Assembly (NCBI GenBank): GCA_040753135.1
Contig: JBFMGR010000001.1
Span: forward strand, 1 to 49,361
From: Patescibacteria group bacterium
GTDB taxonomy: Bacteria > Patescibacteriota > Minisyncoccia > UBA6257 > Brennerbacteraceae
Length of the DNA: 49,361 bases
Direction of reading: 5' to 3'
Shown: positions 1-49,361 of the stretch, piece by piece
Layout: each line of letters starts with the position of its first letter
Numbering within the stretch: the first letter of the stretch is position 1
Translations under genes and position numbers: made by a program
The notes under the pieces: generated by a model
The model's database searches: none
What the model saw: only the letters and a program-made list of their open reading frames with translations
What the model was told of the DNA's origin: nothing

Positions 1-1826
1 TTGGTTATCTGGGCAAAAACCAAGCTTTGCCAATAGTGATTAAGGGCTTGAAAAAGCTTGAATATCGGGGCTATGATTCGTTTGGTTTTGCCGTGTTTGA
101 TAAAGAAAAAAATTATCTTTATCTTAAAAAAACAACCAAACGGATTAAGGATTTTGAGAAAAATATAGATTTTAAGCAAAAAGGCAAAGTGGCAATCTCG
201 CAGACAAGATGGGCAACCCATGGTGGAGTTTCAAACAAAAACGCCCATCCGCATCTTGATTGCGCTAAAAATATCTTTGTTGTTCATAACGGCATTATTG
301 AAAACTTTGAAGAGATAAAAAAATTTTTGCTTAAGAAGAACCATCAGTTTAGGTCTGAAACCGATACCGAAGTCATCCCTCATTTAATTGAAGAATATCT
401 AAACCAAGGCATCGATTATGAATCAGCGGTTTTAAAAACCCTGAACGACCTTCGGGGCAGTTTTGCTTTGGTAATTTTTAACAAAGCCGAACCGGAAAAA
501 TTAATCGGGGCAAGGATTTCCAGCCCGTTGGTTTTAGGTGTAGGCAAGGATGAATATATTTTTGCTTCAGATCCTAATGCGATTAATTCTTGGGCAAGAA
601 AAGCGGTCTTTTTAGACGACGGCGAGCTTGTTGTTGTCAGCCCGAGAGCTTATAAGATCAAAAACTTTTTAAACAATAAAAAAATAAATAAAAAAGCTCA
701 AGCAATTAATTTTACCGCTATTGATGAAGGCAAGTCTGGTTTTGAGCATTTTATGCTCAAGGAGATTAAGCAAGAGCCAGAAGCAGTGAAAAATACTTTA
801 AGGGGCAGGATTCTAAGAGATAAAACCAATGTTAAACTTGGCGGCTTAGAGCAGTACAGAAACGAACTAAAGAAAATAGAGAAAATTTTTATTGTTGCTT
901 GCGGCACGGCTTATTATGCGGGTTTAGTTGGCAAATATCTGATTCAGGAGCTGGCCGGAATAGATGTTGAGGTTGAGGCAGCTTCAGAGTTTCGTTATGC
1001 CAAATTTATTCATCCGAAAAACAGCTTGGTAATTGCTATTTCTCAATCAGGAGAAACCGCAGATACCCTTGAAGCAGTCAAGTTGGCTAAAAGAGACGGG
1101 GTTTTAACTATGGGAATTGTTAATGTGGTTGGTTCAAGCTTGTCCCGGTTAGTTGACTTTGGCGTTTATACTTATGCTGGGCCAGAATATGCTGTAGCTT
1201 CAACCAAAGCTTTTGTTTCTCAAATTGCCGCCTTGGTTTTGGTTGGCGTATTTTTAGCCCGGCAGAGAAAGATGTCTTCTGTCCAGGCAAAGATTATCTT
1301 AAAAGAGTTAGCGAGTCTGCCGGAGAAAATTAACCAGATTTTCGAACAGGAAAAAACAATTAGGGCTTTGGCGAAAAAATATGCCAAATATAAGAACTTC
1401 CTTTATCTGGGGCGGAAATATCATTGGCCAATTAGTTTGGAGGGCGCCTTAAAGCTTAAAGAGATTGCTTATGTTCATTCAGAAGCCTACCCGGCCGGAG
1501 AGATGAAACACGGCCCGATTGCTTTGATTGATAAAAATTTTCCTACAGTGGTTTTGGCGCCTAGAGACAGTGTTTATGAAAAGATTATCTCCAATCTTCA
1601 GGAAATAAAAGCCCGTCACGGGAAAATTATTGTCCTGACAACAGCAGGCAATAAAGAGTTGGCGAAAAAAGCAGAAGCAGTGATTTATCTACCTAAGACT
1701 TTAGAATTGCTTCAACCAATCTTAACTGTGGTGCCTCTGCATCTGTTCGCTTATTATTTTGCCAAAGAATTAAAAAAAGATATTGACCGGCCAAGAAATT
1801 TAGCTAAATCAGTAACCGTAGAATAA
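1..1826 (+). CDS. glmS: Glutamine-fructose-6-phosphate aminotransferase, 5' end outside window
   Basis: GlmS makes glucosamine-6-phosphate from fructose-6-phosphate and glutamine, the first step toward UDP-GlcNAc and peptidoglycan. The frame is open from base 3, and the first visible residues GYLGKNQAL are the continuation of the usual MCGIVGYLG start, so the catalytic Cys1 lies just upstream of the window. Visible parts are the N-terminal glutaminase (EYRGYDS, RWATHG, HNGIIEN, SETDTE) and two SIS sugar-isomerase domains (CGTAYYAG, SQSGETADT, then the C-terminal KSVTVE). About 607 residues are visible, normal for the family. The next gene, yvcK-like, starts 8 bases after the stop, suggesting an envelope-precursor operon with uppS. 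Confidence 0.96.
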   Translation, partial: GYLGKNQALPIVIKGLKKLEYRGYDSFGFAVFDKEKNYLYLKKTTKRIKDFEKNIDFKQKGKVAISQTRWATHGGVSNKNAHPHLDCAKNIFVVHNGIIENFEEIKKFLLKKNHQFRSETDTEVIPHLIEEYLNQGIDYESAVLKTLNDLRGSFALVIFNKAEPEKLIGARISSPLVLGVGKDEYIFASDPNAINSWARKAVFLDDGELVVVSPRAYKIKNFLNNKKINKKAQAINFTAIDEGKSGFEHFMLKEIKQEPEAVKNTLRGRILRDKTNVKLGGLEQYRNELKKIEKIFIVACGTAYYAGLVGKYLIQELAGIDVEVEAASEFRYAKFIHPKNSLVIAISQSGETADTLEAVKLAKRDGVLTMGIVNVVGSSLSRLVDFGVYTYAGPEYAVASTKAFVSQIAALVLVGVFLARQRKMSSVQAKIILKELASLPEKINQIFEQEKTIRALAKKYAKYKNFLYLGRKYHWPISLEGALKLKEIAYVHSEAYPAGEMKHGPIALIDKNFPTVVLAPRDSVYEKIISNLQEIKARHGKIIVLTTAGNKELAKKAEAVIYLPKTLELLQPILTVVPLHLFAYYFAKELKKDIDRPRNLAKSVTVE

Positions 1827-1833
1827 AAGATAA

Positions 1834-2892
1834 ATGGCTAAGCGAAAAAACAGAAAATCTGTTGTGGCGATGGGCGGTGGCACCGGCACTTATGCGGTTT
1901 TAACTGCTTTGAAAAAATATCCAGAACTGGATTTAAAAGCAGTTGTGGCAATGACTGATGATGGCGGTTCAACCGGAGTTTTGCGAGATGAGTTGGGGGT
2001 TCTGCCGCCCGGAGATATTCGCCAGTGTTTAGTGGCCTTGTCAGAAGCGCCGGAAACGGTCCGGGAGCTTTTAAATTATCGTTTTGATAACGGTTCTTTA
2101 AAGGGTCACAGCTTTGGCAATCTGTTTTTAAGCGCCTTGGAAAAGGTTAGCGGTTCGTTTGAAAAAGGCATTGCCGAGATTAGCAAAATTATCAGAATTA
2201 AAGGCGAGGTGATCCCGGTAGTTTTGAATAGCGTTAAATTGGCAATGGTTTTAAAGAATGGGACAGTGCTTGAAGGCGAGAGAAATATTACCCCGTCAGA
2301 GTTTATCCAGCCAATCGGGATTAAAAAATATTATCTTAAGCCAAAGGCGAAGATTAATCCGAAAGCCCAAAAGGCAACCTTAAACGCTAAAGCAATCATT
2401 ATTGGCCCGGGCAACCTCTATACCAGCATTATTCCTTTGTTTTTAGTTGATGGCCTAAAGCAAACTTTAAAACAGTCAAAAGCGAAGAAGATTTTAATCA
2501 TCAATTTAATCACTAAGTTTGGTCAGACAGACAACTTCTCTATTTTTGATTTTGTTGCCGAGATAGAGAAATTTCTTGGCAAAGGGATAATAGATTTGGC
2601 TGTTTTTAACACTCAAGAGCCGCAAGACCAGCTGATAAAAAGATATTTTCGTTTGGAAAAATCAAAGCCAATAGTTTTCAGGCTCCAAAAATCTAATCTG
2701 CCGGAAAAAGCAAGACCGCTCTCCAAAAACAGATTTGTCTTTAATCAGATCGAGTTCATTGGGGGGAATCTTATTGGCAACAATATTGCTGAACAAAGTG
2801 AGTCAGACCATTTGATTAAAAGAAACTTAATCCGCCATGACTATAAAAAACTGGGCAAGTTCTTATCCGAACTGATCTTTTCTTTAGACTGA
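1834..2892 (+). CDS. YvcK/CofD-family gluconeogenesis factor-like protein
   Basis: YvcK proteins bind UDP-sugars and are needed for cell shape and envelope carbon flow in other bacteria; the family is related to CofD 2-phospho-L-lactate transferase. The N-terminal nucleotide-binding loop VVAMGGGTGTYAVL is clear, followed by TDDGGSTGVLRDELG, PPGDIRQCLVALS and the central GHSFGNLFLSALE, all family signatures. The length of 352 aa is slightly longer than the usual 310-330. It lies between glmS and uppS, which fits a role in peptidoglycan precursor supply. It ends in TGA, evidence that TGA is a stop codon here. The precise biochemical activity is inferred from family only. Confidence 0.9.
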   Translation: MAKRKNRKSVVAMGGGTGTYAVLTALKKYPELDLKAVVAMTDDGGSTGVLRDELGVLPPGDIRQCLVALSEAPETVRELLNYRFDNGSLKGHSFGNLFLSALEKVSGSFEKGIAEISKIIRIKGEVIPVVLNSVKLAMVLKNGTVLEGERNITPSEFIQPIGIKKYYLKPKAKINPKAQKATLNAKAIIIGPGNLYTSIIPLFLVDGLKQTLKQSKAKKILIINLITKFGQTDNFSIFDFVAEIEKFLGKGIIDLAVFNTQEPQDQLIKRYFRLEKSKPIVFRLQKSNLPEKARPLSKNRFVFNQIEFIGGNLIGNNIAEQSESDHLIKRNLIRHDYKKLGKFLSELIFSLD

Positions 2893-2915
2893 TTTTGTTT
2901 TAAAATAGTTTTTCT

Positions 2916-3632
2916 ATGGAAACGAATTTGCCTAAGCACATTGCTTTTATTTTAGACGGAAATCGGCGCTGGGCCAAGAAAAGGGGATTGGCTTCTTATC
3001 TGGGCCATCAGCAAGGCGCGGAGACTTTAAAAAAACTGATTGAAACAGCCGATCAGCTTGGAATTGCTTATTTAACTTTTTGGGGCGGGTCAGTCAGCAA
3101 TTTAACCGAACGCCCGAAAAACGAAACCAAAAAGCTTTTGGGCATTTACGAACAATACTTTAAAAAACTTTCAGCAAAAAAAGAACTTAAAGAAAAAGAT
3201 ATTCGGGTAAGGATTTTGGGCAACTGGAGAAAATATCTGCCCGAAAATCTGCAGACTATATTTTCCGAGATTAATAAAAAAACAAAAAATCATCAGACTT
3301 ATCAGCTGACTTTTCTGATTGCTTATGACGGCAGAGAAGAGATGAAAGATTGTCTATCGCAAATAGCTAATAGTAAATTGAAAAATAAAAGCTTAAAAAT
3401 AACCAAACAATTAATTCAGAAAAATCTCTGGACCGGGGAACTGCCCGAGGTTGATTTGGTAATCAGAACAGGAATTAAACAGGACCCGCATTGGTCAGCT
3501 GGATTTATGATGTGGCATTGTGCTAATTCCCAGTTTTATTTCACCAAAACTTTGTGGCCAGATTTTTCAGTCAGAGAGCTTAAAAAAGCAATTAGAAGTT
3601 ATCAAAAAACTGAAAGGCGATTGGGCAAATAA
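2916..3632 (+). CDS. uppS: Cis-prenyltransferase (undecaprenyl diphosphate synthase family)
   Basis: This family condenses isopentenyl diphosphate units onto farnesyl diphosphate to make the C55 lipid carrier of wall synthesis. The catalytic Asp lies in FILDGNRRWA (usually IMDGNGRWA); ERPKNE and the C-terminal RTG...WPDF block are present. The segments around FWGGSVSNLTERP and IRTGIKQDPHWSAGFMMWH depart from the common FSTENWKRP and RTgGExRlSNFLLWQ signatures, so chain length specificity may differ. At 238 aa it is near normal. A TAAAAT hexamer at 2901-2906 lies 9 bases before the ATG. UppP, which recycles the carrier, is encoded at 31412. Confidence 0.88.
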   Translation: METNLPKHIAFILDGNRRWAKKRGLASYLGHQQGAETLKKLIETADQLGIAYLTFWGGSVSNLTERPKNETKKLLGIYEQYFKKLSAKKELKEKDIRVRILGNWRKYLPENLQTIFSEINKKTKNHQTYQLTFLIAYDGREEMKDCLSQIANSKLKNKSLKITKQLIQKNLWTGELPEVDLVIRTGIKQDPHWSAGFMMWHCANSQFYFTKTLWPDFSVRELKKAIRSYQKTERRLGK

Positions 3633-3636
3633 TTAA

Positions 3637-3710
3637 GGGCCTATAGTTAAGTGGTATAACGCGGCATTCGCATTGCCGTATCGGCGGTTCGACTCCGCCT
3701 AGGTCCACCA
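3637..3710 (+). tRNA. tRNA-Ala (anticodon CGC)
   Basis: A full cloverleaf can be drawn: acceptor GGGCCTA/TAGGTCC, D arm GTT/AAC, anticodon arm CGGCA-TTCGCAT-TGCCG, T arm GGCGG-TTCGACT-CCGCC, and an encoded CCA. Acceptor pair 3:70 is G:U, the universal alanine identity element, which confirms the anticodon reading CGC. It starts 4 bases after the uppS stop, so it may be cotranscribed with that operon. Confidence 0.96.
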
Positions 3711-3738
3711 TATTGAATTAGCCGCCTCGCCCAGTAGT

Positions 3739-3758
3739 TCGCCGCCGTCGGGCGGCGA
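3739..3758 (+). terminator. GC-rich hairpin after tRNA-Ala(CGC)
   Basis: Stem TCGCCGCC / GGCGGCGA with loop GTCG. It lies 28 bases downstream of the tRNA. There is no clear T run, so termination is only likely; it could equally be a GC-rich palindromic repeat like the one at 34710-34753. Confidence 0.45.
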
Positions 3759-3789
3759 GCGGGGCAATCATTTCCGACAAAGTTAGTTT

Positions 3790-3874
3790 TGGTGCCCGGG
3801 AGAGGATTTGAACCTCCACGTCTTGCGACACATGCACCTCAAGCATGCCTGTCTACCGATTCCAGCACCCGGGC
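3790..3874 (-). tRNA. tRNA-Leu (anticodon GAG)
   Basis: On the minus strand the acceptor GCCCGGG pairs with CCCGGGC, the anticodon arm is CATGC-TTGAGGT-GCATG giving anticodon GAG, there is a long variable arm (GTGTCGCAAGACGT region) as in class II tRNAs, the T arm is GGAGG-TTCAAAT-CCTCT (one imperfect pair), the discriminator is A and CCA is encoded. Length 85 nt. It is convergent with tRNA-Ala(CGC). Confidence 0.96.
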
Positions 3875-3909
3875 TTGCTGTCATTATCCCTTAAACAAAC
3901 GTTTTTTTC

Positions 3910-3948
3910 AACTTAAAACCTCTGCTTTTAAAGCAGAGGTTTTAAGTT
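3910..3948 (-). terminator. Long perfect hairpin at the bL19 stop codon
   Basis: Two 19-bp arms (5' arm starts AACTTAAAACC, 3' arm ends GGTTTTAAGTT) are perfect inverted copies around a single central base at 3929. The hairpin abuts the rplS stop codon and is followed on the minus strand by TGAAAAAAAC; on the plus strand by TTTATTTTTC. It probably ends rplS transcription and may act in both directions. Confidence 0.7.
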
Positions 3949-4376
3949 TATTTTTCTTGTTCTTGAGTTTGGTTTGAAGCCTCTTGTTCTTTTGGTTGTT
4001 CGGCTGTTTTCTGGGTTACAGCGGTTTTCAATTTTGCTTTAATCTGTTTTCTTGATCTTTCTCTAATATAGTAAAGTTTTGCCCGCCTTGTTTTTGAGGT
4101 TTGCAAAATCTGAATTTTCTCAATTACCGGGGAGTGAAGCGGCCAGGTCATTTCCACGCCAACATCATTGATGCTGATTCTCCTGACCGTAAAAGTGCCA
4201 TTTAGGGTTTTTTGGCCGTGCTTAACCGCAATGATAATGCCTTCAAAATAAGTGGTTCGCCATTTATCTTTTTCCTTAACTTTATACCAAACTTTAACTT
4301 TCATGCCCGATTTGAGTTCGGGCAGGTTGGTTTTGGCTAATTTTTTATGAATGGCTAAGATTTTCGTGCTGGTCAT
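3948..4376 (-). CDS. rplS: Large ribosomal subunit protein bL19
   Basis: bL19 sits at the 30S-50S interface. The core GMKVKVWYKVKEKDKWR, FEGIIIAVKHG, NGTFTVRRIS and VEMTWPLHSPVIEKIQI matches the family (FEGVVIxxxxxGxxxTFTVRKIS...VER.FP.HSP.I). I place the start at the ATG giving MTSTKILAIHKKL because this matches the usual bL19 N-terminus; an in-frame ATG 18 bases upstream (4394) is possible. After the core comes a charged Gln/Glu/Lys-rich tail of about 35 residues (AEQPKEQEASNQTQEQEK), longer than in most bacteria and probably disordered. Confidence 0.93.
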   Translation of the reverse strand: MTSTKILAIHKKLAKTNLPELKSGMKVKVWYKVKEKDKWRTTYFEGIIIAVKHGQKTLNGTFTVRRISINDVGVEMTWPLHSPVIEKIQILQTSKTRRAKLYYIRERSRKQIKAKLKTAVTQKTAEQPKEQEASNQTQEQEK

Positions 4377-4431
4377 AATTTTTAGTAAAAACATAATATC
4401 ATAAAATCACTCCAGGCGCAATCTGACTTTT

Positions 4432-5232
4432 TTATTTTAAAGTTAGGAGAAAATCGCTTAGATCTTTTGCTAGTGGCGCTTCAAAAAAATAATTAGTTTT
4501 ATCAAGCTCAAACTCCAAAGATTTGGCATGCAAAAATACTCGGTTCAACTGGAGCCGATAACCTCTCGCTGTTTTGCCGCCGTATAGATAGTCGCTGATA
4601 ATCGGGTGGCCGATCGCCGCCAAATGAACTCTAAGCTGATGAGTTCGGCCGGTTTTTGGTTTTAATTCAAGCAAAGAAAATATCTGATTCTGCTGATTTT
4701 TGTAAGTTTTTAAAACTTTCCATTCAGTTTTAGCTTCAGATAATTTTTGCCCTGGTCTTATTTTTGCGGTTCTTTTAGTCGAGACAGGGGATTTGGCGAT
4801 CTTCAAATTTATTTCTCCTTTTTCTTTTGGCATTCTACCCAACACTAGAGTTAAATAGGTTTTCTCGACTTGTCGGGTTTGAAATAATTTTTTAAGCTTT
4901 TCAAAAGTTAGCTGATTTTTAGCAATAATCATTATTCCTGAAGTTTCTTTATCCAAACGATGGACAATCCCGGGCCGGATTTCCGGCTGATCGCCAACAG
5001 TTTTTATCCCCGGATATTTTTCAATCAACCAATCAATTAGAGTGTAAGATTTTAGATTTGAGATTTTGGATTTTTGAATATTTTTGGATTTTGATATTTG
5101 TTTGTTATTTGAAGTTTGATGCCCGGAGTTTCCTTCTGGTGTCGGATGAACCAGAAGGTTGGCCGGTTTGTCAATCACCAAAAAATCATTGCTTTCAAAA
5201 ATAATTTCGATTTCTCTTTGATTTTTGTTCAT
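4432..5232 (-). CDS. RluA/RluD-family pseudouridine synthase
   Basis: The enzyme isomerises specific uridines in rRNA or tRNA to pseudouridine. The catalytic motif HRLDKETSG (with the nucleophilic Asp), the RTHQLRVHLAAIGHPI motif and YGG/RVFLHAKSLEF are all present. There is no N-terminal S4 domain, so it resembles the shorter RluA/RluC-like members (266 aa). Residues about 38-66 (GHQTSNNKQISKSKNIQKSK...) are a low-complexity insert between the first strand block and LIDWLIEKYPG; at DNA level it is an AT-rich dispersed repeat inserted in frame (see repeat entry). Target site cannot be told from sequence. Confidence 0.9.
   Translation of the reverse strand: MNKNQREIEIIFESNDFLVIDKPANLLVHPTPEGNSGHQTSNNKQISKSKNIQKSKISNLKSYTLIDWLIEKYPGIKTVGDQPEIRPGIVHRLDKETSGIMIIAKNQLTFEKLKKLFQTRQVEKTYLTLVLGRMPKEKGEINLKIAKSPVSTKRTAKIRPGQKLSEAKTEWKVLKTYKNQQNQIFSLLELKPKTGRTHQLRVHLAAIGHPIISDYLYGGKTARGYRLQLNRVFLHAKSLEFELDKTNYFFEAPLAKDLSDFLLTLK
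5042..5112 (-). repeat. AT-rich dispersed repeat inside the pseudouridine synthase gene
   Basis: The stretch is built of short units such as CAAAATCCAAAA and TCTCAAATCTAAAATC on the minus strand, the same style of sequence as the intergenic stretches at 16808-16880 and 42015-42054. Here it is translated in frame as a Ser/Lys/Asn/Gln-rich insert without breaking the gene. Confidence 0.6.
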
Positions 5233-5246
5233 TTTTATGGTATAAT
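5218..5246 (+). promoter_or_regulatory. Promoter with extended -10 for the ABC exporter
   Basis: TTGATT at 5218-5223, a 17-bp spacer, then TGG-TATAAT ending at 5246. The predicted start near 5253 gives a leader of about 60 bases. The leader holds a small hairpin, AAGGGAG / CTTCCTT (5255-5275), followed by TATTTTTG, which looks like a weak terminator or attenuator. The same AT block could serve the divergent pseudouridine synthase gene. Confidence 0.6.
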
Positions 5247-5314
5247 ATAAATATAAGGGAGTTTTCAGCTTCCTTATTTTTGTTTATTGATATATTATTT
5301 TATCATTAATATCT

Positions 5315-7144
5315 ATGTTGGATAAAGAAGATAAAGAAAAGAAAAAGTTTTCAGTTTCAGCGATTGCAGAGATGTTGTCTAATACGGTTCGGTTGTTGAA
5401 GATCGTTTGGCCTGAAAAAAAGTGGCTTTTTATCGGTTATGGAGCTGTTTCTTTTGTGTTGGCGCTTTTGCCGATTTCCAATGCCGGGGCTTACGGTTTG
5501 CTTATTAATGAACTGGTTCATTCAGTTGGAACAGGGGCCCTAACTGGTTCGTTGGTTTTTTGGCTGGCAGGGCTTTTGTTTTTGTATTTATTGAGATCTG
5601 TTCTTAATGATATTGATTGGTATCTTAATAAGCTTGTTTGGCTTTATCTAGAAGAGAAATCTCAATTTCTGGTTTTGGAAAAATTGGGCCATTTAGATGT
5701 GGCCAGTTTTGAAGATCCAAAGCAAAAAGATTTATTACAAAAAGTCTCTGAAAGCGGTACTTGGAGGATGCAGAGTTTTGCTGAACACAATTTTTATGCT
5801 TTGCAAAGAATTGTTGAGATTATTACTGCCGCAGTGGCGCTTTCATTTGCCAATTGGTGGATGTTTGTAATTATTGTTATTGGCATTATCCCTCAACTTG
5901 CTGTTGAGACTAGGTACGGGAAAACTATCTGGAGTATTCACGACGATAAGGCTGAAACAAAGCGGAAATTTTGGCATCTTGAATGGAAGTTTAAAAATGT
6001 TTCTTCGGCAATTGAGTTAAAAGTTTTTCAAAACATAAAATATCTTTTAGATTTGATTAGAAGGTTGTTTACCGAATTTCATCAGGAGCAGTATAAAAGT
6101 GATAAAAAACGGCTAAAAGAAGCGGTTTTTGCTGGGCTGCTCAAGCAGGTAAGTTTTGCTTCAATTTATGTTTATTTTGTTTATCAAGTTGTTTTCAGCG
6201 GTTTAGAGATAGGCACCTTTACATTTTTTATTGGCGCGGTAGGGACATTTTCCGGAGCCTTGACTGGTTTTTTCTGGATGCTGGGCAGGCATTATCAGGA
6301 TAATCTTTTTGTCAGCGATGTCTTTAAATTCTTAGATATACCTGAAAATCTCAAAAAGCCAGAAAGAGGAATTGTTTTAAACCGAAAGAAAGCTCCAAAA
6401 ATTGAGTTTGAAAATGTTTCTTTTATTTATCCCGGCACAGAAAACGAAGTCTTAAAAGATTTTTCTTTGGTAATAGAATCAGGGGAGAAGATTGCTTTTG
6501 TTGGGGCAAATGGCGCCGGGAAAACAACAATTATAAAACTTTTGTGCCGCTTTTATGATCCAACCAAAGGCAGAATTTTAATTGACGGGGTAGATTTAAA
6601 AAAGATTGATCTGGTCAGTTGGTATTCAATGCTTGGCGTTTTGTTTCAGGACTATTCTAACTATCATCTTGTGGCCAAAGAATCTATCGGGATAGGAAGA
6701 ACTGATCTGGAGTTTTCATTGGAAAAAGCAAGAAAATCTGCCCAGAAAAGCGGTGCCCATAGTTTTATCTCTGAATGGGAAAAACAATATGAGCAACAGG
6801 TCGGCAAAGAGTTTGCCGGCGGAGTCGAGCCGTCAATCGGCCAATGGCAAAAATTGGCTTTGGCGCGGACTTTTTATCGCGATCCGGAAATTTATATCTT
6901 AGATGAACCGACGGCGTCAATCGACGCCGAGGCAGAAGCAAAGATATTCGAAAAATTAGAGAAACTGTCTAAAACAAAGACCGTGATGTTGATCTCTCAT
7001 CGTTTTTCCACAGTGCGCCATGCCCAAAGAATCGCCGTAATTGAGAACGGGGAGATTACTGAATTAGGGAGCCATGAAGAATTATTAAAAAACAATAAAA
7101 CTTATGCCCGATTGTTTAAGCTTCAGGCAAAAGGGTATCAATAA
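5315..7144 (+). CDS. ABC exporter, fused transmembrane and ATPase domains
   Basis: A half-transporter that would dimerise to export a lipid, peptide or drug. An N-terminal membrane domain (about residues 30-330, several hydrophobic helices such as LFIGYGAVSFVLALLPI and WWMFVIIVIGIIPQL) is followed by an ATPase domain with Walker A GANGAGKTT (about 396-404), Q loop FQDYSNY, and Walker B YILDEPTASID (about 526). The signature motif reads SIGQWQK instead of LSGGQ, a variant known in some exporters that keep GQWQK. A H-loop SHRFST follows. Length 609 aa is typical. Substrate cannot be inferred. The gene stands alone between its own promoter and a long hairpin at its stop codon. Confidence 0.9.
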   Translation: MLDKEDKEKKKFSVSAIAEMLSNTVRLLKIVWPEKKWLFIGYGAVSFVLALLPISNAGAYGLLINELVHSVGTGALTGSLVFWLAGLLFLYLLRSVLNDIDWYLNKLVWLYLEEKSQFLVLEKLGHLDVASFEDPKQKDLLQKVSESGTWRMQSFAEHNFYALQRIVEIITAAVALSFANWWMFVIIVIGIIPQLAVETRYGKTIWSIHDDKAETKRKFWHLEWKFKNVSSAIELKVFQNIKYLLDLIRRLFTEFHQEQYKSDKKRLKEAVFAGLLKQVSFASIYVYFVYQVVFSGLEIGTFTFFIGAVGTFSGALTGFFWMLGRHYQDNLFVSDVFKFLDIPENLKKPERGIVLNRKKAPKIEFENVSFIYPGTENEVLKDFSLVIESGEKIAFVGANGAGKTTIIKLLCRFYDPTKGRILIDGVDLKKIDLVSWYSMLGVLFQDYSNYHLVAKESIGIGRTDLEFSLEKARKSAQKSGAHSFISEWEKQYEQQVGKEFAGGVEPSIGQWQKLALARTFYRDPEIYILDEPTASIDAEAEAKIFEKLEKLSKTKTVMLISHRFSTVRHAQRIAVIENGEITELGSHEELLKNNKTYARLFKLQAKGYQ

Positions 7145-7181
7145 TTTAGCAGGCGGCGCTGTGCGCCGCCTGCTAAATTAT
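7141..7181. terminator. 19-bp perfect hairpin spanning the ABC exporter stop codon
   Basis: Arms 7141-7159 and 7163-7181 are perfect inverted copies (core AGGCGGCGC / GCGCCGCCT) with a 3-base loop TGT. The 5' arm contains the TAA stop of the exporter. It separates this gene from the convergent tRNA-Val gene and probably terminates both. Confidence 0.75.
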
Positions 7182-7252
7182 GCCCCAAACAAATGATGCG
7201 CGCGCTCCGACTCGGGCAGAAGGCCTTTTCAATCTGCCCCCGTAGATTTTTC

Positions 7253-7327
7253 TGGTGCGCGATGTAGGGATTGGACCTACGACCTCTTCGATGTCAACGA
7301 AGCGCTCTGCCACTGAGCTAATCGCGC
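7253..7327 (-). tRNA. tRNA-Val (anticodon GAC)
   Basis: On the minus strand: acceptor GCGCGAT / ATCGCGC, D arm GCTC/GAGC, anticodon arm CTTCG-TTGACAT-CGAAG giving GAC, T arm GTAGG-TCCAATC-CCTAC, discriminator A and encoded CCA. Length 75 nt, all stems paired. A possible 7-bp hairpin GGGCAGA / TCTGCCC lies downstream at 7214-7239. Confidence 0.96.
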
Positions 7328-7370
7328 TTAGAGTTTATTTTAGATTATTTGCTCGTTTTTGGCAATAATT

Positions 7371-7379
7371 TGTTAAGAT
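7371..7379 (+). promoter_or_regulatory. Possible extended -10 for the CapA-like gene
   Basis: TGT-TAAGAT ends 9 bases before the ATG at 7389. No convincing -35 was seen. The spacing would give an extremely short leader. Confidence 0.4.
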
Positions 7380-7388
7380 TAATCTTGG

Positions 7389-8408
7389 ATGAGAAAGATT
7401 TTCCTAATTCTTTTTGTTTTTAGCTTGCTGTTTGGCTTGAGTTTGATTTTGGGAATAAAAATCGGCAATCAGCCAGATGAGCTTATTGATTTCGAATCGC
7501 CATTGATTTTTCAATCCGAACCGAAACCAATCAGGGTTGTTTTTGTCGGTGATATTATGCTTTCTCGGGCAGTGGATAGATTAATGAAAAAAAATAATAA
7601 CTATCAATTTCCGTTTTTAAGATCAGCCGAGTTTTTTCAAACCGCGGACATTGTTTTTGGTAATTTAGAGGGGCCGATTTCTGACCAAGGAGAAAATCTT
7701 GGTAGTATTTATTCTTTTCGGGCTGATCCCCGGGTGATTGAGGGACTGAAGCTGGCGAATTTTAATGTTCTCTCTCTGGCTAATAATCATATCTTGGACT
7801 GGGGCAGGAGAGCGCTGGTTCAAACAATTGAGCTTTTGAAGCAGAATAATATTTATTCTGTCGGCGCCGGCAGAAATTATTTAGAGGCAAATCAGCCGGT
7901 GATAATTGAGAAAAGCGGAATCAAGTTTGCCTTTTTAGCTTTTACCAATCTCTATCCAGAATCTTTGAAAGCTGATGAAACTAATCCAGGAATCAGCGAT
8001 TTTGATTTAACTAAGGTTAAGGGGCAGATAAAGGAGTTAAAACAATCCGGATTGGCTGAAGTTATGGTTGTTTCTTTACACTGGGGAGAAGAGTATAAAC
8101 AAGCGCCAAGCCCGGAACAGATTCGGATTGCCCATGAACTGGCTGAAGCTGGAGCAGATTTTATTATTGGCCATCATCCGCATGTGGTTCAGCGGGAGGA
8201 AAAATACCCCTCGATTTCGTTCGGGACAAGTAAAATTTCCTGGATATTTTACAGTCTGGGTAATTTTGTTTTTGACCAGAATTTTTCTGAAGAGACAATG
8301 AACGGGTTGGTTGTGGAATTAATCTTTAAATCAAGCCAAGATTTTGAGCCGAAGTTATATCAAGCAGAGATAAATGATTATTTTCAGCCGGAAATAAAAG
8401 AGTTTTAA
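7389..8408 (+). CDS. CapA-family protein (PGA_cap metallophosphatase-like fold)
   Basis: CapA/PgsA-type proteins belong to a calcineurin-like fold and take part in poly-glutamate capsule or other surface polymer export in some bacteria, but many have unknown roles. Residues 1-25 form a signal anchor (IFLILFVFSLLFGLSLILG). The family motifs follow in order: FVGDIMLSRAV (about 52), GNLEGPISD, SLANNHILDWG, VSLHWGEEY, GHHPHVVQ and YSLGNFVFDQ near the C-terminus. The His and Asp residues of the metal site are kept. No capsule genes flank it, so a capsule role is not supported here; an outward-facing phosphoesterase-like role is a reasonable guess. Confidence 0.85.
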   Translation: MRKIFLILFVFSLLFGLSLILGIKIGNQPDELIDFESPLIFQSEPKPIRVVFVGDIMLSRAVDRLMKKNNNYQFPFLRSAEFFQTADIVFGNLEGPISDQGENLGSIYSFRADPRVIEGLKLANFNVLSLANNHILDWGRRALVQTIELLKQNNIYSVGAGRNYLEANQPVIIEKSGIKFAFLAFTNLYPESLKADETNPGISDFDLTKVKGQIKELKQSGLAEVMVVSLHWGEEYKQAPSPEQIRIAHELAEAGADFIIGHHPHVVQREEKYPSISFGTSKISWIFYSLGNFVFDQNFSEETMNGLVVELIFKSSQDFEPKLYQAEINDYFQPEIKEF

Positions 8409-8444
8409 AGCAATCAGCTGTGAATATTGAAATTTTGACAATTG

Positions 8445-8453
8445 TGTTATAAT
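8445..8453 (+). promoter_or_regulatory. Extended -10 promoter for the mechanosensitive-channel-like gene
   Basis: TGT-TATAAT at 8445-8453. A TTGACA just upstream (8435-8440) is too close to be its -35. The expected start near 8460 gives a leader of about 88 bases with a 7-bp hairpin TTGGGAG / CTCCCAA at 8482-8504. Confidence 0.55.
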
Positions 8454-8547
8454 AAAAGCAAATAAATTTGCCCCTTATTTATTGGGAGTTCGGTCGGCTC
8501 CCAAACGGAAAAAATAATTAGGTCGTTAAACTAATTAAAAATAAAAA

Positions 8548-9231
8548 ATGAATTCACTTAGTTTTATTGATTCGCTTAACAGCGCTTTGTTGCTGGTTTG
8601 GCAAGAGATTATTATTTATACGCCATTGGTTTTAGTGGCGTTGTTGGTTTTTGTTCTGGGCTTGATTGTGGCTAAGGGCTTAGGCAGTTTAGTGGAAAAG
8701 TTGTTAATGGCAACCAAGCTTGATCAGGGGTTGGCAAAAACCGGCTTGAGAACATTTTTTGATCGGGCCGGAATGCAGCTAAATTCAGCCAGATTTTTTG
8801 GCGAGTTGGTCAGATGGTTTATTATCCTGGCCTTTTTAATGGCCGCGGCTGATATTTTGAAATTAACCGCAGTGACTGGCGCGATTGAAAGACTGCTTTT
8901 CTATTTCCCCAAAGTTGTTGTTGCCGCAGTGGTAATGATTGTCACTTTATTTTTTGCCAATGTTACCCAAAAATTGGTTAAAAGCGCGATTTCAGGAGCC
9001 AATCTCAAAAACAGCGGCTTTGTCAGCGCTTTGGCTAAATGGGCAGTTCTGATCTTCGGACTTTTGATTGCTTTGAGAGAACTCCAGATCGCGGTTGATA
9101 TTATCAACATTCTGTTTACCGGTTTGGTGGCAATGTTAGCAATCTCCGGCGGCTTGGCTTTTGGTTTGGGCGGCAAGGATTTTGCCCAAGATCTTTTAGC
9201 CGGCATTCGCCGCGATGTTGAAGAAAGATAG
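8548..9231 (+). CDS. Small mechanosensitive-channel-like membrane protein
   Basis: The protein has four to five hydrophobic helices (VLVALLVFVLGLIVAKGL, FIILAFLMAAADILKL, VVVAAVVMIVTLFFANVTQ, WAVLIFGLLIALREL, and a Gly/Ala-rich LFTGLVAMLAISGGLAFG) and ends with GGKDFAQDLLAGIRR. This last block resembles the pore-lining TM3 of MscS (AxGLAxGLAlqdsLsN), and the repeated helices resemble the conserved TM helix repeat of CmpX-like proteins. It lacks the soluble beta and C-terminal domains of MscS: only 227 aa. It is likely a minimal pore or regulatory membrane protein; gating is not shown. A strong terminator follows. Confidence 0.72.
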   Translation: MNSLSFIDSLNSALLLVWQEIIIYTPLVLVALLVFVLGLIVAKGLGSLVEKLLMATKLDQGLAKTGLRTFFDRAGMQLNSARFFGELVRWFIILAFLMAAADILKLTAVTGAIERLLFYFPKVVVAAVVMIVTLFFANVTQKLVKSAISGANLKNSGFVSALAKWAVLIFGLLIALRELQIAVDIINILFTGLVAMLAISGGLAFGLGGKDFAQDLLAGIRRDVEER

Positions 9232-9251
9232 GTTTTAAAAACAGCAGAAAT

Positions 9252-9287
9252 CACAGAAAAAACCCCGGTTGACGGGGTTTTTCTGTG
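9252..9287 (+). terminator. Rho-independent terminator between the channel-like gene and folD
   Basis: Arms CACAGAAAAAACCCCG and CGGGGTTTTTCTGTG around loop GTTGA form a 15-bp stem with one bulged A. A T run is built into the 3' arm. The last bases of the stem overlap the TG of the folD promoter. Confidence 0.85.
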
Positions 9288-9294
9288 CTAAAAT
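9286..9294 (+). promoter_or_regulatory. folD promoter, predicted leaderless
   Basis: TGC-TAAAAT ends at 9294, six bases before the ATG at 9301, so the transcript should start at or next to the start codon. Confidence 0.6.
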
Positions 9295-9300
9295 ATCTTT

Positions 9301-10140
9301 ATGATTATTGTTGATGGCAAAAAAATCGCTGAAAAAGTTCTAAGGGGACTGAAACAGAGTCCGGTGAAAGAACAGCTTAAAAGAAAGAAAATCAGCGCGG
9401 TTGCGGTTGAGCCGAATCAGGAAACAGTTCATTTTTTAAAACAAAAACAGAAAATTGCCCAAGAACTAGGGCTTAATTTTGAGGTTTTGGAATTTCCCAA
9501 AAATTTGTCAATCAAAGAACTGGTTAATGAAATCAGGCAATTGGGACAAGATCCGGTGGTTGCCGGCATAATTATTCAACTGCCCCTGCCCCAGCATCTT
9601 GACCGGCAAGCTTTGTTTAATGCCGTGCCGGTGTTTAAGGATATTGACTTGCTTTCCGAGGAAGCTTTTCATCTGCTGTTTTTTGAAGCCGAAGAGATTT
9701 TACCTCCGGTTATTGGCGCGATTGACCGCATTTTTAAAGAACACCAACTGAATTTGACAAATAAATCCGCTGTAGTTTTGGGCGCCGGCAAATTAATCGG
9801 CATCCCCGCTTTAGCCTGGCTGGCTAAAAAAGGCGTTGAGGTTTGTTCTTTAAAGGATTGGTCTGATTCTGCTGAGTACTTTTTACCCCGGGCCGATATT
9901 TTGATTACCGGTTTAGGCAAGCCGGAGATTGTTAAGGCTGAATGCCTGAAAAACGGAGTTTGCGTTTTTGATGTTGGTTATAATTTAGTTAATGGCAAAA
10001 TTAAAGGCGATGTTGATTTTGCTTCAGTCAGCAAAAAAGCAGAAATAATCACCCCGGTGCCAGGCGGAATTGGGCCTTTGGTTGTGGCTTGCTTGTTTGA
10101 GAATCTGTTCAGGCTTTATGAGAGATCTTTGGTTAATTAA
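9301..10140 (+). CDS. folD: FolD methylene-THF dehydrogenase/cyclohydrolase
   Basis: FolD interconverts 5,10-methylene-, methenyl- and 10-formyl-tetrahydrofolate in the cytoplasm. Recognised by VAGIIIQLPLPQHLD, the DIDLLSEEAFH block (usually KDVDGFh), VVLGAGKLIGIPALAWL (usually GRSxiVGkP) for NADP binding, and PVPGGIGPLVVACL at the C-terminus (usually PGGVGPMT). In the N-terminal active site the Lys of YxxxK is kept (FLKQKQK) but the Tyr position appears to be Phe, and the nucleotide loop lacks the GRS triplet. At 279 aa it is of normal length. It is thus a divergent FolD; one of the two activities could be altered. Confidence 0.88.
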   Translation: MIIVDGKKIAEKVLRGLKQSPVKEQLKRKKISAVAVEPNQETVHFLKQKQKIAQELGLNFEVLEFPKNLSIKELVNEIRQLGQDPVVAGIIIQLPLPQHLDRQALFNAVPVFKDIDLLSEEAFHLLFFEAEEILPPVIGAIDRIFKEHQLNLTNKSAVVLGAGKLIGIPALAWLAKKGVEVCSLKDWSDSAEYFLPRADILITGLGKPEIVKAECLKNGVCVFDVGYNLVNGKIKGDVDFASVSKKAEIITPVPGGIGPLVVACLFENLFRLYERSLVN

Positions 10141-10207
10141 GTTTTGCCAGAAATTGACACGATTTAATTAAGAGTTAAAATTAATCTAAATAATTAAAAT
10201 AAAAAAT

Positions 10208-11182
10208 ATGAAACAATTCCTTATCGCTTTGGTCCTGTTTGGTTTTTTAGGCCAGAGTGCTTATGCGGGTTGGTTTGATCAAGCAGGCGATTTTCTGCTC
10301 GGTCAGATTAACCAGGTAGAAAGAGCTTTGGCGCCTGAAAAAATTCAGGAGTTAAAACAGGATTTATTCAAAGTTGAGTCCCAGGAACAGCGCCAGCAAA
10401 GACAGGAAATAAAACAGCAGATTCAGGAGCAAAGGCAGGAATTACAGCAAGAGACACAAGAGCAGCGCAAGAATTTGCGCTTAAGGGTTTTGGAAGTTAA
10501 AAAACAACCCTTAGCACAGCCTTTGGTGCCGACAGAGGTCAGGCGCGAATTGCTGAATAAAAAAGTTCAGACTCAAGAAGAGTTTTTGCAAAAGCGGGAA
10601 GAATGGCGCAACCAAATCCAGCAGCGCCAAGAAGAGTTCAGAGCCCAGATTCAGGAGAATCGGGCCGAACTAAAAACTTATATTGAAGAAAAACGGGTTG
10701 CTTTAAAAGAGCAGCTGCAGAATATCCGGGATGAGCGCAAGCAGGCGATTGTTGAGCGAATTGATCAAAGAATAGATGAACTGAATCAAAGAATGACCAA
10801 TCATTTTTTGGCAGTTTTGGAAAAACTGGAAACCGTTTTGGAGCGGATTGGTTCCCGGGCCGATAAAGCCGAAGCCAATGGCCTTGATGTTTCCGCGGTT
10901 AGGTCAGCGATTACCGAAGCTGAACAGGCAATTGCCGCGGCCAGAACCGCTGTGGCAGAGCAATCAGGGAAGACCTATTTAATTAATATTACTGACGAGG
11001 AAAACTTGAAAGCTGATGTTGGCCAAGCCCGTCAAGCTTTGGCTGAAGATCTGAAAGCGGTCAGAGAAGTAATTAAATCAGCTCATGACGCAGTCCGTCG
11101 GGCCGCAGTAGCTTTAGCGCAGATTCCTCGGGTTGATGAACTGGAGATTGAGACAAGTCCGACCCCAGAGCCAGCAGATTAA
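10208..11182 (+). CDS. Secreted coiled-coil protein, unknown function
   Basis: I do not recognise a named family. Residues 1-20 form a signal peptide (FLIALVLFGFLGQSAYA, cleavage expected after AYA). Residues about 45-180 are an extended Gln/Glu/Arg-rich helix (repeated EQRQE, REEWRNQIQQRQEEF, EEKRVALKEQLQ), almost certainly a coiled coil; residues about 190-320 are Ala/Val-rich helices (SAITEAEQAIAAARTAVAEQ, DLKAVREVIKSAHDAVRRA) ending in a Pro/Glu tail. Similar proteins are frequent next to envelope genes in Patescibacteria. The small membrane protein 24 bases downstream probably shares its transcript. Confidence 0.75.
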   Translation: MKQFLIALVLFGFLGQSAYAGWFDQAGDFLLGQINQVERALAPEKIQELKQDLFKVESQEQRQQRQEIKQQIQEQRQELQQETQEQRKNLRLRVLEVKKQPLAQPLVPTEVRRELLNKKVQTQEEFLQKREEWRNQIQQRQEEFRAQIQENRAELKTYIEEKRVALKEQLQNIRDERKQAIVERIDQRIDELNQRMTNHFLAVLEKLETVLERIGSRADKAEANGLDVSAVRSAITEAEQAIAAARTAVAEQSGKTYLINITDEENLKADVGQARQALAEDLKAVREVIKSAHDAVRRAAVALAQIPRVDELEIETSPTPEPAD

Positions 11183-11205
11183 ATTAAAACTAATAAACTA
11201 AAACT

Positions 11206-11457
11206 ATGAATAAGAAAAAAATTCTTTTGGCAATCGGACTGGTTGTTCTTTTGCTTGGTATCGGGCTTTATTTTTACTGGCAAACGAACCGGCAAAAAGG
11301 TTTAGAACAAGCAGTGCCGTCAGCTGAACCGATTCCATTGGAAGAGATAACCAGCGGCGACACCAGTTCAGCGATCCAGCAGGAGATTGAGAATATTGAT
11401 TTGGGCGATCTGGACAGCGAACTCCAAGCGATTGACCAGGAACTGGAAAATCTATAG
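11206..11457 (+). CDS. Small single-pass membrane protein, unknown function
   Basis: 83 aa with a Lys-rich start (MNKKK), one membrane helix (ILLAIGLVVLLLGIGLYFYW, residues 5-25) and an acidic outer part with short repeats of the type IENIDLGDLDSELQAIDQELENL. Start ATG follows a short gap of 23 bases after the coiled-coil gene, so the two are likely cotranscribed and may interact. No family recognised. Confidence 0.7.
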   Translation: MNKKKILLAIGLVVLLLGIGLYFYWQTNRQKGLEQAVPSAEPIPLEEITSGDTSSAIQQEIENIDLGDLDSELQAIDQELENL

Positions 11458-11616
11458 AAACTTTGACCCTGGTTGAATATTTATGTGTTTAAACGAGTGG
11501 GGCGGAATAGTCACCATTTTCAACTTTTAGCTATTTTCCAGAGTTTTTGGTAATCTATTTTGGGTCGGGACTCACTCGAAGAGAAATTAATTGTCCAGGA
11601 TTTGATTTTTATTGCA

Positions 11617-11976
11617 ATGAATTATTATTTATCAGTTTTAAAAAAATACGCGGAGTTTAATGGACGCGCCCGTAGAGCAGAGTATTGGTATTTTGTTCTA
11701 TTTAACGCCATTATTATTTTTGGGTTAAATTTAGTAGAAACTTTGTTTGGTGGCGGAGGTATTTTGAGCGGGATTTATCAGCTAGCTGTGATAGTTCCAA
11801 CTATTGCGGTCGGTGTCCGCAGAATGCATGACGTTAATAAGAGCGGTTGGTTCCTTTTAATTCCGATTTATAATTTTATCTTGACAGTTATTGATGGGAC
11901 GAGGGGTGATAATAAATATGGCCCTGATCCAAAAGCAACAGGCACCAACGAGAATGTTGTTGTTTCCCAAAATTAA
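11617..11976 (+). CDS. DUF805 family membrane protein
   Basis: DUF805 proteins are small inner-membrane proteins of unknown role. The family hallmark is seen at the N-terminus, YAEFNGRARRAEYWYFVLFN, followed by helices, the motif VGVRRMHDVNKSGWFLLIP and a C-terminal GDNKYGPDP. I choose the ATG at 11617 (MNYYLSVLKKYAEF) because it matches the family start; the open frame extends 57 bases further upstream from a TTG but without similarity. Length 119 aa. The 159 bases before it hold no gene that I can see. Confidence 0.9.
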   Translation: MNYYLSVLKKYAEFNGRARRAEYWYFVLFNAIIIFGLNLVETLFGGGGILSGIYQLAVIVPTIAVGVRRMHDVNKSGWFLLIPIYNFILTVIDGTRGDNKYGPDPKATGTNENVVVSQN

Positions 11977-11985
11977 AAACTAGAC

Positions 11986-12010
11986 TCGCCCCGTGGTAAA
12001 CACGGGGCGA
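11986..12010 (-). terminator. Terminator for tRNA-Ala(UGC)
   Basis: 10-bp stem TCGCCCCGTG / CACGGGGCGA with loop GTAAA. On the minus strand it lies a few bases after the tRNA CCA and is followed by AGTTTTTAATTTT, a typical T run. It can also face the convergent DUF805 gene. Confidence 0.8.
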
Positions 12011-12015
12011 ACCCT

Positions 12016-12089
12016 TGGTGGACCGTGCGAGAATTGAACTCGCGTCTCCCGCGTGCAAGGCGGGTGCACTGCCACTATGCTAACGGCCC
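12016..12089 (-). tRNA. tRNA-Ala (anticodon UGC)
   Basis: Minus strand: acceptor GGGCCGT / ACGGTCC with the G3:U70 alanine determinant, anticodon arm CCCGC-CTTGCAC-GCGGG giving TGC, T arm GCGAG-TTCAATT-CTCGC, encoded CCA. Length 74 nt. Together with the CGC isoacceptor at 3637 it gives two alanine tRNAs in the window. Confidence 0.96.
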
Positions 12090-12103
12090 CAAATCTCCAG
12101 CAG

Positions 12104-12146
12104 AATGAACAAAGCGCGGTGTTCTGCCAGCTGAACTACGAGCCCG
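12104..12146 (-). pseudogene. tRNA 5'-half fragment
   Basis: Directly upstream of tRNA-Ala(UGC), the minus strand carries GGGCTCG, TA, then a well-formed D arm (GTTC-AGCTGGCA-GAAC) and the 5' side of an anticodon stem (CCGCG, then CTTTG). The matching 3' side of the anticodon stem, the T arm and the 3' acceptor strand are absent; after CTTTG the sequence departs from any tRNA. The anticodon cannot be assigned. It is either a tRNA remnant cut at the anticodon or an unusual split gene. Confidence 0.6.
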
Positions 12147-12182
12147 GATTGGATTTAGCTTAGCTTAAATATTTTGGTTTTT

Positions 12183-12227
12183 CAATAAACAACCCCGCCA
12201 CGTCAAACGTGGCGGGGTTGTTTATTG
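12183..12227. terminator. 21-bp perfect hairpin, bidirectional terminator
   Basis: Arms 12183-12203 and 12207-12227 are perfect inverted copies (cores AACCCCGCCACGT / ACGTGGCGGGGTT) with loop CAA, flanked by AATAAA/TTTATT. It lies downstream of the minus-strand zinc-ribbon gene at 12241 and upstream of the tRNA fragment. Confidence 0.8.
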
Positions 12228-12240
12228 TATCCAATTAAAG

Positions 12241-12396
12241 CTATTTTTGAGGCAAAAATCTCATCATTGTGGTGCCGCAATCAGGGCAAACGCCTTTCAT
12301 TGCCGGTCTGGTTTTGCCGCCTCTGGCATTGACCTTGGTTTCTTTGGCGTCTTTCATCTCTTTTTTTGCCTTGCATCTGACGCAGTATGCTTCCAT
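12241..12396 (-). CDS. 51-aa zinc-ribbon protein (DUF5679-like)
   Basis: A short gene read on the minus strand from the ATG at 12396 to TAG. The 51-residue product begins MEAYCVRCKAKKEM, has a Gly/Arg-rich middle (NARGGKTRPAMKG) and ends VCPDCGTTMMRFLPQK. Two CxxC knuckles (C5/C8 and C37/C40) form a probable zinc ribbon. The composition matches DUF5679, small zinc-ribbon proteins common in Patescibacteria, sometimes annotated as topoisomerase-related; the function is unknown. A 21-bp hairpin terminator follows directly. Confidence 0.85.
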   Translation of the reverse strand: MEAYCVRCKAKKEMKDAKETKVNARGGKTRPAMKGVCPDCGTTMMRFLPQK

Positions 12397-12462
12397 AATT
12401 TTGTTTTAATGGCTTAATTCTTACTTAATAATAAACTATTTTTTAGATTAGTCAAATTTAAT

Positions 12463-13446
12463 TCAGGTTTGGTCTTCTAAAGCAGTTTGAGCAGTAATTT
12501 CATTTTTGTTTCTTAAAATCTTAAAGCTGATTGGTTTGCCTTGATTCTTTTTCCTTAAAATCTGCTTTAAGCTGTTTTTCTGGGTGATTTTTTCATTGTC
12601 TGCTTCCAAAATGATGTCGCCTTCTTTTAAGCCGGCCCGGTCAGCCGGGCTATGGGGGATAACGCCTTGGCCGTCCGGTTCTGGCTCGCGCAAAATATAA
12701 GCGCCGTAATCAACCGGCAGGTTGTATTTTTGTTTAAGATCTTTATTTAAAGTAATATAGCGGATGCCAAGATAAAACCGCTTAATTTTGCCGAATTTTT
12801 TAATATCCGCCAAATCCTGTTTAATTAAGTCTATCGGGATGGCAAAGCCAATGTTTTCATAGCTGTTAATCATCGCGGTGTTAATTCCAATTGCTTTGCC
12901 GGATAAATTAATTAACGGTCCTCCGGAGTTGCCCGGGTTGATTGCTGCATCGGTCTGGATTAAACCTCTTAACTCAAAAGTTTGGTGATAAGCTTCGTCA
13001 GTAGCTAAGATATTCCGCGACAAGCCGGAAACAATTCCTGTGGAAACAGTCTTGTGTAAACCTCCGAGAACATTGCCAATGGCAATTACGGCTTCACCCA
13101 ACTCTAATTTTGCCGAATTACCGAGTTTAATAAAAGGAGTTTTTTCTTTGGTTTTAATCTGAAGCAAAGCAATGTCATTGATTGGGTCGCGGCTAATCAC
13201 TTCAGCGTAATATTTTTTTCCGTTCCAATTAAGCCAATAATCGCCGGCAGTTTCAAAAACTACATGCCGGTTAGTGGCAACCAGTCCGGAATTGTTGATA
13301 AAAAATCCTGAACCGGTTTCCAATTCGGTTAATTCTTGCTCTGTTGTTTTGTCCGCCAGATCGCCGATTTCCTTTGTCGGTTTGATTAAAATGATGCTGG
13401 CAACTGCCGGAGAGATTTTCTTAATAATTTTTGGAACTGAAGCCAT
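12463..13446 (-). CDS. HtrA/DegP-like serine protease with PDZ domain
   Basis: Trypsin-fold protease with the triad His61 (TNRHVV), Asp91 (INDIALLQI) and Ser174 (INPGNSGGPL), followed by one PDZ domain (about residues 215-320: YGAYILREPEPDGQGVIPHSPADRAGLKEGDIIL). These proteases handle misfolded envelope proteins. Unusually, the N-terminus MASVPKIIKKISPAVASIILI has no signal peptide or membrane helix, so either the protein is cytoplasmic or it leaves the cell by another route. Start choice is supported by an extended -10 just 7 bases upstream. Length 327 aa. Confidence 0.9.
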   Translation of the reverse strand: MASVPKIIKKISPAVASIILIKPTKEIGDLADKTTEQELTELETGSGFFINNSGLVATNRHVVFETAGDYWLNWNGKKYYAEVISRDPINDIALLQIKTKEKTPFIKLGNSAKLELGEAVIAIGNVLGGLHKTVSTGIVSGLSRNILATDEAYHQTFELRGLIQTDAAINPGNSGGPLINLSGKAIGINTAMINSYENIGFAIPIDLIKQDLADIKKFGKIKRFYLGIRYITLNKDLKQKYNLPVDYGAYILREPEPDGQGVIPHSPADRAGLKEGDIILEADNEKITQKNSLKQILRKKNQGKPISFKILRNKNEITAQTALEDQT

Positions 13447-13453
13447 TTTATTT

Positions 13454-13462
13454 AGTATAGCA
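13454..13462 (-). promoter_or_regulatory. Extended -10 of the HtrA-like gene, predicted leaderless
   Basis: On the minus strand TGC-TATACT ends at 13454, seven bases before the ATG at 13446. Transcription is expected to start at or next to the start codon. Confidence 0.55.
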
Positions 13463-13537
13463 AAACTTGTTTAAATTAAAACAATTTTGACTTTAGGGTT
13501 TGGCCGTGATAGATTATTTTAATTAACTAATAAATCA

Positions 13538-14218
13538 ATGGAAAAACTGAAAAAACTTTTTAAAGAAAATAGTTTAAGCATTTTTGCTTTACTGGTTATG
13601 GGAGGAATTGTTTATTTGGCTGTTTCCCAGAGCCGCGTCCCTAAACAAGTAAAGCCGGCAATAGCAGAACCGCCCGGCTCCGGTCAATTAGCGAGCAATC
13701 CGAACATAGATGGTTGGCCGTTTTTGGGTAATCCAGACGCCAAAGTGGTTTTTGTTGAGTTTGGCGACTACCAATGCGGTTTTTGCGGCCGGTTTAATCA
13801 AGAAACTTTACCCGAATTAAAAGAAAAGTACATTGATACCGGCAAGATTAAGTTTGTTTATAAGGATTTCGTTATTTTTGGCGAGATTTCTAAGCTGGCA
13901 GCCCAGGCAGCCCATTGCGCCGGCGATCAGGGCAAATTTTTTGAGTACCATGATGAAATTTTTAACAACCAAGCCGATGGCTTAAATTCGGAATTGCTAA
14001 AAAATATTGCCAGCGACCTCGGTTTAAATAGTCAGGAATTTGATTCCTGTCTTGACTCCGGTAAATATGCCGATAAGGTGGATCAGTCAACCAATGAGGG
14101 CATTAGTTTCGGAATTGAAGGGACGCCAACCTCATTTATTAATGGCCAGCCGGTTCTTGGCGCCCAAGGACTTTCTGCTTTTGAGACAATCATTGATCCG
14201 CTTTTAGAAAGTAATTAA
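13538..14218 (+). CDS. Membrane-anchored DsbA-like thiol oxidoreductase
   Basis: An N-terminal signal anchor (residues 14-30, SIFALLVMGGIVYLAVS) is followed by a thioredoxin-fold DsbA domain (PF13462 type). The active site is CGFC (Cys80-Cys83) in VEFGDYQCGFCGRF; the cis-Pro loop is GIEGTPTSFINGQ. The helical insertion contains further Cys residues (AHCAGDQG, FDSCLDSG). It probably forms or isomerises disulfides in exported proteins outside the membrane. The glutaredoxin-like gene and trxB follow in the same direction, making a thiol-redox cluster. Length 226 aa. Confidence 0.9.
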   Translation: MEKLKKLFKENSLSIFALLVMGGIVYLAVSQSRVPKQVKPAIAEPPGSGQLASNPNIDGWPFLGNPDAKVVFVEFGDYQCGFCGRFNQETLPELKEKYIDTGKIKFVYKDFVIFGEISKLAAQAAHCAGDQGKFFEYHDEIFNNQADGLNSELLKNIASDLGLNSQEFDSCLDSGKYADKVDQSTNEGISFGIEGTPTSFINGQPVLGAQGLSAFETIIDPLLESN

Positions 14219-14236
14219 GAATAATTTAAAAAAGTT

Positions 14237-14467
14237 ATGGAAGTAAAGATTTATACCACTTCAACCTGTCCTTATTGCCAGATGGCAAAGGCATTTATGA
14301 AAGAAAACGGAATTGAGTTTCAGGAGATTAATGTAGCTGAAGATCAGCAGGCGTTGACCCAGATGGTTCAAAAAAGCGGCCAGATGGGCGTGCCGGTAAT
14401 TGAGATAGATGGCCAGATTGTGGTTGGTTTTGACCGGCCAAAATTAGCCCAATTGCTGGGAATTTAA
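14237..14467 (+). CDS. Glutaredoxin-like protein (NrdH/Grx family)
   Basis: 76-aa thioredoxin-fold protein with active site Cys11-Pro-Tyr-Cys14 in TTSTCPYCQMAKAFM, the MGVPVIEIDGQIVVGFDRPKL block with cis-Pro and the C-terminal LAQLLGI. It reduces disulfides or glutathione mixed disulfides; as no glutathione genes are seen, reduction by TrxB at 14611 (as for NrdH) is a reasonable inference. Starts 18 bases after the DsbA-like gene. Confidence 0.9.
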   Translation: MEVKIYTTSTCPYCQMAKAFMKENGIEFQEINVAEDQQALTQMVQKSGQMGVPVIEIDGQIVVGFDRPKLAQLLGI

Positions 14468-14499
14468 AATCCTAAATTCTAATCTTTAAATAATATTAA

Positions 14500-14610
14500 T
14501 CGGGCGCTTCCGATATGAAAGTAGATTTCCCTTTACTTAAAGCCATTTTTGATTTTGGTTGTTGGAATTTGTTTAGAAATTAGGAATTAGATATTGGGAT
14601 TTTCAGTTTT
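14500..14610. repeat. AT-rich low-complexity spacer before trxB
   Basis: Contains units such as TTTAGAAATTAGGAATTAGATATTGGG, the dispersed repeat style found at 16905, 18520 and 34780. No ORF or hairpin is evident. Confidence 0.4.
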
Positions 14611-15540
14611 ATGTTTGAGGTAATTATTATTGGCGCTTCAGCGGCCGGAATTTCTTCAGCAATCTATCTTTCGCGACGGGGGATTAAACCGCTGATTTTA
14701 GGTTTTGAGCTTGGCGGAGAGATGGCTTTGTCAGGCGAAGTGGGGAATTATCCCGGCTTTGGTCAAACCAACGGAGTTGAGTTAACTGAAAAGTTTTTAA
14801 GCCATTTAAGGCAGTATCAGGCAGAGCCGGTTTTGGGGGTTAAGATAACCGGCCTGAAAAAAGCTGATGACGGTTTTACGGTTGAGGGCTGGAAAGATTC
14901 AGAAGCTAATCAGGTTAAATATCAAGCTAAAGCTGTGATTATCGCTTCGGGCGCTCATCCAAGAGAGTTAAATGTGCCCGGAGAAAAAGAGTTGCGCGGT
15001 AAAGGCGTGAGTTATTGCACTGTTTGTGACGGGCCGTTGTTTAAAGATAAAGTCGTGGTGATTATCGGCGGCGGCGATTCAGCCAATGAAGCCGGAATAA
15101 TGATGAACGAAATTGCTCAAAAAACTTATCTGATAACGAAAAATCCGGAGATGAAAGGCGACCCGTCTTTGATCAGGCGTTTGAAAGAGTCAAAGAATGT
15201 TGAGATTATTCCGAAAGCGATGACAGAAAAAATTCTTGGCGACGGTTTTGTTTCCGGAATTGAGTATAAAGACCTGAGTTCAGGAGAAACAAAAACAATT
15301 CAGGCGCAGGGCGTGTTTATTCATATCGGTATGATCCCGAACTCGGATTTTGTTATGCCGGAATTGGCTAAAAATGAGCGGGGCGAGATTATTATTGATA
15401 AGTTTTGCCGGACCAATCTTCCCGGAGTTTTTGCTGCCGGGGATATCACTGATGTTCAGTATAAGCAGATCGGGATTGCGGTTGGTCAAGGAATCTGCGC
15501 CGGCTTATCCGCGGTTGATTATTTGAATAAACTGGACTAA
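14611..15540 (+). CDS. trxB: Thioredoxin reductase-like flavoprotein
   Basis: FAD-binding GASAAGISSAIYL at the N-terminus, redox-active Cys136-Thr-Val-Cys139 in SYCTVCDGP, NADPH-binding GGGDSANEAG and the C-terminal GVFAAGDITD that closes the FAD site. At 309 aa it is a standard low-molecular-weight TrxB, reducing thioredoxin or glutaredoxin-like proteins with NADPH. The upstream neighbours supply likely partners (glutaredoxin-like, DsbA-like). Confidence 0.94.
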   Translation: MFEVIIIGASAAGISSAIYLSRRGIKPLILGFELGGEMALSGEVGNYPGFGQTNGVELTEKFLSHLRQYQAEPVLGVKITGLKKADDGFTVEGWKDSEANQVKYQAKAVIIASGAHPRELNVPGEKELRGKGVSYCTVCDGPLFKDKVVVIIGGGDSANEAGIMMNEIAQKTYLITKNPEMKGDPSLIRRLKESKNVEIIPKAMTEKILGDGFVSGIEYKDLSSGETKTIQAQGVFIHIGMIPNSDFVMPELAKNERGEIIIDKFCRTNLPGVFAAGDITDVQYKQIGIAVGQGICAGLSAVDYLNKLD

Positions 15541-15596
15541 CTGAATTAATTAGTTTTTTCCGCCTTTCTTTTTTATCTCGCTTGATCTTGTTTTAT

Positions 15597-15628
15597 CTTA
15601 CTTCTATACTCTAGAGTATAGAAGTAAG
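15597..15628. promoter_or_regulatory. 32-bp perfect palindrome upstream of the TrpR-like gene
   Basis: A perfect palindrome without a spacer; the left half is CTTACTTCTATACTCT and the centre is CTAG. Its inner 26 bp (half ACTTCTATACTCT) recur exactly at 16185-16210 after the gene. It lies 47 bases before the ATG at 15676. It has no T run, so a dimeric protein-binding site, most simply an operator for the TrpR-like product, is more likely than a terminator. Confidence 0.6.
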
Positions 15629-15675
15629 GCGTTTTGTTCAATTTAAATAAACTGTTAAATTCACAGTAAAATAAT

Positions 15676-16167
15676 ATGCCAAGAAAGCGGCCGGAAACAA
15701 TTGAAGAAATTGAAAGAAAAAGAATTTTAAATCAGTTTTGGACCATGGTCTCTCTTTTGGGAACCAAAGAAGAGGCGAAAAACTTTTTTAAAGACTTATT
15801 AAGCGAAACCGAAGCATTGATGCTGGCCAGGCGAATTGAAATTGCCCGATTGTTATTGCAAAACTGGAGTTATGAGGAGATTAAAAAAGAGCTTTCTACT
15901 GCTGCGGCCACAATCGCTTCGGTCCACCGCTGGCTTGAAGGCGGTTTTGGCGGTTACCAGAAGGAAATGAAAAAAATGGAACAAGTTGTATATGAAGAAG
16001 AAGCCGAGGCGCTGAAAAAAATTGAAGCCAATCATCCCTTTACCGGGATTGAATGGATGAAAAGAAAATATCCGTTCCATTTTCTTTTGGTGAGTCTTTT
16101 ACAATTTGGGATTAAAGAAGATAAAAAGAAAAAAAGCCCTACGCCTACGCCTAAGCCTAAGAGGTAA
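15676..16167 (+). CDS. TrpR/YerC-family DNA-binding regulator
   Basis: The helix-turn-helix region (about residues 45-95) matches the YerC/YecD branch of the TrpR superfamily: LSETEALMLARRIEIARLLL, SYEEIKKELSTAAATIASVHRWL, then EGGFGGYQ. These proteins bind palindromic DNA as dimers; the ligand of this branch is not established. A basic tail (KEDKKKKSPTPTPKPKR) follows and is longer than in YerC. The 163-aa protein is encoded between two identical 26-bp palindromes with a CTAG centre, strong circumstantial evidence for autoregulation. No tryptophan biosynthesis gene is nearby. Confidence 0.88.
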   Translation: MPRKRPETIEEIERKRILNQFWTMVSLLGTKEEAKNFFKDLLSETEALMLARRIEIARLLLQNWSYEEIKKELSTAAATIASVHRWLEGGFGGYQKEMKKMEQVVYEEEAEALKKIEANHPFTGIEWMKRKYPFHFLLVSLLQFGIKEDKKKKSPTPTPKPKR

Positions 16168-16184
16168 TTTTTAATTTTTACCCT

Positions 16185-16210
16185 ACTTCTATACTCTAGA
16201 GTATAGAAGT
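16185..16210. promoter_or_regulatory. Second copy of the 26-bp palindrome, downstream of the TrpR-like gene
   Basis: Identical to the inner 26 bp of 15597-15628 (half ACTTCTATACTCT). It begins 18 bases after the TrpR-like stop and 127 bases before the SpoU-type methyltransferase start. Flanking bases differ (ACCCT / GGGT). Candidate operator for the downstream gene or for looping with the first site. Confidence 0.55.
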
Positions 16211-16336
16211 GGGTAGTTTATGGCTGTTAGTTGATAAATGTTAGTTTGTGGCTGTGTTTTAACCGCAGACATCTGTCGGTTTATTAGTTGATAATTGATT
16301 ATTAATTTTAATTATTGATAATATTGATAATAGATT

Positions 16337-16807
16337 ATGTTTTGTCTGGTTTTAGATAATCTTCGCAGCGCCCTCAATGCTGGGGCGATTTTCCGGACCG
16401 CTGACGCTGTTGGCGTTGAAAGAATTTATCTTTGCGGCATCACCCCGCGCCCAAGCCAATCAGGTCGGGCAGGCAAAGATCTGGCTAAGACCGCTTTGGG
16501 AGCGGAAAAGCATCTTGCTTGGGAATATAAAAAGCGCGCTGGCGATGCGATTAACCAGTTAAAAAAACAAAGGTTTAAGATTATTGCTTTGGAGCAGGAT
16601 AAAAAAGCGGTTGATGTTTTTAAGTTTCGGCTAGGCAAAAAGCAAAAAATCGCTCTGGTTTTGGGCAATGAAGTTAGGGGCATTTCTAAAAACATCTTGA
16701 AAAAATGTGATAAAATAATTTATATTCCGATGTTCGGCAAAAAAGAATCTTTAAATGTTGCTGTGGCATTTGGAATAGCAAGTTATTGCCTAAAATTCAG
16801 AAAATGA
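16337..16807 (+). CDS. SpoU-family (SPOUT) RNA 2'-O-methyltransferase
   Basis: A minimal SPOUT methyltransferase. Motif 1 LDNLRSALNAGAIFRTADA, motif 2 LVLGNEVRGISKNIL and motif 3 IPMFGKKESLNVAVAFGI form the trefoil knot that binds S-adenosylmethionine. There is no N-terminal substrate-binding domain (156 aa), so it is TrmL-like in size; the RNA target (tRNA or rRNA ribose) is not determined. The second palindrome lies upstream and could control it. Confidence 0.9.
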   Translation: MFCLVLDNLRSALNAGAIFRTADAVGVERIYLCGITPRPSQSGRAGKDLAKTALGAEKHLAWEYKKRAGDAINQLKKQRFKIIALEQDKKAVDVFKFRLGKKQKIALVLGNEVRGISKNILKKCDKIIYIPMFGKKESLNVAVAFGIASYCLKFRK

Positions 16808-16960
16808 ATTTTAGCAAGCCCTAAATCCAAAATCCTAAACCCTAAATAAATTCCAATAACCGAATCTTAAATTCTTAAACAGCTTAAAATTTTTAATATT
16901 TCGAATTTAGTTATTATTTAGAAATTAGATATTAAAAATTAGGATTTCCTAAATTTATTA
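16808..16960. repeat. AT-rich dispersed repeat between SpoU and HIT genes
   Basis: Short direct-repeat units such as CCTAAATCCAAAATCCTAAACCCTAAAT and TAGAAATTAGATATTAAAAATTAGG (given in parts). Same style as sequences at 5042, 14560, 34780 and 42015. No gene seen. Confidence 0.5.
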
Positions 16961-16971
16961 AAAACAAATTT

Positions 16972-17403
16972 ATGGCTGATTGCGTTTTTTGCAAAATCGT
17001 TTCCGGCGAGATTCCGTCAATAAAGATTTTTGAAGATGAAAAAACTCTGGCCTTTTTAGATATTAATCCTTTAACCTACGGCCATTGCTTGATAATTCCT
17101 AAAGAGCATTATGAAGATGTTTTTGATATTCCGTTTGATGGTTTGAAAACGGTGATTTCAAACGCGAAAACTCTGGCTAATAATATTAAAAGTTCTCTCT
17201 CTGCCAAGGGCGTTAATTTGGTTAATGCCTCTGGAGAAGCGGCCGGCCAATCAGTGCCGCATTTCCACATTCATATTATCCCTAGATACGAGGATGATAA
17301 ATTAGAGTTTAATCAATGGTGGCAGTCTAAAGCTAAACAAGCCGGTCCCGAAGAACTAAAAAAATTGGCCGAGCAAATTAAAAAAGATAATTATAGGAAT
17401 TAA
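16972..17403 (+). CDS. HIT-family nucleotide hydrolase or transferase
   Basis: Histidine-triad protein with VFCKIVSGEIPS at the N-terminus, LDINPLTYGHCLIIPKEH, and the triad HFHIHI (His97, His99, His101) in QSVPHFHIHIIPR. HIT proteins cleave nucleotide phosphoramidates or dinucleotides such as AMP-NH2. Length 143 aa is typical for the HinT/Hit branch. The GAPDH gene begins 6 bases later. Confidence 0.93.
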   Translation: MADCVFCKIVSGEIPSIKIFEDEKTLAFLDINPLTYGHCLIIPKEHYEDVFDIPFDGLKTVISNAKTLANNIKSSLSAKGVNLVNASGEAAGQSVPHFHIHIIPRYEDDKLEFNQWWQSKAKQAGPEELKKLAEQIKKDNYRN

Positions 17404-17409
17404 AAAATT

Positions 17410-18468
17410 ATGACTAAACCTTTGAGGATTGCGATTAATGGTTTTGGCCGGATCGGCCGGCTGGTCTTCCGATTGGGGTTTGGCGATCCGGATTTTGAGT
17501 TTGTTGCTTTAAACGATCTGGGCGAACCGGAAAATATGCTCTATCTGCTGAAATACGACACTGTTTATGGCAGATACGGGAAAGAATTAGGGATTAAGAA
17601 TAATGAATTAAGCGTTGGCAAAGCAAAAAGTTCTGCCCAGCTAGTGATCGGCGGCAAAGAATTGCCCCTTTTTCAGGAAAAAGAGCCGCTAAATCTTCCC
17701 TGGCAAGAGCTGGACATAGATTTGGTGATTGAGTCAACCGGAGCGTTTGAGTCTTATGAAAAAGCTAAAGTTCACTTGGATGCCGGCGCTAAAAGAATTT
17801 TATTGTCTGCGCCGTCAAAAGATGAAGATGGCGAAAATGGCAAAACAGTTTTAATTGGGGTTAATGAAGATGATTTAAAAACTTGTTTGATTTCGTCAAA
17901 CGGTTCTTGCACGACTAATTCGGCCCATCCGGTGATTCAGATTTTGTCAGAGAAAATCGGGATTAAAAAAGCGATTTTATCAACTGTTCACGGCTATACC
18001 GCCACTCAAAATCTTGTTGACGGACCGGTTAAGGGGCACGATTTGAGGCGCGGCCGGGCCGCTGGCCAAAACATTGTTCCGTCAACTACTGGCGCGGCAA
18101 CCACAGTAACTAAAGCAGTAAAGGAATTGGCCGGCAGGTTTGATGGGATTGCTTTTCGGGTGCCGGTAGTAGCTGGTTCAATTGCAGATATTACTATGTT
18201 GATGACGCGGGAGACTACCCCGGAGGAAATTAATCAAATTTTGGAAGAAGCAGCCAAAGAACCGCGCTGGAACAAAATAATGAAAACCACTAACGAGCCG
18301 TTGGTGTCCTCAGATATTGTTGGTCAGGCCTATGGCGCGATCGTTGATTTAGGTTTTACTAAAGTCGTTGATGGGGATTTAGTTAAGGTGCTGTCTTGGT
18401 ATGATAATGAGATGGGGTACACTCGAACATTGATTGAACACGCTCGCGCTATAAAACGAGTTTTATAG
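17410..18468 (+). CDS. gap: Glyceraldehyde-3-phosphate dehydrogenase
   Basis: NAD(P)-dependent glycolytic enzyme. The nucleotide loop is INGFGRIGRLVFR, the catalytic Cys167 lies in SNGSCTTNSAHP (usually ASCTTNCLAP), His follows in STVHGYTATQNLVDGP, and the substrate loop and C-terminal SWYDNEMGYTRTL are present. At 352 aa it is a type I GAPDH with a slightly longer loop (SKDEDGENGKTVLIGVN). It begins the central-carbon block with RpiB, Rpe-like, transketolase and aldolase genes. Confidence 0.95.
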   Translation: MTKPLRIAINGFGRIGRLVFRLGFGDPDFEFVALNDLGEPENMLYLLKYDTVYGRYGKELGIKNNELSVGKAKSSAQLVIGGKELPLFQEKEPLNLPWQELDIDLVIESTGAFESYEKAKVHLDAGAKRILLSAPSKDEDGENGKTVLIGVNEDDLKTCLISSNGSCTTNSAHPVIQILSEKIGIKKAILSTVHGYTATQNLVDGPVKGHDLRRGRAAGQNIVPSTTGAATTVTKAVKELAGRFDGIAFRVPVVAGSIADITMLMTRETTPEEINQILEEAAKEPRWNKIMKTTNEPLVSSDIVGQAYGAIVDLGFTKVVDGDLVKVLSWYDNEMGYTRTLIEHARAIKRVL

Positions 18469-18576
18469 CAATTTTCAGTTTTCAATTCTTAGTTTTCATT
18501 GAATTTTCAGTTTGAGAATTTTCAAATTGAGTTATTGATTGGGAATTGGAAATTGGTAATTGGGAATTAATAAACT
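18469..18576. repeat. AT-rich dispersed repeat between gap and rpiB
   Basis: A run of related units: TTTTCAGTTTTCAATT, then TTGAGAATTTTCAAATTGAG and GGGAATTGGAAATTGGTAA repeats up to the next ATG. Typical of the AT-rich spacer family in this genome. Confidence 0.5.
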
Positions 18577-19014
18577 ATGTTATACATAATCAGTGATCAT
18601 CGCGGGTTTGAATTGAAAGAAAAAATCAAACAATATCTTTCAAACAAAGGTATCGAGTTTGAAGACTTGGGCGCTTTTGAATATATCCAGGGCGATGATT
18701 ATCCTGATTATGCTAAGAAATTGGCAGAGAAAATTTTAGCAGGCAAGGAAAATTTAGGCGTTGCTCTATGCGGTTCAGGCGCGGGAATGACAATCGCTTT
18801 AAACCGATTCAGGGGGGTTTTCGCTGGTTTAGCCGCTAATCCGAAAATGGCGCGGGCAAACAAACAAGAAGACAATATCAATGTCTTGGTTTTGCCGGCT
18901 AATTTTATTGATGAGAAAACTGCGCTAGAATCAGTTAATGCGTTTTTAATTGCAGAGTTTGATAACGCTGAACGTAGAATCAGGCGGTTGAAAAAAATTG
19001 AAGAGTTGAATTAA
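18577..19014 (+). CDS. rpiB: Ribose-5-phosphate isomerase B family
   Basis: RpiB interconverts ribose-5-phosphate and ribulose-5-phosphate. Signatures are ISDHRGFELKEKIKQYL at the N-terminus, DYPDYAKKLAEKI, and CGSGAGMTIALNRFRGV with the catalytic Cys. Length 145 aa is normal. With the Rpe-like protein and the two transketolase subunits it supplies the non-oxidative pentose phosphate branch. Confidence 0.92.
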   Translation: MLYIISDHRGFELKEKIKQYLSNKGIEFEDLGAFEYIQGDDYPDYAKKLAEKILAGKENLGVALCGSGAGMTIALNRFRGVFAGLAANPKMARANKQEDNINVLVLPANFIDEKTALESVNAFLIAEFDNAERRIRRLKKIEELN

Positions 19015-19030
19015 ATCGCGCAAAGAGACA

Positions 19031-19951
19031 ATGAAAATCTATATTGTTGGTTCGGGTGGGGTTGGCGGCTATTTGGGTGCGGTTTTGGCAAAGGCTGGGA
19101 ATGAGGTAGTCTTTTTAGCTAGAGGCGAGCATTATCAGGCAATCAAAACAAGAGGTTTAGAAGTTAAAAGTGTTGTTGGTGATTTTAGGGTTTACCCGAC
19201 TCAAGCAGTAAACTCTGTAAAAGAGATCTCTGATCCGGATTTAATAATCTTTGCGGTAAAAACTTATGATACCGAAGGGTTAGCTAAACAGTTGGCTGGT
19301 GTTGTTAATGAGAAAACCGCCATTATTACTTTTCAAAACGGGGTTGGTAATGATGAGCAGATAAAACAGTATCTTAATAAAGCAAAGATTTATCCTGGTG
19401 TTGTTTATATAATTTCTACTAAAACAAGGCCGGGTTTAATTGAACAAACTGGCGGATTAAGGAAGTTTATTTTTGGCAATAGAAAAAACACCGAGAATTT
19501 CGAACTAAAAGAAATAGAACAGATTTTTAAAAACGCTGGCGTTGATACAGTTCTTTCTGGAGAGATAGAATTAGAGCTGTGGAGGAAATTCCTATTTATT
19601 CTCCCGTTTTCAGGAATGACAGCGATCTGCCGGAGTCCGATTGGCAAAGTTTTAGCTGATCCGATTACCAATAATCTTTATCAAAAGTGTTTAAACGAAG
19701 CTTTATCAGTGGCTAAGGTAAAAGGGGTTAAGTTGGAGCCGGGCTCTTTTGAGAGAATAATGGATATTTCAAAAACTACTGACCCAAATTCAAAATCTTC
19801 CCTATTAGTGGATATTGAAAAAGGACGAAAAACTGAGATTGAAACTTTGAATGGTTCATTGGTAAAATTAGCACAGGAGCTGGATATAGAGACGCCGATA
19901 AATGAGTTGATTTATGGCGCGATTAAATTATGGGCTTCTGCTTTTTCTTAA
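19031..19951 (+). CDS. 2-dehydropantoate 2-reductase (PanE/ApbA) family
   Basis: An NADP-binding start (IVGSGGVGGYLGAVLAKAGNEVVFLARG), the FAVKTYDTEG and ITFQNGVGNDE motifs, and a helical C-terminal domain (ELWRKFLFILPFSGMTAICRSPIGKVL, with the family Lys in WRKFLF). The enzyme would reduce ketopantoate to pantoate for coenzyme A, but no other pantothenate gene is here and related reductases exist, so the substrate is uncertain. Length 306 aa. Confidence 0.88.
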   Translation: MKIYIVGSGGVGGYLGAVLAKAGNEVVFLARGEHYQAIKTRGLEVKSVVGDFRVYPTQAVNSVKEISDPDLIIFAVKTYDTEGLAKQLAGVVNEKTAIITFQNGVGNDEQIKQYLNKAKIYPGVVYIISTKTRPGLIEQTGGLRKFIFGNRKNTENFELKEIEQIFKNAGVDTVLSGEIELELWRKFLFILPFSGMTAICRSPIGKVLADPITNNLYQKCLNEALSVAKVKGVKLEPGSFERIMDISKTTDPNSKSSLLVDIEKGRKTEIETLNGSLVKLAQELDIETPINELIYGAIKLWASAFS

Positions 19952-19967
19952 ATCTAAAATCTGATTT

Positions 19968-20666
19968 ATGATTGAAATTATTCCCTCAATTAACAAATCA
20001 ACCTGGCCGGAAGTTGAACAAGACATTAAAAAAGCCGAGTCTTTTGCTGACTGGATTGAGTTGGATATCGGCGATGGCAGTTTGGGCCAGGCGAAAACTT
20101 GGGACAATCCAGAAGATTTAAAAAGCCTGAAGCTGCTCCGGCCAATTCGGTTTGCCGCTCATTTAATGATAAAAAATCCGGACAAGGTAATTGAAAATTG
20201 GATTGGTGCCGGTATTCGGAGAATCATTGTTCAGTACGAAGGGATTGCCGGCGGGCTTTGGGGCAGAAAAAGAAAAAAAACGATTAAACAAATAGCAGAC
20301 GAGTGCAAAAATAATTGGGTTGAGTTTGGTATTTCAATTTCACCCAAAACTTCAGTGGCAAAATTGCGGCCATTTTTGGGCTCGGTTGATTTGGTTCAGA
20401 TTTTAGCTGTGCCGATAGGCTTGAGCGGTTATGGGTTTGACGAAAAACAGCTAAGGAAAGCTGAAGAGTTAAGAATTTGGCAAGATCAAATCTTCGGCGA
20501 AACCGGATTTGGCTATAAAATTGAGTGGGATGGCGGGGTTGATATTGAAACGGTTAAGAAAATAAAAGCGGCCGGCGCCGAGATTATCGCTTCTACCTCT
20601 TTTGTTTTTGGCGCGGCTGAACCGGCTCAAGCAGTTGAGGCGTTGGTAAAAGTGATTAGAGAATAA
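19968..20666 (+). CDS. Divergent ribulose-phosphate 3-epimerase-like TIM barrel
   Basis: A TIM-barrel protein with Rpe landmarks: IIPSINKSTW (usually iaPSiLsaD), WIELDIGDGSLG (usually lHvDvMDGhFVP), FAAHLMIKNPDKVI, IEWDGGVDIETVKKIKAAGAEIIAS (usually vDGGI...GAdv.VaGs). Two of the metal-site residues (His of AHLMI and Asp of WDGGV) are kept, the Asp of LDIGDG is kept, but the first His appears to be Glu. So it may be an epimerase with a changed metal site or a related sugar-phosphate enzyme. Position between rpiB and transketolase genes supports the pentose-phosphate role. Length 232 aa. Confidence 0.75.
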   Translation: MIEIIPSINKSTWPEVEQDIKKAESFADWIELDIGDGSLGQAKTWDNPEDLKSLKLLRPIRFAAHLMIKNPDKVIENWIGAGIRRIIVQYEGIAGGLWGRKRKKTIKQIADECKNNWVEFGISISPKTSVAKLRPFLGSVDLVQILAVPIGLSGYGFDEKQLRKAEELRIWQDQIFGETGFGYKIEWDGGVDIETVKKIKAAGAEIIASTSFVFGAAEPAQAVEALVKVIRE

Positions 20667-20669
20667 GCT

Positions 20670-21506
20670 ATGGGGATCAAAGAGCTGGAAAATTTGGCGA
20701 TTCAGGTTAGAGAAGAGATAATCAAATCTTTAGTTGATGTTGGCTCCGGCCATCCGGCCGGCGCTTTGGGCATTACCGATGTTTTAGTGGCGCTTTATTT
20801 CAATGTTTTAAAACACGACCCGAAAAATCCTTTTTGGGAAGATAGAGACAGGATGGTGGTTTCTAACGGCCATATCTGTCCGGGATTGTATGCAGTAATG
20901 GCTTATGCTGGTTATTTTCCTAAAGAGGAGCTTTATTCTTTAAGAAATCTGGGCTCTCGTTTACAAGGCCATCCGCACCGGGAATCTTTGCCCGGATTAG
21001 AAACCACTTCTGGGCCTTTGGGTTCGGGTTTGTCCCAAGCGATTGGCATGGCTTTAGCCGGCAAGTTAGACAATAAAAAATACGATGTTTTCTGTTTATG
21101 TTCTGATGGTGAGATTCAAGAGGGTAATCATTGGGAGGCAGTGATGTTTGCCGCCAAGCACAAGCTTAATAACCTAACCATGATTATTGACCGGAATAAT
21201 ATCCAGATTGACGGTTTTACTGAACAGGTTATGCCCCTAGAGCCGTTAAAAGAGAAATACGAAGCGTTTAATTGGCATGTTTTGGAGATTGATGGCCATA
21301 ATTATCAGCAGATTATTGACGCCTGTAATGAAGCCAAGGCAATTTTTGAGAAACCGGTGGTGATTATTGCCCACACGATTCCGGGCAAAGGAATTGATTT
21401 TATGGAGTTTGATTTTGAGTTCCACGGCAAAACGCCGAGCCCGGGCGAAACAGTTGAGGCGCTAAGAGAATTGAGGACTTTACAGGGGAAGTTGGAAGAA
21501 GATTAA
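20670..21506 (+). CDS. Transketolase, N-terminal (TPP-binding) subunit
   Basis: Holds the thiamine diphosphate pyrophosphate-binding half of transketolase: SVGSGHPAGALGITD-type start (VGSGHPAGALGITDVLVALYF), GHPHRE, GLETTSGPLGSGLSQAIGMAL, and CSDGEIQEGNHWEAVMFAAKH with the Mg/TPP-binding DG..N. At 278 aa it is only the N-terminal third to half; the Pyr and C-terminal domains are encoded separately at 21977. The split form is known in several bacteria and archaea. Start is 3 bases after the Rpe-like stop. Confidence 0.93.
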   Translation: MGIKELENLAIQVREEIIKSLVDVGSGHPAGALGITDVLVALYFNVLKHDPKNPFWEDRDRMVVSNGHICPGLYAVMAYAGYFPKEELYSLRNLGSRLQGHPHRESLPGLETTSGPLGSGLSQAIGMALAGKLDNKKYDVFCLCSDGEIQEGNHWEAVMFAAKHKLNNLTMIIDRNNIQIDGFTEQVMPLEPLKEKYEAFNWHVLEIDGHNYQQIIDACNEAKAIFEKPVVIIAHTIPGKGIDFMEFDFEFHGKTPSPGETVEALRELRTLQGKLEED

Positions 21507-21534
21507 TGTGCCAGCGAATAATGAATCATGAATT

Positions 21535-21969
21535 ATGAGGATAGTTTTAGCAAAAAATAAAACGCCGGAATTAGGTAGATTCGGCAAGCGAGAATGGGCG
21601 TTGGTTAATCCCGAACATTTTGGTAAGGAGATAAATTGGGGTTATGCTAAGAAAAAAGAATTTCGTTTCGTTGCTAAAGAAGGAGAGAAAATTTTAGGCG
21701 TCTTAAGCGGACATTATTTGTTGGGAGTAATGTATATTGGTGCTTTAATTGTTTCTCATTTAGAAAGAAGGCGGGGCGTGGGTATCAAATTGATTAGGTA
21801 TGCTGAAAATTATGCCAGGAAACATAATCTCCATTTGATTTATTTAGAGGCTGGAGCCGATTGGCAAGCGGTTAAATTTTATCGTTCGTTGGGATACAAA
21901 TCAGTTTTTAGATTCAGAAAGTTTTTTGGCAAAAAGGACTTTTTATTTTTTGTTAAATATTTAAAATAA
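21535..21969 (+). CDS. GNAT-family N-acetyltransferase between the transketolase halves
   Basis: The acetyl-CoA-binding region is IGALIVSHLERRRGVGIKLIRYAENYARKHN (Arg/Gly loop RRRGVG), followed by LIYLEAGADWQAVKFYRSLGYKSVFRFRKFF, a clear GNAT C-terminal half. The N-terminal part is divergent. The acceptor substrate is unknown. It is embedded in the same direction between the two transketolase genes (28 and 7 bases spacing), so it is expressed with them; a protein-acetylation role is speculation. Confidence 0.85.
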   Translation: MRIVLAKNKTPELGRFGKREWALVNPEHFGKEINWGYAKKKEFRFVAKEGEKILGVLSGHYLLGVMYIGALIVSHLERRRGVGIKLIRYAENYARKHNLHLIYLEAGADWQAVKFYRSLGYKSVFRFRKFFGKKDFLFFVKYLK

Positions 21970-21976
21970 CCCCCGT

Positions 21977-22975
21977 ATGCTTAATAAAAAATTGCACTTG
22001 AATGAAAATTTATTTTCTGACAAAGTTGAGAAAAAATCAACCCGGGCCGGGTTTGGTTCTGGTTTAATTAAAGCCGGAGAAAAAAATTCTAATATTGTGG
22101 CACTGACCGGTGATTTAATGGAATCAACCAAAATTGATGGGTTTGCGAAAAAATTTCCCGCGCGGTTTTTTGAGAGCGGTGTGGCTGAACAAAATATGAT
22201 TACGATTGCTTCGGGTTTAGCCGCGTCCGGCAAGATTCCGTTTGCCGCTTCTTACGCAGTTTTTTCTCCGGAGAGGAACTGGGAACAGATTAGGACGACA
22301 ATTGCTTATAATAATGTGCCGGTTAAGATAATCGGCGCCCATACAGGTTTATTAACTGGCCCGGACGGAGCTACTCATCAAGCTTTAGAGGATATTGCTT
22401 TGATGAGGATTTTGCCGAATTTAGAAGTGATTGTCCCGTGCGATTATTTTGAGGCAGAAAAAGCAACTTTAGCGATAACAGAAACTAACAAACCGAGTTA
22501 TCTCCGGTTAACTCGGCCAGATATTCCAATAATTACCACAGAAAAAACTCCGTTTGAGATTGGCAAAGTCCAGGTGTTTTGGCAAACAAAAAAACCGCAA
22601 GTAACCATTATTGCCGCTGGAGAGATGGTTTATTACTCACTTTTGGCAGCTCGGGAATTAGGGGGAGAAGGTATAGAGGTAGAGGTAATTAATTTATCAA
22701 CAGTCAAGCCGCTAGACACAAAAACAATTTTAGAGTTAGTGGAAAAATCAGGCAGGGTAATTACTGTTGAAGATCATCAGGTTGCCGGTGGTATGGGCTC
22801 AGCGGTGGCAGAGTTTTTGGCTGAAATTTGTCCGGTGCCGATTAAATTTATTGGCGTTCGCGATCAGTTCGGTCAGTCAGGCCAACCGGAAGAGTTGTTA
22901 AATTATTATGGTTTGAACGTAGAAAACATTAAAAAAGCAGTGAAGGAAATACAAAAACATCATCAGGATCGGTAA
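21977..22975 (+). CDS. Transketolase, C-terminal subunit
   Basis: Contains the pyrimidine-binding domain (NIVALTGDLMESTKIDGFAKKFP, ESGVAEQNMITIASGLAASG with the catalytic Glu, FAASYAVFSPERNWEQIR) and the C-terminal regulatory domain (TIIAAGEMVYYSLLAARELGGEGIEVEVINLSTVKPLD, TVEDHQVAGGMGSAVAEF). Would pair with the N-terminal subunit at 20670. Length 332 aa. It begins 7 bases after the GNAT gene. Confidence 0.93.
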   Translation: MLNKKLHLNENLFSDKVEKKSTRAGFGSGLIKAGEKNSNIVALTGDLMESTKIDGFAKKFPARFFESGVAEQNMITIASGLAASGKIPFAASYAVFSPERNWEQIRTTIAYNNVPVKIIGAHTGLLTGPDGATHQALEDIALMRILPNLEVIVPCDYFEAEKATLAITETNKPSYLRLTRPDIPIITTEKTPFEIGKVQVFWQTKKPQVTIIAAGEMVYYSLLAARELGGEGIEVEVINLSTVKPLDTKTILELVEKSGRVITVEDHQVAGGMGSAVAEFLAEICPVPIKFIGVRDQFGQSGQPEELLNYYGLNVENIKKAVKEIQKHHQDR

Positions 22976-22987
22976 ACACTCTGACAA

Positions 22988-23248
22988 TTAAGTCTTTTGA
23001 GCTTTTTCAATTTCTTGCTTTAATCTCTTTTTTAAGAGCCAGGGGGTAAACAGACTATATTTTTGGCCCCCAGAGGTCTCAATTAAAACCTCCGGAGTCC
23101 AGATAGCCGCTAATTTAACCGAAGAGATTTCTTTTAGAGGGATGGAAACTTCTCCCAAGATTCCCCAGAGAGCTTGATAAATAATCTTATCTTTAAAAAT
23201 TTCAGTTTTATTCCCAAGAAATGAGACTTGAAAATTTGGTTTGTCCAT
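22988..23248 (-). CDS. Short hypothetical protein with possible PH-like fold
   Basis: 86 aa, the only minus-strand gene in the carbon block. The pattern VSFLGNKTEIFKDKIIYQALWGILGEVSIPLKEISSVKL, then VLIETSGGQKYSLFT and a C-terminal helix with Lys/Arg, resembles short bacterial PH-like domains (strand-rich sheet capped by a helix). No firm family assignment. It is convergent with the transketolase C gene and divergent from the PfkB gene; TATAAT-like bases at 23256-23270 could serve both directions. Confidence 0.6.
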   Translation of the reverse strand: MDKPNFQVSFLGNKTEIFKDKIIYQALWGILGEVSIPLKEISSVKLAAIWTPEVLIETSGGQKYSLFTPWLLKKRLKQEIEKAQKT

Positions 23249-23293
23249 ATTTTTAGTTTATAATAATTATAACCTATTTATTGCCTTTGGTTT

Positions 23294-24316
23294 ATGGCTA
23301 AATTTGATGTAATTTCAATCGGCACCGCGACTTTTGATGTTTATTTAAAAGGATACAAAAGTTTAGAAATCAGCCAGCCGAAAGGGTTGAGTTTGCAATG
23401 TTTTCCTTTGGGCGGCAAGTTAGAAATAGAGAGCTTGAGCTATGGTTCGGGCGGCGGCGCGACCAATGCCGCTGCAACTTTTGCCAAACAAGGTTTAAAA
23501 ACCGCTTGCATTTCTGAAGTCGGGCGAGACGAGTTTGGCGAACTGATTAGGCAAGAGCTTAAAAAAGAAAAAGTCGAACCAGTCTTTTCTCTTAACAGGA
23601 AAATTCCTACGGCTTTTTCGGCAATTTTTATTAATTACTCTGGCGAACGGACAATTTTTGTCTTCCGGGGCGCGGCTTCGGATTTGACTTTAAAAGAAAT
23701 TCCTTTTGAAAAATTAAAAACCAGCTGGGTTTATTTAGCTCCGGGCGGAATTCAGTTTAAGACTTTTGAGAAAATCGTTTCTTATTTTCACAATCAGGGG
23801 GTCAAGATTGCTTTAAATCCTTCAAAAGCCCAGATCCGGCTGGGCATGGTTAAGCTTAAAAAAATTCTGAACTCGGCTGATGTTTTACTTTTAAATCAGG
23901 AAGAAGCGGCTTATCTGACCGGGGTTAAATATGAAAACGAAAAAAAAATTTTTCAGAGTTTAGATAAAGTAGTTCCCGGGATTTTGGTAATGACTGAAGG
24001 ACCAAAAGGCGTGAAGGTCTCCGATGGCTATCATTTATGGCGAGCAGAGATATTTAAAGATAAAAGAGTGGTCGATCGGTCCGGGGCTGGCGATGCTTTT
24101 GGCTCTGGTTTTGTCGCCGGCTTAATCCGCAAAAAAGAAGAGTGTAAAAAAGGCATTTGCGGCTTGAAAAACATTGCTTATGCGATTCGTTTGGGTTCAG
24201 CCAATGCCACCTCGGTAGTGGAGTCATTGGGAACCAAAGCCGGGGTTTTAACCAAAAAGCAGTTTGAGGCAACTAAACGCTGGAAGAGTTTAAAGATTAA
24301 AACAGAAAAAATATAA
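23294..24316 (+). CDS. PfkB-family carbohydrate or nucleoside kinase
   Basis: PfkB/ribokinase fold with the N-terminal GSGGGATNAAATFAKQGLKTA motif and the C-terminal anion hole and catalytic base RSGAGDAFGSGFVAGL. The LLLNQEEAAYLTG motif is also typical. Length 340 aa. Possible substrates include ribose, fructose-1-phosphate or adenosine. Being followed immediately (1 base) by an unknown gene and then by aldolase, a sugar-phosphate substrate is favoured, and it could stand in for phosphofructokinase; this is an inference from context. Confidence 0.88.
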   Translation: MAKFDVISIGTATFDVYLKGYKSLEISQPKGLSLQCFPLGGKLEIESLSYGSGGGATNAAATFAKQGLKTACISEVGRDEFGELIRQELKKEKVEPVFSLNRKIPTAFSAIFINYSGERTIFVFRGAASDLTLKEIPFEKLKTSWVYLAPGGIQFKTFEKIVSYFHNQGVKIALNPSKAQIRLGMVKLKKILNSADVLLLNQEEAAYLTGVKYENEKKIFQSLDKVVPGILVMTEGPKGVKVSDGYHLWRAEIFKDKRVVDRSGAGDAFGSGFVAGLIRKKEECKKGICGLKNIAYAIRLGSANATSVVESLGTKAGVLTKKQFEATKRWKSLKIKTEKI

Positions 24317-24317
24317 A

Positions 24318-25547
24318 ATGGAAGGATATAAAATTCTTGCCAAGATTTTGCGGACCGACCAAGATATTATTAAAAACTTGGAACAGAAAACAGAAAAAAT
24401 CACCGGCAAAACCGGGGTTTTAGACAAGGTTATTTCAGAAAACCAGAGTTTGATTGAGAAAAAATTGATCAGTTTTGGTTTAAATCCAAACCGCTCGTTA
24501 AAACAGATTGTTTTGAGCTTGTTAAACCGGGTTAAAAAAGACGAAGAAAAAATCAGCCAGCTTTTTAGCGGTTTGAACTTGGCAAGCCAGCAGGATTGCC
24601 AAAAAATTCTTGAGTTTGCCGATAAACTTCTGGGTTTTAGCGAGGGCTATTTTCTAAAAAAAGAAAAAGCTAAGGAGCTGTTAAGAAACAAGCCTCCGGA
24701 AAATATCTTAAAATTTTTAGGCTATTCTGATATTGAACAAGCTTTGGCAAACGAGGATTTGTTTGAGCTATTTGCCAGTCTCCGATTTGGCGAATCAAAT
24801 CAGTGGTTGAATCGGGAATTTTTTAAGCAATATGAGAGTTTAACTCCGGCAGATTTTGAAAAGCGGAAAATTCATTATTTTGCCTTTTCAGAAAAATTTG
24901 CCCCGTTGGCAAAAGAGTTTATTGCTAAAAAATACCATAACCTTTCCCATCTAAAAGAGTTAGGAACAATCTTTATTGTCCCAACCGAATATCTAATTGG
25001 TCCGGGGCAACTGATGAAAATTTTTTCTTTGAGCTTTCATTATTTTTACGAAGTCAAGTTTTATTCCGAGCTGATTGAAAAATACTCTGGCGATTCAAAT
25101 TTTAAAGATAAGTTGGTCTCGCTTTTGCGCGGCGATGTGGCTGAGCCAAAAATTAATTTAAAAACCAATGATTGGCTGGTGACTCAAAGGTATTTAGAAA
25201 AAGACGACTCTTATGAAATTGGCTTGATTGTACCGCATATTAATCCCGAATCAATTCATTGGTCAAGAGCCCAAAACCGGATTGCTAAAATTAACCCCGA
25301 ATTTGAGTTTTGGCACAACTTAGATTGGGTCGGCGGTTACTTTGAAGACGAAATCGGCGCTGACACTTTGGTGAGTTTTAATTTGGTCGATCTGGCAATG
25401 AGTTTAGCGGACAAAGACAAAAAGGTGTTTTATACTTATCACCAGCGCGAAGCGTTGTGGAACAAAATTTTCCAGGAATATTTTGGCGAAGAAGCTTTAG
25501 AAAAATTAGCCAAAGAAAATATTATCAGCGCCAGAATTAAGTTTTAA
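24318..25547 (+). CDS. Conserved-looking hypothetical protein in the sugar operon
   Basis: 409 aa, no family that I recognise. The first 110 residues are helical and Lys/Glu-rich (ILRTDQDIIKNLEQKTEKITGKTGVLDKVISENQSLIEKKL); the rest looks globular with aromatic-rich motifs (FFKQYESLTPADFEKRKIHYFAFSEKFA, KKYHNLSHLKELGTIFIVP, VPHINPESIHWSRAQNRIA, FEFWHNLDWVGGYFE). It is soluble with no signal peptide. It starts 1 base after the PfkB stop and is followed after 6 bases by another unknown gene and the aldolase, so it very probably acts in the same pathway or in its control. Confidence 0.7.
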   Translation: MEGYKILAKILRTDQDIIKNLEQKTEKITGKTGVLDKVISENQSLIEKKLISFGLNPNRSLKQIVLSLLNRVKKDEEKISQLFSGLNLASQQDCQKILEFADKLLGFSEGYFLKKEKAKELLRNKPPENILKFLGYSDIEQALANEDLFELFASLRFGESNQWLNREFFKQYESLTPADFEKRKIHYFAFSEKFAPLAKEFIAKKYHNLSHLKELGTIFIVPTEYLIGPGQLMKIFSLSFHYFYEVKFYSELIEKYSGDSNFKDKLVSLLRGDVAEPKINLKTNDWLVTQRYLEKDDSYEIGLIVPHINPESIHWSRAQNRIAKINPEFEFWHNLDWVGGYFEDEIGADTLVSFNLVDLAMSLADKDKKVFYTYHQREALWNKIFQEYFGEEALEKLAKENIISARIKF

Positions 25548-25553
25548 TTTTTT

Positions 25554-25955
25554 ATGGGTTTTGGATTTAAACCTCCGGAAAATACGGGTTATCAGTTTGA
25601 AAAACCAGCAGTTAAAGCTTTGGCAGACAAGATGATTAGGGTTTCTCAAGGCCGGCCAAACTGGGACAAACTGGTTAAGCTTATGGTTAAGGCAAAAAGA
25701 TTAGTTGATGCTTATGGAGCGAGGGACAGAGATCTTCACCGAGGGATTTTTCAAAATTTAGACAGGGTTAAAAATGATGACTGGTTAAGCGCCTTTAATT
25801 TTTTGGTCCATATTATTATACACCCGGAAACTGCCTCAGGAACATTAAATGAGTTGGCTGAATCCCCCGGATCTTTTCCTTGGTTAAGAAAATTTTTGTC
25901 CTTAAAAGATGCGGCTAAAGCAGTTGAAGAATTAAAACAAAAATTAGGCATATGA
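25554..25955 (+). CDS. Small hypothetical protein upstream of aldolase
   Basis: 133 aa, helical and soluble. Motifs visible are KPAVKALADKMIRVSQGRPNWDKLVKLMVKAKRLVDAYG and LHRGIFQNLDRVKNDDWLSAFNFLVHIIIHPE. No family recognised. The ATG of the aldolase overlaps its stop by 4 bases, so the two are translationally coupled. Confidence 0.65.
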   Translation: MGFGFKPPENTGYQFEKPAVKALADKMIRVSQGRPNWDKLVKLMVKAKRLVDAYGARDRDLHRGIFQNLDRVKNDDWLSAFNFLVHIIIHPETASGTLNELAESPGSFPWLRKFLSLKDAAKAVEELKQKLGI

Positions 25956-26815
25956 ATTTAAAAAATTATTTAGACCAAGCAGTTGAGAATAAAAAAGCCA
26001 TTGGCCATTTTAATGTTTCTAACTGGGAAGGAATTCGGGCAGTTAAAGAGATTAGTCGGGAATTAAACCAACCAATTATTATCGGCGCGTCAGAAGGCGA
26101 AGCCGAATTTTTAGGCATTAAAGAGATTTCCGCTATTGTCCGGCATTTCCGCCAGACTTATAATCTGCCGCTGTTTTTAAACGCAGACCATTTTAAAGAT
26201 TTGGGAAAAATCAAGCAGGCCGCTGAAGCGGGTTTTGACGCAATTTTATTTGACGCGGTTGAGTTTGATTTAGAGGAGAACATTAAAAAAACAAAACAGG
26301 CAGTTGAGCTGGTTAAATCAATCAATCCGGATATTTTAACCGAGGGCGAGCTGGGCTATATTGGTTTTGGCTCAGTGGTTCGGGAGCAACTGCCAGAAGG
26401 CGCGGTGGTTTCAGAAGAACAAATGATTAAACCGGAACAAGCAAAAAGATTTGTTCAGGAAACCGGAGTTGATTTGATTGGGCCGGGCGTGGGCAATATC
26501 CACGGCATTGTTAAAGGCTACAAAGAAAACCTTTCTTTTCAAAGGATTCAAGAGATTAAAGATGCTGTTCCGGCATATTTAGTTCTTCATGGCGCTTCTG
26601 GGATAGACAATCAATCAATAGCAAAAGCAATTCAGGCCGGGGTTAGCATTGTTCATATAAATACTGAACTGCGCTTGGCTTGGAAAAACGCCTTGGAAAA
26701 ATCTTTGGAGGAAAATCCAAAGGAGATTGCGCCATATAAAGTTTTGCTGCCGGCAGTGGAAGAAATAAAAGCTGTTATTAAAGAAAAAATAGCAGTTTTT
26801 AATGGCAGAGAATGA
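25952..26815 (+). CDS. Class II fructose-bisphosphate aldolase family
   Basis: Zinc-dependent aldolase of the FbaA/GatY/KbaY type. Metal and substrate motifs are all present: LNADHFKD (Asp-His; usually HLDHG), EGELGYIGFG, GPGVGNIHGIVKGY (His), VLHGASGIDN (His) and VHINTELRLAW. Length 287 aa is typical of the short (GatY-like) branch. It would cleave fructose-1,6-bisphosphate or tagatose-bisphosphate; the neighbouring PfkB and GAPDH genes favour a glycolytic or gluconeogenic role. It is the last gene of the carbon block; its 3' end overlaps comEC by 14 bases. Confidence 0.9.
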   Translation: MNLKNYLDQAVENKKAIGHFNVSNWEGIRAVKEISRELNQPIIIGASEGEAEFLGIKEISAIVRHFRQTYNLPLFLNADHFKDLGKIKQAAEAGFDAILFDAVEFDLEENIKKTKQAVELVKSINPDILTEGELGYIGFGSVVREQLPEGAVVSEEQMIKPEQAKRFVQETGVDLIGPGVGNIHGIVKGYKENLSFQRIQEIKDAVPAYLVLHGASGIDNQSIAKAIQAGVSIVHINTELRLAWKNALEKSLEENPKEIAPYKVLLPAVEEIKAVIKEKIAVFNGRE

Positions 26816-27968
26816 AAAAATTTTCGTTCCGGCTGATTATTTTTTCTGGTTTTTAATCGGAATTATCAGCAATGTTTTTTTGCTTTCTTTTTTCAGCATT
26901 AAAATCTGGCAGATTTTGTTGGGCGCAGTTGTTTTGATTATTTTTTTGTTATTAGTCAGGCCGCAGTTTAGCTGGTTGGCAGTTAGTTTTTTGGCTGGTT
27001 TTATTTTAGCTTTATTAAGAATTATTTTTGTTCCGGAAATTAATTTTTCTTTAATTTCGGCCGACTCGAGATCTTATCTTGTAAATCTTCGGGGTCAGCT
27101 TTCTTTAGCTTTAGGCCGGATTTTTCCAGAACCAGCAGCTGGTTTTAGCCAGGGAATTATTACCGGCAGCCAGGGAGTTAAGTTTGAACCTGATTTTTGG
27201 CAGGCGCTGAAAATTACCAGCACTGCTCATTTGATTGCGGTTTCAGGTTATAACATTACTATTGTGGCCAGATTTATTACCCGGCTTTTGTCTTGGTTGA
27301 CAGTCCATCGGAAACTGATCTGGCTGTTTGCTTTAGCCGGAATCTTTGTTTTTACTGTTTTTGTTGGCGCGCCGATCTCTGCGGTTCGGGCCGGAATTAT
27401 GGCCGCTTTAGTGGTTATAGCCGAAAGATTTAGCCGCCAGCAAAATACCAAGATTGCTTTTGCTTTTGTTTTGGGGCTGATGGTTTTGATTGACCCCTTG
27501 TCTTTAAGATATGATTTAAGTTTTCAACTTTCATTTTTAGCTGCTTTTGGAATTTTCTATCTGGCGCCGGTTTGGTTTAAACAGAAACACGGAGAAGAAA
27601 AGAACTGGATTTTGGAGTTAAAGAAAATCGCGGCTGAAACCTTATCTGCCCAGGCAATGGTTTTGCCGATCTTGATTTATAATTTTGGCAGTTTGTCGCT
27701 GACCGGTATGCTGGCAAACTTTTTGGTTTTGCCTTTAATTCCTTTAGCAATGAGCTTGAGTTTTTTGTCCGGTTTGGGATTTTTGGTTTATCCGGCTCTC
27801 GGGCAGACAATCGGTTTTCTAAGCTTTCCCTTGCTTAGTTTGATTATTGAGATAATCCGGGGTTTTGCTCGTTTTCCCTTAGCCGGCATTTCTGGGATTT
27901 TTATTGCGCCGCTGTTAATAATAATTTACTATGGTTTTATTGGTTTAATTATTAAAAAATCCCCTTAG
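26802..27968 (+). CDS. ComEC N-terminal channel (Competence domain) protein
   Basis: ComEC forms the membrane channel for single-stranded DNA in natural transformation. This protein holds the Competence domain: GIITGSQGVKFEPDFWQALKITSTAHLIAVSGYNITIVARF (the H..AVSG motif), PISAVRAGIMAALVVIAERF, LSFQLSFLAAFGIFYLAP, and about ten membrane helices in 388 aa. The N-terminal OB-like domain is reduced and the metallo-beta-lactamase part is in the next gene, 1 base apart. DNA uptake is widely proposed for Patescibacteria. Confidence 0.92.
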   Translation: MAENEKIFVPADYFFWFLIGIISNVFLLSFFSIKIWQILLGAVVLIIFLLLVRPQFSWLAVSFLAGFILALLRIIFVPEINFSLISADSRSYLVNLRGQLSLALGRIFPEPAAGFSQGIITGSQGVKFEPDFWQALKITSTAHLIAVSGYNITIVARFITRLLSWLTVHRKLIWLFALAGIFVFTVFVGAPISAVRAGIMAALVVIAERFSRQQNTKIAFAFVLGLMVLIDPLSLRYDLSFQLSFLAAFGIFYLAPVWFKQKHGEEKNWILELKKIAAETLSAQAMVLPILIYNFGSLSLTGMLANFLVLPLIPLAMSLSFLSGLGFLVYPALGQTIGFLSFPLLSLIIEIIRGFARFPLAGISGIFIAPLLIIIYYGFIGLIIKKSP

Positions 27969-27969
27969 C

Positions 27970-28839
27970 GTGCCGAATAATTGGAAGTTTTATTTAATCT
28001 TAATTTTGGTTTTTGCTAATTTCTCTGTTTTTGGTGTGATTTTAAGGGGCCTAGCGGTTGAAGAGCCGAGTGTTTATTTTTTGCCGGTTGGCCAAGGCGA
28101 TGCGGCTTTGTTGACAATTCAAAAAAATAATATCTTAATTGATGCCGGACCGTCATCAAAGATTGTTAATCAGCTGGACGGAATAATCCCGCTTTATAAC
28201 CGGAAGATAGACTTATTGTTTATTTCTCACCCGAACATAGATCATTTTGGCGGGGTTTTTGAACTGGCAAAAAGGTATAAAATCAGAGCAGTATTTTTGA
28301 ACGGCGTCCGGACAGAACAGGGCAGCTATAAAAACTTGATTAATCTGATAAAAGAACAGCAGATACCAATAATCTACGCCCGGCGGGGCCAAGAAATAAG
28401 TTTTTTAACCGGGCAAGAAAAAGAGGCAAAATTTGTTATTCTTTGGCCCGGTTTAGAGCTGAAGTCCGGAGCGCTTATTAAAGATAAGCAGTTAAATGAT
28501 ACCTCAATTGTTGGTTTGTTTTCTTATCAGGGTCTTCAGGGGCTGTTTACCGGTGATATCTCGACTAAGGCAGAAAAAGCGCTTTTGGCGAGTTTGCCTG
28601 ATGTTGATTTTTTAAAAGTGCCGCATCACGGTTCAAAATATTCGAGTTCAGAGGTTTTTCTTGAGAAAATTAGGCCTGAAATTGCGGCAATCGGAGTGGG
28701 CAAAAATTCTTATGGCCACCCAACCCCAGAAGCTTTAAGCCGGCTGAAAGCTATTGGCGCTGAAGTTTTCCGGACCGATGTTGACGGACTGGTCAGGATT
28801 TTTTGGCAAAATAACCAGATAAACTTGACAACTGATTAA
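27970..28839 (+). CDS. ComEC C-terminal metallo-beta-lactamase-fold protein
   Basis: Starts at GTG. One N-terminal membrane helix (FYLILILVFANFSVFGVIL) anchors an MBL domain: PVGQGDAALLTI, ILIDAGPSS, FISHPNIDHFGGVFEL (HxxxxDH metal motif), GLFTGDIS, and KVPHHGSKYSSSEVFLEKIRPEIAAIGVG. In full-length ComEC this domain is fused to the channel and is thought to degrade the non-entering strand. Here it is an independent 289-aa protein, still membrane-anchored, encoded immediately after its channel partner. Confidence 0.92.
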   Translation: MPNNWKFYLILILVFANFSVFGVILRGLAVEEPSVYFLPVGQGDAALLTIQKNNILIDAGPSSKIVNQLDGIIPLYNRKIDLLFISHPNIDHFGGVFELAKRYKIRAVFLNGVRTEQGSYKNLINLIKEQQIPIIYARRGQEISFLTGQEKEAKFVILWPGLELKSGALIKDKQLNDTSIVGLFSYQGLQGLFTGDISTKAEKALLASLPDVDFLKVPHHGSKYSSSEVFLEKIRPEIAAIGVGKNSYGHPTPEALSRLKAIGAEVFRTDVDGLVRIFWQNNQINLTTD

Positions 28840-28860
28840 ACAAGGATAATAATCTATATT

Positions 28861-29061
28861 AAAGACCGTGAAGCGGCAAACACCGCTGAGTCAGGGGAAG
28901 AAATCCTTAGGAAAGTAGAACCCCTCGGAGAGCGTCCGTTATCACGCAGACCGTGGGAATCGGGATAAGTCAAAAATAGGGTGGCACCGTGCTTAATAAA
29001 TTGATAATAAAAAGCACCCCTAAGATATGGCACTTGTTGGCATAATTTAGGGGTGTTTTTT
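28861..29061 (+). promoter_or_regulatory. T-box riboswitch upstream of aspS
   Basis: The core AGGGTGGCACCGTG (28978-28991) matches the T-box consensus AGGGUGGNACCGCG. TAGGG and GTGCTT pair with AAGCAC and CCCTA (29012-29022) to form the antiterminator, leaving the 7-base bulge TGGCACC; TGGC would pair with GCCA at the end of an uncharged tRNA with G73 (Asp, Asn, Glu, Gln or Trp). The competing terminator is listed separately. The upstream part folds into hairpins (AGCGG/CCGCT, AGGGG/CCCCT) with AAGTAGAACCCCTCGGAG, a T-box-like segment. The specifier is not certain: GAC occurs at 28864 and 28949, and GAAC at 28918 could hold Glu and Asn codons. Confidence 0.88.
29014..29061 (+). terminator. 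T-box terminator hairpin before aspS
   Basis: CACCCCTAA (from 29015) pairs with TTAGGGGTG, followed by seven Ts. The 5' strand is the same segment that completes the T-box antiterminator, so the two structures exclude one another. Confidence 0.85.
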
Positions 29062-29070
29062 AATAAAGAT

Positions 29071-30474
29071 ATGGAAAGGATATCAATTAATCAAACAAAG
29101 AATAAAATGGGCCAGGAAGTTTTTGTTGCCGGCTGGATTAATTCAAGACGAGACCATGGCAAGCTGATTTTTATTGATTTACGAGACCGGTCAGGAATCT
29201 TGCAAGTGGTTTTCGCTCCGGACAATCAGCAGCTTCATCAAACCGCGGACAAACTTCGGTCAGAATGGGTAATTGGCATTAAAGGGAAAATCAATCAGAG
29301 GCCAAAAGGGATGGAAAATCCGGAGTTAGAAACCGGCCAGATTGAACTTCAGGCAAAAGAGTTGGTTGTTTATTCAGAAGCGAAAACTCTGCCGTTTTTG
29401 GTTGAAACTGACGGTAAAGAGGTTTCTGAAGAGCTTAGATTAAAGTATCGGTATCTAGACCTTCGGAGAAAAAGAATGCAGGAGAATCTTGGGTTAAGAC
29501 ATCAAGTTGAGCTGTTTATGAGAGAATGGCTAACAGCAAGAGGTTTTATAGAAATTGAAACCCCGATTTTAACCAAATCAACTCCAGAGGGAGCTAGAGA
29601 TTATGTTGTTCCTTCAAGAGTTGAGCCAGGAAAGTTTTATGCCTTGCCTCAATCGCCCCAGCAGTATAAGCAGTTATTAATGGTAGCTGGTTTTGAAAAG
29701 TATTTTCAGATTGCCCGATGTTTAAGAGACGAGGATCCGAGAGGGGATCGCCAGCCAGAGTTTACCCAATTGGATATTGAGATGAGTTTTGTTAATGAAG
29801 AAGAGGAAATTCTTTCATTGGTGGAACAGCTTTTTATTGAGATGGTTCAGAAGCTGGTGCCGGGAAAAACCATTAGCCAGATTCCTTTTCCGAGAATTTC
29901 TTATCAAGAAGCAATGGAGAAATATGGCTCGGATAAACCGGATTTAAGAAAAAACAAAAACGACCCGAATGAATTAGCCTTTGGCTTTGTTGTTGATTTT
30001 CCGATGTTTGAGTGGAAAGAAACAGAAAAAAGATGGGATGCGGTTCATCATCCTTTTACTATGCCTAAAGCAGATAGCGCTGAGGATTTTTGGCAAAAAT
30101 TTAAAACTGATCCCGGAAAAATTTTAGCCAAGCAGTATGATTTTGTTTTGAATGGTTATGAGATTGCCGGCGGGTCGTTGAGAATTCATAACGCCGATCT
30201 TTTGGCAGCCGTTTTTGAGGCGATGGGGAATAAAAAACAGGAAATAGAAAATAAATTTGGCCATATGTTGGAGGCGTTTTCTTACGGTGTGCCGCCCCAT
30301 GGTGGGATTGCGCCTGGAATTGATCGATTAATTATGATTTTGCAGAATGAGCCAAGCATCAGGGAGGTATTTGCTTTTCCAAAAACCGGTGATGGCCGGG
30401 ATTTGATGATGGGAGCGCCGTCAGCGATAGACGAGGCGCAGTTAAAAGAGCTGAAGCTGAAAATAGAAAAATAA
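29071..30474 (+). CDS. aspS: Aspartyl-tRNA synthetase lacking the GAD insertion
   Basis: Class II synthetase with an N-terminal OB anticodon domain (VFVAGWINSRRDHGKLIFIDLRDRSG), motif 1 around FIEIETPILTKSTPEGARDY, motif 2 LRDEDPRGDRQPEFTQLDIE and motif 3 GIDRLIMIL. The bacterial signature YALPQSPQQYKQLLMVAG is present, yet the product is only 467 aa: GSDKPDLR is followed almost directly by FGFVVDFPMFEW, so the GAD domain found at this place in bacterial AspRS (about 590 aa) is missing. I start at the ATG at 29071, after the T-box terminator; an upstream in-frame GTG lies inside the terminator. Confidence 0.94.
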   Translation: MERISINQTKNKMGQEVFVAGWINSRRDHGKLIFIDLRDRSGILQVVFAPDNQQLHQTADKLRSEWVIGIKGKINQRPKGMENPELETGQIELQAKELVVYSEAKTLPFLVETDGKEVSEELRLKYRYLDLRRKRMQENLGLRHQVELFMREWLTARGFIEIETPILTKSTPEGARDYVVPSRVEPGKFYALPQSPQQYKQLLMVAGFEKYFQIARCLRDEDPRGDRQPEFTQLDIEMSFVNEEEEILSLVEQLFIEMVQKLVPGKTISQIPFPRISYQEAMEKYGSDKPDLRKNKNDPNELAFGFVVDFPMFEWKETEKRWDAVHHPFTMPKADSAEDFWQKFKTDPGKILAKQYDFVLNGYEIAGGSLRIHNADLLAAVFEAMGNKKQEIENKFGHMLEAFSYGVPPHGGIAPGIDRLIMILQNEPSIREVFAFPKTGDGRDLMMGAPSAIDEAQLKELKLKIEK

Positions 30475-30554
30475 AGCGATGCTAATTTACGGAGGTATCT
30501 GAATTTACAGATGCCGGAGATTTAAATTTATAATTAATCTTTCAATGAAGTTTT

Positions 30555-31160
30555 ATGAATAATTATAAGCAAGAAAGAACATTGGCAGTAATTAAACCGG
30601 ACGGAGTCCAAAGGGGCTTGATCGGCGAAGTGATTAAAAGGTATGAAAGAAGCGGCTTGAAACTGATTAGTTTGAAATTAATTGTTCCGACCGAAGAGTT
30701 AATAGAGAAGCATTATTTGGTTGATCCGGATTGGAAGAAAAAAGTCGGAGAAAAATCTATTCAGGCGTATAAAGATAAAGGTTTGGAGCCTGCGGAAACA
30801 GAACCGGGGAAAGCCGGTGAGAAAGTTTTAAACAGCTTGAAAAAATATTTAAGCTCCGGGCCGGTCGTGGCAATGGCTTGGCAAGGAATGAACGCCGTTA
30901 AGATTATTAGAAAAATTACCGGCGGAACCGAGCCATTAACTTCAGATGTCGGCACGATTCGGGGCGATCTAACAATTGATTCTTATCAAGTGGCTGATAT
31001 TGACGGACGGGCAGTAAGAAATTTGATTCACGCTTCTGGCTCAGTTGAAGAAGCAGAAAAAGAAATTGGCTTATGGTTTGGGCAAAAAGAGCTGGTTAAT
31101 TACCGTTTGGTTGGCGAGTCAATTCTTTATGATGTTAATTTAGACGGGATTTTGGAGTAA
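30555..31160 (+). CDS. ndk: Nucleoside diphosphate kinase with internal insertion
   Basis: NDK transfers phosphate among nucleoside di- and triphosphates through a phospho-His. Landmarks: ERTLAVIKPDGVQRGLIGEVIKRYE, GPVVAMAWQGMNAVKIIRKITGGTEP, GTIRGDLTI, and NLIHASGSVEEAEKEI with the catalytic His. The product is 201 aa compared with about 140-150 usual, owing to about 40-50 residues inserted between the first helix-strand region and GPVVAM (DPDWKKKVGEKSIQAYKDKGLEPAETEP, in parts). All catalytic residues seem kept. Confidence 0.92.
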   Translation: MNNYKQERTLAVIKPDGVQRGLIGEVIKRYERSGLKLISLKLIVPTEELIEKHYLVDPDWKKKVGEKSIQAYKDKGLEPAETEPGKAGEKVLNSLKKYLSSGPVVAMAWQGMNAVKIIRKITGGTEPLTSDVGTIRGDLTIDSYQVADIDGRAVRNLIHASGSVEEAEKEIGLWFGQKELVNYRLVGESILYDVNLDGILE

Positions 31161-31224
31161 TCAGAAATTAAGGCGAGTCAAATTGGGGATATTTTTTGCT
31201 TATTAATTCTTGATTTTTTATTCA

Positions 31225-31253
31225 TTGAGCTGAAAGAAAAATTTCTTTATAAT
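31225..31253 (+). promoter_or_regulatory. Strong sigma70-type promoter for the 6S-like RNA
   Basis: TTGAGC, a 17-bp spacer and a perfect TATAAT. The predicted start near 31260 coincides with the first base of the closing stem of the small RNA. Confidence 0.8.
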
Positions 31254-31259
31254 ATAAGA

Positions 31260-31380
31260 GGCTCTCGTGGTTAAACCTGGGCTAAGTAAGTCCAAATCGG
31301 GAGGCCAACAGCGCTCCGATATAATGTCGGAGTTGAGGCCACCCACCTGGTAAGAGCCAGGTCTTAGCGCGAGGGCCCTT
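31260..31380 (+). ncRNA. Structured small RNA, compact 6S-like fold
   Basis: About 118 nt, noncoding. Closing stem GGCTCTCG / CGAGGGCC (31260-31267 with 31370-31377), inner helix CTAAG / CTTAG, then a large central bubble; the terminal arm is built of GGGaGGCC / GGCCaCCC and CTCCGA / TCGGAG around loop TATAATG. The 3' side of the bubble can form a small hairpin ACCTGG-TAAGAG-CCAGGT, as in many 6S RNAs. The 3' end is followed by CTTTTATATTT. A strong promoter abuts the 5' end. SRP RNA, tmRNA and RNase P signatures are absent. 6S RNA (sigma70-RNAP binding) is the best guess; it is shorter than usual. Confidence 0.6.
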
Positions 31381-31396
31381 TTATATTTGCTTAGAA

Positions 31397-31405
31397 TGGT
31401 ATAAT
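31397..31405 (+). promoter_or_regulatory. uppP promoter, predicted leaderless
   Basis: TGG-TATAAT ends at 31405, six bases before the ATG at 31412. No clear -35. The transcript would start at the start codon. Confidence 0.65.
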
Positions 31406-31411
31406 TTTTTT

Positions 31412-32164
31412 ATGCATTTGTTTCAAATATTAATTTTGTCTGTAATCGAGGGGTTGACTGAGTTCCTGCCGATTTCTTCCACGGCGCATTTAATGATTTT
31501 TTCCAAACTTTTAAGCCTGGAGCCAACCGAGTTCTTAAAAACTTTTGAGATTGTAATTCAACTTGGAGCAATCAGCGCAGTTTTGTTTTTATATTTTAAA
31601 AAGATATTTTCCAATTTTGGTTTAATTAAAAAAATCGCTATCGGTTTTTTGCCAACCGGAATAACCGGTTTATTTTTTTATTCTTTATTTAAATTTTGGC
31701 TCGGCCGGATTGATTTAGCCCTGGCAATGCTTTTTATTGGCGGCGCGTTTTTGGTTTTACTTGAGAAGTTTTTTAAAGAAAAGAATAAAACCGAGATAAG
31801 TTTAAAAGACGCTTTTTTAATTGGTTGCGGGCAAACTTTGGCAATGATCCCCGGAGTTTCCCGGGCTTTGGCAACAATTATCAGCGGAATGTTTTTGGGT
31901 TATTCTAGAAAAACTGCAGTTGAGTTTTCTTTTTTGCTGGCTTTGCCGACAATGTTAGGGGCAGTGAGTTTGGATTTATATAAAAATTATTCATTGTTTA
32001 GTTTTTCTGATTGGCGGATTTTAGGATTGGGATTTTCTTTGGCGTTCTTGAGCGCCTTGTTCGGGGTGAAGTTTTTATTAAGACTGATTCAGAAGAATAA
32101 TTTTTTGGCTTTTGGCTGGTATCGGATGGCGTTTGCGCTTTTGATGTTTTTGATTTTCTTTTAA
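31412..32164 (+). CDS. uppP: Undecaprenyl-diphosphate phosphatase (BacA/UppP)
   Basis: Integral membrane enzyme that dephosphorylates undecaprenyl diphosphate to recycle the lipid carrier. Signature 1 is SVIEGLTEFLPISSTAHLMIF, with the catalytic Glu residues; signature 2 is MIPGVSRALATIISGMFLG (usually GxSRSGxT, here SRALAT). Seven to eight hydrophobic helices across 250 aa. It complements uppS at 2916. A -10 element lies six bases before the start. Confidence 0.93.
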   Translation: MHLFQILILSVIEGLTEFLPISSTAHLMIFSKLLSLEPTEFLKTFEIVIQLGAISAVLFLYFKKIFSNFGLIKKIAIGFLPTGITGLFFYSLFKFWLGRIDLALAMLFIGGAFLVLLEKFFKEKNKTEISLKDAFLIGCGQTLAMIPGVSRALATIISGMFLGYSRKTAVEFSFLLALPTMLGAVSLDLYKNYSLFSFSDWRILGLGFSLAFLSALFGVKFLLRLIQKNNFLAFGWYRMAFALLMFLIFF

Positions 32165-32182
32165 CCCATAATTTTTTAATTT

Positions 32183-32191
32183 TGCTAAAAT
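32183..32191 (+). promoter_or_regulatory. Extended -10 upstream of the DUF763 gene
   Basis: TGC-TAAAAT at 32183-32191, giving a leader of about 95 bases to the ATG at 32294. A 22-codon open frame (32219-32287) starts with ATG within this leader; it could be a leader peptide but no support exists. Confidence 0.4.
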
Positions 32192-32293
32192 AGACTTAAG
32201 CGTTTAATTGCTTAAATTATGAACCAAATCACGGCAACTCTAGCAGTAGAGCAAGGCTCGCTGCGGGGCAAGCATTTTAAGTTATAAATAATC

Positions 32294-33448
32294 ATGAACA
32301 GAGGAATAGCGACTTTTACATTGGATTACGGAGTTTGCCCGCCCTGGCTGTTCCAACGGATGGTTAAACTGGGCCGGTCAATGATTGAGGTGATGATTGA
32401 TGAGTTCGGTCCGGATGAGTTTGTCAAAAGAATCGGTCAGCCGGCCTGGTTTCAGTCATTGGGAACTGTTTTGGCTTTTGATTGGAACGCTTCTGGTTTG
32501 ACCACAATTTTAACCGCGGCATTAAAAGAGGCGATTCGCGGGCAGGAGCGGGATCTGGGCGTGTTTATCTGCGGCGGCAAAGGCAAAACCTCAAAAAAGA
32601 CTCCAGAAGAGATAAAAAACTGGAGCGGGAATATTGATTTTTCAGAAAAAGCCACCCGTCAGTTGGTTTTTAGCTCAAAGATGGCCGCCAAGGTTGACAG
32701 CTCTTTAATTCAAGATGGGTTTCAGATTTATCACCACAGCTTTTTCTTTTCTAAAAACGGCGCCTGGACTGTGGTTCAGCAGGGAATGAATATTCAAAAT
32801 CAAACTGCCCGACGTTATCACTGGTCAAGCTCGCTAAAAGAAAATTTTGATTTTGTTGATAAGCCGCATTTAGGCATTGTCAGCCAGATAAGAAAAAAAT
32901 CAGTGCTGGATCTAACCGCGAAAATCAGCAATAAAAATCGGGAGTTAAGCTTGAATTTGGTTGACGGCGGCTTTAAGTCAGTAATGAAAAATTTTAAGGT
33001 TTTAGATTATTATCAAACGCCATTAAGCCAATCTCTAAGACTGCAGTTTAGGGGCGAGAACTTAGATTTGCTGAATTTGGAGAGAAAAGAATTCCAGCAT
33101 CATCCAGTGGAAAAAGAAAATTTTTTTGAGAACAGGTATTTAAGAAAGATTATTAACCAAGTTTGCGAAGTCCAGCCAAAAACTTACCAGGAACTGGTTA
33201 GTTTGCCAGGGGTCGGGCCGAAAACAGTCAGGGCTTTGAGTTTGGTTGGCGAAGTGATTTATGGCGCTAAGCCGTCTTATCAAGATCCAGCCAGATTCAG
33301 TTTTGCTTTTGGCGGCAAAGATGCGACTCCCTATCCGGTCGATTGCCCGACTTATGACCAAGCCATTCAAATAATGAAGCAGTTGGTTGCCAAAGCGAAA
33401 ATCAATCCGGTTGAAAAAGATAAGATTTTATTTAAAATAGGTAAATAA
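32294..33448 (+). CDS. DUF763 family protein with helix-hairpin-helix motif
   Basis: DUF763 proteins are found in archaea and thermophilic or reduced bacteria; function is unknown but nucleic-acid related. The N-terminal MNRGIATFTLDYGVCPPWLFQRMVKLG and LGVFICGGKGKTSKKTPEEI are characteristic of the family. A helix-hairpin-helix motif LVSLPGVGPKTVRALSLVGEVIYG lies near residues 300-325, followed by the conserved DPARFSFAFGGKDATPYPV. Length 384 aa, typical. Its C-terminal part suggests binding to DNA in a repair-like role; this is inference. Confidence 0.9.
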   Translation: MNRGIATFTLDYGVCPPWLFQRMVKLGRSMIEVMIDEFGPDEFVKRIGQPAWFQSLGTVLAFDWNASGLTTILTAALKEAIRGQERDLGVFICGGKGKTSKKTPEEIKNWSGNIDFSEKATRQLVFSSKMAAKVDSSLIQDGFQIYHHSFFFSKNGAWTVVQQGMNIQNQTARRYHWSSSLKENFDFVDKPHLGIVSQIRKKSVLDLTAKISNKNRELSLNLVDGGFKSVMKNFKVLDYYQTPLSQSLRLQFRGENLDLLNLERKEFQHHPVEKENFFENRYLRKIINQVCEVQPKTYQELVSLPGVGPKTVRALSLVGEVIYGAKPSYQDPARFSFAFGGKDATPYPVDCPTYDQAIQIMKQLVAKAKINPVEKDKILFKIGK

Positions 33449-33492
33449 GTTTTGTTTAAAGGATTAGAGTTTTATTTTATTAAATTAACCCA

Positions 33493-33822
33493 ATGACTTT
33501 TGAAGAGTACCAAAAGATTTCCCGGAAAACTGCCCAATATCCAGAATCAGGAAAAAATTTTATTTACCCGGCTTTGGGTTTGGCGGGCGAGACGGGCGAA
33601 GTCATCGAGAAAATAAAAAAACTAATTCGGGATAAAAACAGCGAGCTGACCGAGGAGTATCGTCAAGAAATTGAAAAAGAGCTGGGCGATGTGCTTTGGT
33701 ATTTGGCCCAATTGGCAACAGAGTTAGGTATTTCTTTGGAGCAAGTCGCGGTTTTAAATTTGGATAAACTGCTGTCAAGATTAAACCGGGGAGTAATTCA
33801 GGGCGACGGCGACAGCCGATAA
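33493..33822 (+). CDS. MazG-like nucleotide pyrophosphohydrolase
   Basis: All-alpha NTP pyrophosphatase of the MazG superfamily, 109 aa. The metal-binding signature is seen as GLAGETGEVIEKIKKLIRD (ExxE) and EIEKELGDVLWYLAQLATELG (ExxD). Such house-cleaning enzymes hydrolyse non-canonical or excess dNTPs to monophosphates. It starts 45 bases after DUF763 and lies 5 bases before an unknown gene. Confidence 0.9.
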   Translation: MTFEEYQKISRKTAQYPESGKNFIYPALGLAGETGEVIEKIKKLIRDKNSELTEEYRQEIEKELGDVLWYLAQLATELGISLEQVAVLNLDKLLSRLNRGVIQGDGDSR

Positions 33823-33827
33823 AAATT

Positions 33828-34205
33828 ATGGCTTGGCAACCAAAATTAGGAAAAATTACTCCTGAACAGGGTGCTGGATGGAGCAGAGAAGCTAAAGACT
33901 GGGCTAAAAAACGAGCCAGATTAAAAAAGGAATGGAATGAGAGACCGGATTTTAATGTTATTGAAAAAACACTTTTTGATGGCACTGTGGTAACAGTGAA
34001 AAGATGGCGCCAGTCAAAAAAAATAGCCGAGGTTCTAGTTAAACTCCTGGACGGAAATTCAATTGTTTACCGGGCGAGATATAACCAAGGCAGAGCGAGC
34101 TGGTCAAAAACTGCTGGTGGCGAACCCCCTGATCCGTATCAGGTAACTGCCGATCCTACTGATTCGGGAATTTATAAAAGTCAGCCAGAAGGGGATAAAG
34201 ATTAG
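33828..34205 (+). CDS. Small basic hypothetical protein
   Basis: 125 aa, soluble, very rich in Lys/Arg/Trp at the N-terminus (GWSREAKDWAKKRARLKKEWNERPDF) and with a strand-rich centre (TLFDGTVVTVKRWRQSKKIAEVLVKLLDGNSIVYRARY) that could form a small beta barrel. Ends with a charged tail. No family recognised. Coupled to the MazG-like gene (5 bases) and to a membrane-protein gene (6 bases). Confidence 0.65.
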   Translation: MAWQPKLGKITPEQGAGWSREAKDWAKKRARLKKEWNERPDFNVIEKTLFDGTVVTVKRWRQSKKIAEVLVKLLDGNSIVYRARYNQGRASWSKTAGGEPPDPYQVTADPTDSGIYKSQPEGDKD

Positions 34206-34211
34206 AGTTTT

Positions 34212-34703
34212 ATGAAGATTGTTTTATTTTCGGTTTTGAGAAAACCAAAGTATTTTTTCAATGCGATTGTTTTTTCTTTCGCAATGGGCTTGTTTTATCC
34301 TTTGGTTCAAGTGGCGCCCCAGGGCCTGAATAATTTTTGGTTTTGGTTTTCTTTGCTTAAGCCAATTGATTGGCTGGTTTATTTAGTTTATTCGCTGGTT
34401 TTTGGCCTTAGTTTTGCGGTTTTTGTCTGGCGCAATGATGAAAAAATTTGCTCAACCAGCAAACTTTGGCAATCAGGAATTTTGGGCTCTTTAAGTTCTT
34501 TTTTAGCCGCGGCAGTGCCGTTTTGCCCTCAATGTTTGTCTTTTCTGGCAATTGCCCTGCCAACAGCGGGATTTAGTTTTTTAGCCCAGTATCGGATCTG
34601 GGTAATGTTGGGGATAATTGGCTTAATGCTAATAGCGCTTTGGCTTTTAGGCGGGTTTGGCCGAATCAATTCAAATAAAGTAAAGCAGGTTGAAAATTGG
34701 TAA
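34212..34703 (+). CDS. Small multi-pass membrane protein
   Basis: 163 aa with four or five membrane helices (YFFNAIVFSFAMGLFYPLV, WLVYLVYSLVFGLSFAVFVW, LGSLSSFLAAAVPFCPQC, LSFLAIALPTAGFSFLA, IWVMLGIIGLMLIALWLLGG). A CPQC pair at the membrane face (VPFCPQCLSF) is a candidate metal or redox site. No named family recognised. Confidence 0.65.
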   Translation: MKIVLFSVLRKPKYFFNAIVFSFAMGLFYPLVQVAPQGLNNFWFWFSLLKPIDWLVYLVYSLVFGLSFAVFVWRNDEKICSTSKLWQSGILGSLSSFLAAAVPFCPQCLSFLAIALPTAGFSFLAQYRIWVMLGIIGLMLIALWLLGGFGRINSNKVKQVENW

Positions 34704-34826
34704 TTGAAAATTGTCCGCCCAAGGCGGATTTCTGTCTGGCGGACAGGCGGGCGCTTTTGGCGGGGAAATTAAGTATTAGAAATTGGGAATTAGGAATTTA
34801 GGAATTGGAAATTGAAAACTTATCCC
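34685..34826. repeat. Composite repeat spacer: AT-rich units plus GC-rich palindrome
   Basis: AT-rich units (GAAAATTGGTAATTGAAAATTG at the left; AGAAATTGGGAATTAGGAATTT at the right, given in parts) flank a GC-rich block at 34710-34753 with nested inverted repeats TCCGCC-CAA-GGCGGA and CTGTC-TGGCG-GACAG. Same families as elsewhere in the window. The left edge runs into the end of the preceding gene. Confidence 0.55.
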
Positions 34827-35249
34827 ATGTGGTTAATCTACGCTTTATTATCAGCTTTGTTCGCGGCCTTAGTGGCAATCTTTGCCAAGTTGGGTTTAAA
34901 AACAGTTGATTCAACCCTAGTGACAATTATTCGGGCCGTAATTATGGCCGGGTTTCTGGTGGTTTTTGGCGCGGCGACAAACAAATTTAGCAATTTTTCT
35001 TTTACCAGTTTGGGCAATAGAGACTGGGGCTTGGTTTTGTTATCCGGAATTGCGGGCGCAGTTTCTTGGTTGTTTTACTTTTTAGCTTTAAAGCTCGGTT
35101 TGGCTTCTAAAGTGTCTGCGGTTGACAGGTTAAGTTTAGTTTTCGTGATTATTCTTGCCGGATTGTTTTTGGGCGAAAAACTGACAGCCAAGACGATTCT
35201 TGGCGCCTTGTTAATGGTTTTGGGCGCGGCTCTAATCTCCCTAAAATAA
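34827..35249 (+). CDS. EamA-family half transporter
   Basis: A single EamA/DMT-type repeat of about five membrane helices (MWLIYALLSALFAALVAIFAKLG, TLVTIIRAVIMAGFLVVFGA, WGLVLLSGIAGAVSWLFYFLALKLG, and KVSAVDRLSLVFVIILAGLFLGEKLTAKTILGALLMVLGAALI). The DRLSLVFVIILAGLFLGEKLT block is characteristic of small DMT proteins that act as dimers. I start at the ATG at 34827 (140 aa); a TTG 15 bases upstream lies in repeat sequence. Substrate unknown. Confidence 0.88.
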   Translation: MWLIYALLSALFAALVAIFAKLGLKTVDSTLVTIIRAVIMAGFLVVFGAATNKFSNFSFTSLGNRDWGLVLLSGIAGAVSWLFYFLALKLGLASKVSAVDRLSLVFVIILAGLFLGEKLTAKTILGALLMVLGAALISLK

Positions 35250-35293
35250 AAGAGTTGGTTGCAACTTTAACTGATTAGTTTTAAAATTAATTA

Positions 35294-36187
35294 ATGACTA
35301 AAAAAGCCAGAATTTTTATTGTTTTGAGTTTGTTTATCAGTTTGATTCTTTGGCCGGGAATGTTTTTGGTTGAGAAAGTCAAGCTTAAAAATCAAGTCCT
35401 TAATTTTGAAGATTGCCTTCAGAGCTTAGAGGGTAAGGTTGTTCTTGGCGCGCCAGAACAGTGTATTTTTAAGAGCAAAAATTTAGCTTCCCAAGATGAG
35501 CCAAAGGTTTTTATTAAAGACGAAACTAATGTCAAAATAAAAAGTTTTTTTCTGGATTCTGATGGAGAAAATTTAATTATTAAGGGCGAGAATCTGGCTC
35601 GGGTTGAGATCTGGGGCAAACAGGGGAATAAAAAGAATCTTTGGGGCCAGGCAGTTTTAGCTTCTGAAAATCAGGGCTCCCAGGCTTGGCTGTTTAAACT
35701 GCCCAAGGAGCCAATTTTAATTACCGAGCTTTTTGGGTTCGGGTTTAACCAAGAAAATAAATTGGTTTCAGAAGTTTCTTTTCCTGTGGCTGGAGCCAGT
35801 TCTTTTTATCAGGTTTTTTGGGCTGAACCAAACAAAAGGGTTTTTGGGGTTGAACCAGACGAGGAGTTTAAGCTTTTTGGCGGCCAAGTTGGAGTTTTAA
35901 ACTCGGGCGATTTAGCAGTTGCTTTTGAAAAAATTAACCAAGATTCGCGTTGCCCAACTGGAGTTTATTGCGTTTCTGCCGGGCAAGTTAGCGCCAGATT
36001 TAAGGTTTATTTTGCTGACCAGCTGCCTTTATCAGTGGTTTTAAGTCTAGATCCGGAAAATCCTGAACTGGCTTTATTTCAAGATAAAGATTATTCAATT
36101 CAGTTAGTTTCAGTCTTGCCTTTTCCGAGCAAGAACAAAGAGATTGAGCCAAATGATTATCAAACGTTTCTAAGAATTCAAAGATAA
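35294..36187 (+). CDS. Exported or membrane-anchored hypothetical protein
   Basis: 297 aa with an N-terminal signal anchor (IFIVLSLFISLILWPGMFLV, residues 6-26) and a mainly beta extracytoplasmic domain (FFLDSDGENLIIKGENLARVEIWGKQGNKKNLWGQ resembles a small beta-sandwich; three Cys: ENF-C-LQ, QCIFK, and RCPTGVYCVSAG). No family recognised. The CPTGVYC pair could form a disulfide, in keeping with the DsbA-like protein at 13538. A REP copy begins at its stop codon. Confidence 0.65.
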   Translation: MTKKARIFIVLSLFISLILWPGMFLVEKVKLKNQVLNFEDCLQSLEGKVVLGAPEQCIFKSKNLASQDEPKVFIKDETNVKIKSFFLDSDGENLIIKGENLARVEIWGKQGNKKNLWGQAVLASENQGSQAWLFKLPKEPILITELFGFGFNQENKLVSEVSFPVAGASSFYQVFWAEPNKRVFGVEPDEEFKLFGGQVGVLNSGDLAVAFEKINQDSRCPTGVYCVSAGQVSARFKVYFADQLPLSVVLSLDPENPELALFQDKDYSIQLVSVLPFPSKNKEIEPNDYQTFLRIQR

Positions 36188-36209
36188 AGGAGAACTGTTC
36201 TCCTTTATT
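36184..36209 (-). repeat. REP copy 1, upstream of the transposase (inverted)
   Basis: GGAGAACTGTTCTCC with TTTATT to its right: the exact reverse complement of the unit AATAAA + GGAGAACAGTTCTCC found twice further on. Here the ATAAA flank is also present on the left, so the palindrome extends to 12-bp arms around one base. Confidence 0.75.
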
Positions 36210-36235
36210 TTGTATCAGAGTAAAAGTACCTGAAT

Positions 36236-36940
36236 ATGCCAACAAAACGACCACCACTAATAACAGGACAAATTTATCATATAGTGTTACGTGGAACTGG
36301 AGAAGAGCTGATCTTTAAGGACCAAGACGATTATTATAGGGGCATTTTTTCAATTTTTGAGTTTAATACTACAAAACCCGTAGAGATCGCTATCCAGCGC
36401 CGGAAGCGTAAAATTCAGAAAAATAAAGGAGAACAGTTCTCCGATGATAGGGATTTGTTGGTGGAAATTTTAGCTTTCTGCTTTATGCCTAATCACATTC
36501 ACCTTCTTCTTTATCAGAAAAAAGATGGAGGTATAACTAATTTTATGCGGAAGTTTGGCGCGGGTTATGCGAGCTATTTTAATAAAAGACATAAAAGAAA
36601 AGGCCATCTTTTCCAAGGCAGATTTCGCGCAGTTCATATCCAAGATGAAAGTCAATTAAGAACAGTGTTTGTTTATATTCATTGCAATCCGCTTTCTTTG
36701 ATTGAGCCCAGCTGGAAAGAAAAAGGAATAAAACAGACAATTAAATCAACGGAATTTTTGGAAAACTTTAAGTGGTCAAGCTATCAAGATTATATTGGCA
36801 AAAATAATTTTCCTTCAGTTACCCAAAAAGATTTTTTGGTTAATGCTATTTTAGGCAAAGGGGGTGGTAGAAACTTGGTTAGGAATTGGATAAGATATAA
36901 AAAAGATTTAGTAGATTGGTATGAAGTTGGTATTGAATAA
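36236..36940 (+). CDS. REP-associated tyrosine transposase (RAYT, Y1/IS200-like)
   Basis: RAYTs are single-copy relatives of IS200/IS605 TnpA that nick single-stranded REP hairpins. Landmarks: N-terminal PLITGQIYHIVLRGTG; the HUH motif MPNHIHLLLYQ (His87, His89); the catalytic-Tyr helix YASYFNKRHKRKGHLFQGRFRAVHI; and VFVYIHCNPL. Length 234 aa. A REP unit lies inside the gene (36422-36442) and encodes NKGEQFS (residues 63-69) in a variable loop. Two further copies, in inverse orientation to each other, flank the gene. This arrangement strongly suggests that the unit is the substrate of this transposase. Confidence 0.92.
   Translation: MPTKRPPLITGQIYHIVLRGTGEELIFKDQDDYYRGIFSIFEFNTTKPVEIAIQRRKRKIQKNKGEQFSDDRDLLVEILAFCFMPNHIHLLLYQKKDGGITNFMRKFGAGYASYFNKRHKRKGHLFQGRFRAVHIQDESQLRTVFVYIHCNPLSLIEPSWKEKGIKQTIKSTEFLENFKWSSYQDYIGKNNFPSVTQKDFLVNAILGKGGGRNLVRNWIRYKKDLVDWYEVGIE
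36422..36442 (+). repeat. REP copy 2, inside the RAYT coding region
   Basis: AATAAA followed by GGAGAACAGTTCTCC, identical over all 21 bases to copy 3. It is translated in frame. Confidence 0.75.
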
Positions 36941-36956
36941 AGGAGAACAGTTCTCC
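36936..36956 (+). repeat. REP copy 3, at the RAYT stop codon
   Basis: AATAAA followed by GGAGAACAGTTCTCC; its TAA supplies the stop codon of the RAYT gene. It runs straight into the truncated GIY-YIG reading frame. Confidence 0.75.
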
Positions 36957-36958
36957 GT

Positions 36959-37215
36959 TACGTTTACGTATTAAAAAGCAGAAAGAATGACAAATTGTAT
37001 ACTGGTTGTACAGATAATTCAAAGAAGAGGTTCAGATTGCATAATGCCGGAAAAATTGATGCGACCAAGCTGCGTTGTCCGCTGATATTGATTTATTACG
37101 AGGTCTATTTGAATAAATTTGGCGCATTTGCCAGAGAGAAATGGCTGAAAACGGCTGGGGCAGGAATTATTTAAAGAACGCATTAAAACACTATTTTTAT
37201 GAAGAGCATAAATAA
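36959..37215 (+). pseudogene. GIY-YIG nuclease remnant, start lost and frameshifted
   Basis: Conceptual translation gives YVYVLKSRKNDKLYTGCTDN, SKKRFRLHNAGKIDATKLR and CPLILIYYEVYLNKFGAFAREKWLKT, a UPF0213/UvrC-like GIY-YIG domain (normally YYVYVLxS...LYxGxTxdlxxRlxxHNxG). No start codon exists: the open frame enters directly from REP copy 3. Near 37150 one base is missing, after which the expected C-terminus GWGRNYLKNALKHYFYEEHK continues in the next frame to 37215, overlapping the start of the next gene. Both breaks argue for a decayed gene (or one break for a sequencing error). Confidence 0.8.
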
Positions 37216-39418
37216 ATTTTTTAATTTTTTCCTTATTCTGCTTTTGGTATTCAATTGGGTTTTTCAATATCCACCATTTCGATTTTGGAGAAATTTAGGC
37301 GGGCGAGAAATCCAGGAAGCACAGGCAGCGGATATCACCATTGATACTGGCGATACCAGCCCTATCGCCGTCGCCTACGCCCGTGCGTTGGTCTGGACGA
37401 GTGCCTCGGTCGGCTACTTCTTCTACATAGACAGCGATAACGATTTTAAATACGCCAAGACCACGAATGGCGGATCAAGTTGGACTCCTGCAGTGGCTGA
37501 AATAGACACCGACACGACCATCACCGCGCTCGCATTTGATGTTTGGTACGACAAATGGACGACGGGCGACAGCGGGACCAAAATCCATATTTGGTGGGCT
37601 AACACTGATACTGATAGTATCCAATACCGGGCGCTGGACACGAGCAATGATACGCTCGGTACGCGGGCAATGGTTTTTGACGGCGCTTCGGGCGCTTCAA
37701 ATCGCGCAAACTTTGTCAGCGGCACCAAGGCCCGCGGCGGCAATCTGTATGTCGTGGGTACTATTGACGCCGCGGCAGAATGTGAATTCGGCCGCTCAAC
37801 TGACGGCGGAGCCACTTGGGATATTACACGCACGAGTCCTCAAGAGGCCTGCGGCGACCAGGGGTTTCTCTATCCGGGCAATGAGGTCGACACGAATGAC
37901 ATCTGGATGCTTTACGATGATGTTTCAGCTGACGCGCTTACGCTTAAAACAAACGACGATTCCGCGAACACCTGGTCTGAATCTGCGACGATTGCCACCG
38001 TGGTTGAAAATACCACCCTCGGGACCGGCGAATTTCCCTTTTCCGGTTCCATAAGGCAGAGCGATAATCACTTGATTGCCGCCGTCCACACCGAGCTTGA
38101 TACTGCCACCGCTGACTTCAGGATTTTTGACATCAACGGCGCGGCTTCCGTTACCGAAAAGACCGCCATTACCACGAACATTGACGACAACTATTACTCG
38201 TCTGTTTTTATTGACCAGAATACCAACAATATTTATGTTTCGTACGCCGGCAAGCGGGATGGTTCGGAGACATTAGGCACGACTGTCGGAATTTATTACA
38301 CCAAATCCACGGACGGTGGCGTGAACTGGAGCGCCGGCGACACCGCCTATTCCGAATCCACCGGCAATTTCCGCCAAAACTGGGCGGGAATGATGGGCAA
38401 TCGCTTCGGGGTTGTCTGGCGCAACGACGCGACCGAAGGCTTACTTTTCAATTATGTCAACAGCTTGGATTTGACACCCACAGTTGTAAGTACTACTGGC
38501 ACTCAGACTGCCAATATGAATGTCAATAGTACTAATAATTATGTTGGCGGCGCTTTCACTTTTATCCGAGATTCTGGAACAGCTAATGTAACTCAGATTA
38601 TTATTACTGATACCGGGACTGTTAATGCTAATTTGAATCTCTCCAATGTTGATTTGTATTATGAAACAGCGGCAAGTTGCAGTTATGAGGCAAATGAAAC
38701 TCTTTTTGGCACCGGGACTTCTTTTAACGCTTCAGAAAAAGCCACGGTCTCTGGTACAATGGCAGTAGGAACTTCCCAAGTTTGCGTTTACGTTGTTTTA
38801 GATGTTGGCTCTGGTGCAACCGGGGGGCAAACTATTGAGATCGAGATCTCTAATCCATCAACAGAAGTGAGTGTTTCTGCTGGCACAGTTAGCCCTGCTT
38901 CAGTAGTGGCAATCTCTGGCACAACCACATTACAATCAGCCCCAACTGTTTCGTGTAATACTTCAACTTCAACCACTGATTTTGGCGCTTTAACTACCTC
39001 TTCAGTTCATACCTCTTCACCGAATATCACGATTACTGGTTCTTGTACTTATAGCTCTGGCTGCACTCTGAATGTTGATGATGCTGGTGATACCACTAAT
39101 CCTGGTTTATATAAATCAGTTTCTCCCACAGATCTGATTAATTCCCAAACCGCAACTTTATCAGCAGGCACAGAAGGTTATGGCATCCAAGCCACTACCA
39201 CTGCGAATGGTTCTGGCGGCACCTTAACTTTATCTGGCACTTACAACAAAACTGGTAATGATGTTGGCGGCTTAAACTTGGCAGCGACTGCGTTAGCCAG
39301 CTCAACCACTACTTATACAGACAGGGAGGTAGTGATTACTCATAAAGCAACAATCTCTCCTTTGAACAAAGCCGGCTCCTATGCTGATACGATTACTTAT
39401 AGCTGTGTTGGCAATTAG
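37199..39418 (+). CDS. Large secreted protein: sialidase/BNR-like repeats plus C-terminal beta module
   Basis: 739 aa. Residues 1-43 form a long signal peptide (FFNFFLILLLVFNWVFQY; cleavage expected near AQA-ADI). Residues about 50-425 look like a beta-propeller of the sialidase/BNR type: Asp-box-like motifs TTNGGSSWTP, NDDSANTWSES, STDGGATWDI and STDGGVNWSA recur. Residues about 430-580 are a Thr/Val-rich beta domain with Cys pairs. The last about 155 residues are nearly identical to the separate secreted protein at 39533. DNA of the propeller part (about 37320-38470) is clearly richer in GC than its surroundings. No catalytic residues of sialidases could be confirmed; a binding or surface role is likely. 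Confidence 0.75.
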   Translation: MKSINKFFNFFLILLLVFNWVFQYPPFRFWRNLGGREIQEAQAADITIDTGDTSPIAVAYARALVWTSASVGYFFYIDSDNDFKYAKTTNGGSSWTPAVAEIDTDTTITALAFDVWYDKWTTGDSGTKIHIWWANTDTDSIQYRALDTSNDTLGTRAMVFDGASGASNRANFVSGTKARGGNLYVVGTIDAAAECEFGRSTDGGATWDITRTSPQEACGDQGFLYPGNEVDTNDIWMLYDDVSADALTLKTNDDSANTWSESATIATVVENTTLGTGEFPFSGSIRQSDNHLIAAVHTELDTATADFRIFDINGAASVTEKTAITTNIDDNYYSSVFIDQNTNNIYVSYAGKRDGSETLGTTVGIYYTKSTDGGVNWSAGDTAYSESTGNFRQNWAGMMGNRFGVVWRNDATEGLLFNYVNSLDLTPTVVSTTGTQTANMNVNSTNNYVGGAFTFIRDSGTANVTQIIITDTGTVNANLNLSNVDLYYETAASCSYEANETLFGTGTSFNASEKATVSGTMAVGTSQVCVYVVLDVGSGATGGQTIEIEISNPSTEVSVSAGTVSPASVVAISGTTTLQSAPTVSCNTSTSTTDFGALTTSSVHTSSPNITITGSCTYSSGCTLNVDDAGDTTNPGLYKSVSPTDLINSQTATLSAGTEGYGIQATTTANGSGGTLTLSGTYNKTGNDVGGLNLAATALASSTTTYTDREVVITHKATISPLNKAGSYADTITYSCVGN
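38937..39418 (+). repeat. Module copy A (shared beta domain)
   Basis: The 3' part of the large secreted-protein gene. It is paralogous to 39641-40123 with an identical 53-bp run (39141-39193 equals 39846-39898). Protein landmarks shared by both: TDFGALTTSSVHTSSPNI, GCTLNVDDAGDT, SQTATLSAGTEGYGIQA, NKAGSYADTITYSC. Confidence 0.9.
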
Positions 39419-39453
39419 GTTTGTTTGATGGTTTTTACCGGGCGGAACTATAC

Positions 39454-39481
39454 TTGACTTTTTTGACTATTCTTCTAAAAT
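39454..39481 (+). promoter_or_regulatory. Promoter of the small secreted-module gene
   Basis: TTGACT, a 16-bp spacer and TAAAAT; the leader to the ATG at 39533 is about 45 bases. The module gene therefore can be expressed independently of the large gene. Confidence 0.55.
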
Positions 39482-39532
39482 TTAGTTAGGCGGATTAAAT
39501 AAAATTTAGTTATAAGAATTAAAAAAAACAAT

Positions 39533-40123
39533 ATGAAAAAAGGCTTTCCTCTTATTGGATTTTTGGTCGGCTTAGCTCTGTTTTTCTATTTTCTGTTCCC
39601 CCAATTTGGTAAAACTGCTGATGTTACAGTAAGCGCTTCTATCTCTACGAGTGTTTCTTGTTCAACTTCCACGACCACCACTGATTTTGGCGCTTTGACC
39701 ACCTCGTCAGTACATACTTCTTCGCCGAATATCACAGCAACAATGTCATGCAATTATGCTTCTGGCTGCACTTTGAACGTTGATGATGCTGGTGATACTT
39801 CTAATCCTGGTTTGTATAAATCAGTTGCTCCGACTGATCTGATTGATTCCCAAACCGCAACTTTATCAGCAGGCACAGAAGGTTATGGCATCCAAGCCGC
39901 GACTACAGCTAATGGTTCTGGAGGCACCTTAACTTTGGCCGGCGTTTACAACAAAACCGGCGATAATGTTGGCGCCTTGAATTTGGCGGCTACAGCTTTG
40001 GCTTCGTCAACCGAACCAATTTCTAGCCGGGAAGTGACGATTACCCATAAAGCCGCAATTTCCGGTTTGAACAAGGCCGGCTCTTATGCCGATACGATCA
40101 CTTACAGCTGTACAGGGAACTAA
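39533..40123 (+). CDS. Secreted single-module surface protein
   Basis: 196 aa: signal peptide (FPLIGFLVGLALFFYFLF, residues 5-22; mature start near ADVTVSASIS) followed by one copy of the beta module that also ends the gene at 37199. Four conserved Cys positions (VSCSTS, MSCNYASGCTLN, TYSCTGN) suggest two disulfides. The Thr/Ser/Gly-rich strands and lack of a membrane anchor fit a secreted structural subunit, possibly polymerising. I cannot assign a named family. It precedes a DUF916-like gene by 32 bases. Confidence 0.8.
   Translation: MKKGFPLIGFLVGLALFFYFLFPQFGKTADVTVSASISTSVSCSTSTTTTDFGALTTSSVHTSSPNITATMSCNYASGCTLNVDDAGDTSNPGLYKSVAPTDLIDSQTATLSAGTEGYGIQAATTANGSGGTLTLAGVYNKTGDNVGALNLAATALASSTEPISSREVTITHKAAISGLNKAGSYADTITYSCTGN
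39641..40123 (+). repeat. Module copy B (shared beta domain)
   Basis: Paralog of 38937-39418; see that entry. The two protein copies differ at only about one residue in six by eye. Confidence 0.9.
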
Positions 40124-40155
40124 TTTTTTAAGACTAAGCAAAGAGCTCTTTTGTT

Positions 40156-41058
40156 ATGATTAAGAAATTAATTATTTTATTTTTGGCGGGATTATTTATT
40201 TTGCCGCTGATTTCTTATTCGGTCACTGTTGGGCCGGTTAAACTTGAGTATAGCGTTGACCCGGGTGATGTCGTTAAAGGCGAGCTCTTTGTTCAGAATG
40301 AAGAAAAGGAACCGCGAACTTTTTATCCGGTTTTTGAAAAGTTTATTGAAGAAGATGGGACAAAAGTTTTTTTAGAGGGCGAGCCGACAGATTTGGCTTC
40401 TTGGTTTAAAGTTCAAGACTCGATTAGCTTAAATCCCAATGAACAGAAAAAGATCTCTTTTGAGATCGTTGTCCCTAAAAACGCTTCTCCGGGCGGTCAT
40501 TTTGCCGTAATCTGGTGGGGGACCGCTCCTGCTTCTGCTGGAGCAGACCAACAGGTTGCGATTGTTACCCGAGCCGGGATATTAGTTTATCTGCGCGTTT
40601 CTGGAGAGATTAAAGAAGAGGCAAGTTTATTAAGTTTTAAAGCAATTAAGAGATTTTTTAGCCATTCACCAATGGCATTAGAGTATGTCTTGGAAAATTC
40701 CGGGAATGTTCACTTAAAACCAGGAGGCGAGTTAAAGATAAAAAACATTTTTGGCAAAGTTAAAGAAACTTTGCCGATTAACCTCAAGGAATTGACTGTT
40801 CTTCCCCAAAGCAAAAAAACATTTCAGCTTGAGTGGGCGCCAGAAAAAACTGTTTTTGGCGCTTATAAAGCAGAGCTTAATTTAAAGTATGGCGAAGGAC
40901 AACAGGAGCTGAATAAAGCATATTGGTTTTTTGTTTTACCAATTAAAGGGATTGTTATTTTCTTGGGCGCAATCATTATCTTGGCCTTAGCTCCTTTAGG
41001 AATAAAAAAATATAATTCTTGGATAATTTCTAAAGCAGAGAAAAGCAGTGGTAAATGA
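40156..41058 (+). CDS. Membrane-anchored DUF916-like (WxL-interacting type) protein
   Basis: 300 aa. Signal peptide (LIILFLAGLFILPLISYS), then two beta-sandwich domains: VGPVKLEYSVDPGDVVKGELFVQNEEKEPRTFYPVFEKF and SISLNPNEQKKISFEIVVPKNASPGGHFAVIWWG match the DUF916 style seen in proteins that bind peptidoglycan and WxL-type surface proteins in Gram-positive bacteria; the second domain has ALEYVLENSGNVHLKPGGELKI. A C-terminal membrane helix (IKGIVIFLGAIIILALAPLGI) and a short basic tail anchor it. Its stop overlaps the dockerin gene start (ATGA), so the two are coupled. Likely a surface scaffold or chaperone for the neighbouring exported proteins. Confidence 0.8.
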   Translation: MIKKLIILFLAGLFILPLISYSVTVGPVKLEYSVDPGDVVKGELFVQNEEKEPRTFYPVFEKFIEEDGTKVFLEGEPTDLASWFKVQDSISLNPNEQKKISFEIVVPKNASPGGHFAVIWWGTAPASAGADQQVAIVTRAGILVYLRVSGEIKEEASLLSFKAIKRFFSHSPMALEYVLENSGNVHLKPGGELKIKNIFGKVKETLPINLKELTVLPQSKKTFQLEWAPEKTVFGAYKAELNLKYGEGQQELNKAYWFFVLPIKGIVIFLGAIIILALAPLGIKKYNSWIISKAEKSSGK

Positions 41059-41984
41059 AGTTTTTTCAGATTTTAGTTGGTTTAGTCGTATTTTTTAGCT
41101 TATTGACATTGACAAGCTTTGTTTTTGCTAATTCGGTTAATATTAAAGCTGTAATTGGTACGCCCGATCCGACCCCTTCTCCTTCTCCAACCCCGACCTC
41201 TGGCGGCGGTGGCGGTGGAGGCGGCGGAGGAGGTATTTATGTTCCGCCGCAAACAACAGTTAAGTTTGAAGGCAGGGCTTATCCTAAAAGCAGCGTTACT
41301 TTGTTAAAAGATGCTCAGATAGCAGGAACAACTTTAGCTGGTCCAGATGCTAATTTTCAATTAAGTGTCTCCGGACTATCTTCGGGTAATTATATTTTCT
41401 CTTTATATAGTGAAGATAATCGCGGCAATCGCTCTTCTCTTTTAACTTTTCCCTTGAGTGTAACTTCTGGCTCATATACTTCAGTTAGCGGTATTTTTAT
41501 CGCACCCACTATCGCGGTTGACAAAAGCGAAGTGAAGCGTGGCGACAATATCGCAATTTTCGGGCAAAGTTCGCCAAACAGCGAGATTACAATTGCAGTA
41601 AGTTCTGATGAAGAATTTTTTAATAAAGTGAAATCCGATCAAAGTGGCGCCTATTTATATAATTTTGATACGGCGCAACTTGATATGGGGCAGCATTTTA
41701 CTAAATCAAAGGCGGCTTTAAACGGCGAGGTAAGTTCTTTCAGTAAAGCAATAAGCTTTGCGGTTGGTACGAAAAACGTTCTCGCGCAACCATCTACGGT
41801 TATATTGAGAGGCGATCTAAACGGCGATGGACGCGTAAATCTCGTTGATTTTTCTGTGGGCGCGTACTGGTATAAACGGTCAATAAGCGCGGAATTTACG
41901 ATAAAAGAAAAAGAACATCTTAGCGGCGACGGCAAGGTTGATTTAGTTGATTTTTCAATTATGGCATACTACTGGACTGGCTAA
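41055..41984 (+). CDS. Secreted dockerin-domain protein
   Basis: 309 aa. Signal peptide (FQILVGLVVFFSLLTLTSFVFA), a Pro/Ser/Thr linker (TPDPTPSPSPTPTS), an 11-residue Gly run, two Ig-like beta domains (TTVKFEGRAYPKSSVTLLKDAQ; PTIAVDKSEVKRGDNIAIFGQSSP) and a C-terminal type I-like dockerin: two calcium loops GDLNGDGRVNLVDFS and LSGDGKVDLVDFSIMAYYW. Dockerins bind cohesins; two cohesin proteins are encoded immediately downstream. The second Ig-like domain and dockerin use slightly different codons from the first half. A 20-bp hairpin spans the stop. Confidence 0.9.
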   Translation: MKFFQILVGLVVFFSLLTLTSFVFANSVNIKAVIGTPDPTPSPSPTPTSGGGGGGGGGGGIYVPPQTTVKFEGRAYPKSSVTLLKDAQIAGTTLAGPDANFQLSVSGLSSGNYIFSLYSEDNRGNRSSLLTFPLSVTSGSYTSVSGIFIAPTIAVDKSEVKRGDNIAIFGQSSPNSEITIAVSSDEEFFNKVKSDQSGAYLYNFDTAQLDMGQHFTKSKAALNGEVSSFSKAISFAVGTKNVLAQPSTVILRGDLNGDGRVNLVDFSVGAYWYKRSISAEFTIKEKEHLSGDGKVDLVDFSIMAYYWTG

Positions 41985-42014
41985 AATTTTCAGAGAAAAT
42001 TTTAGCCAGTCCAG
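41972..42014 (+). terminator. 20-bp perfect hairpin spanning the dockerin gene stop
   Basis: Arms 41972-41991 and 41995-42014 (cores CTGGACTGGCTAAAA / TTTTAGCCAGTCCAG) with loop AGA. The 5' arm encodes the last residues and the TAA. Confidence 0.7.
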
Positions 42015-42054
42015 AATTTCTAATTTCTAAACCCCAATTTCTAAATAAATTCCG
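42015..42054. repeat. AT-rich dispersed repeat before the first cohesin gene
   Basis: Units AATTTCTAATTTCTAAA and CCCCAATTTCTAAATAAATTCC (in parts), as at 16808-16850. Confidence 0.45.
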
Positions 42055-42975
42055 ATGATCAAAATTTCAAAATTAAAAATTATTCTCCTGCTCTGTTCTT
42101 TACTATTTACGGCTATTTCGGCTCAAGCCGTAGAGATTAGTATTGATTCAGAAAATCAGACAATCGACGTTGGCGAACAGTTTGAAGCAGGATTGTTTCT
42201 AAATACCGAGGATGAAGACATTAACGCGATTGAGGGCGCGATTACATTTCCGACCGACCTCTTGGAATTAAAAGAAATCAAAAGCGGCAATTCCATTATC
42301 AATTTTTGGATTGAGGAGCCAAAAATCACATCAGAGAACCGCGTTGTTTTCTCCGGCATTATTCCCGGCGGATTTCAAGAGAAGAGAGGGTTGATTTTTT
42401 CAATGATTTTTGAGGCGCGGACCGAGGGCAACAGCGTTATTGAAATCCAAAGCATTAGGGCCCTGCGAAACGACGGACAAGGGACAGAAACAAAAACAAC
42501 GGTTGCCAATCTGCAATTTGTGATTTTAAAACAAGCGCCGCCTTTCAAACTCGCTCCGGCTGAAAAAAAGGACATTGATATACCAGAAACATTTGAGCCG
42601 ATAGTGGCAAACGACCCAACAATATTTGACGGAAAATACTTTTTGGTTTTTACCACTCAAGATAAGCTGTCCGGGATTGATTATTATCAGGTTAAAGAAC
42701 GATCCCAGCTTTTGTTGTTTCGGTTATTTGCTCCGGATTGGCGCCGGGCTCCAAGCCCGTATTTGTTAAGAGACCAATCGTTAAAAAGCGAGATCTATGT
42801 TAAAGCTGTGGATAAAGCCGGCAATGAGCGGATAGTTAAGCTGGCGCCGGAGAACAAAATCAGTTGGTACCAGGATTATAGTTTATGGTTTATAATAATA
42901 TTAAGTGTCAGCGCTGCTCTTTATTCGATTGATAAACCTATTTATGGAAGAAGAAGGCAAGCCGCGGATAAATAA
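42055..42975 (+). CDS. Membrane-anchored cohesin-domain protein 1
   Basis: 306 aa. Signal peptide (IILLLCSLLFTAISAQA), then a cohesin fold in residues about 24-160: VEISIDSENQTIDVGEQFEAGLFLNTEDEDINAIEGAITFPTDLLELKEI, FSGIIPGGFQEKRGLIFSMIFEA and the strand GNSVIEIQSIRALRNDGQG. A second beta region (FDGKYFLVFTTQDKLSGIDYYQVKE) resembles Ig-like surface repeats. A C-terminal helix (YSLWFIIILSVSAALYSI) followed by basic residues anchors it with the cohesin outside. Presumed partner: the dockerin protein at 41055. Confidence 0.88.
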   Translation: MIKISKLKIILLLCSLLFTAISAQAVEISIDSENQTIDVGEQFEAGLFLNTEDEDINAIEGAITFPTDLLELKEIKSGNSIINFWIEEPKITSENRVVFSGIIPGGFQEKRGLIFSMIFEARTEGNSVIEIQSIRALRNDGQGTETKTTVANLQFVILKQAPPFKLAPAEKKDIDIPETFEPIVANDPTIFDGKYFLVFTTQDKLSGIDYYQVKERSQLLLFRLFAPDWRRAPSPYLLRDQSLKSEIYVKAVDKAGNERIVKLAPENKISWYQDYSLWFIIILSVSAALYSIDKPIYGRRRQAADK

Positions 42976-44734
42976 TCTGCGAACACTAAGGAATTCTATA
43001 TTAATAGCAACGAAATTATTCGTTGGCATTTGTTTTGCTTTCGTTATTATTGGCGGACTGCCGAGCTTAGCAAGGGCGGCGACATTATATTTTTCTCCGG
43101 CTTTCGGGTCATATCCAGTTAGCTCTAACCTTAATCTTAGTGTTTATGTTTCTTCGCCAGATGAGTCAATCAACGCGGTTTCCGGAATAGTCAGTTTTCC
43201 TTCAGACAAATTAGAAGTGATTTCTTTGTCTAAGACCGGCTCAATTATTAATCTCTGGGTTCAGGAACCAAACTATTCTAATTCTACTGGCCAGATTAAT
43301 TTTGAGGGCGTGATTTTAAACCCTGGTTATACTGGCGCCGCCGGCAAAATTATTAGCTTGCAGCTTCGGGCAAAGAATCCGGGTTTAAGTTTAGTTAACT
43401 TTTCTTCTGGCTCGGTTTTGGCCAATGACGGTTTGGGCACCAATGTTCTAACCAGTCTGGGCCGGGCAGAGCTGAATCTGCAGGGCGCGACTGCCCCTTC
43501 CGGTCCGGGCGAGATTGACACCCCTTCGGTTAATCCATCGACTCCAGCCGCGCCAGAGATTGTTTCTAAAACCCATCCGGATCCGAACAAATGGTATGCT
43601 AATGCCAATCCGGAATTTTCTTGGCAATTGACCAAAGATGCGACTGCAATTAGGCTGCTTTATGACAATTATTCGCGGTCAGTCCCATCAGTGGTTTACC
43701 AGCCGCCAATCTCGGAAAAATCATTATCAGAAATTAAAGATGGAGTTTATTATTTTCATGCCCAGCAAAAAAATAGTAATGGTTGGGGCGGAATCAGTCA
43801 TTTTCGGTTTCAGATAGACACGGTGGCGCCAGAACTTTCAGCTGAATTTTTGGGCAGTAAAGAGAAAAGCAGCCCCAGGCCAAAGCTTAAACTAGCCGGA
43901 AGCGATTCTTTGTCCGGGATAGATTATTTTCTCATTACTATTGACGCCCAAGAGGGCTTGAAAGTTCCCGCCGAAGAATTAGACAATGGAGTTTATCAAT
44001 TTCCGGTTTTGGCGCCAGGCGAAAACGGTATCCTAATTCAGGTTTTTGACCGGGCAGGCAACTTAACTTCTTTGGCAGAGAAGATTTATGTTGAACCAAT
44101 TGCTTTGCCAATTATCACTGATTATCCCAAAGAATTAGAAGCCGGCCAGGCAATGGTGATTAAAGGGGGATCTTTACCCGGAGCAAAAGTGGTTTTTAAG
44201 TTTGAAAAAGGAGGCCAGGTTTTAGGGGAGCAAGCAGTTCAGGCTGATCCATTCGGAAACTTTGTTTTTGTCTATCATGATAAGGTTGAATCAGGGGTTT
44301 ATCGGTTTTCTGCCAAAACAGTTGATTCTGACGGGGCAGAAAGTTTTTATACTGAACCAGTGGCAATTGCAGTCAGCCCCGGGACCTTCAGCCGGATGGG
44401 ATTATTTTTAGTCAATGCTTTTGGGGTTGTTGCCGCGATCGTTTCACTTTTGGCTGTTTGCTTGATTAGCTTTTGGTATTTGAAGCACAAGCTTTCTGTT
44501 TGGCGTTTGAATCTGGCTAAAGAGGTAAAGGAGGTAGAGTCAGTTTTAGCAAAAGAGTTTTACCGGCTCCAGTTAGAAGTCCAGAAACAGATAAAGGTTT
44601 TGGAACAAGCGAAAACTAAAAGGGAGTTGACTAAAGAAGAGACCGAGTTAATTGAAAAGCTTAAGCTTCACTTGGCAATGGCGGAAAAAACTGTTAAAAA
44701 AGAAATTCAGGACATAAAAGATAAAATCAGCTGA
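42944..44734 (+). CDS. Membrane-anchored cohesin-domain protein 2 with coiled-coil tail
   Basis: 596 aa from the ATG at 42944 (an in-frame upstream ATG at 42905 lies deep in the previous gene and is less likely). Residues about 17-45 are a signal peptide or anchor (ILIATKLFVGICFAFVIIGG ... ARA). A cohesin domain follows (LNLSVYVSSPDESINAVSGIVSFPSDKLEVISL, INFEGVILNPGYTGAAGKIISLQLRAKNPG), then a Pro/Ser linker, Ig-like domains (SKTHPDPNKWYANANPEFSW; ISHFRFQIDTVAPELSAEF), a membrane helix (LVNAFGVVAAIVSLLAVCLISFWYL, about 488-512) and a highly charged cytoplasmic coiled coil (about 520-596). It overlaps the preceding cohesin gene and thus is coupled to it. Confidence 0.88.
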   Translation: MEEEGKPRINNLRTLRNSILIATKLFVGICFAFVIIGGLPSLARAATLYFSPAFGSYPVSSNLNLSVYVSSPDESINAVSGIVSFPSDKLEVISLSKTGSIINLWVQEPNYSNSTGQINFEGVILNPGYTGAAGKIISLQLRAKNPGLSLVNFSSGSVLANDGLGTNVLTSLGRAELNLQGATAPSGPGEIDTPSVNPSTPAAPEIVSKTHPDPNKWYANANPEFSWQLTKDATAIRLLYDNYSRSVPSVVYQPPISEKSLSEIKDGVYYFHAQQKNSNGWGGISHFRFQIDTVAPELSAEFLGSKEKSSPRPKLKLAGSDSLSGIDYFLITIDAQEGLKVPAEELDNGVYQFPVLAPGENGILIQVFDRAGNLTSLAEKIYVEPIALPIITDYPKELEAGQAMVIKGGSLPGAKVVFKFEKGGQVLGEQAVQADPFGNFVFVYHDKVESGVYRFSAKTVDSDGAESFYTEPVAIAVSPGTFSRMGLFLVNAFGVVAAIVSLLAVCLISFWYLKHKLSVWRLNLAKEVKEVESVLAKEFYRLQLEVQKQIKVLEQAKTKRELTKEETELIEKLKLHLAMAEKTVKKEIQDIKDKIS

Positions 44735-45963
44735 TGCCGCATTTAGAGACCAAAAAATATTTTCAATCTTTTCATTGGCAGCCGGGTGAAGCCGGAACTC
44801 TTTATTTGGGCCATTTTCTTCGGGGTTTGGCTTTGTCTTTGCCGGGAATTTTTGTGCCGATTTTTATCTTTAATTTAGCCAACAAGCCGGTTATTCATTC
44901 CAGTTTATTAGTTAATAATCTTGTTTGGGCGGTTTTTTATTATCTGGCTTACGCTTTTTTCCTCAGTCTTTGCCATCTGCTTTTAACCGATTTTTTATTT
45001 AGGAAGTTCGGCTTTAAAAACTCAATTTTTTTCAGCAACCTATTTCTAATCGGCGCGGTTTCATCTTGGCTGGCTGCGGAAACTAATTTTGTTTTTGTTT
45101 TTTTGGCGGCTTTTTTGGCGGCTTTGGCAGTTCATTTTTACTGGATTCCGTTCCATATCCTTTTTGTCAGAAAGGCCAATCGAGGCGGCAATTTCGGCGA
45201 GGAATCCGCCGCCCAATTGCTTTGGGTCAGTTTAGCCGGCGCTTTAGGCCCGTTGACTGCCGGTTTAATTATTAAAGTTTTTGGTTTTGACACTTTGTTT
45301 TTTTTGACTCTTGGGCTTTTGCTGGTTGCTTCACTGCCGATTTTGTTTTTTATTCACGAACACCAGCATCAGCAACATCAAATCAAAAACATTATCAATA
45401 ATTATGCCCTTAACCCGGATTATCGGAAAACCACTTTGGCTTTTGCCGGCAAAGCTGTTGAGGGAATGCTTTATGATATTTTCTGGCCGATTCTGCTTTT
45501 TTTGCTTTTAGCTGATTTTGCCAAGATCGGCTTTTTGGTAACTGCCTCAATAGCTGTCTCAATTTTAATAATGTTTTTGATTGGCCGGGTGATTGAAAAA
45601 CAGAAGGCTGGCTTTTTCCAAAAAGAAAGCGTTTTGGTTAACACCTTGTTGTATCTGCCAAGGATTTTTCTAACCAATCCCCTTGGCGCCTATCTGATTG
45701 ATGTTGTTGACCGGCTTAATGGCAATATTTATTCAGTTTCTTTTATTGCCGAAGTTTATGATAAAGCCAAGTTTAGCCAGAATGAGTCGGACTTTGTTGT
45801 TTATCAGGAAACTGTCTCGCATTTTTCCCAGTTTTTAGTTTTACTGCTGGCGCTGGGAATTTTATTTTTCGTCCCGAACTGGAAGATGGTTTTTCTTTTG
45901 GCCGCGATTGGTTCGGGGTTTTCCTATTTTATTTTTATTCCAAAGGGAAAATCCTGGGAATAA
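44734..45963 (+). CDS. MFS-like multi-pass transporter
   Basis: 409 aa with about eleven to twelve hydrophobic helices (GHFLRGLALSLPGIFVPIFIF, FVFVFLAAFLAALAVHFYWIPFHILF, LWVSLAGALGPLTAGLIIKVFG, and others) and a His-rich cytoplasmic loop (HEHQHQQHQ) near residue 210 between the two halves. The organisation suggests the major facilitator fold, but the classical loop 2-3 motif is degenerate, so substrate and mechanism are unknown. The His-rich loop might bind metal. The start shares one base with the preceding stop (TGATG). Confidence 0.7.
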   Translation: MPHLETKKYFQSFHWQPGEAGTLYLGHFLRGLALSLPGIFVPIFIFNLANKPVIHSSLLVNNLVWAVFYYLAYAFFLSLCHLLLTDFLFRKFGFKNSIFFSNLFLIGAVSSWLAAETNFVFVFLAAFLAALAVHFYWIPFHILFVRKANRGGNFGEESAAQLLWVSLAGALGPLTAGLIIKVFGFDTLFFLTLGLLLVASLPILFFIHEHQHQQHQIKNIINNYALNPDYRKTTLAFAGKAVEGMLYDIFWPILLFLLLADFAKIGFLVTASIAVSILIMFLIGRVIEKQKAGFFQKESVLVNTLLYLPRIFLTNPLGAYLIDVVDRLNGNIYSVSFIAEVYDKAKFSQNESDFVVYQETVSHFSQFLVLLLALGILFFVPNWKMVFLLAAIGSGFSYFIFIPKGKSWE

Positions 45964-45984
45964 ACTGGTAATTCCATTTGGCCG

Positions 45985-45993
45985 TGTTATGAT
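45985..45993 (+). promoter_or_regulatory. Extended -10 of the DUF5652-like gene
   Basis: TGT-TATGAT, with a leader of about 25 bases to the ATG at 46024. Confidence 0.45.
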
Positions 45994-46023
45994 AAAAGCA
46001 TAAAAATTAATTAAATAAAATCC

Positions 46024-46281
46024 ATGAACTTTATTAATCAGCTGAACAATCTTATTTATTGGGTTTATCAAAATCCCTGGTTAATGTTTTTAATTACAGT
46101 TTGGGTTTTGGTTTGGAAGGGTTGGGCGTTATGGCGGTCAGCCAGAAAAAGCCAAAAATACTGGTTTGTCGCTTTGCTGGTAATCAATACTTTGGGCGTG
46201 CTGGAGATTCTTTACCTCTTTGTTTTTAGCGAGATAAAGCGGAAAAAACAAAAAACCGAATCCGAGCCTGCTTCGGCATAA
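46024..46281 (+). CDS. DUF5652-like small membrane protein
   Basis: 85 aa with two membrane helices (NPWLMFLITVWVLVWKGWALW and YWFVALLVINTLGVLEILYLFVF) connected by RSARKSQK, and a basic tail. This pattern (WKGxALW...W.....LNTLGILEIxYLF) is the DUF5652 family, widespread in Patescibacteria and of unknown function. Confidence 0.85.
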   Translation: MNFINQLNNLIYWVYQNPWLMFLITVWVLVWKGWALWRSARKSQKYWFVALLVINTLGVLEILYLFVFSEIKRKKQKTESEPASA

Positions 46282-46323
46282 AAAATTTAAGGTTAAGCAG
46301 CTAGCTGACAACTTTTAGCGTGG

Positions 46324-46358
46324 AAACAATCCCCCGGCATTATTCCCGGGGATTGTTT
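46324..46358 (+). terminator. Terminator after the DUF5652-like gene
   Basis: AAACAATCCCC pairs with GGGGATTGTTT (11 bp) around a loop of 13 bases, followed by TATTTTAG. It insulates the metal-resistance operon. Confidence 0.8.
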
Positions 46359-46367
46359 TATTTTAGT

Positions 46368-46396
46368 TTGACTTTAATACCCCCAGTGGGTATAAT
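46368..46396 (+). promoter_or_regulatory. Promoter and overlapping CsoR-type operator, predicted leaderless
   Basis: TTGACT, a 17-bp spacer and TATAAT (46391-46396), with the ATG six bases later at 46403. The spacer carries the pseudopalindrome ATACCCCCAGTGGGTAT (46377-46393), the G/C-tract type of site bound by CsoR-family repressors, which covers the spacer and the first bases of the -10. Repression by the encoded regulator would therefore block RNA polymerase directly. Confidence 0.8.
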
Positions 46397-46402
46397 GGAT
46401 GT

Positions 46403-46675
46403 ATGGATAGAAAAATAAAAGCCCGGGTGATTCGGCGATTAAAAATTATTGAGGGCCAGGTTCGGGGTTTGCAGAAAATGGTTCAACAGGAAAAATACTG
46501 TATTGACGTTATCCACCAGTCTTTGGCAGTCAAGCAAGCGCTTTCCGGAGTTGAGGATTTGATGTTAGAAAACCATCTCTCAACCCATGTGATTGAGCAG
46601 ATGAAATCCGGCAGGCAAAAACAAGCCGCTGAAGAGATTTTAGCGGTTTATAAATTATCTAAGAAAAAATTTTAA
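46403..46675 (+). CDS. CsoR/RcnR-family metal-sensing repressor
   Basis: 90-aa all-helical DUF156 repressor: RLKIIEGQVRGLQKMVQQEKYCIDVIHQSLAVKQAL is the family core. Metal-site positions are Cys33, His58 and His62 (KYCIDV and ENHLSTHV). Canonical Cu(I) CsoR has Cys-His-Cys, so the third ligand is His instead of Cys, closer to RcnR (which also uses an N-terminal His). The gene precedes a P1B ATPase by a TAATG overlap, so it probably represses this operon and is released by Cu(I) or another transition metal. Confidence 0.92.
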   Translation: MDRKIKARVIRRLKIIEGQVRGLQKMVQQEKYCIDVIHQSLAVKQALSGVEDLMLENHLSTHVIEQMKSGRQKQAAEEILAVYKLSKKKF

Positions 46676-48855
46676 TGGCTAATCATAATCATCAACATCA
46701 GCATCAGCATAATCATCAGACAGAGGGAAAAACTGTTTATATCTGCCCGATGTGTCCGGGCGTGGAGTCTGACCGGCCGGGCCAGTGTCCGGCTTGCGGC
46801 ATGCACTTGATAAAAAGCCAAAAGCCAAAAGCAAAAAGTCAAAAAGAGATGCAAAAAAAGCATCAAAACCATAATAAGCATGCCGGGCATTCAGCCGGAA
46901 TGTTTTTGAAAAAATTCTGGTTAAGTTTAATTTTGACCATTCCTGTGATTTTGTACTCTGACATTTTTCAAAAAGTTGTCGGTTTGCGCCTCCCAGATTT
47001 GGAAATTGGAAATTGGGAATTCGGAACTTTGATCCCGGCAATATTGGGGTCAGTGGTGTTTTTTTACGGGGGCGCGGTATTTTTAAAATCAGCTTGGCAG
47101 GAACTTAAAGCCCGTTTGCCGGGAATGATGAGCTTAATTGCTCTGGCAATCTCCGCGGCTTATCTGTGGAGCATTTATGCGGTATTTTTTGCTCCGGCCC
47201 AGGTGCTTTTTTGGGAGTTGACAACCCTAATCACGATTATGCTTTTAGGGCACTGGTTTGAGATGCGGGCAGTTTCCGGAGTTCAAGGCGCTTTAAAAGA
47301 ATTATCCAAACTGTTACCGGATAAAGCCGAGAGAGTTAAATCAAAATCAGGCGATCAAGAACAGATTGAAGTTGTTGGTTTGGACGAGTTAATGATTGGC
47401 GATGTTTTATTGGTTCGACCCGGAGCCAAGATCCCGGCTGACGCTAAAGTTATTAGCGGCAGTTCAGAGGTGAATGAGTCAATGATTACTGGTGAGTCAA
47501 AGCCGATTCTGAAAACTCAAGGCAGCGAAGTAATTGCCGGCACGGTTAATGGCGACGGCTCTTTAAAAATTCAGGTGATTAAGCTTGGTGAAAAGACTTT
47601 TTTGTCCGGGGTAATGCGTTTGGTGGCTGAAGCCCAAGCGTCAAAATCCCGGCTCCAGATTTTATCTGACAAAGCCGCTTTTTATCTGACACTTATAGCC
47701 ATTGGCGCGGGAATAATTACTTTTTTTGCCTGGATTTTAGCTCGGGCCGGGGTTAGTTTTGCCATGGAAAGATTGGTTTCGGTTTTGGTGATTGCCTGTC
47801 CTCATGCTTTGGGTTTGGCGGTGCCGTTGGCGGCTTCAATCTCAACCACTTTAGCGGCGCATCACGGGTTTTTGGTTCGTCAGCGCTTGGCTTTGGAAAG
47901 CGCTCGGAACGTTGATCTGGTTCTGTTTGACAAAACCGGCACTCTGACTTTAGGCCAGTACGGAGTTTCCGAGATAATTAGGTTTAAAGATTCGATTTCT
48001 GAAAATGATTTACTCCAATTGGCCAGTTCAGTTGATTTTTATTCCGAACATTTTGTTGCCCGAGCGATTGTCAAACAAGCCCAAGAAAAAAACCTTGAGC
48101 TGTCGGAAGTAAAGAATTTCCAAAGAATTCCCGGCAAAGGCGTAAAAGGAGAGGTTAATAACAAAACGGTTTTTGTTGGCGGCGAAGCGATTTTAAACCA
48201 TCAGTTTGAGATTCCTGAACGGGTGAAAAAATTAGCCGAACAAGGCAAAACCATTGTTTACCTAATGGTTAATAATGAAATTTGGGGCGCGATTGCTTTG
48301 GCGGATTTAATCCGTGAAGAGTCTTTTGGAGCGATTAAACAGCTGAAAAAAATGGGGATTAAAACCGCGATGCTTACTGGCGACAATTCAGATGTGGCGG
48401 AATGGGTGGCGAACCAGCTTGGAATTGACGAGTATTTTGCCAATGTTTTGCCCGGAGAAAAAGCCGCTAAGGTTAAAGCTTTGCAAGCTAAGGGCAATAA
48501 AGTGGCAATGGTTGGTGATGGGATTAATGACGCGCCGGCTTTAACTCAGGCGGATTTGGGCATTGCTGTTGGCGCCGGCACCAATGTGGCAATTGAGTCG
48601 GCCGGAATTATTTTAGTGAAAAACGATCCCCGAGATATTGCCAAAGTGATTCAGCTTTCCCGCTTAACCCACAAAAAGATGATTCAAAACCTATTCTGGG
48701 CCGCCGGCTATAACATCTTTGCTTTGCCTTTGGCTGCCGGCGCTTTAGCGTTTAAGGGAATTATGCTTCAGCCGGCTTTAGCCGCGCTGTTGATGTCATT
48801 GAGCACGGTGATTGTTGCTTTTAATGCTTTGTTAATGAAAAAACAATTTAATTAA
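46675..48855 (+). CDS. P1B-type heavy-metal ATPase, CopB-like (CPH motif)
   Basis: 726 aa. A His-rich start (HNHQHQHQHNHQ) and a zinc-finger-like metal-binding domain (CPMC at 24-27 and CPAC at 38-41) replace the usual HMA domain; a second His cluster (HQNHNKHAGH) follows. Transmembrane CPH motif Cys375-Pro-His377 marks the CopB subgroup (Cu(II)/Ag or Cu(I) export); phosphorylation motif DKTGTLT at Asp419, TGES actuator motif (MITGESKPI), and MVGDGINDAPAL hinge. The nucleotide-domain HP dipeptide reads SEHFVARAI instead of SEHPLARAI. A short AT-rich repeat (46995-47030) is translated as LEIGNWEFG. Coupled to csoR. Confidence 0.93.
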   Translation: MANHNHQHQHQHNHQTEGKTVYICPMCPGVESDRPGQCPACGMHLIKSQKPKAKSQKEMQKKHQNHNKHAGHSAGMFLKKFWLSLILTIPVILYSDIFQKVVGLRLPDLEIGNWEFGTLIPAILGSVVFFYGGAVFLKSAWQELKARLPGMMSLIALAISAAYLWSIYAVFFAPAQVLFWELTTLITIMLLGHWFEMRAVSGVQGALKELSKLLPDKAERVKSKSGDQEQIEVVGLDELMIGDVLLVRPGAKIPADAKVISGSSEVNESMITGESKPILKTQGSEVIAGTVNGDGSLKIQVIKLGEKTFLSGVMRLVAEAQASKSRLQILSDKAAFYLTLIAIGAGIITFFAWILARAGVSFAMERLVSVLVIACPHALGLAVPLAASISTTLAAHHGFLVRQRLALESARNVDLVLFDKTGTLTLGQYGVSEIIRFKDSISENDLLQLASSVDFYSEHFVARAIVKQAQEKNLELSEVKNFQRIPGKGVKGEVNNKTVFVGGEAILNHQFEIPERVKKLAEQGKTIVYLMVNNEIWGAIALADLIREESFGAIKQLKKMGIKTAMLTGDNSDVAEWVANQLGIDEYFANVLPGEKAAKVKALQAKGNKVAMVGDGINDAPALTQADLGIAVGAGTNVAIESAGIILVKNDPRDIAKVIQLSRLTHKKMIQNLFWAAGYNIFALPLAAGALAFKGIMLQPALAALLMSLSTVIVAFNALLMKKQFN
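46995..47030 (+). repeat. AT-rich dispersed repeat inside the P1B ATPase gene
   Basis: GATTTGGAAATTGGAAATTG and GGAATTCGGAACTT, the same unit type as at 18540 and 34790, translated in frame in the loop between the first two membrane helices. Confidence 0.5.
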
Positions 48856-48929
48856 ATTATTCGGATAGGCGTATTCGCGATGCGCTATTCGGATGCCAAA
48901 GGTCGAAAATTAATAAAAAAATTAGAAAA

Positions 48930-49178
48930 ATGGACAAGAAATTAGATGTTTTAGCTTTAGCCAATGCTTCAGCAATTATCTCTGCTTTGGGCATGGTTTT
49001 GCTTGGCATCGCGGCTAATTTAGGCATTTATACCGGCGCCGCTGAAATGATGATTGAGTGGCACCTGTTCTTTTCTTTGAGTTTTTGGGGAATCATTGCC
49101 GGCGCGGTTGAGGCGGCAGCGTTGATGTTTTTTGCCGGCGCGGTTTTTGCTTGGGTTTACAACAAATTAATAAAATAA
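48930..49178 (+). CDS. DUF5676-like two-helix membrane protein
   Basis: 82 aa with two hydrophobic helices (ANASAIISALGMVLLGIAANLG and LSFWGIIAGAVEAAALMFFAGAVFAWVYNKL). The Gly/Ala-rich second helix ending in AWVYNKL resembles the DUF5676 family, small membrane proteins often found beside metal ATPases and Met-rich proteins. Likely part of the metal-resistance operon. Confidence 0.8.
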   Translation: MDKKLDVLALANASAIISALGMVLLGIAANLGIYTGAAEMMIEWHLFFSLSFWGIIAGAVEAAALMFFAGAVFAWVYNKLIK

Positions 49179-49184
49179 AGTTCT

Positions 49185-49361
49185 ATGAAAAAAATTCTTT
49201 TTGTTAGTTTAGCTTTTGTTTTGCCTTTAATCAGTTTGGCTCATGCCGAGACAAGCGAGTTTAATGGCCAGTATCCGATGATGGGAATGGGAATGATGGG
49301 TATGGGCTGGGCCGGCTGCGCCGGTTATGGGTTTTGGCCTTGGTTGGGAATTCTTGCTTAT
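49185..49361 (+). CDS. Met/Gly-rich secreted protein, 3' end outside window
   Basis: Fifty-nine codons are visible. A signal peptide (KKILFVSLAFVLPLISLAHA) is followed by a segment rich in Met and Gly (MMGMGMMGMGWAG) typical of extracytoplasmic copper-binding proteins with Met motifs, then a start of a hydrophobic helix (YGFWPWLGILAY). It is placed 6 bases after the DUF5676-like gene, supporting a role in copper or silver handling. The rest lies outside. Confidence 0.75.
   Translation, partial: MKKILFVSLAFVLPLISLAHAETSEFNGQYPMMGMGMMGMGWAGCAGYGFWPWLGILAY

Follow-up and report, generated by a model that had tools for sequence, protein, structure and literature searches.

A TrpR/HisR-like gene of a Patescibacteria genome, bracketed by identical palindromes that may be the dispersing recognition site of its product

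The window analysed here, a 49,361-nucleotide stretch of a Patescibacteria contig, contains a 163-residue forward-strand open reading frame (15676-16167) bracketed by two copies of the same 26-bp perfect palindrome, ACTTCTATACTCTAGAGTATAGAAGT, which has a CTAG centre. The copies lie at 15600-15625 and 16185-16210, 585 bp apart centre to centre, exactly as an earlier note on this DNA had described, and neither is assigned a strand. The upstream palindrome is perfect across 32 bp (15597-15628), and the equivalent 32-bp span downstream (16182-16213) contains a single mismatched pair; the downstream palindrome begins 17 bp past the stop codon of the enclosed gene. This palindrome-gene-palindrome unit is flanked by a trxB-like gene on its left (14611-15540, forward strand) and a trmH/SpoU-type RNA methyltransferase gene on its right (16337-16807, forward strand). 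The palindromes form strong hairpins on both strands, the upstream one with an RNA fold z-score of -4.2. A TTGATC-17-TATACT promoter-like match (15582-15610) overlaps the upstream palindrome and is weak, being expected at chance frequency. The window holds no further copy of ACTTCTATACTCTAGAGTATAGAAGT, tolerating up to two mismatches per 13-bp half. A chance origin of the bracketing is excluded: when the flanks of 67 TrpR-like genes were shuffled 100 times, no gene ever came to lie between two copies of one perfect palindrome of 12 bp or more.

The protein encoded between the palindromes belongs to the TrpR/HisR(YerC) family of DNA-binding proteins. It matches PF01371 (E 8e-16, 58.3 bits, cut-off 27), passes the cut-off of the YerC/YecD model TIGR02531 (46.1 bits against 42.2) and falls below that of the TrpR equivalog TIGR01321 (27.5 against 67.25). 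The AlphaFold2 model (pLDDT 88.9) has an all-helical TrpR-like fold with a helix-turn-helix, and the closest solved folds returned by Foldseek are 3frw, 3kor and 3g1c (probability 1.00), followed by E. coli TrpR (1tro). The protein also carries a helical, basic C-terminal extension of ~60 residues. A catalytic domain was sought in this tail by Pfam, AlphaFold2 and Foldseek and none was found; the protein has no match to the Y1 HUH family PF01797, and in the window protein and eight relatives only helix-turn-helix Pfam families were credible and no nuclease domain was recognisable.

TrpR and HisR bind palindromic sites of ~20 bp and commonly autoregulate. The yerC gene of B. subtilis encodes HisR, which represses in response to histidine and has a palindromic consensus of 20 bp (PMC9413887), so the earlier note's description of YerC sites and ligands as poorly known is out of date. 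The present system resembles these regulators in fold and family (PF01371, TIGR02531), in having palindromic sites of about 20 bp (PMC9413887) and, in many relatives, in the presence of an upstream site at the gene's own promoter. It differs in that the site is repeated unchanged behind the gene, that further copies are dispersed or intragenic, that every gene has a palindrome of its own and that the basic C-terminus is longer. Nor does it resemble the HisR regulon: the cacTTTAnnnnnnTAAAgtg consensus is absent from the window palindrome, whose copies in this genome follow trxB, the TrpR-like gene itself, a secF-like gene and an archease-like gene, and no his or trp target genes were seen near them. 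Among relatives, four short YerC-like genes (L020, L023, L027 and L053) lie near ACTTTA-type palindromes that do fit the HisR consensus.

The bracketed layout recurs widely. TrpR-like genes and their flanks were gathered from 121 genomes of the order, mostly fragmented assemblies with mechanical, script-based gene calls. Of these 67 genes, 29 have the same perfect palindrome, 14 bp or longer, on either side, compared with about two independent genes among roughly 430 others (four of the six control hits were duplicates or TrpR genes themselves). Each TrpR-like gene has its own palindrome, even where paralogues share a genome; the site at locus L036 is CTATCACATGTGATAG and that at L070 is CTATGACATGTCATAG. 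ACTTCTATACTCTAGAGTATAGAAGT was absent from 100 relatives with up to three mismatches allowed. In a 380-genome sample of the phylum, unmismatched matches occurred only in G000 and one Berkelbacteria genome, and in an exact scan of contigs from 84,980 species, each represented by one genome, the one other genome with a match was a Candidatus Berkelbacteria metagenome-assembled genome (MAG). In this MAG, ACTTCCATACTCTAGAGTATGGAAGT and GCTTCTATACTCTAGAGTATAGAAGC, each symmetrically changed, bracket a 96-residue TrpR-like gene whose product is 24% identical to the window protein. A motif of the window's clade, ACTTCnATACTnnnnAGTATnGAAGT, brackets TrpR-like genes in full or near-full form at L266 and L278 (sites of the ACTTC-n-ATACT-nnnn-AGTAT-n-GAAGT type), and the closest relative found (L276, 50% identical) is bracketed by ATACTTTCAAGTAT. 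Together with the Berkelbacteria locus, these cases indicate that the window's clade has a common site motif. An automatic test across the phylum sample found bracketing in 12 of 62 longer members and in one of 28 short, classical YerC-like members, a rarer and patchy occurrence on which we rejected the idea that the layout is general to the whole phylum. The classical short YerC/HisR members mostly lack bracketing palindromes.

Several lines of evidence suggest that the encoded proteins read these palindromes. In TrpR, Ala80 and Ile79 contact DNA (PMC9413887), and these contact positions coincide with residues that covary with the palindromes. The residue aligned to Ala80 covaries with half-site position -4 (Fisher p 1e-5): Gln is paired with G at 12 of 12 strict loci, and Asn, Ser and Leu are found mostly with C. 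The same rule held at 17 of 18 looser loci picked by eye. When every column of the protein alignment was compared, without preselection, with half-site positions -1 to -7, this pair ranked second by z-score, and the residue at the Ile79 position pairs with half-site -6. On the tree, the coupling has three well-supported independent contrasts and none contrary, with a phylogeny-corrected sign test that is low in power. The covariation comes mainly from a sister clade, and the window protein has Ala at the Ala80-equivalent position. With only three such contrasts, we regard this evidence as good but not conclusive. Co-inheritance also points to binding: of the 121 genomes, 17 carry CTATnACnnGTnATAG-class palindromes and 15 of these 17 also have a PF01371 gene (p 4e-7), and in four genomes (G006, G018, G051 and G029) the exact variant beside the genome's own TrpR-like gene is repeated elsewhere. 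Given that recognition-helix residues aligned to the TrpR contacts covary with bases of the site, the encoded TrpR-like protein very probably recognises the palindrome.

The upstream copy has the character of an operator. In 14 of the 26 genes that are strictly bracketed, the core of the upstream palindrome ends no more than about 10 bases from the start of a TATAAT-like box, compared with one of 26 for the downstream palindrome. This geometry fits a repressor site in the promoter spacer and suggests that the upstream palindrome is the operator of the gene's own promoter, through which the protein would repress itself. The proposal in the earlier note that both palindromes are the protein's own operators is therefore upheld in part. 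They are very probably its recognition sites, as bracketing in distant genomes and residue-base covariation indicate, and the upstream copy is operator-like in many relatives; operators alone they appear not to be, since palindromes of this kind are dispersed, lie in frame within genes, are inserted relative to related genomes and form part of larger repeats, as described below.

Although the earlier note's statement that there is no other exact copy holds within the window, a scan of the whole genome (622,592 bases) found a third exact copy of ACTTCTATACTCTAGAGTATAGAAGT on another contig (C9:10101). A fourth copy (C16:639) reads ACTTCTTTACTCTAGAGTAAAGAAGT and has two differences, placed symmetrically. 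The C9 copy lies ~20 bp past the stop codon of a secF-like gene, with an ftsW/rodA-like gene downstream of it; the C16 copy comes ~10 bp past the stop codon of an archease-like gene and is followed by an rtcB-like gene. These neighbours were named by sequence reading. All four genome copies are within about 60 bp after a stop codon and none is placed in frame inside a gene.

At the window locus itself, comparison with relatives reveals a putative empty site. Four family members were examined. In G001, G003 and G004, trxB directly precedes trmH with a gap of roughly 0 to 50 bp; in the fourth (G002), an unrelated gene separates them. In the window, the unit occupies the trxB/trmH junction and gene order is otherwise conserved. 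Among six family genomes, the window's is the only one with a PF01371 gene. Because trxB and trmH adjoin in relatives and PF01371 is confined to this genome among the six, the unit is most simply read as an acquired insertion. Scans of viral contigs and a search of plasmid proteins were empty. For a second TrpR unit, in G029, comparison with the same-genus genome G048 showed that synteny breaks beside the unit, and no empty site was obtained.

In relatives, the palindromes associated with TrpR-like genes are found far beyond those genes. Of 54 copies placed, nearly all were dispersed (51 loci): 15 are intragenic, 13 lie between convergent genes, 21 are tandem intergenic and five lie between divergent genes, and the palindromes frequently sit after stop codons. 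Intragenic copies keep the reading frame open in genes for phosphoglycerate kinase and TrmH and for KsgA-like, ArgRS-like, asparagine synthetase-like, SMC-like and FtsK-like proteins (hosts named by sequence reading), where they nearly always read [A/T]-[I/M]-T-x-[D/H]-S. One such case is the loop between KSIPYYK and KIALVLGNE (L154-L200) in TrmH, encoded by orthologues of the window's own trmH gene, where unrelated in-frame palindromes occur in about ten genomes of different families; a same-genus genome with no PF01371 match has a TrmH loop that lacks the palindrome and is 18 nt shorter. This surface loop is either an insertion hot spot or a tolerated site. One palindrome-carrying trmH gene (L154, in G029) in turn lies between two 38-bp perfect palindromes, TACTATTGTAATTCCACGATCGTGGAATTACAATAGTA, a pair that encloses no TrpR-like gene. 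In glycerate-kinase-like genes of G050 (L117) and G477 (L133), one shared N-terminal position holds palindromes that resemble each other without being identical, which represent either an old shared insertion that has drifted or a position hit more than once. A dispersed repeat of ~130 bp in G006 has the palindrome at its centre, and across relatives pairing is retained to about +/-16 bp though the bases vary among copies. We infer from the dispersal, the in-frame copies and the ~130-bp repeat that these palindromes are mobile or dispersing elements. For the window's palindrome in particular, mobility would rest on the relatives and one empty site, since its genome has four copies only. The earlier note had named occurrence as a mobile repeat at unrelated sites as an argument against its operator reading, and this is what was found in part: two additional copies follow secF-like and archease-like genes here, and the cognate palindromes of relatives are dispersed, even within genes.

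We weighed an interpretation that combines recognition with mobility against three others. In the favoured interpretation, which we hold with moderate confidence, the TrpR/HisR-type protein regulates its own gene and the palindrome that it binds is mobile, in a RAYT-REP-like layout with no recognisable transposase. The gene product would recognise the 26-bp palindrome on either side of its gene and use the upstream copy as the operator for autorepression; gene and sites together would make up a compact unit, mobile or acquired horizontally, that has entered the junction of trxB and trmH. The site would be one of a class of palindromes that disperse, and that have spread to many loci of relatives, in-frame positions of conserved genes included. 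A plain autoregulator is a less probable account, though one to be taken seriously. Here both palindromes would be TrpR/HisR-type operators, perhaps looped, the distant copies would form a small regulon (secF/ftsW and archease/rtcB) and no mobility would be involved. The 20-bp palindromes and frequent autoregulation of TrpR and HisR (PMC9413887), the promoter geometry in relatives, the presence of just four copies in this genome and the position of the C9 and C16 copies, each upstream of a co-directional gene, all agree with it; yet each of the four copies has a stop codon no more than about 60 bp before it, simple autorepression leaves the second, post-gene copy unexplained, and the palindromes of related proteins lie between convergent genes, in frame within genes, at sites of insertion relative to relatives and in larger repeats.

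The two remaining explanations seem improbable to us, to about the same degree. In one, the palindrome is a REP-like element that owes its movement to a Y1 (RAYT) transposase encoded at another locus of the genome, and the TrpR-like gene either rides along as a passenger or has a regulatory part. This genome does have two PF01797 genes, one of them in the window with its own palindromes, and the layout resembles RAYT-REP (PMC3116915). However, the palindrome of the window's RAYT gene, GGAGAACnGTTCTCC, is different, palindrome identity follows the TrpR-like protein, and eight of 17 tested carriers have no PF01797 match, on which ground the classical RAYT route was rejected as a general mover. 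In the other, an RNA-level element flanks the gene by coincidence, and its hairpins terminate transcription, protect mRNA ends or serve as sites for RNase III. The strong hairpins on both strands, the placement after stop codons, the retained pairing to about +/-16 bp with varying bases in relatives and two terminator-like hits with weak T content speak for such a role, whereas a proper T-run is missing, no Rfam match was found and RNA pairing alone would not require a conserved core sequence matched to the recognition helix. An intrinsic terminator was specifically rejected, as the tails TAGTTTATGG and CGTTTTGTTC have no T-run and the stems are A-T rich.

Within the favoured interpretation of a protein with a mobile binding site, the window protein may act as an accessory, targeting or protecting factor in palindrome spread. 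A more specific and more speculative version, which we put forward tentatively, is a novel type of mobile element of CPR-type bacteria, in which a non-catalytic TrpR-family protein has an operator that itself spreads. The palindrome-gene-palindrome unit would then be the master and solo palindromes its progeny, the specificities of protein and palindrome would co-evolve, and the protein would recruit or permit a host or other activity that does the moving. No description of such a protein-palindrome pairing was found in open-access literature text. The pairing links two puzzles, namely orphan in-frame palindromes in essential genes and the many CPR-type TrpR-like proteins with no obvious amino-acid operon. 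If it is true, each protein's site flanks its gene, which would provide dozens of protein-site pairs for a TrpR-fold recognition code and a concrete suspect for the spread of small palindromes that have no recognisable transposase.

Two known systems offer the closest parallels. Rickettsia palindromic elements occur in frame within conserved protein genes and between genes (PMC2229807), and how they spread is unexplained; in-frame insertion of this kind was seen in conserved genes of relatives and at none of the four copies in the window's genome. The Rickettsia elements are longer (105-146 bp, compared with 16-32 bp here), and no protein is described for them that corresponds to the palindrome-sharing protein gene to which the present palindromes are linked (PMC2229807). 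In RAYT/REP systems (REPINs), as here, a gene is flanked by palindromes that are also dispersed in the genome, and the palindrome is gene-specific. The differences are that the protein here is of the helix-turn-helix repressor type and has no Y1 HUH domain, and that many carriers have no Y1 transposase. The window itself provides a useful comparison, with the same layout around a different protein: at 36189-36956, a Y1/RAYT-type gene (about 36237-36940) is bracketed by its own palindrome, GGAGAACnGTTCTCC, which has a third copy inside the gene and 10 copies in the genome. One contig (L016:1-80, G430:C15) starts with a ~80-bp palindrome around CTTCGATACGCTAGCGTATCGAAG, representing either an assembly hairpin end or a long element.
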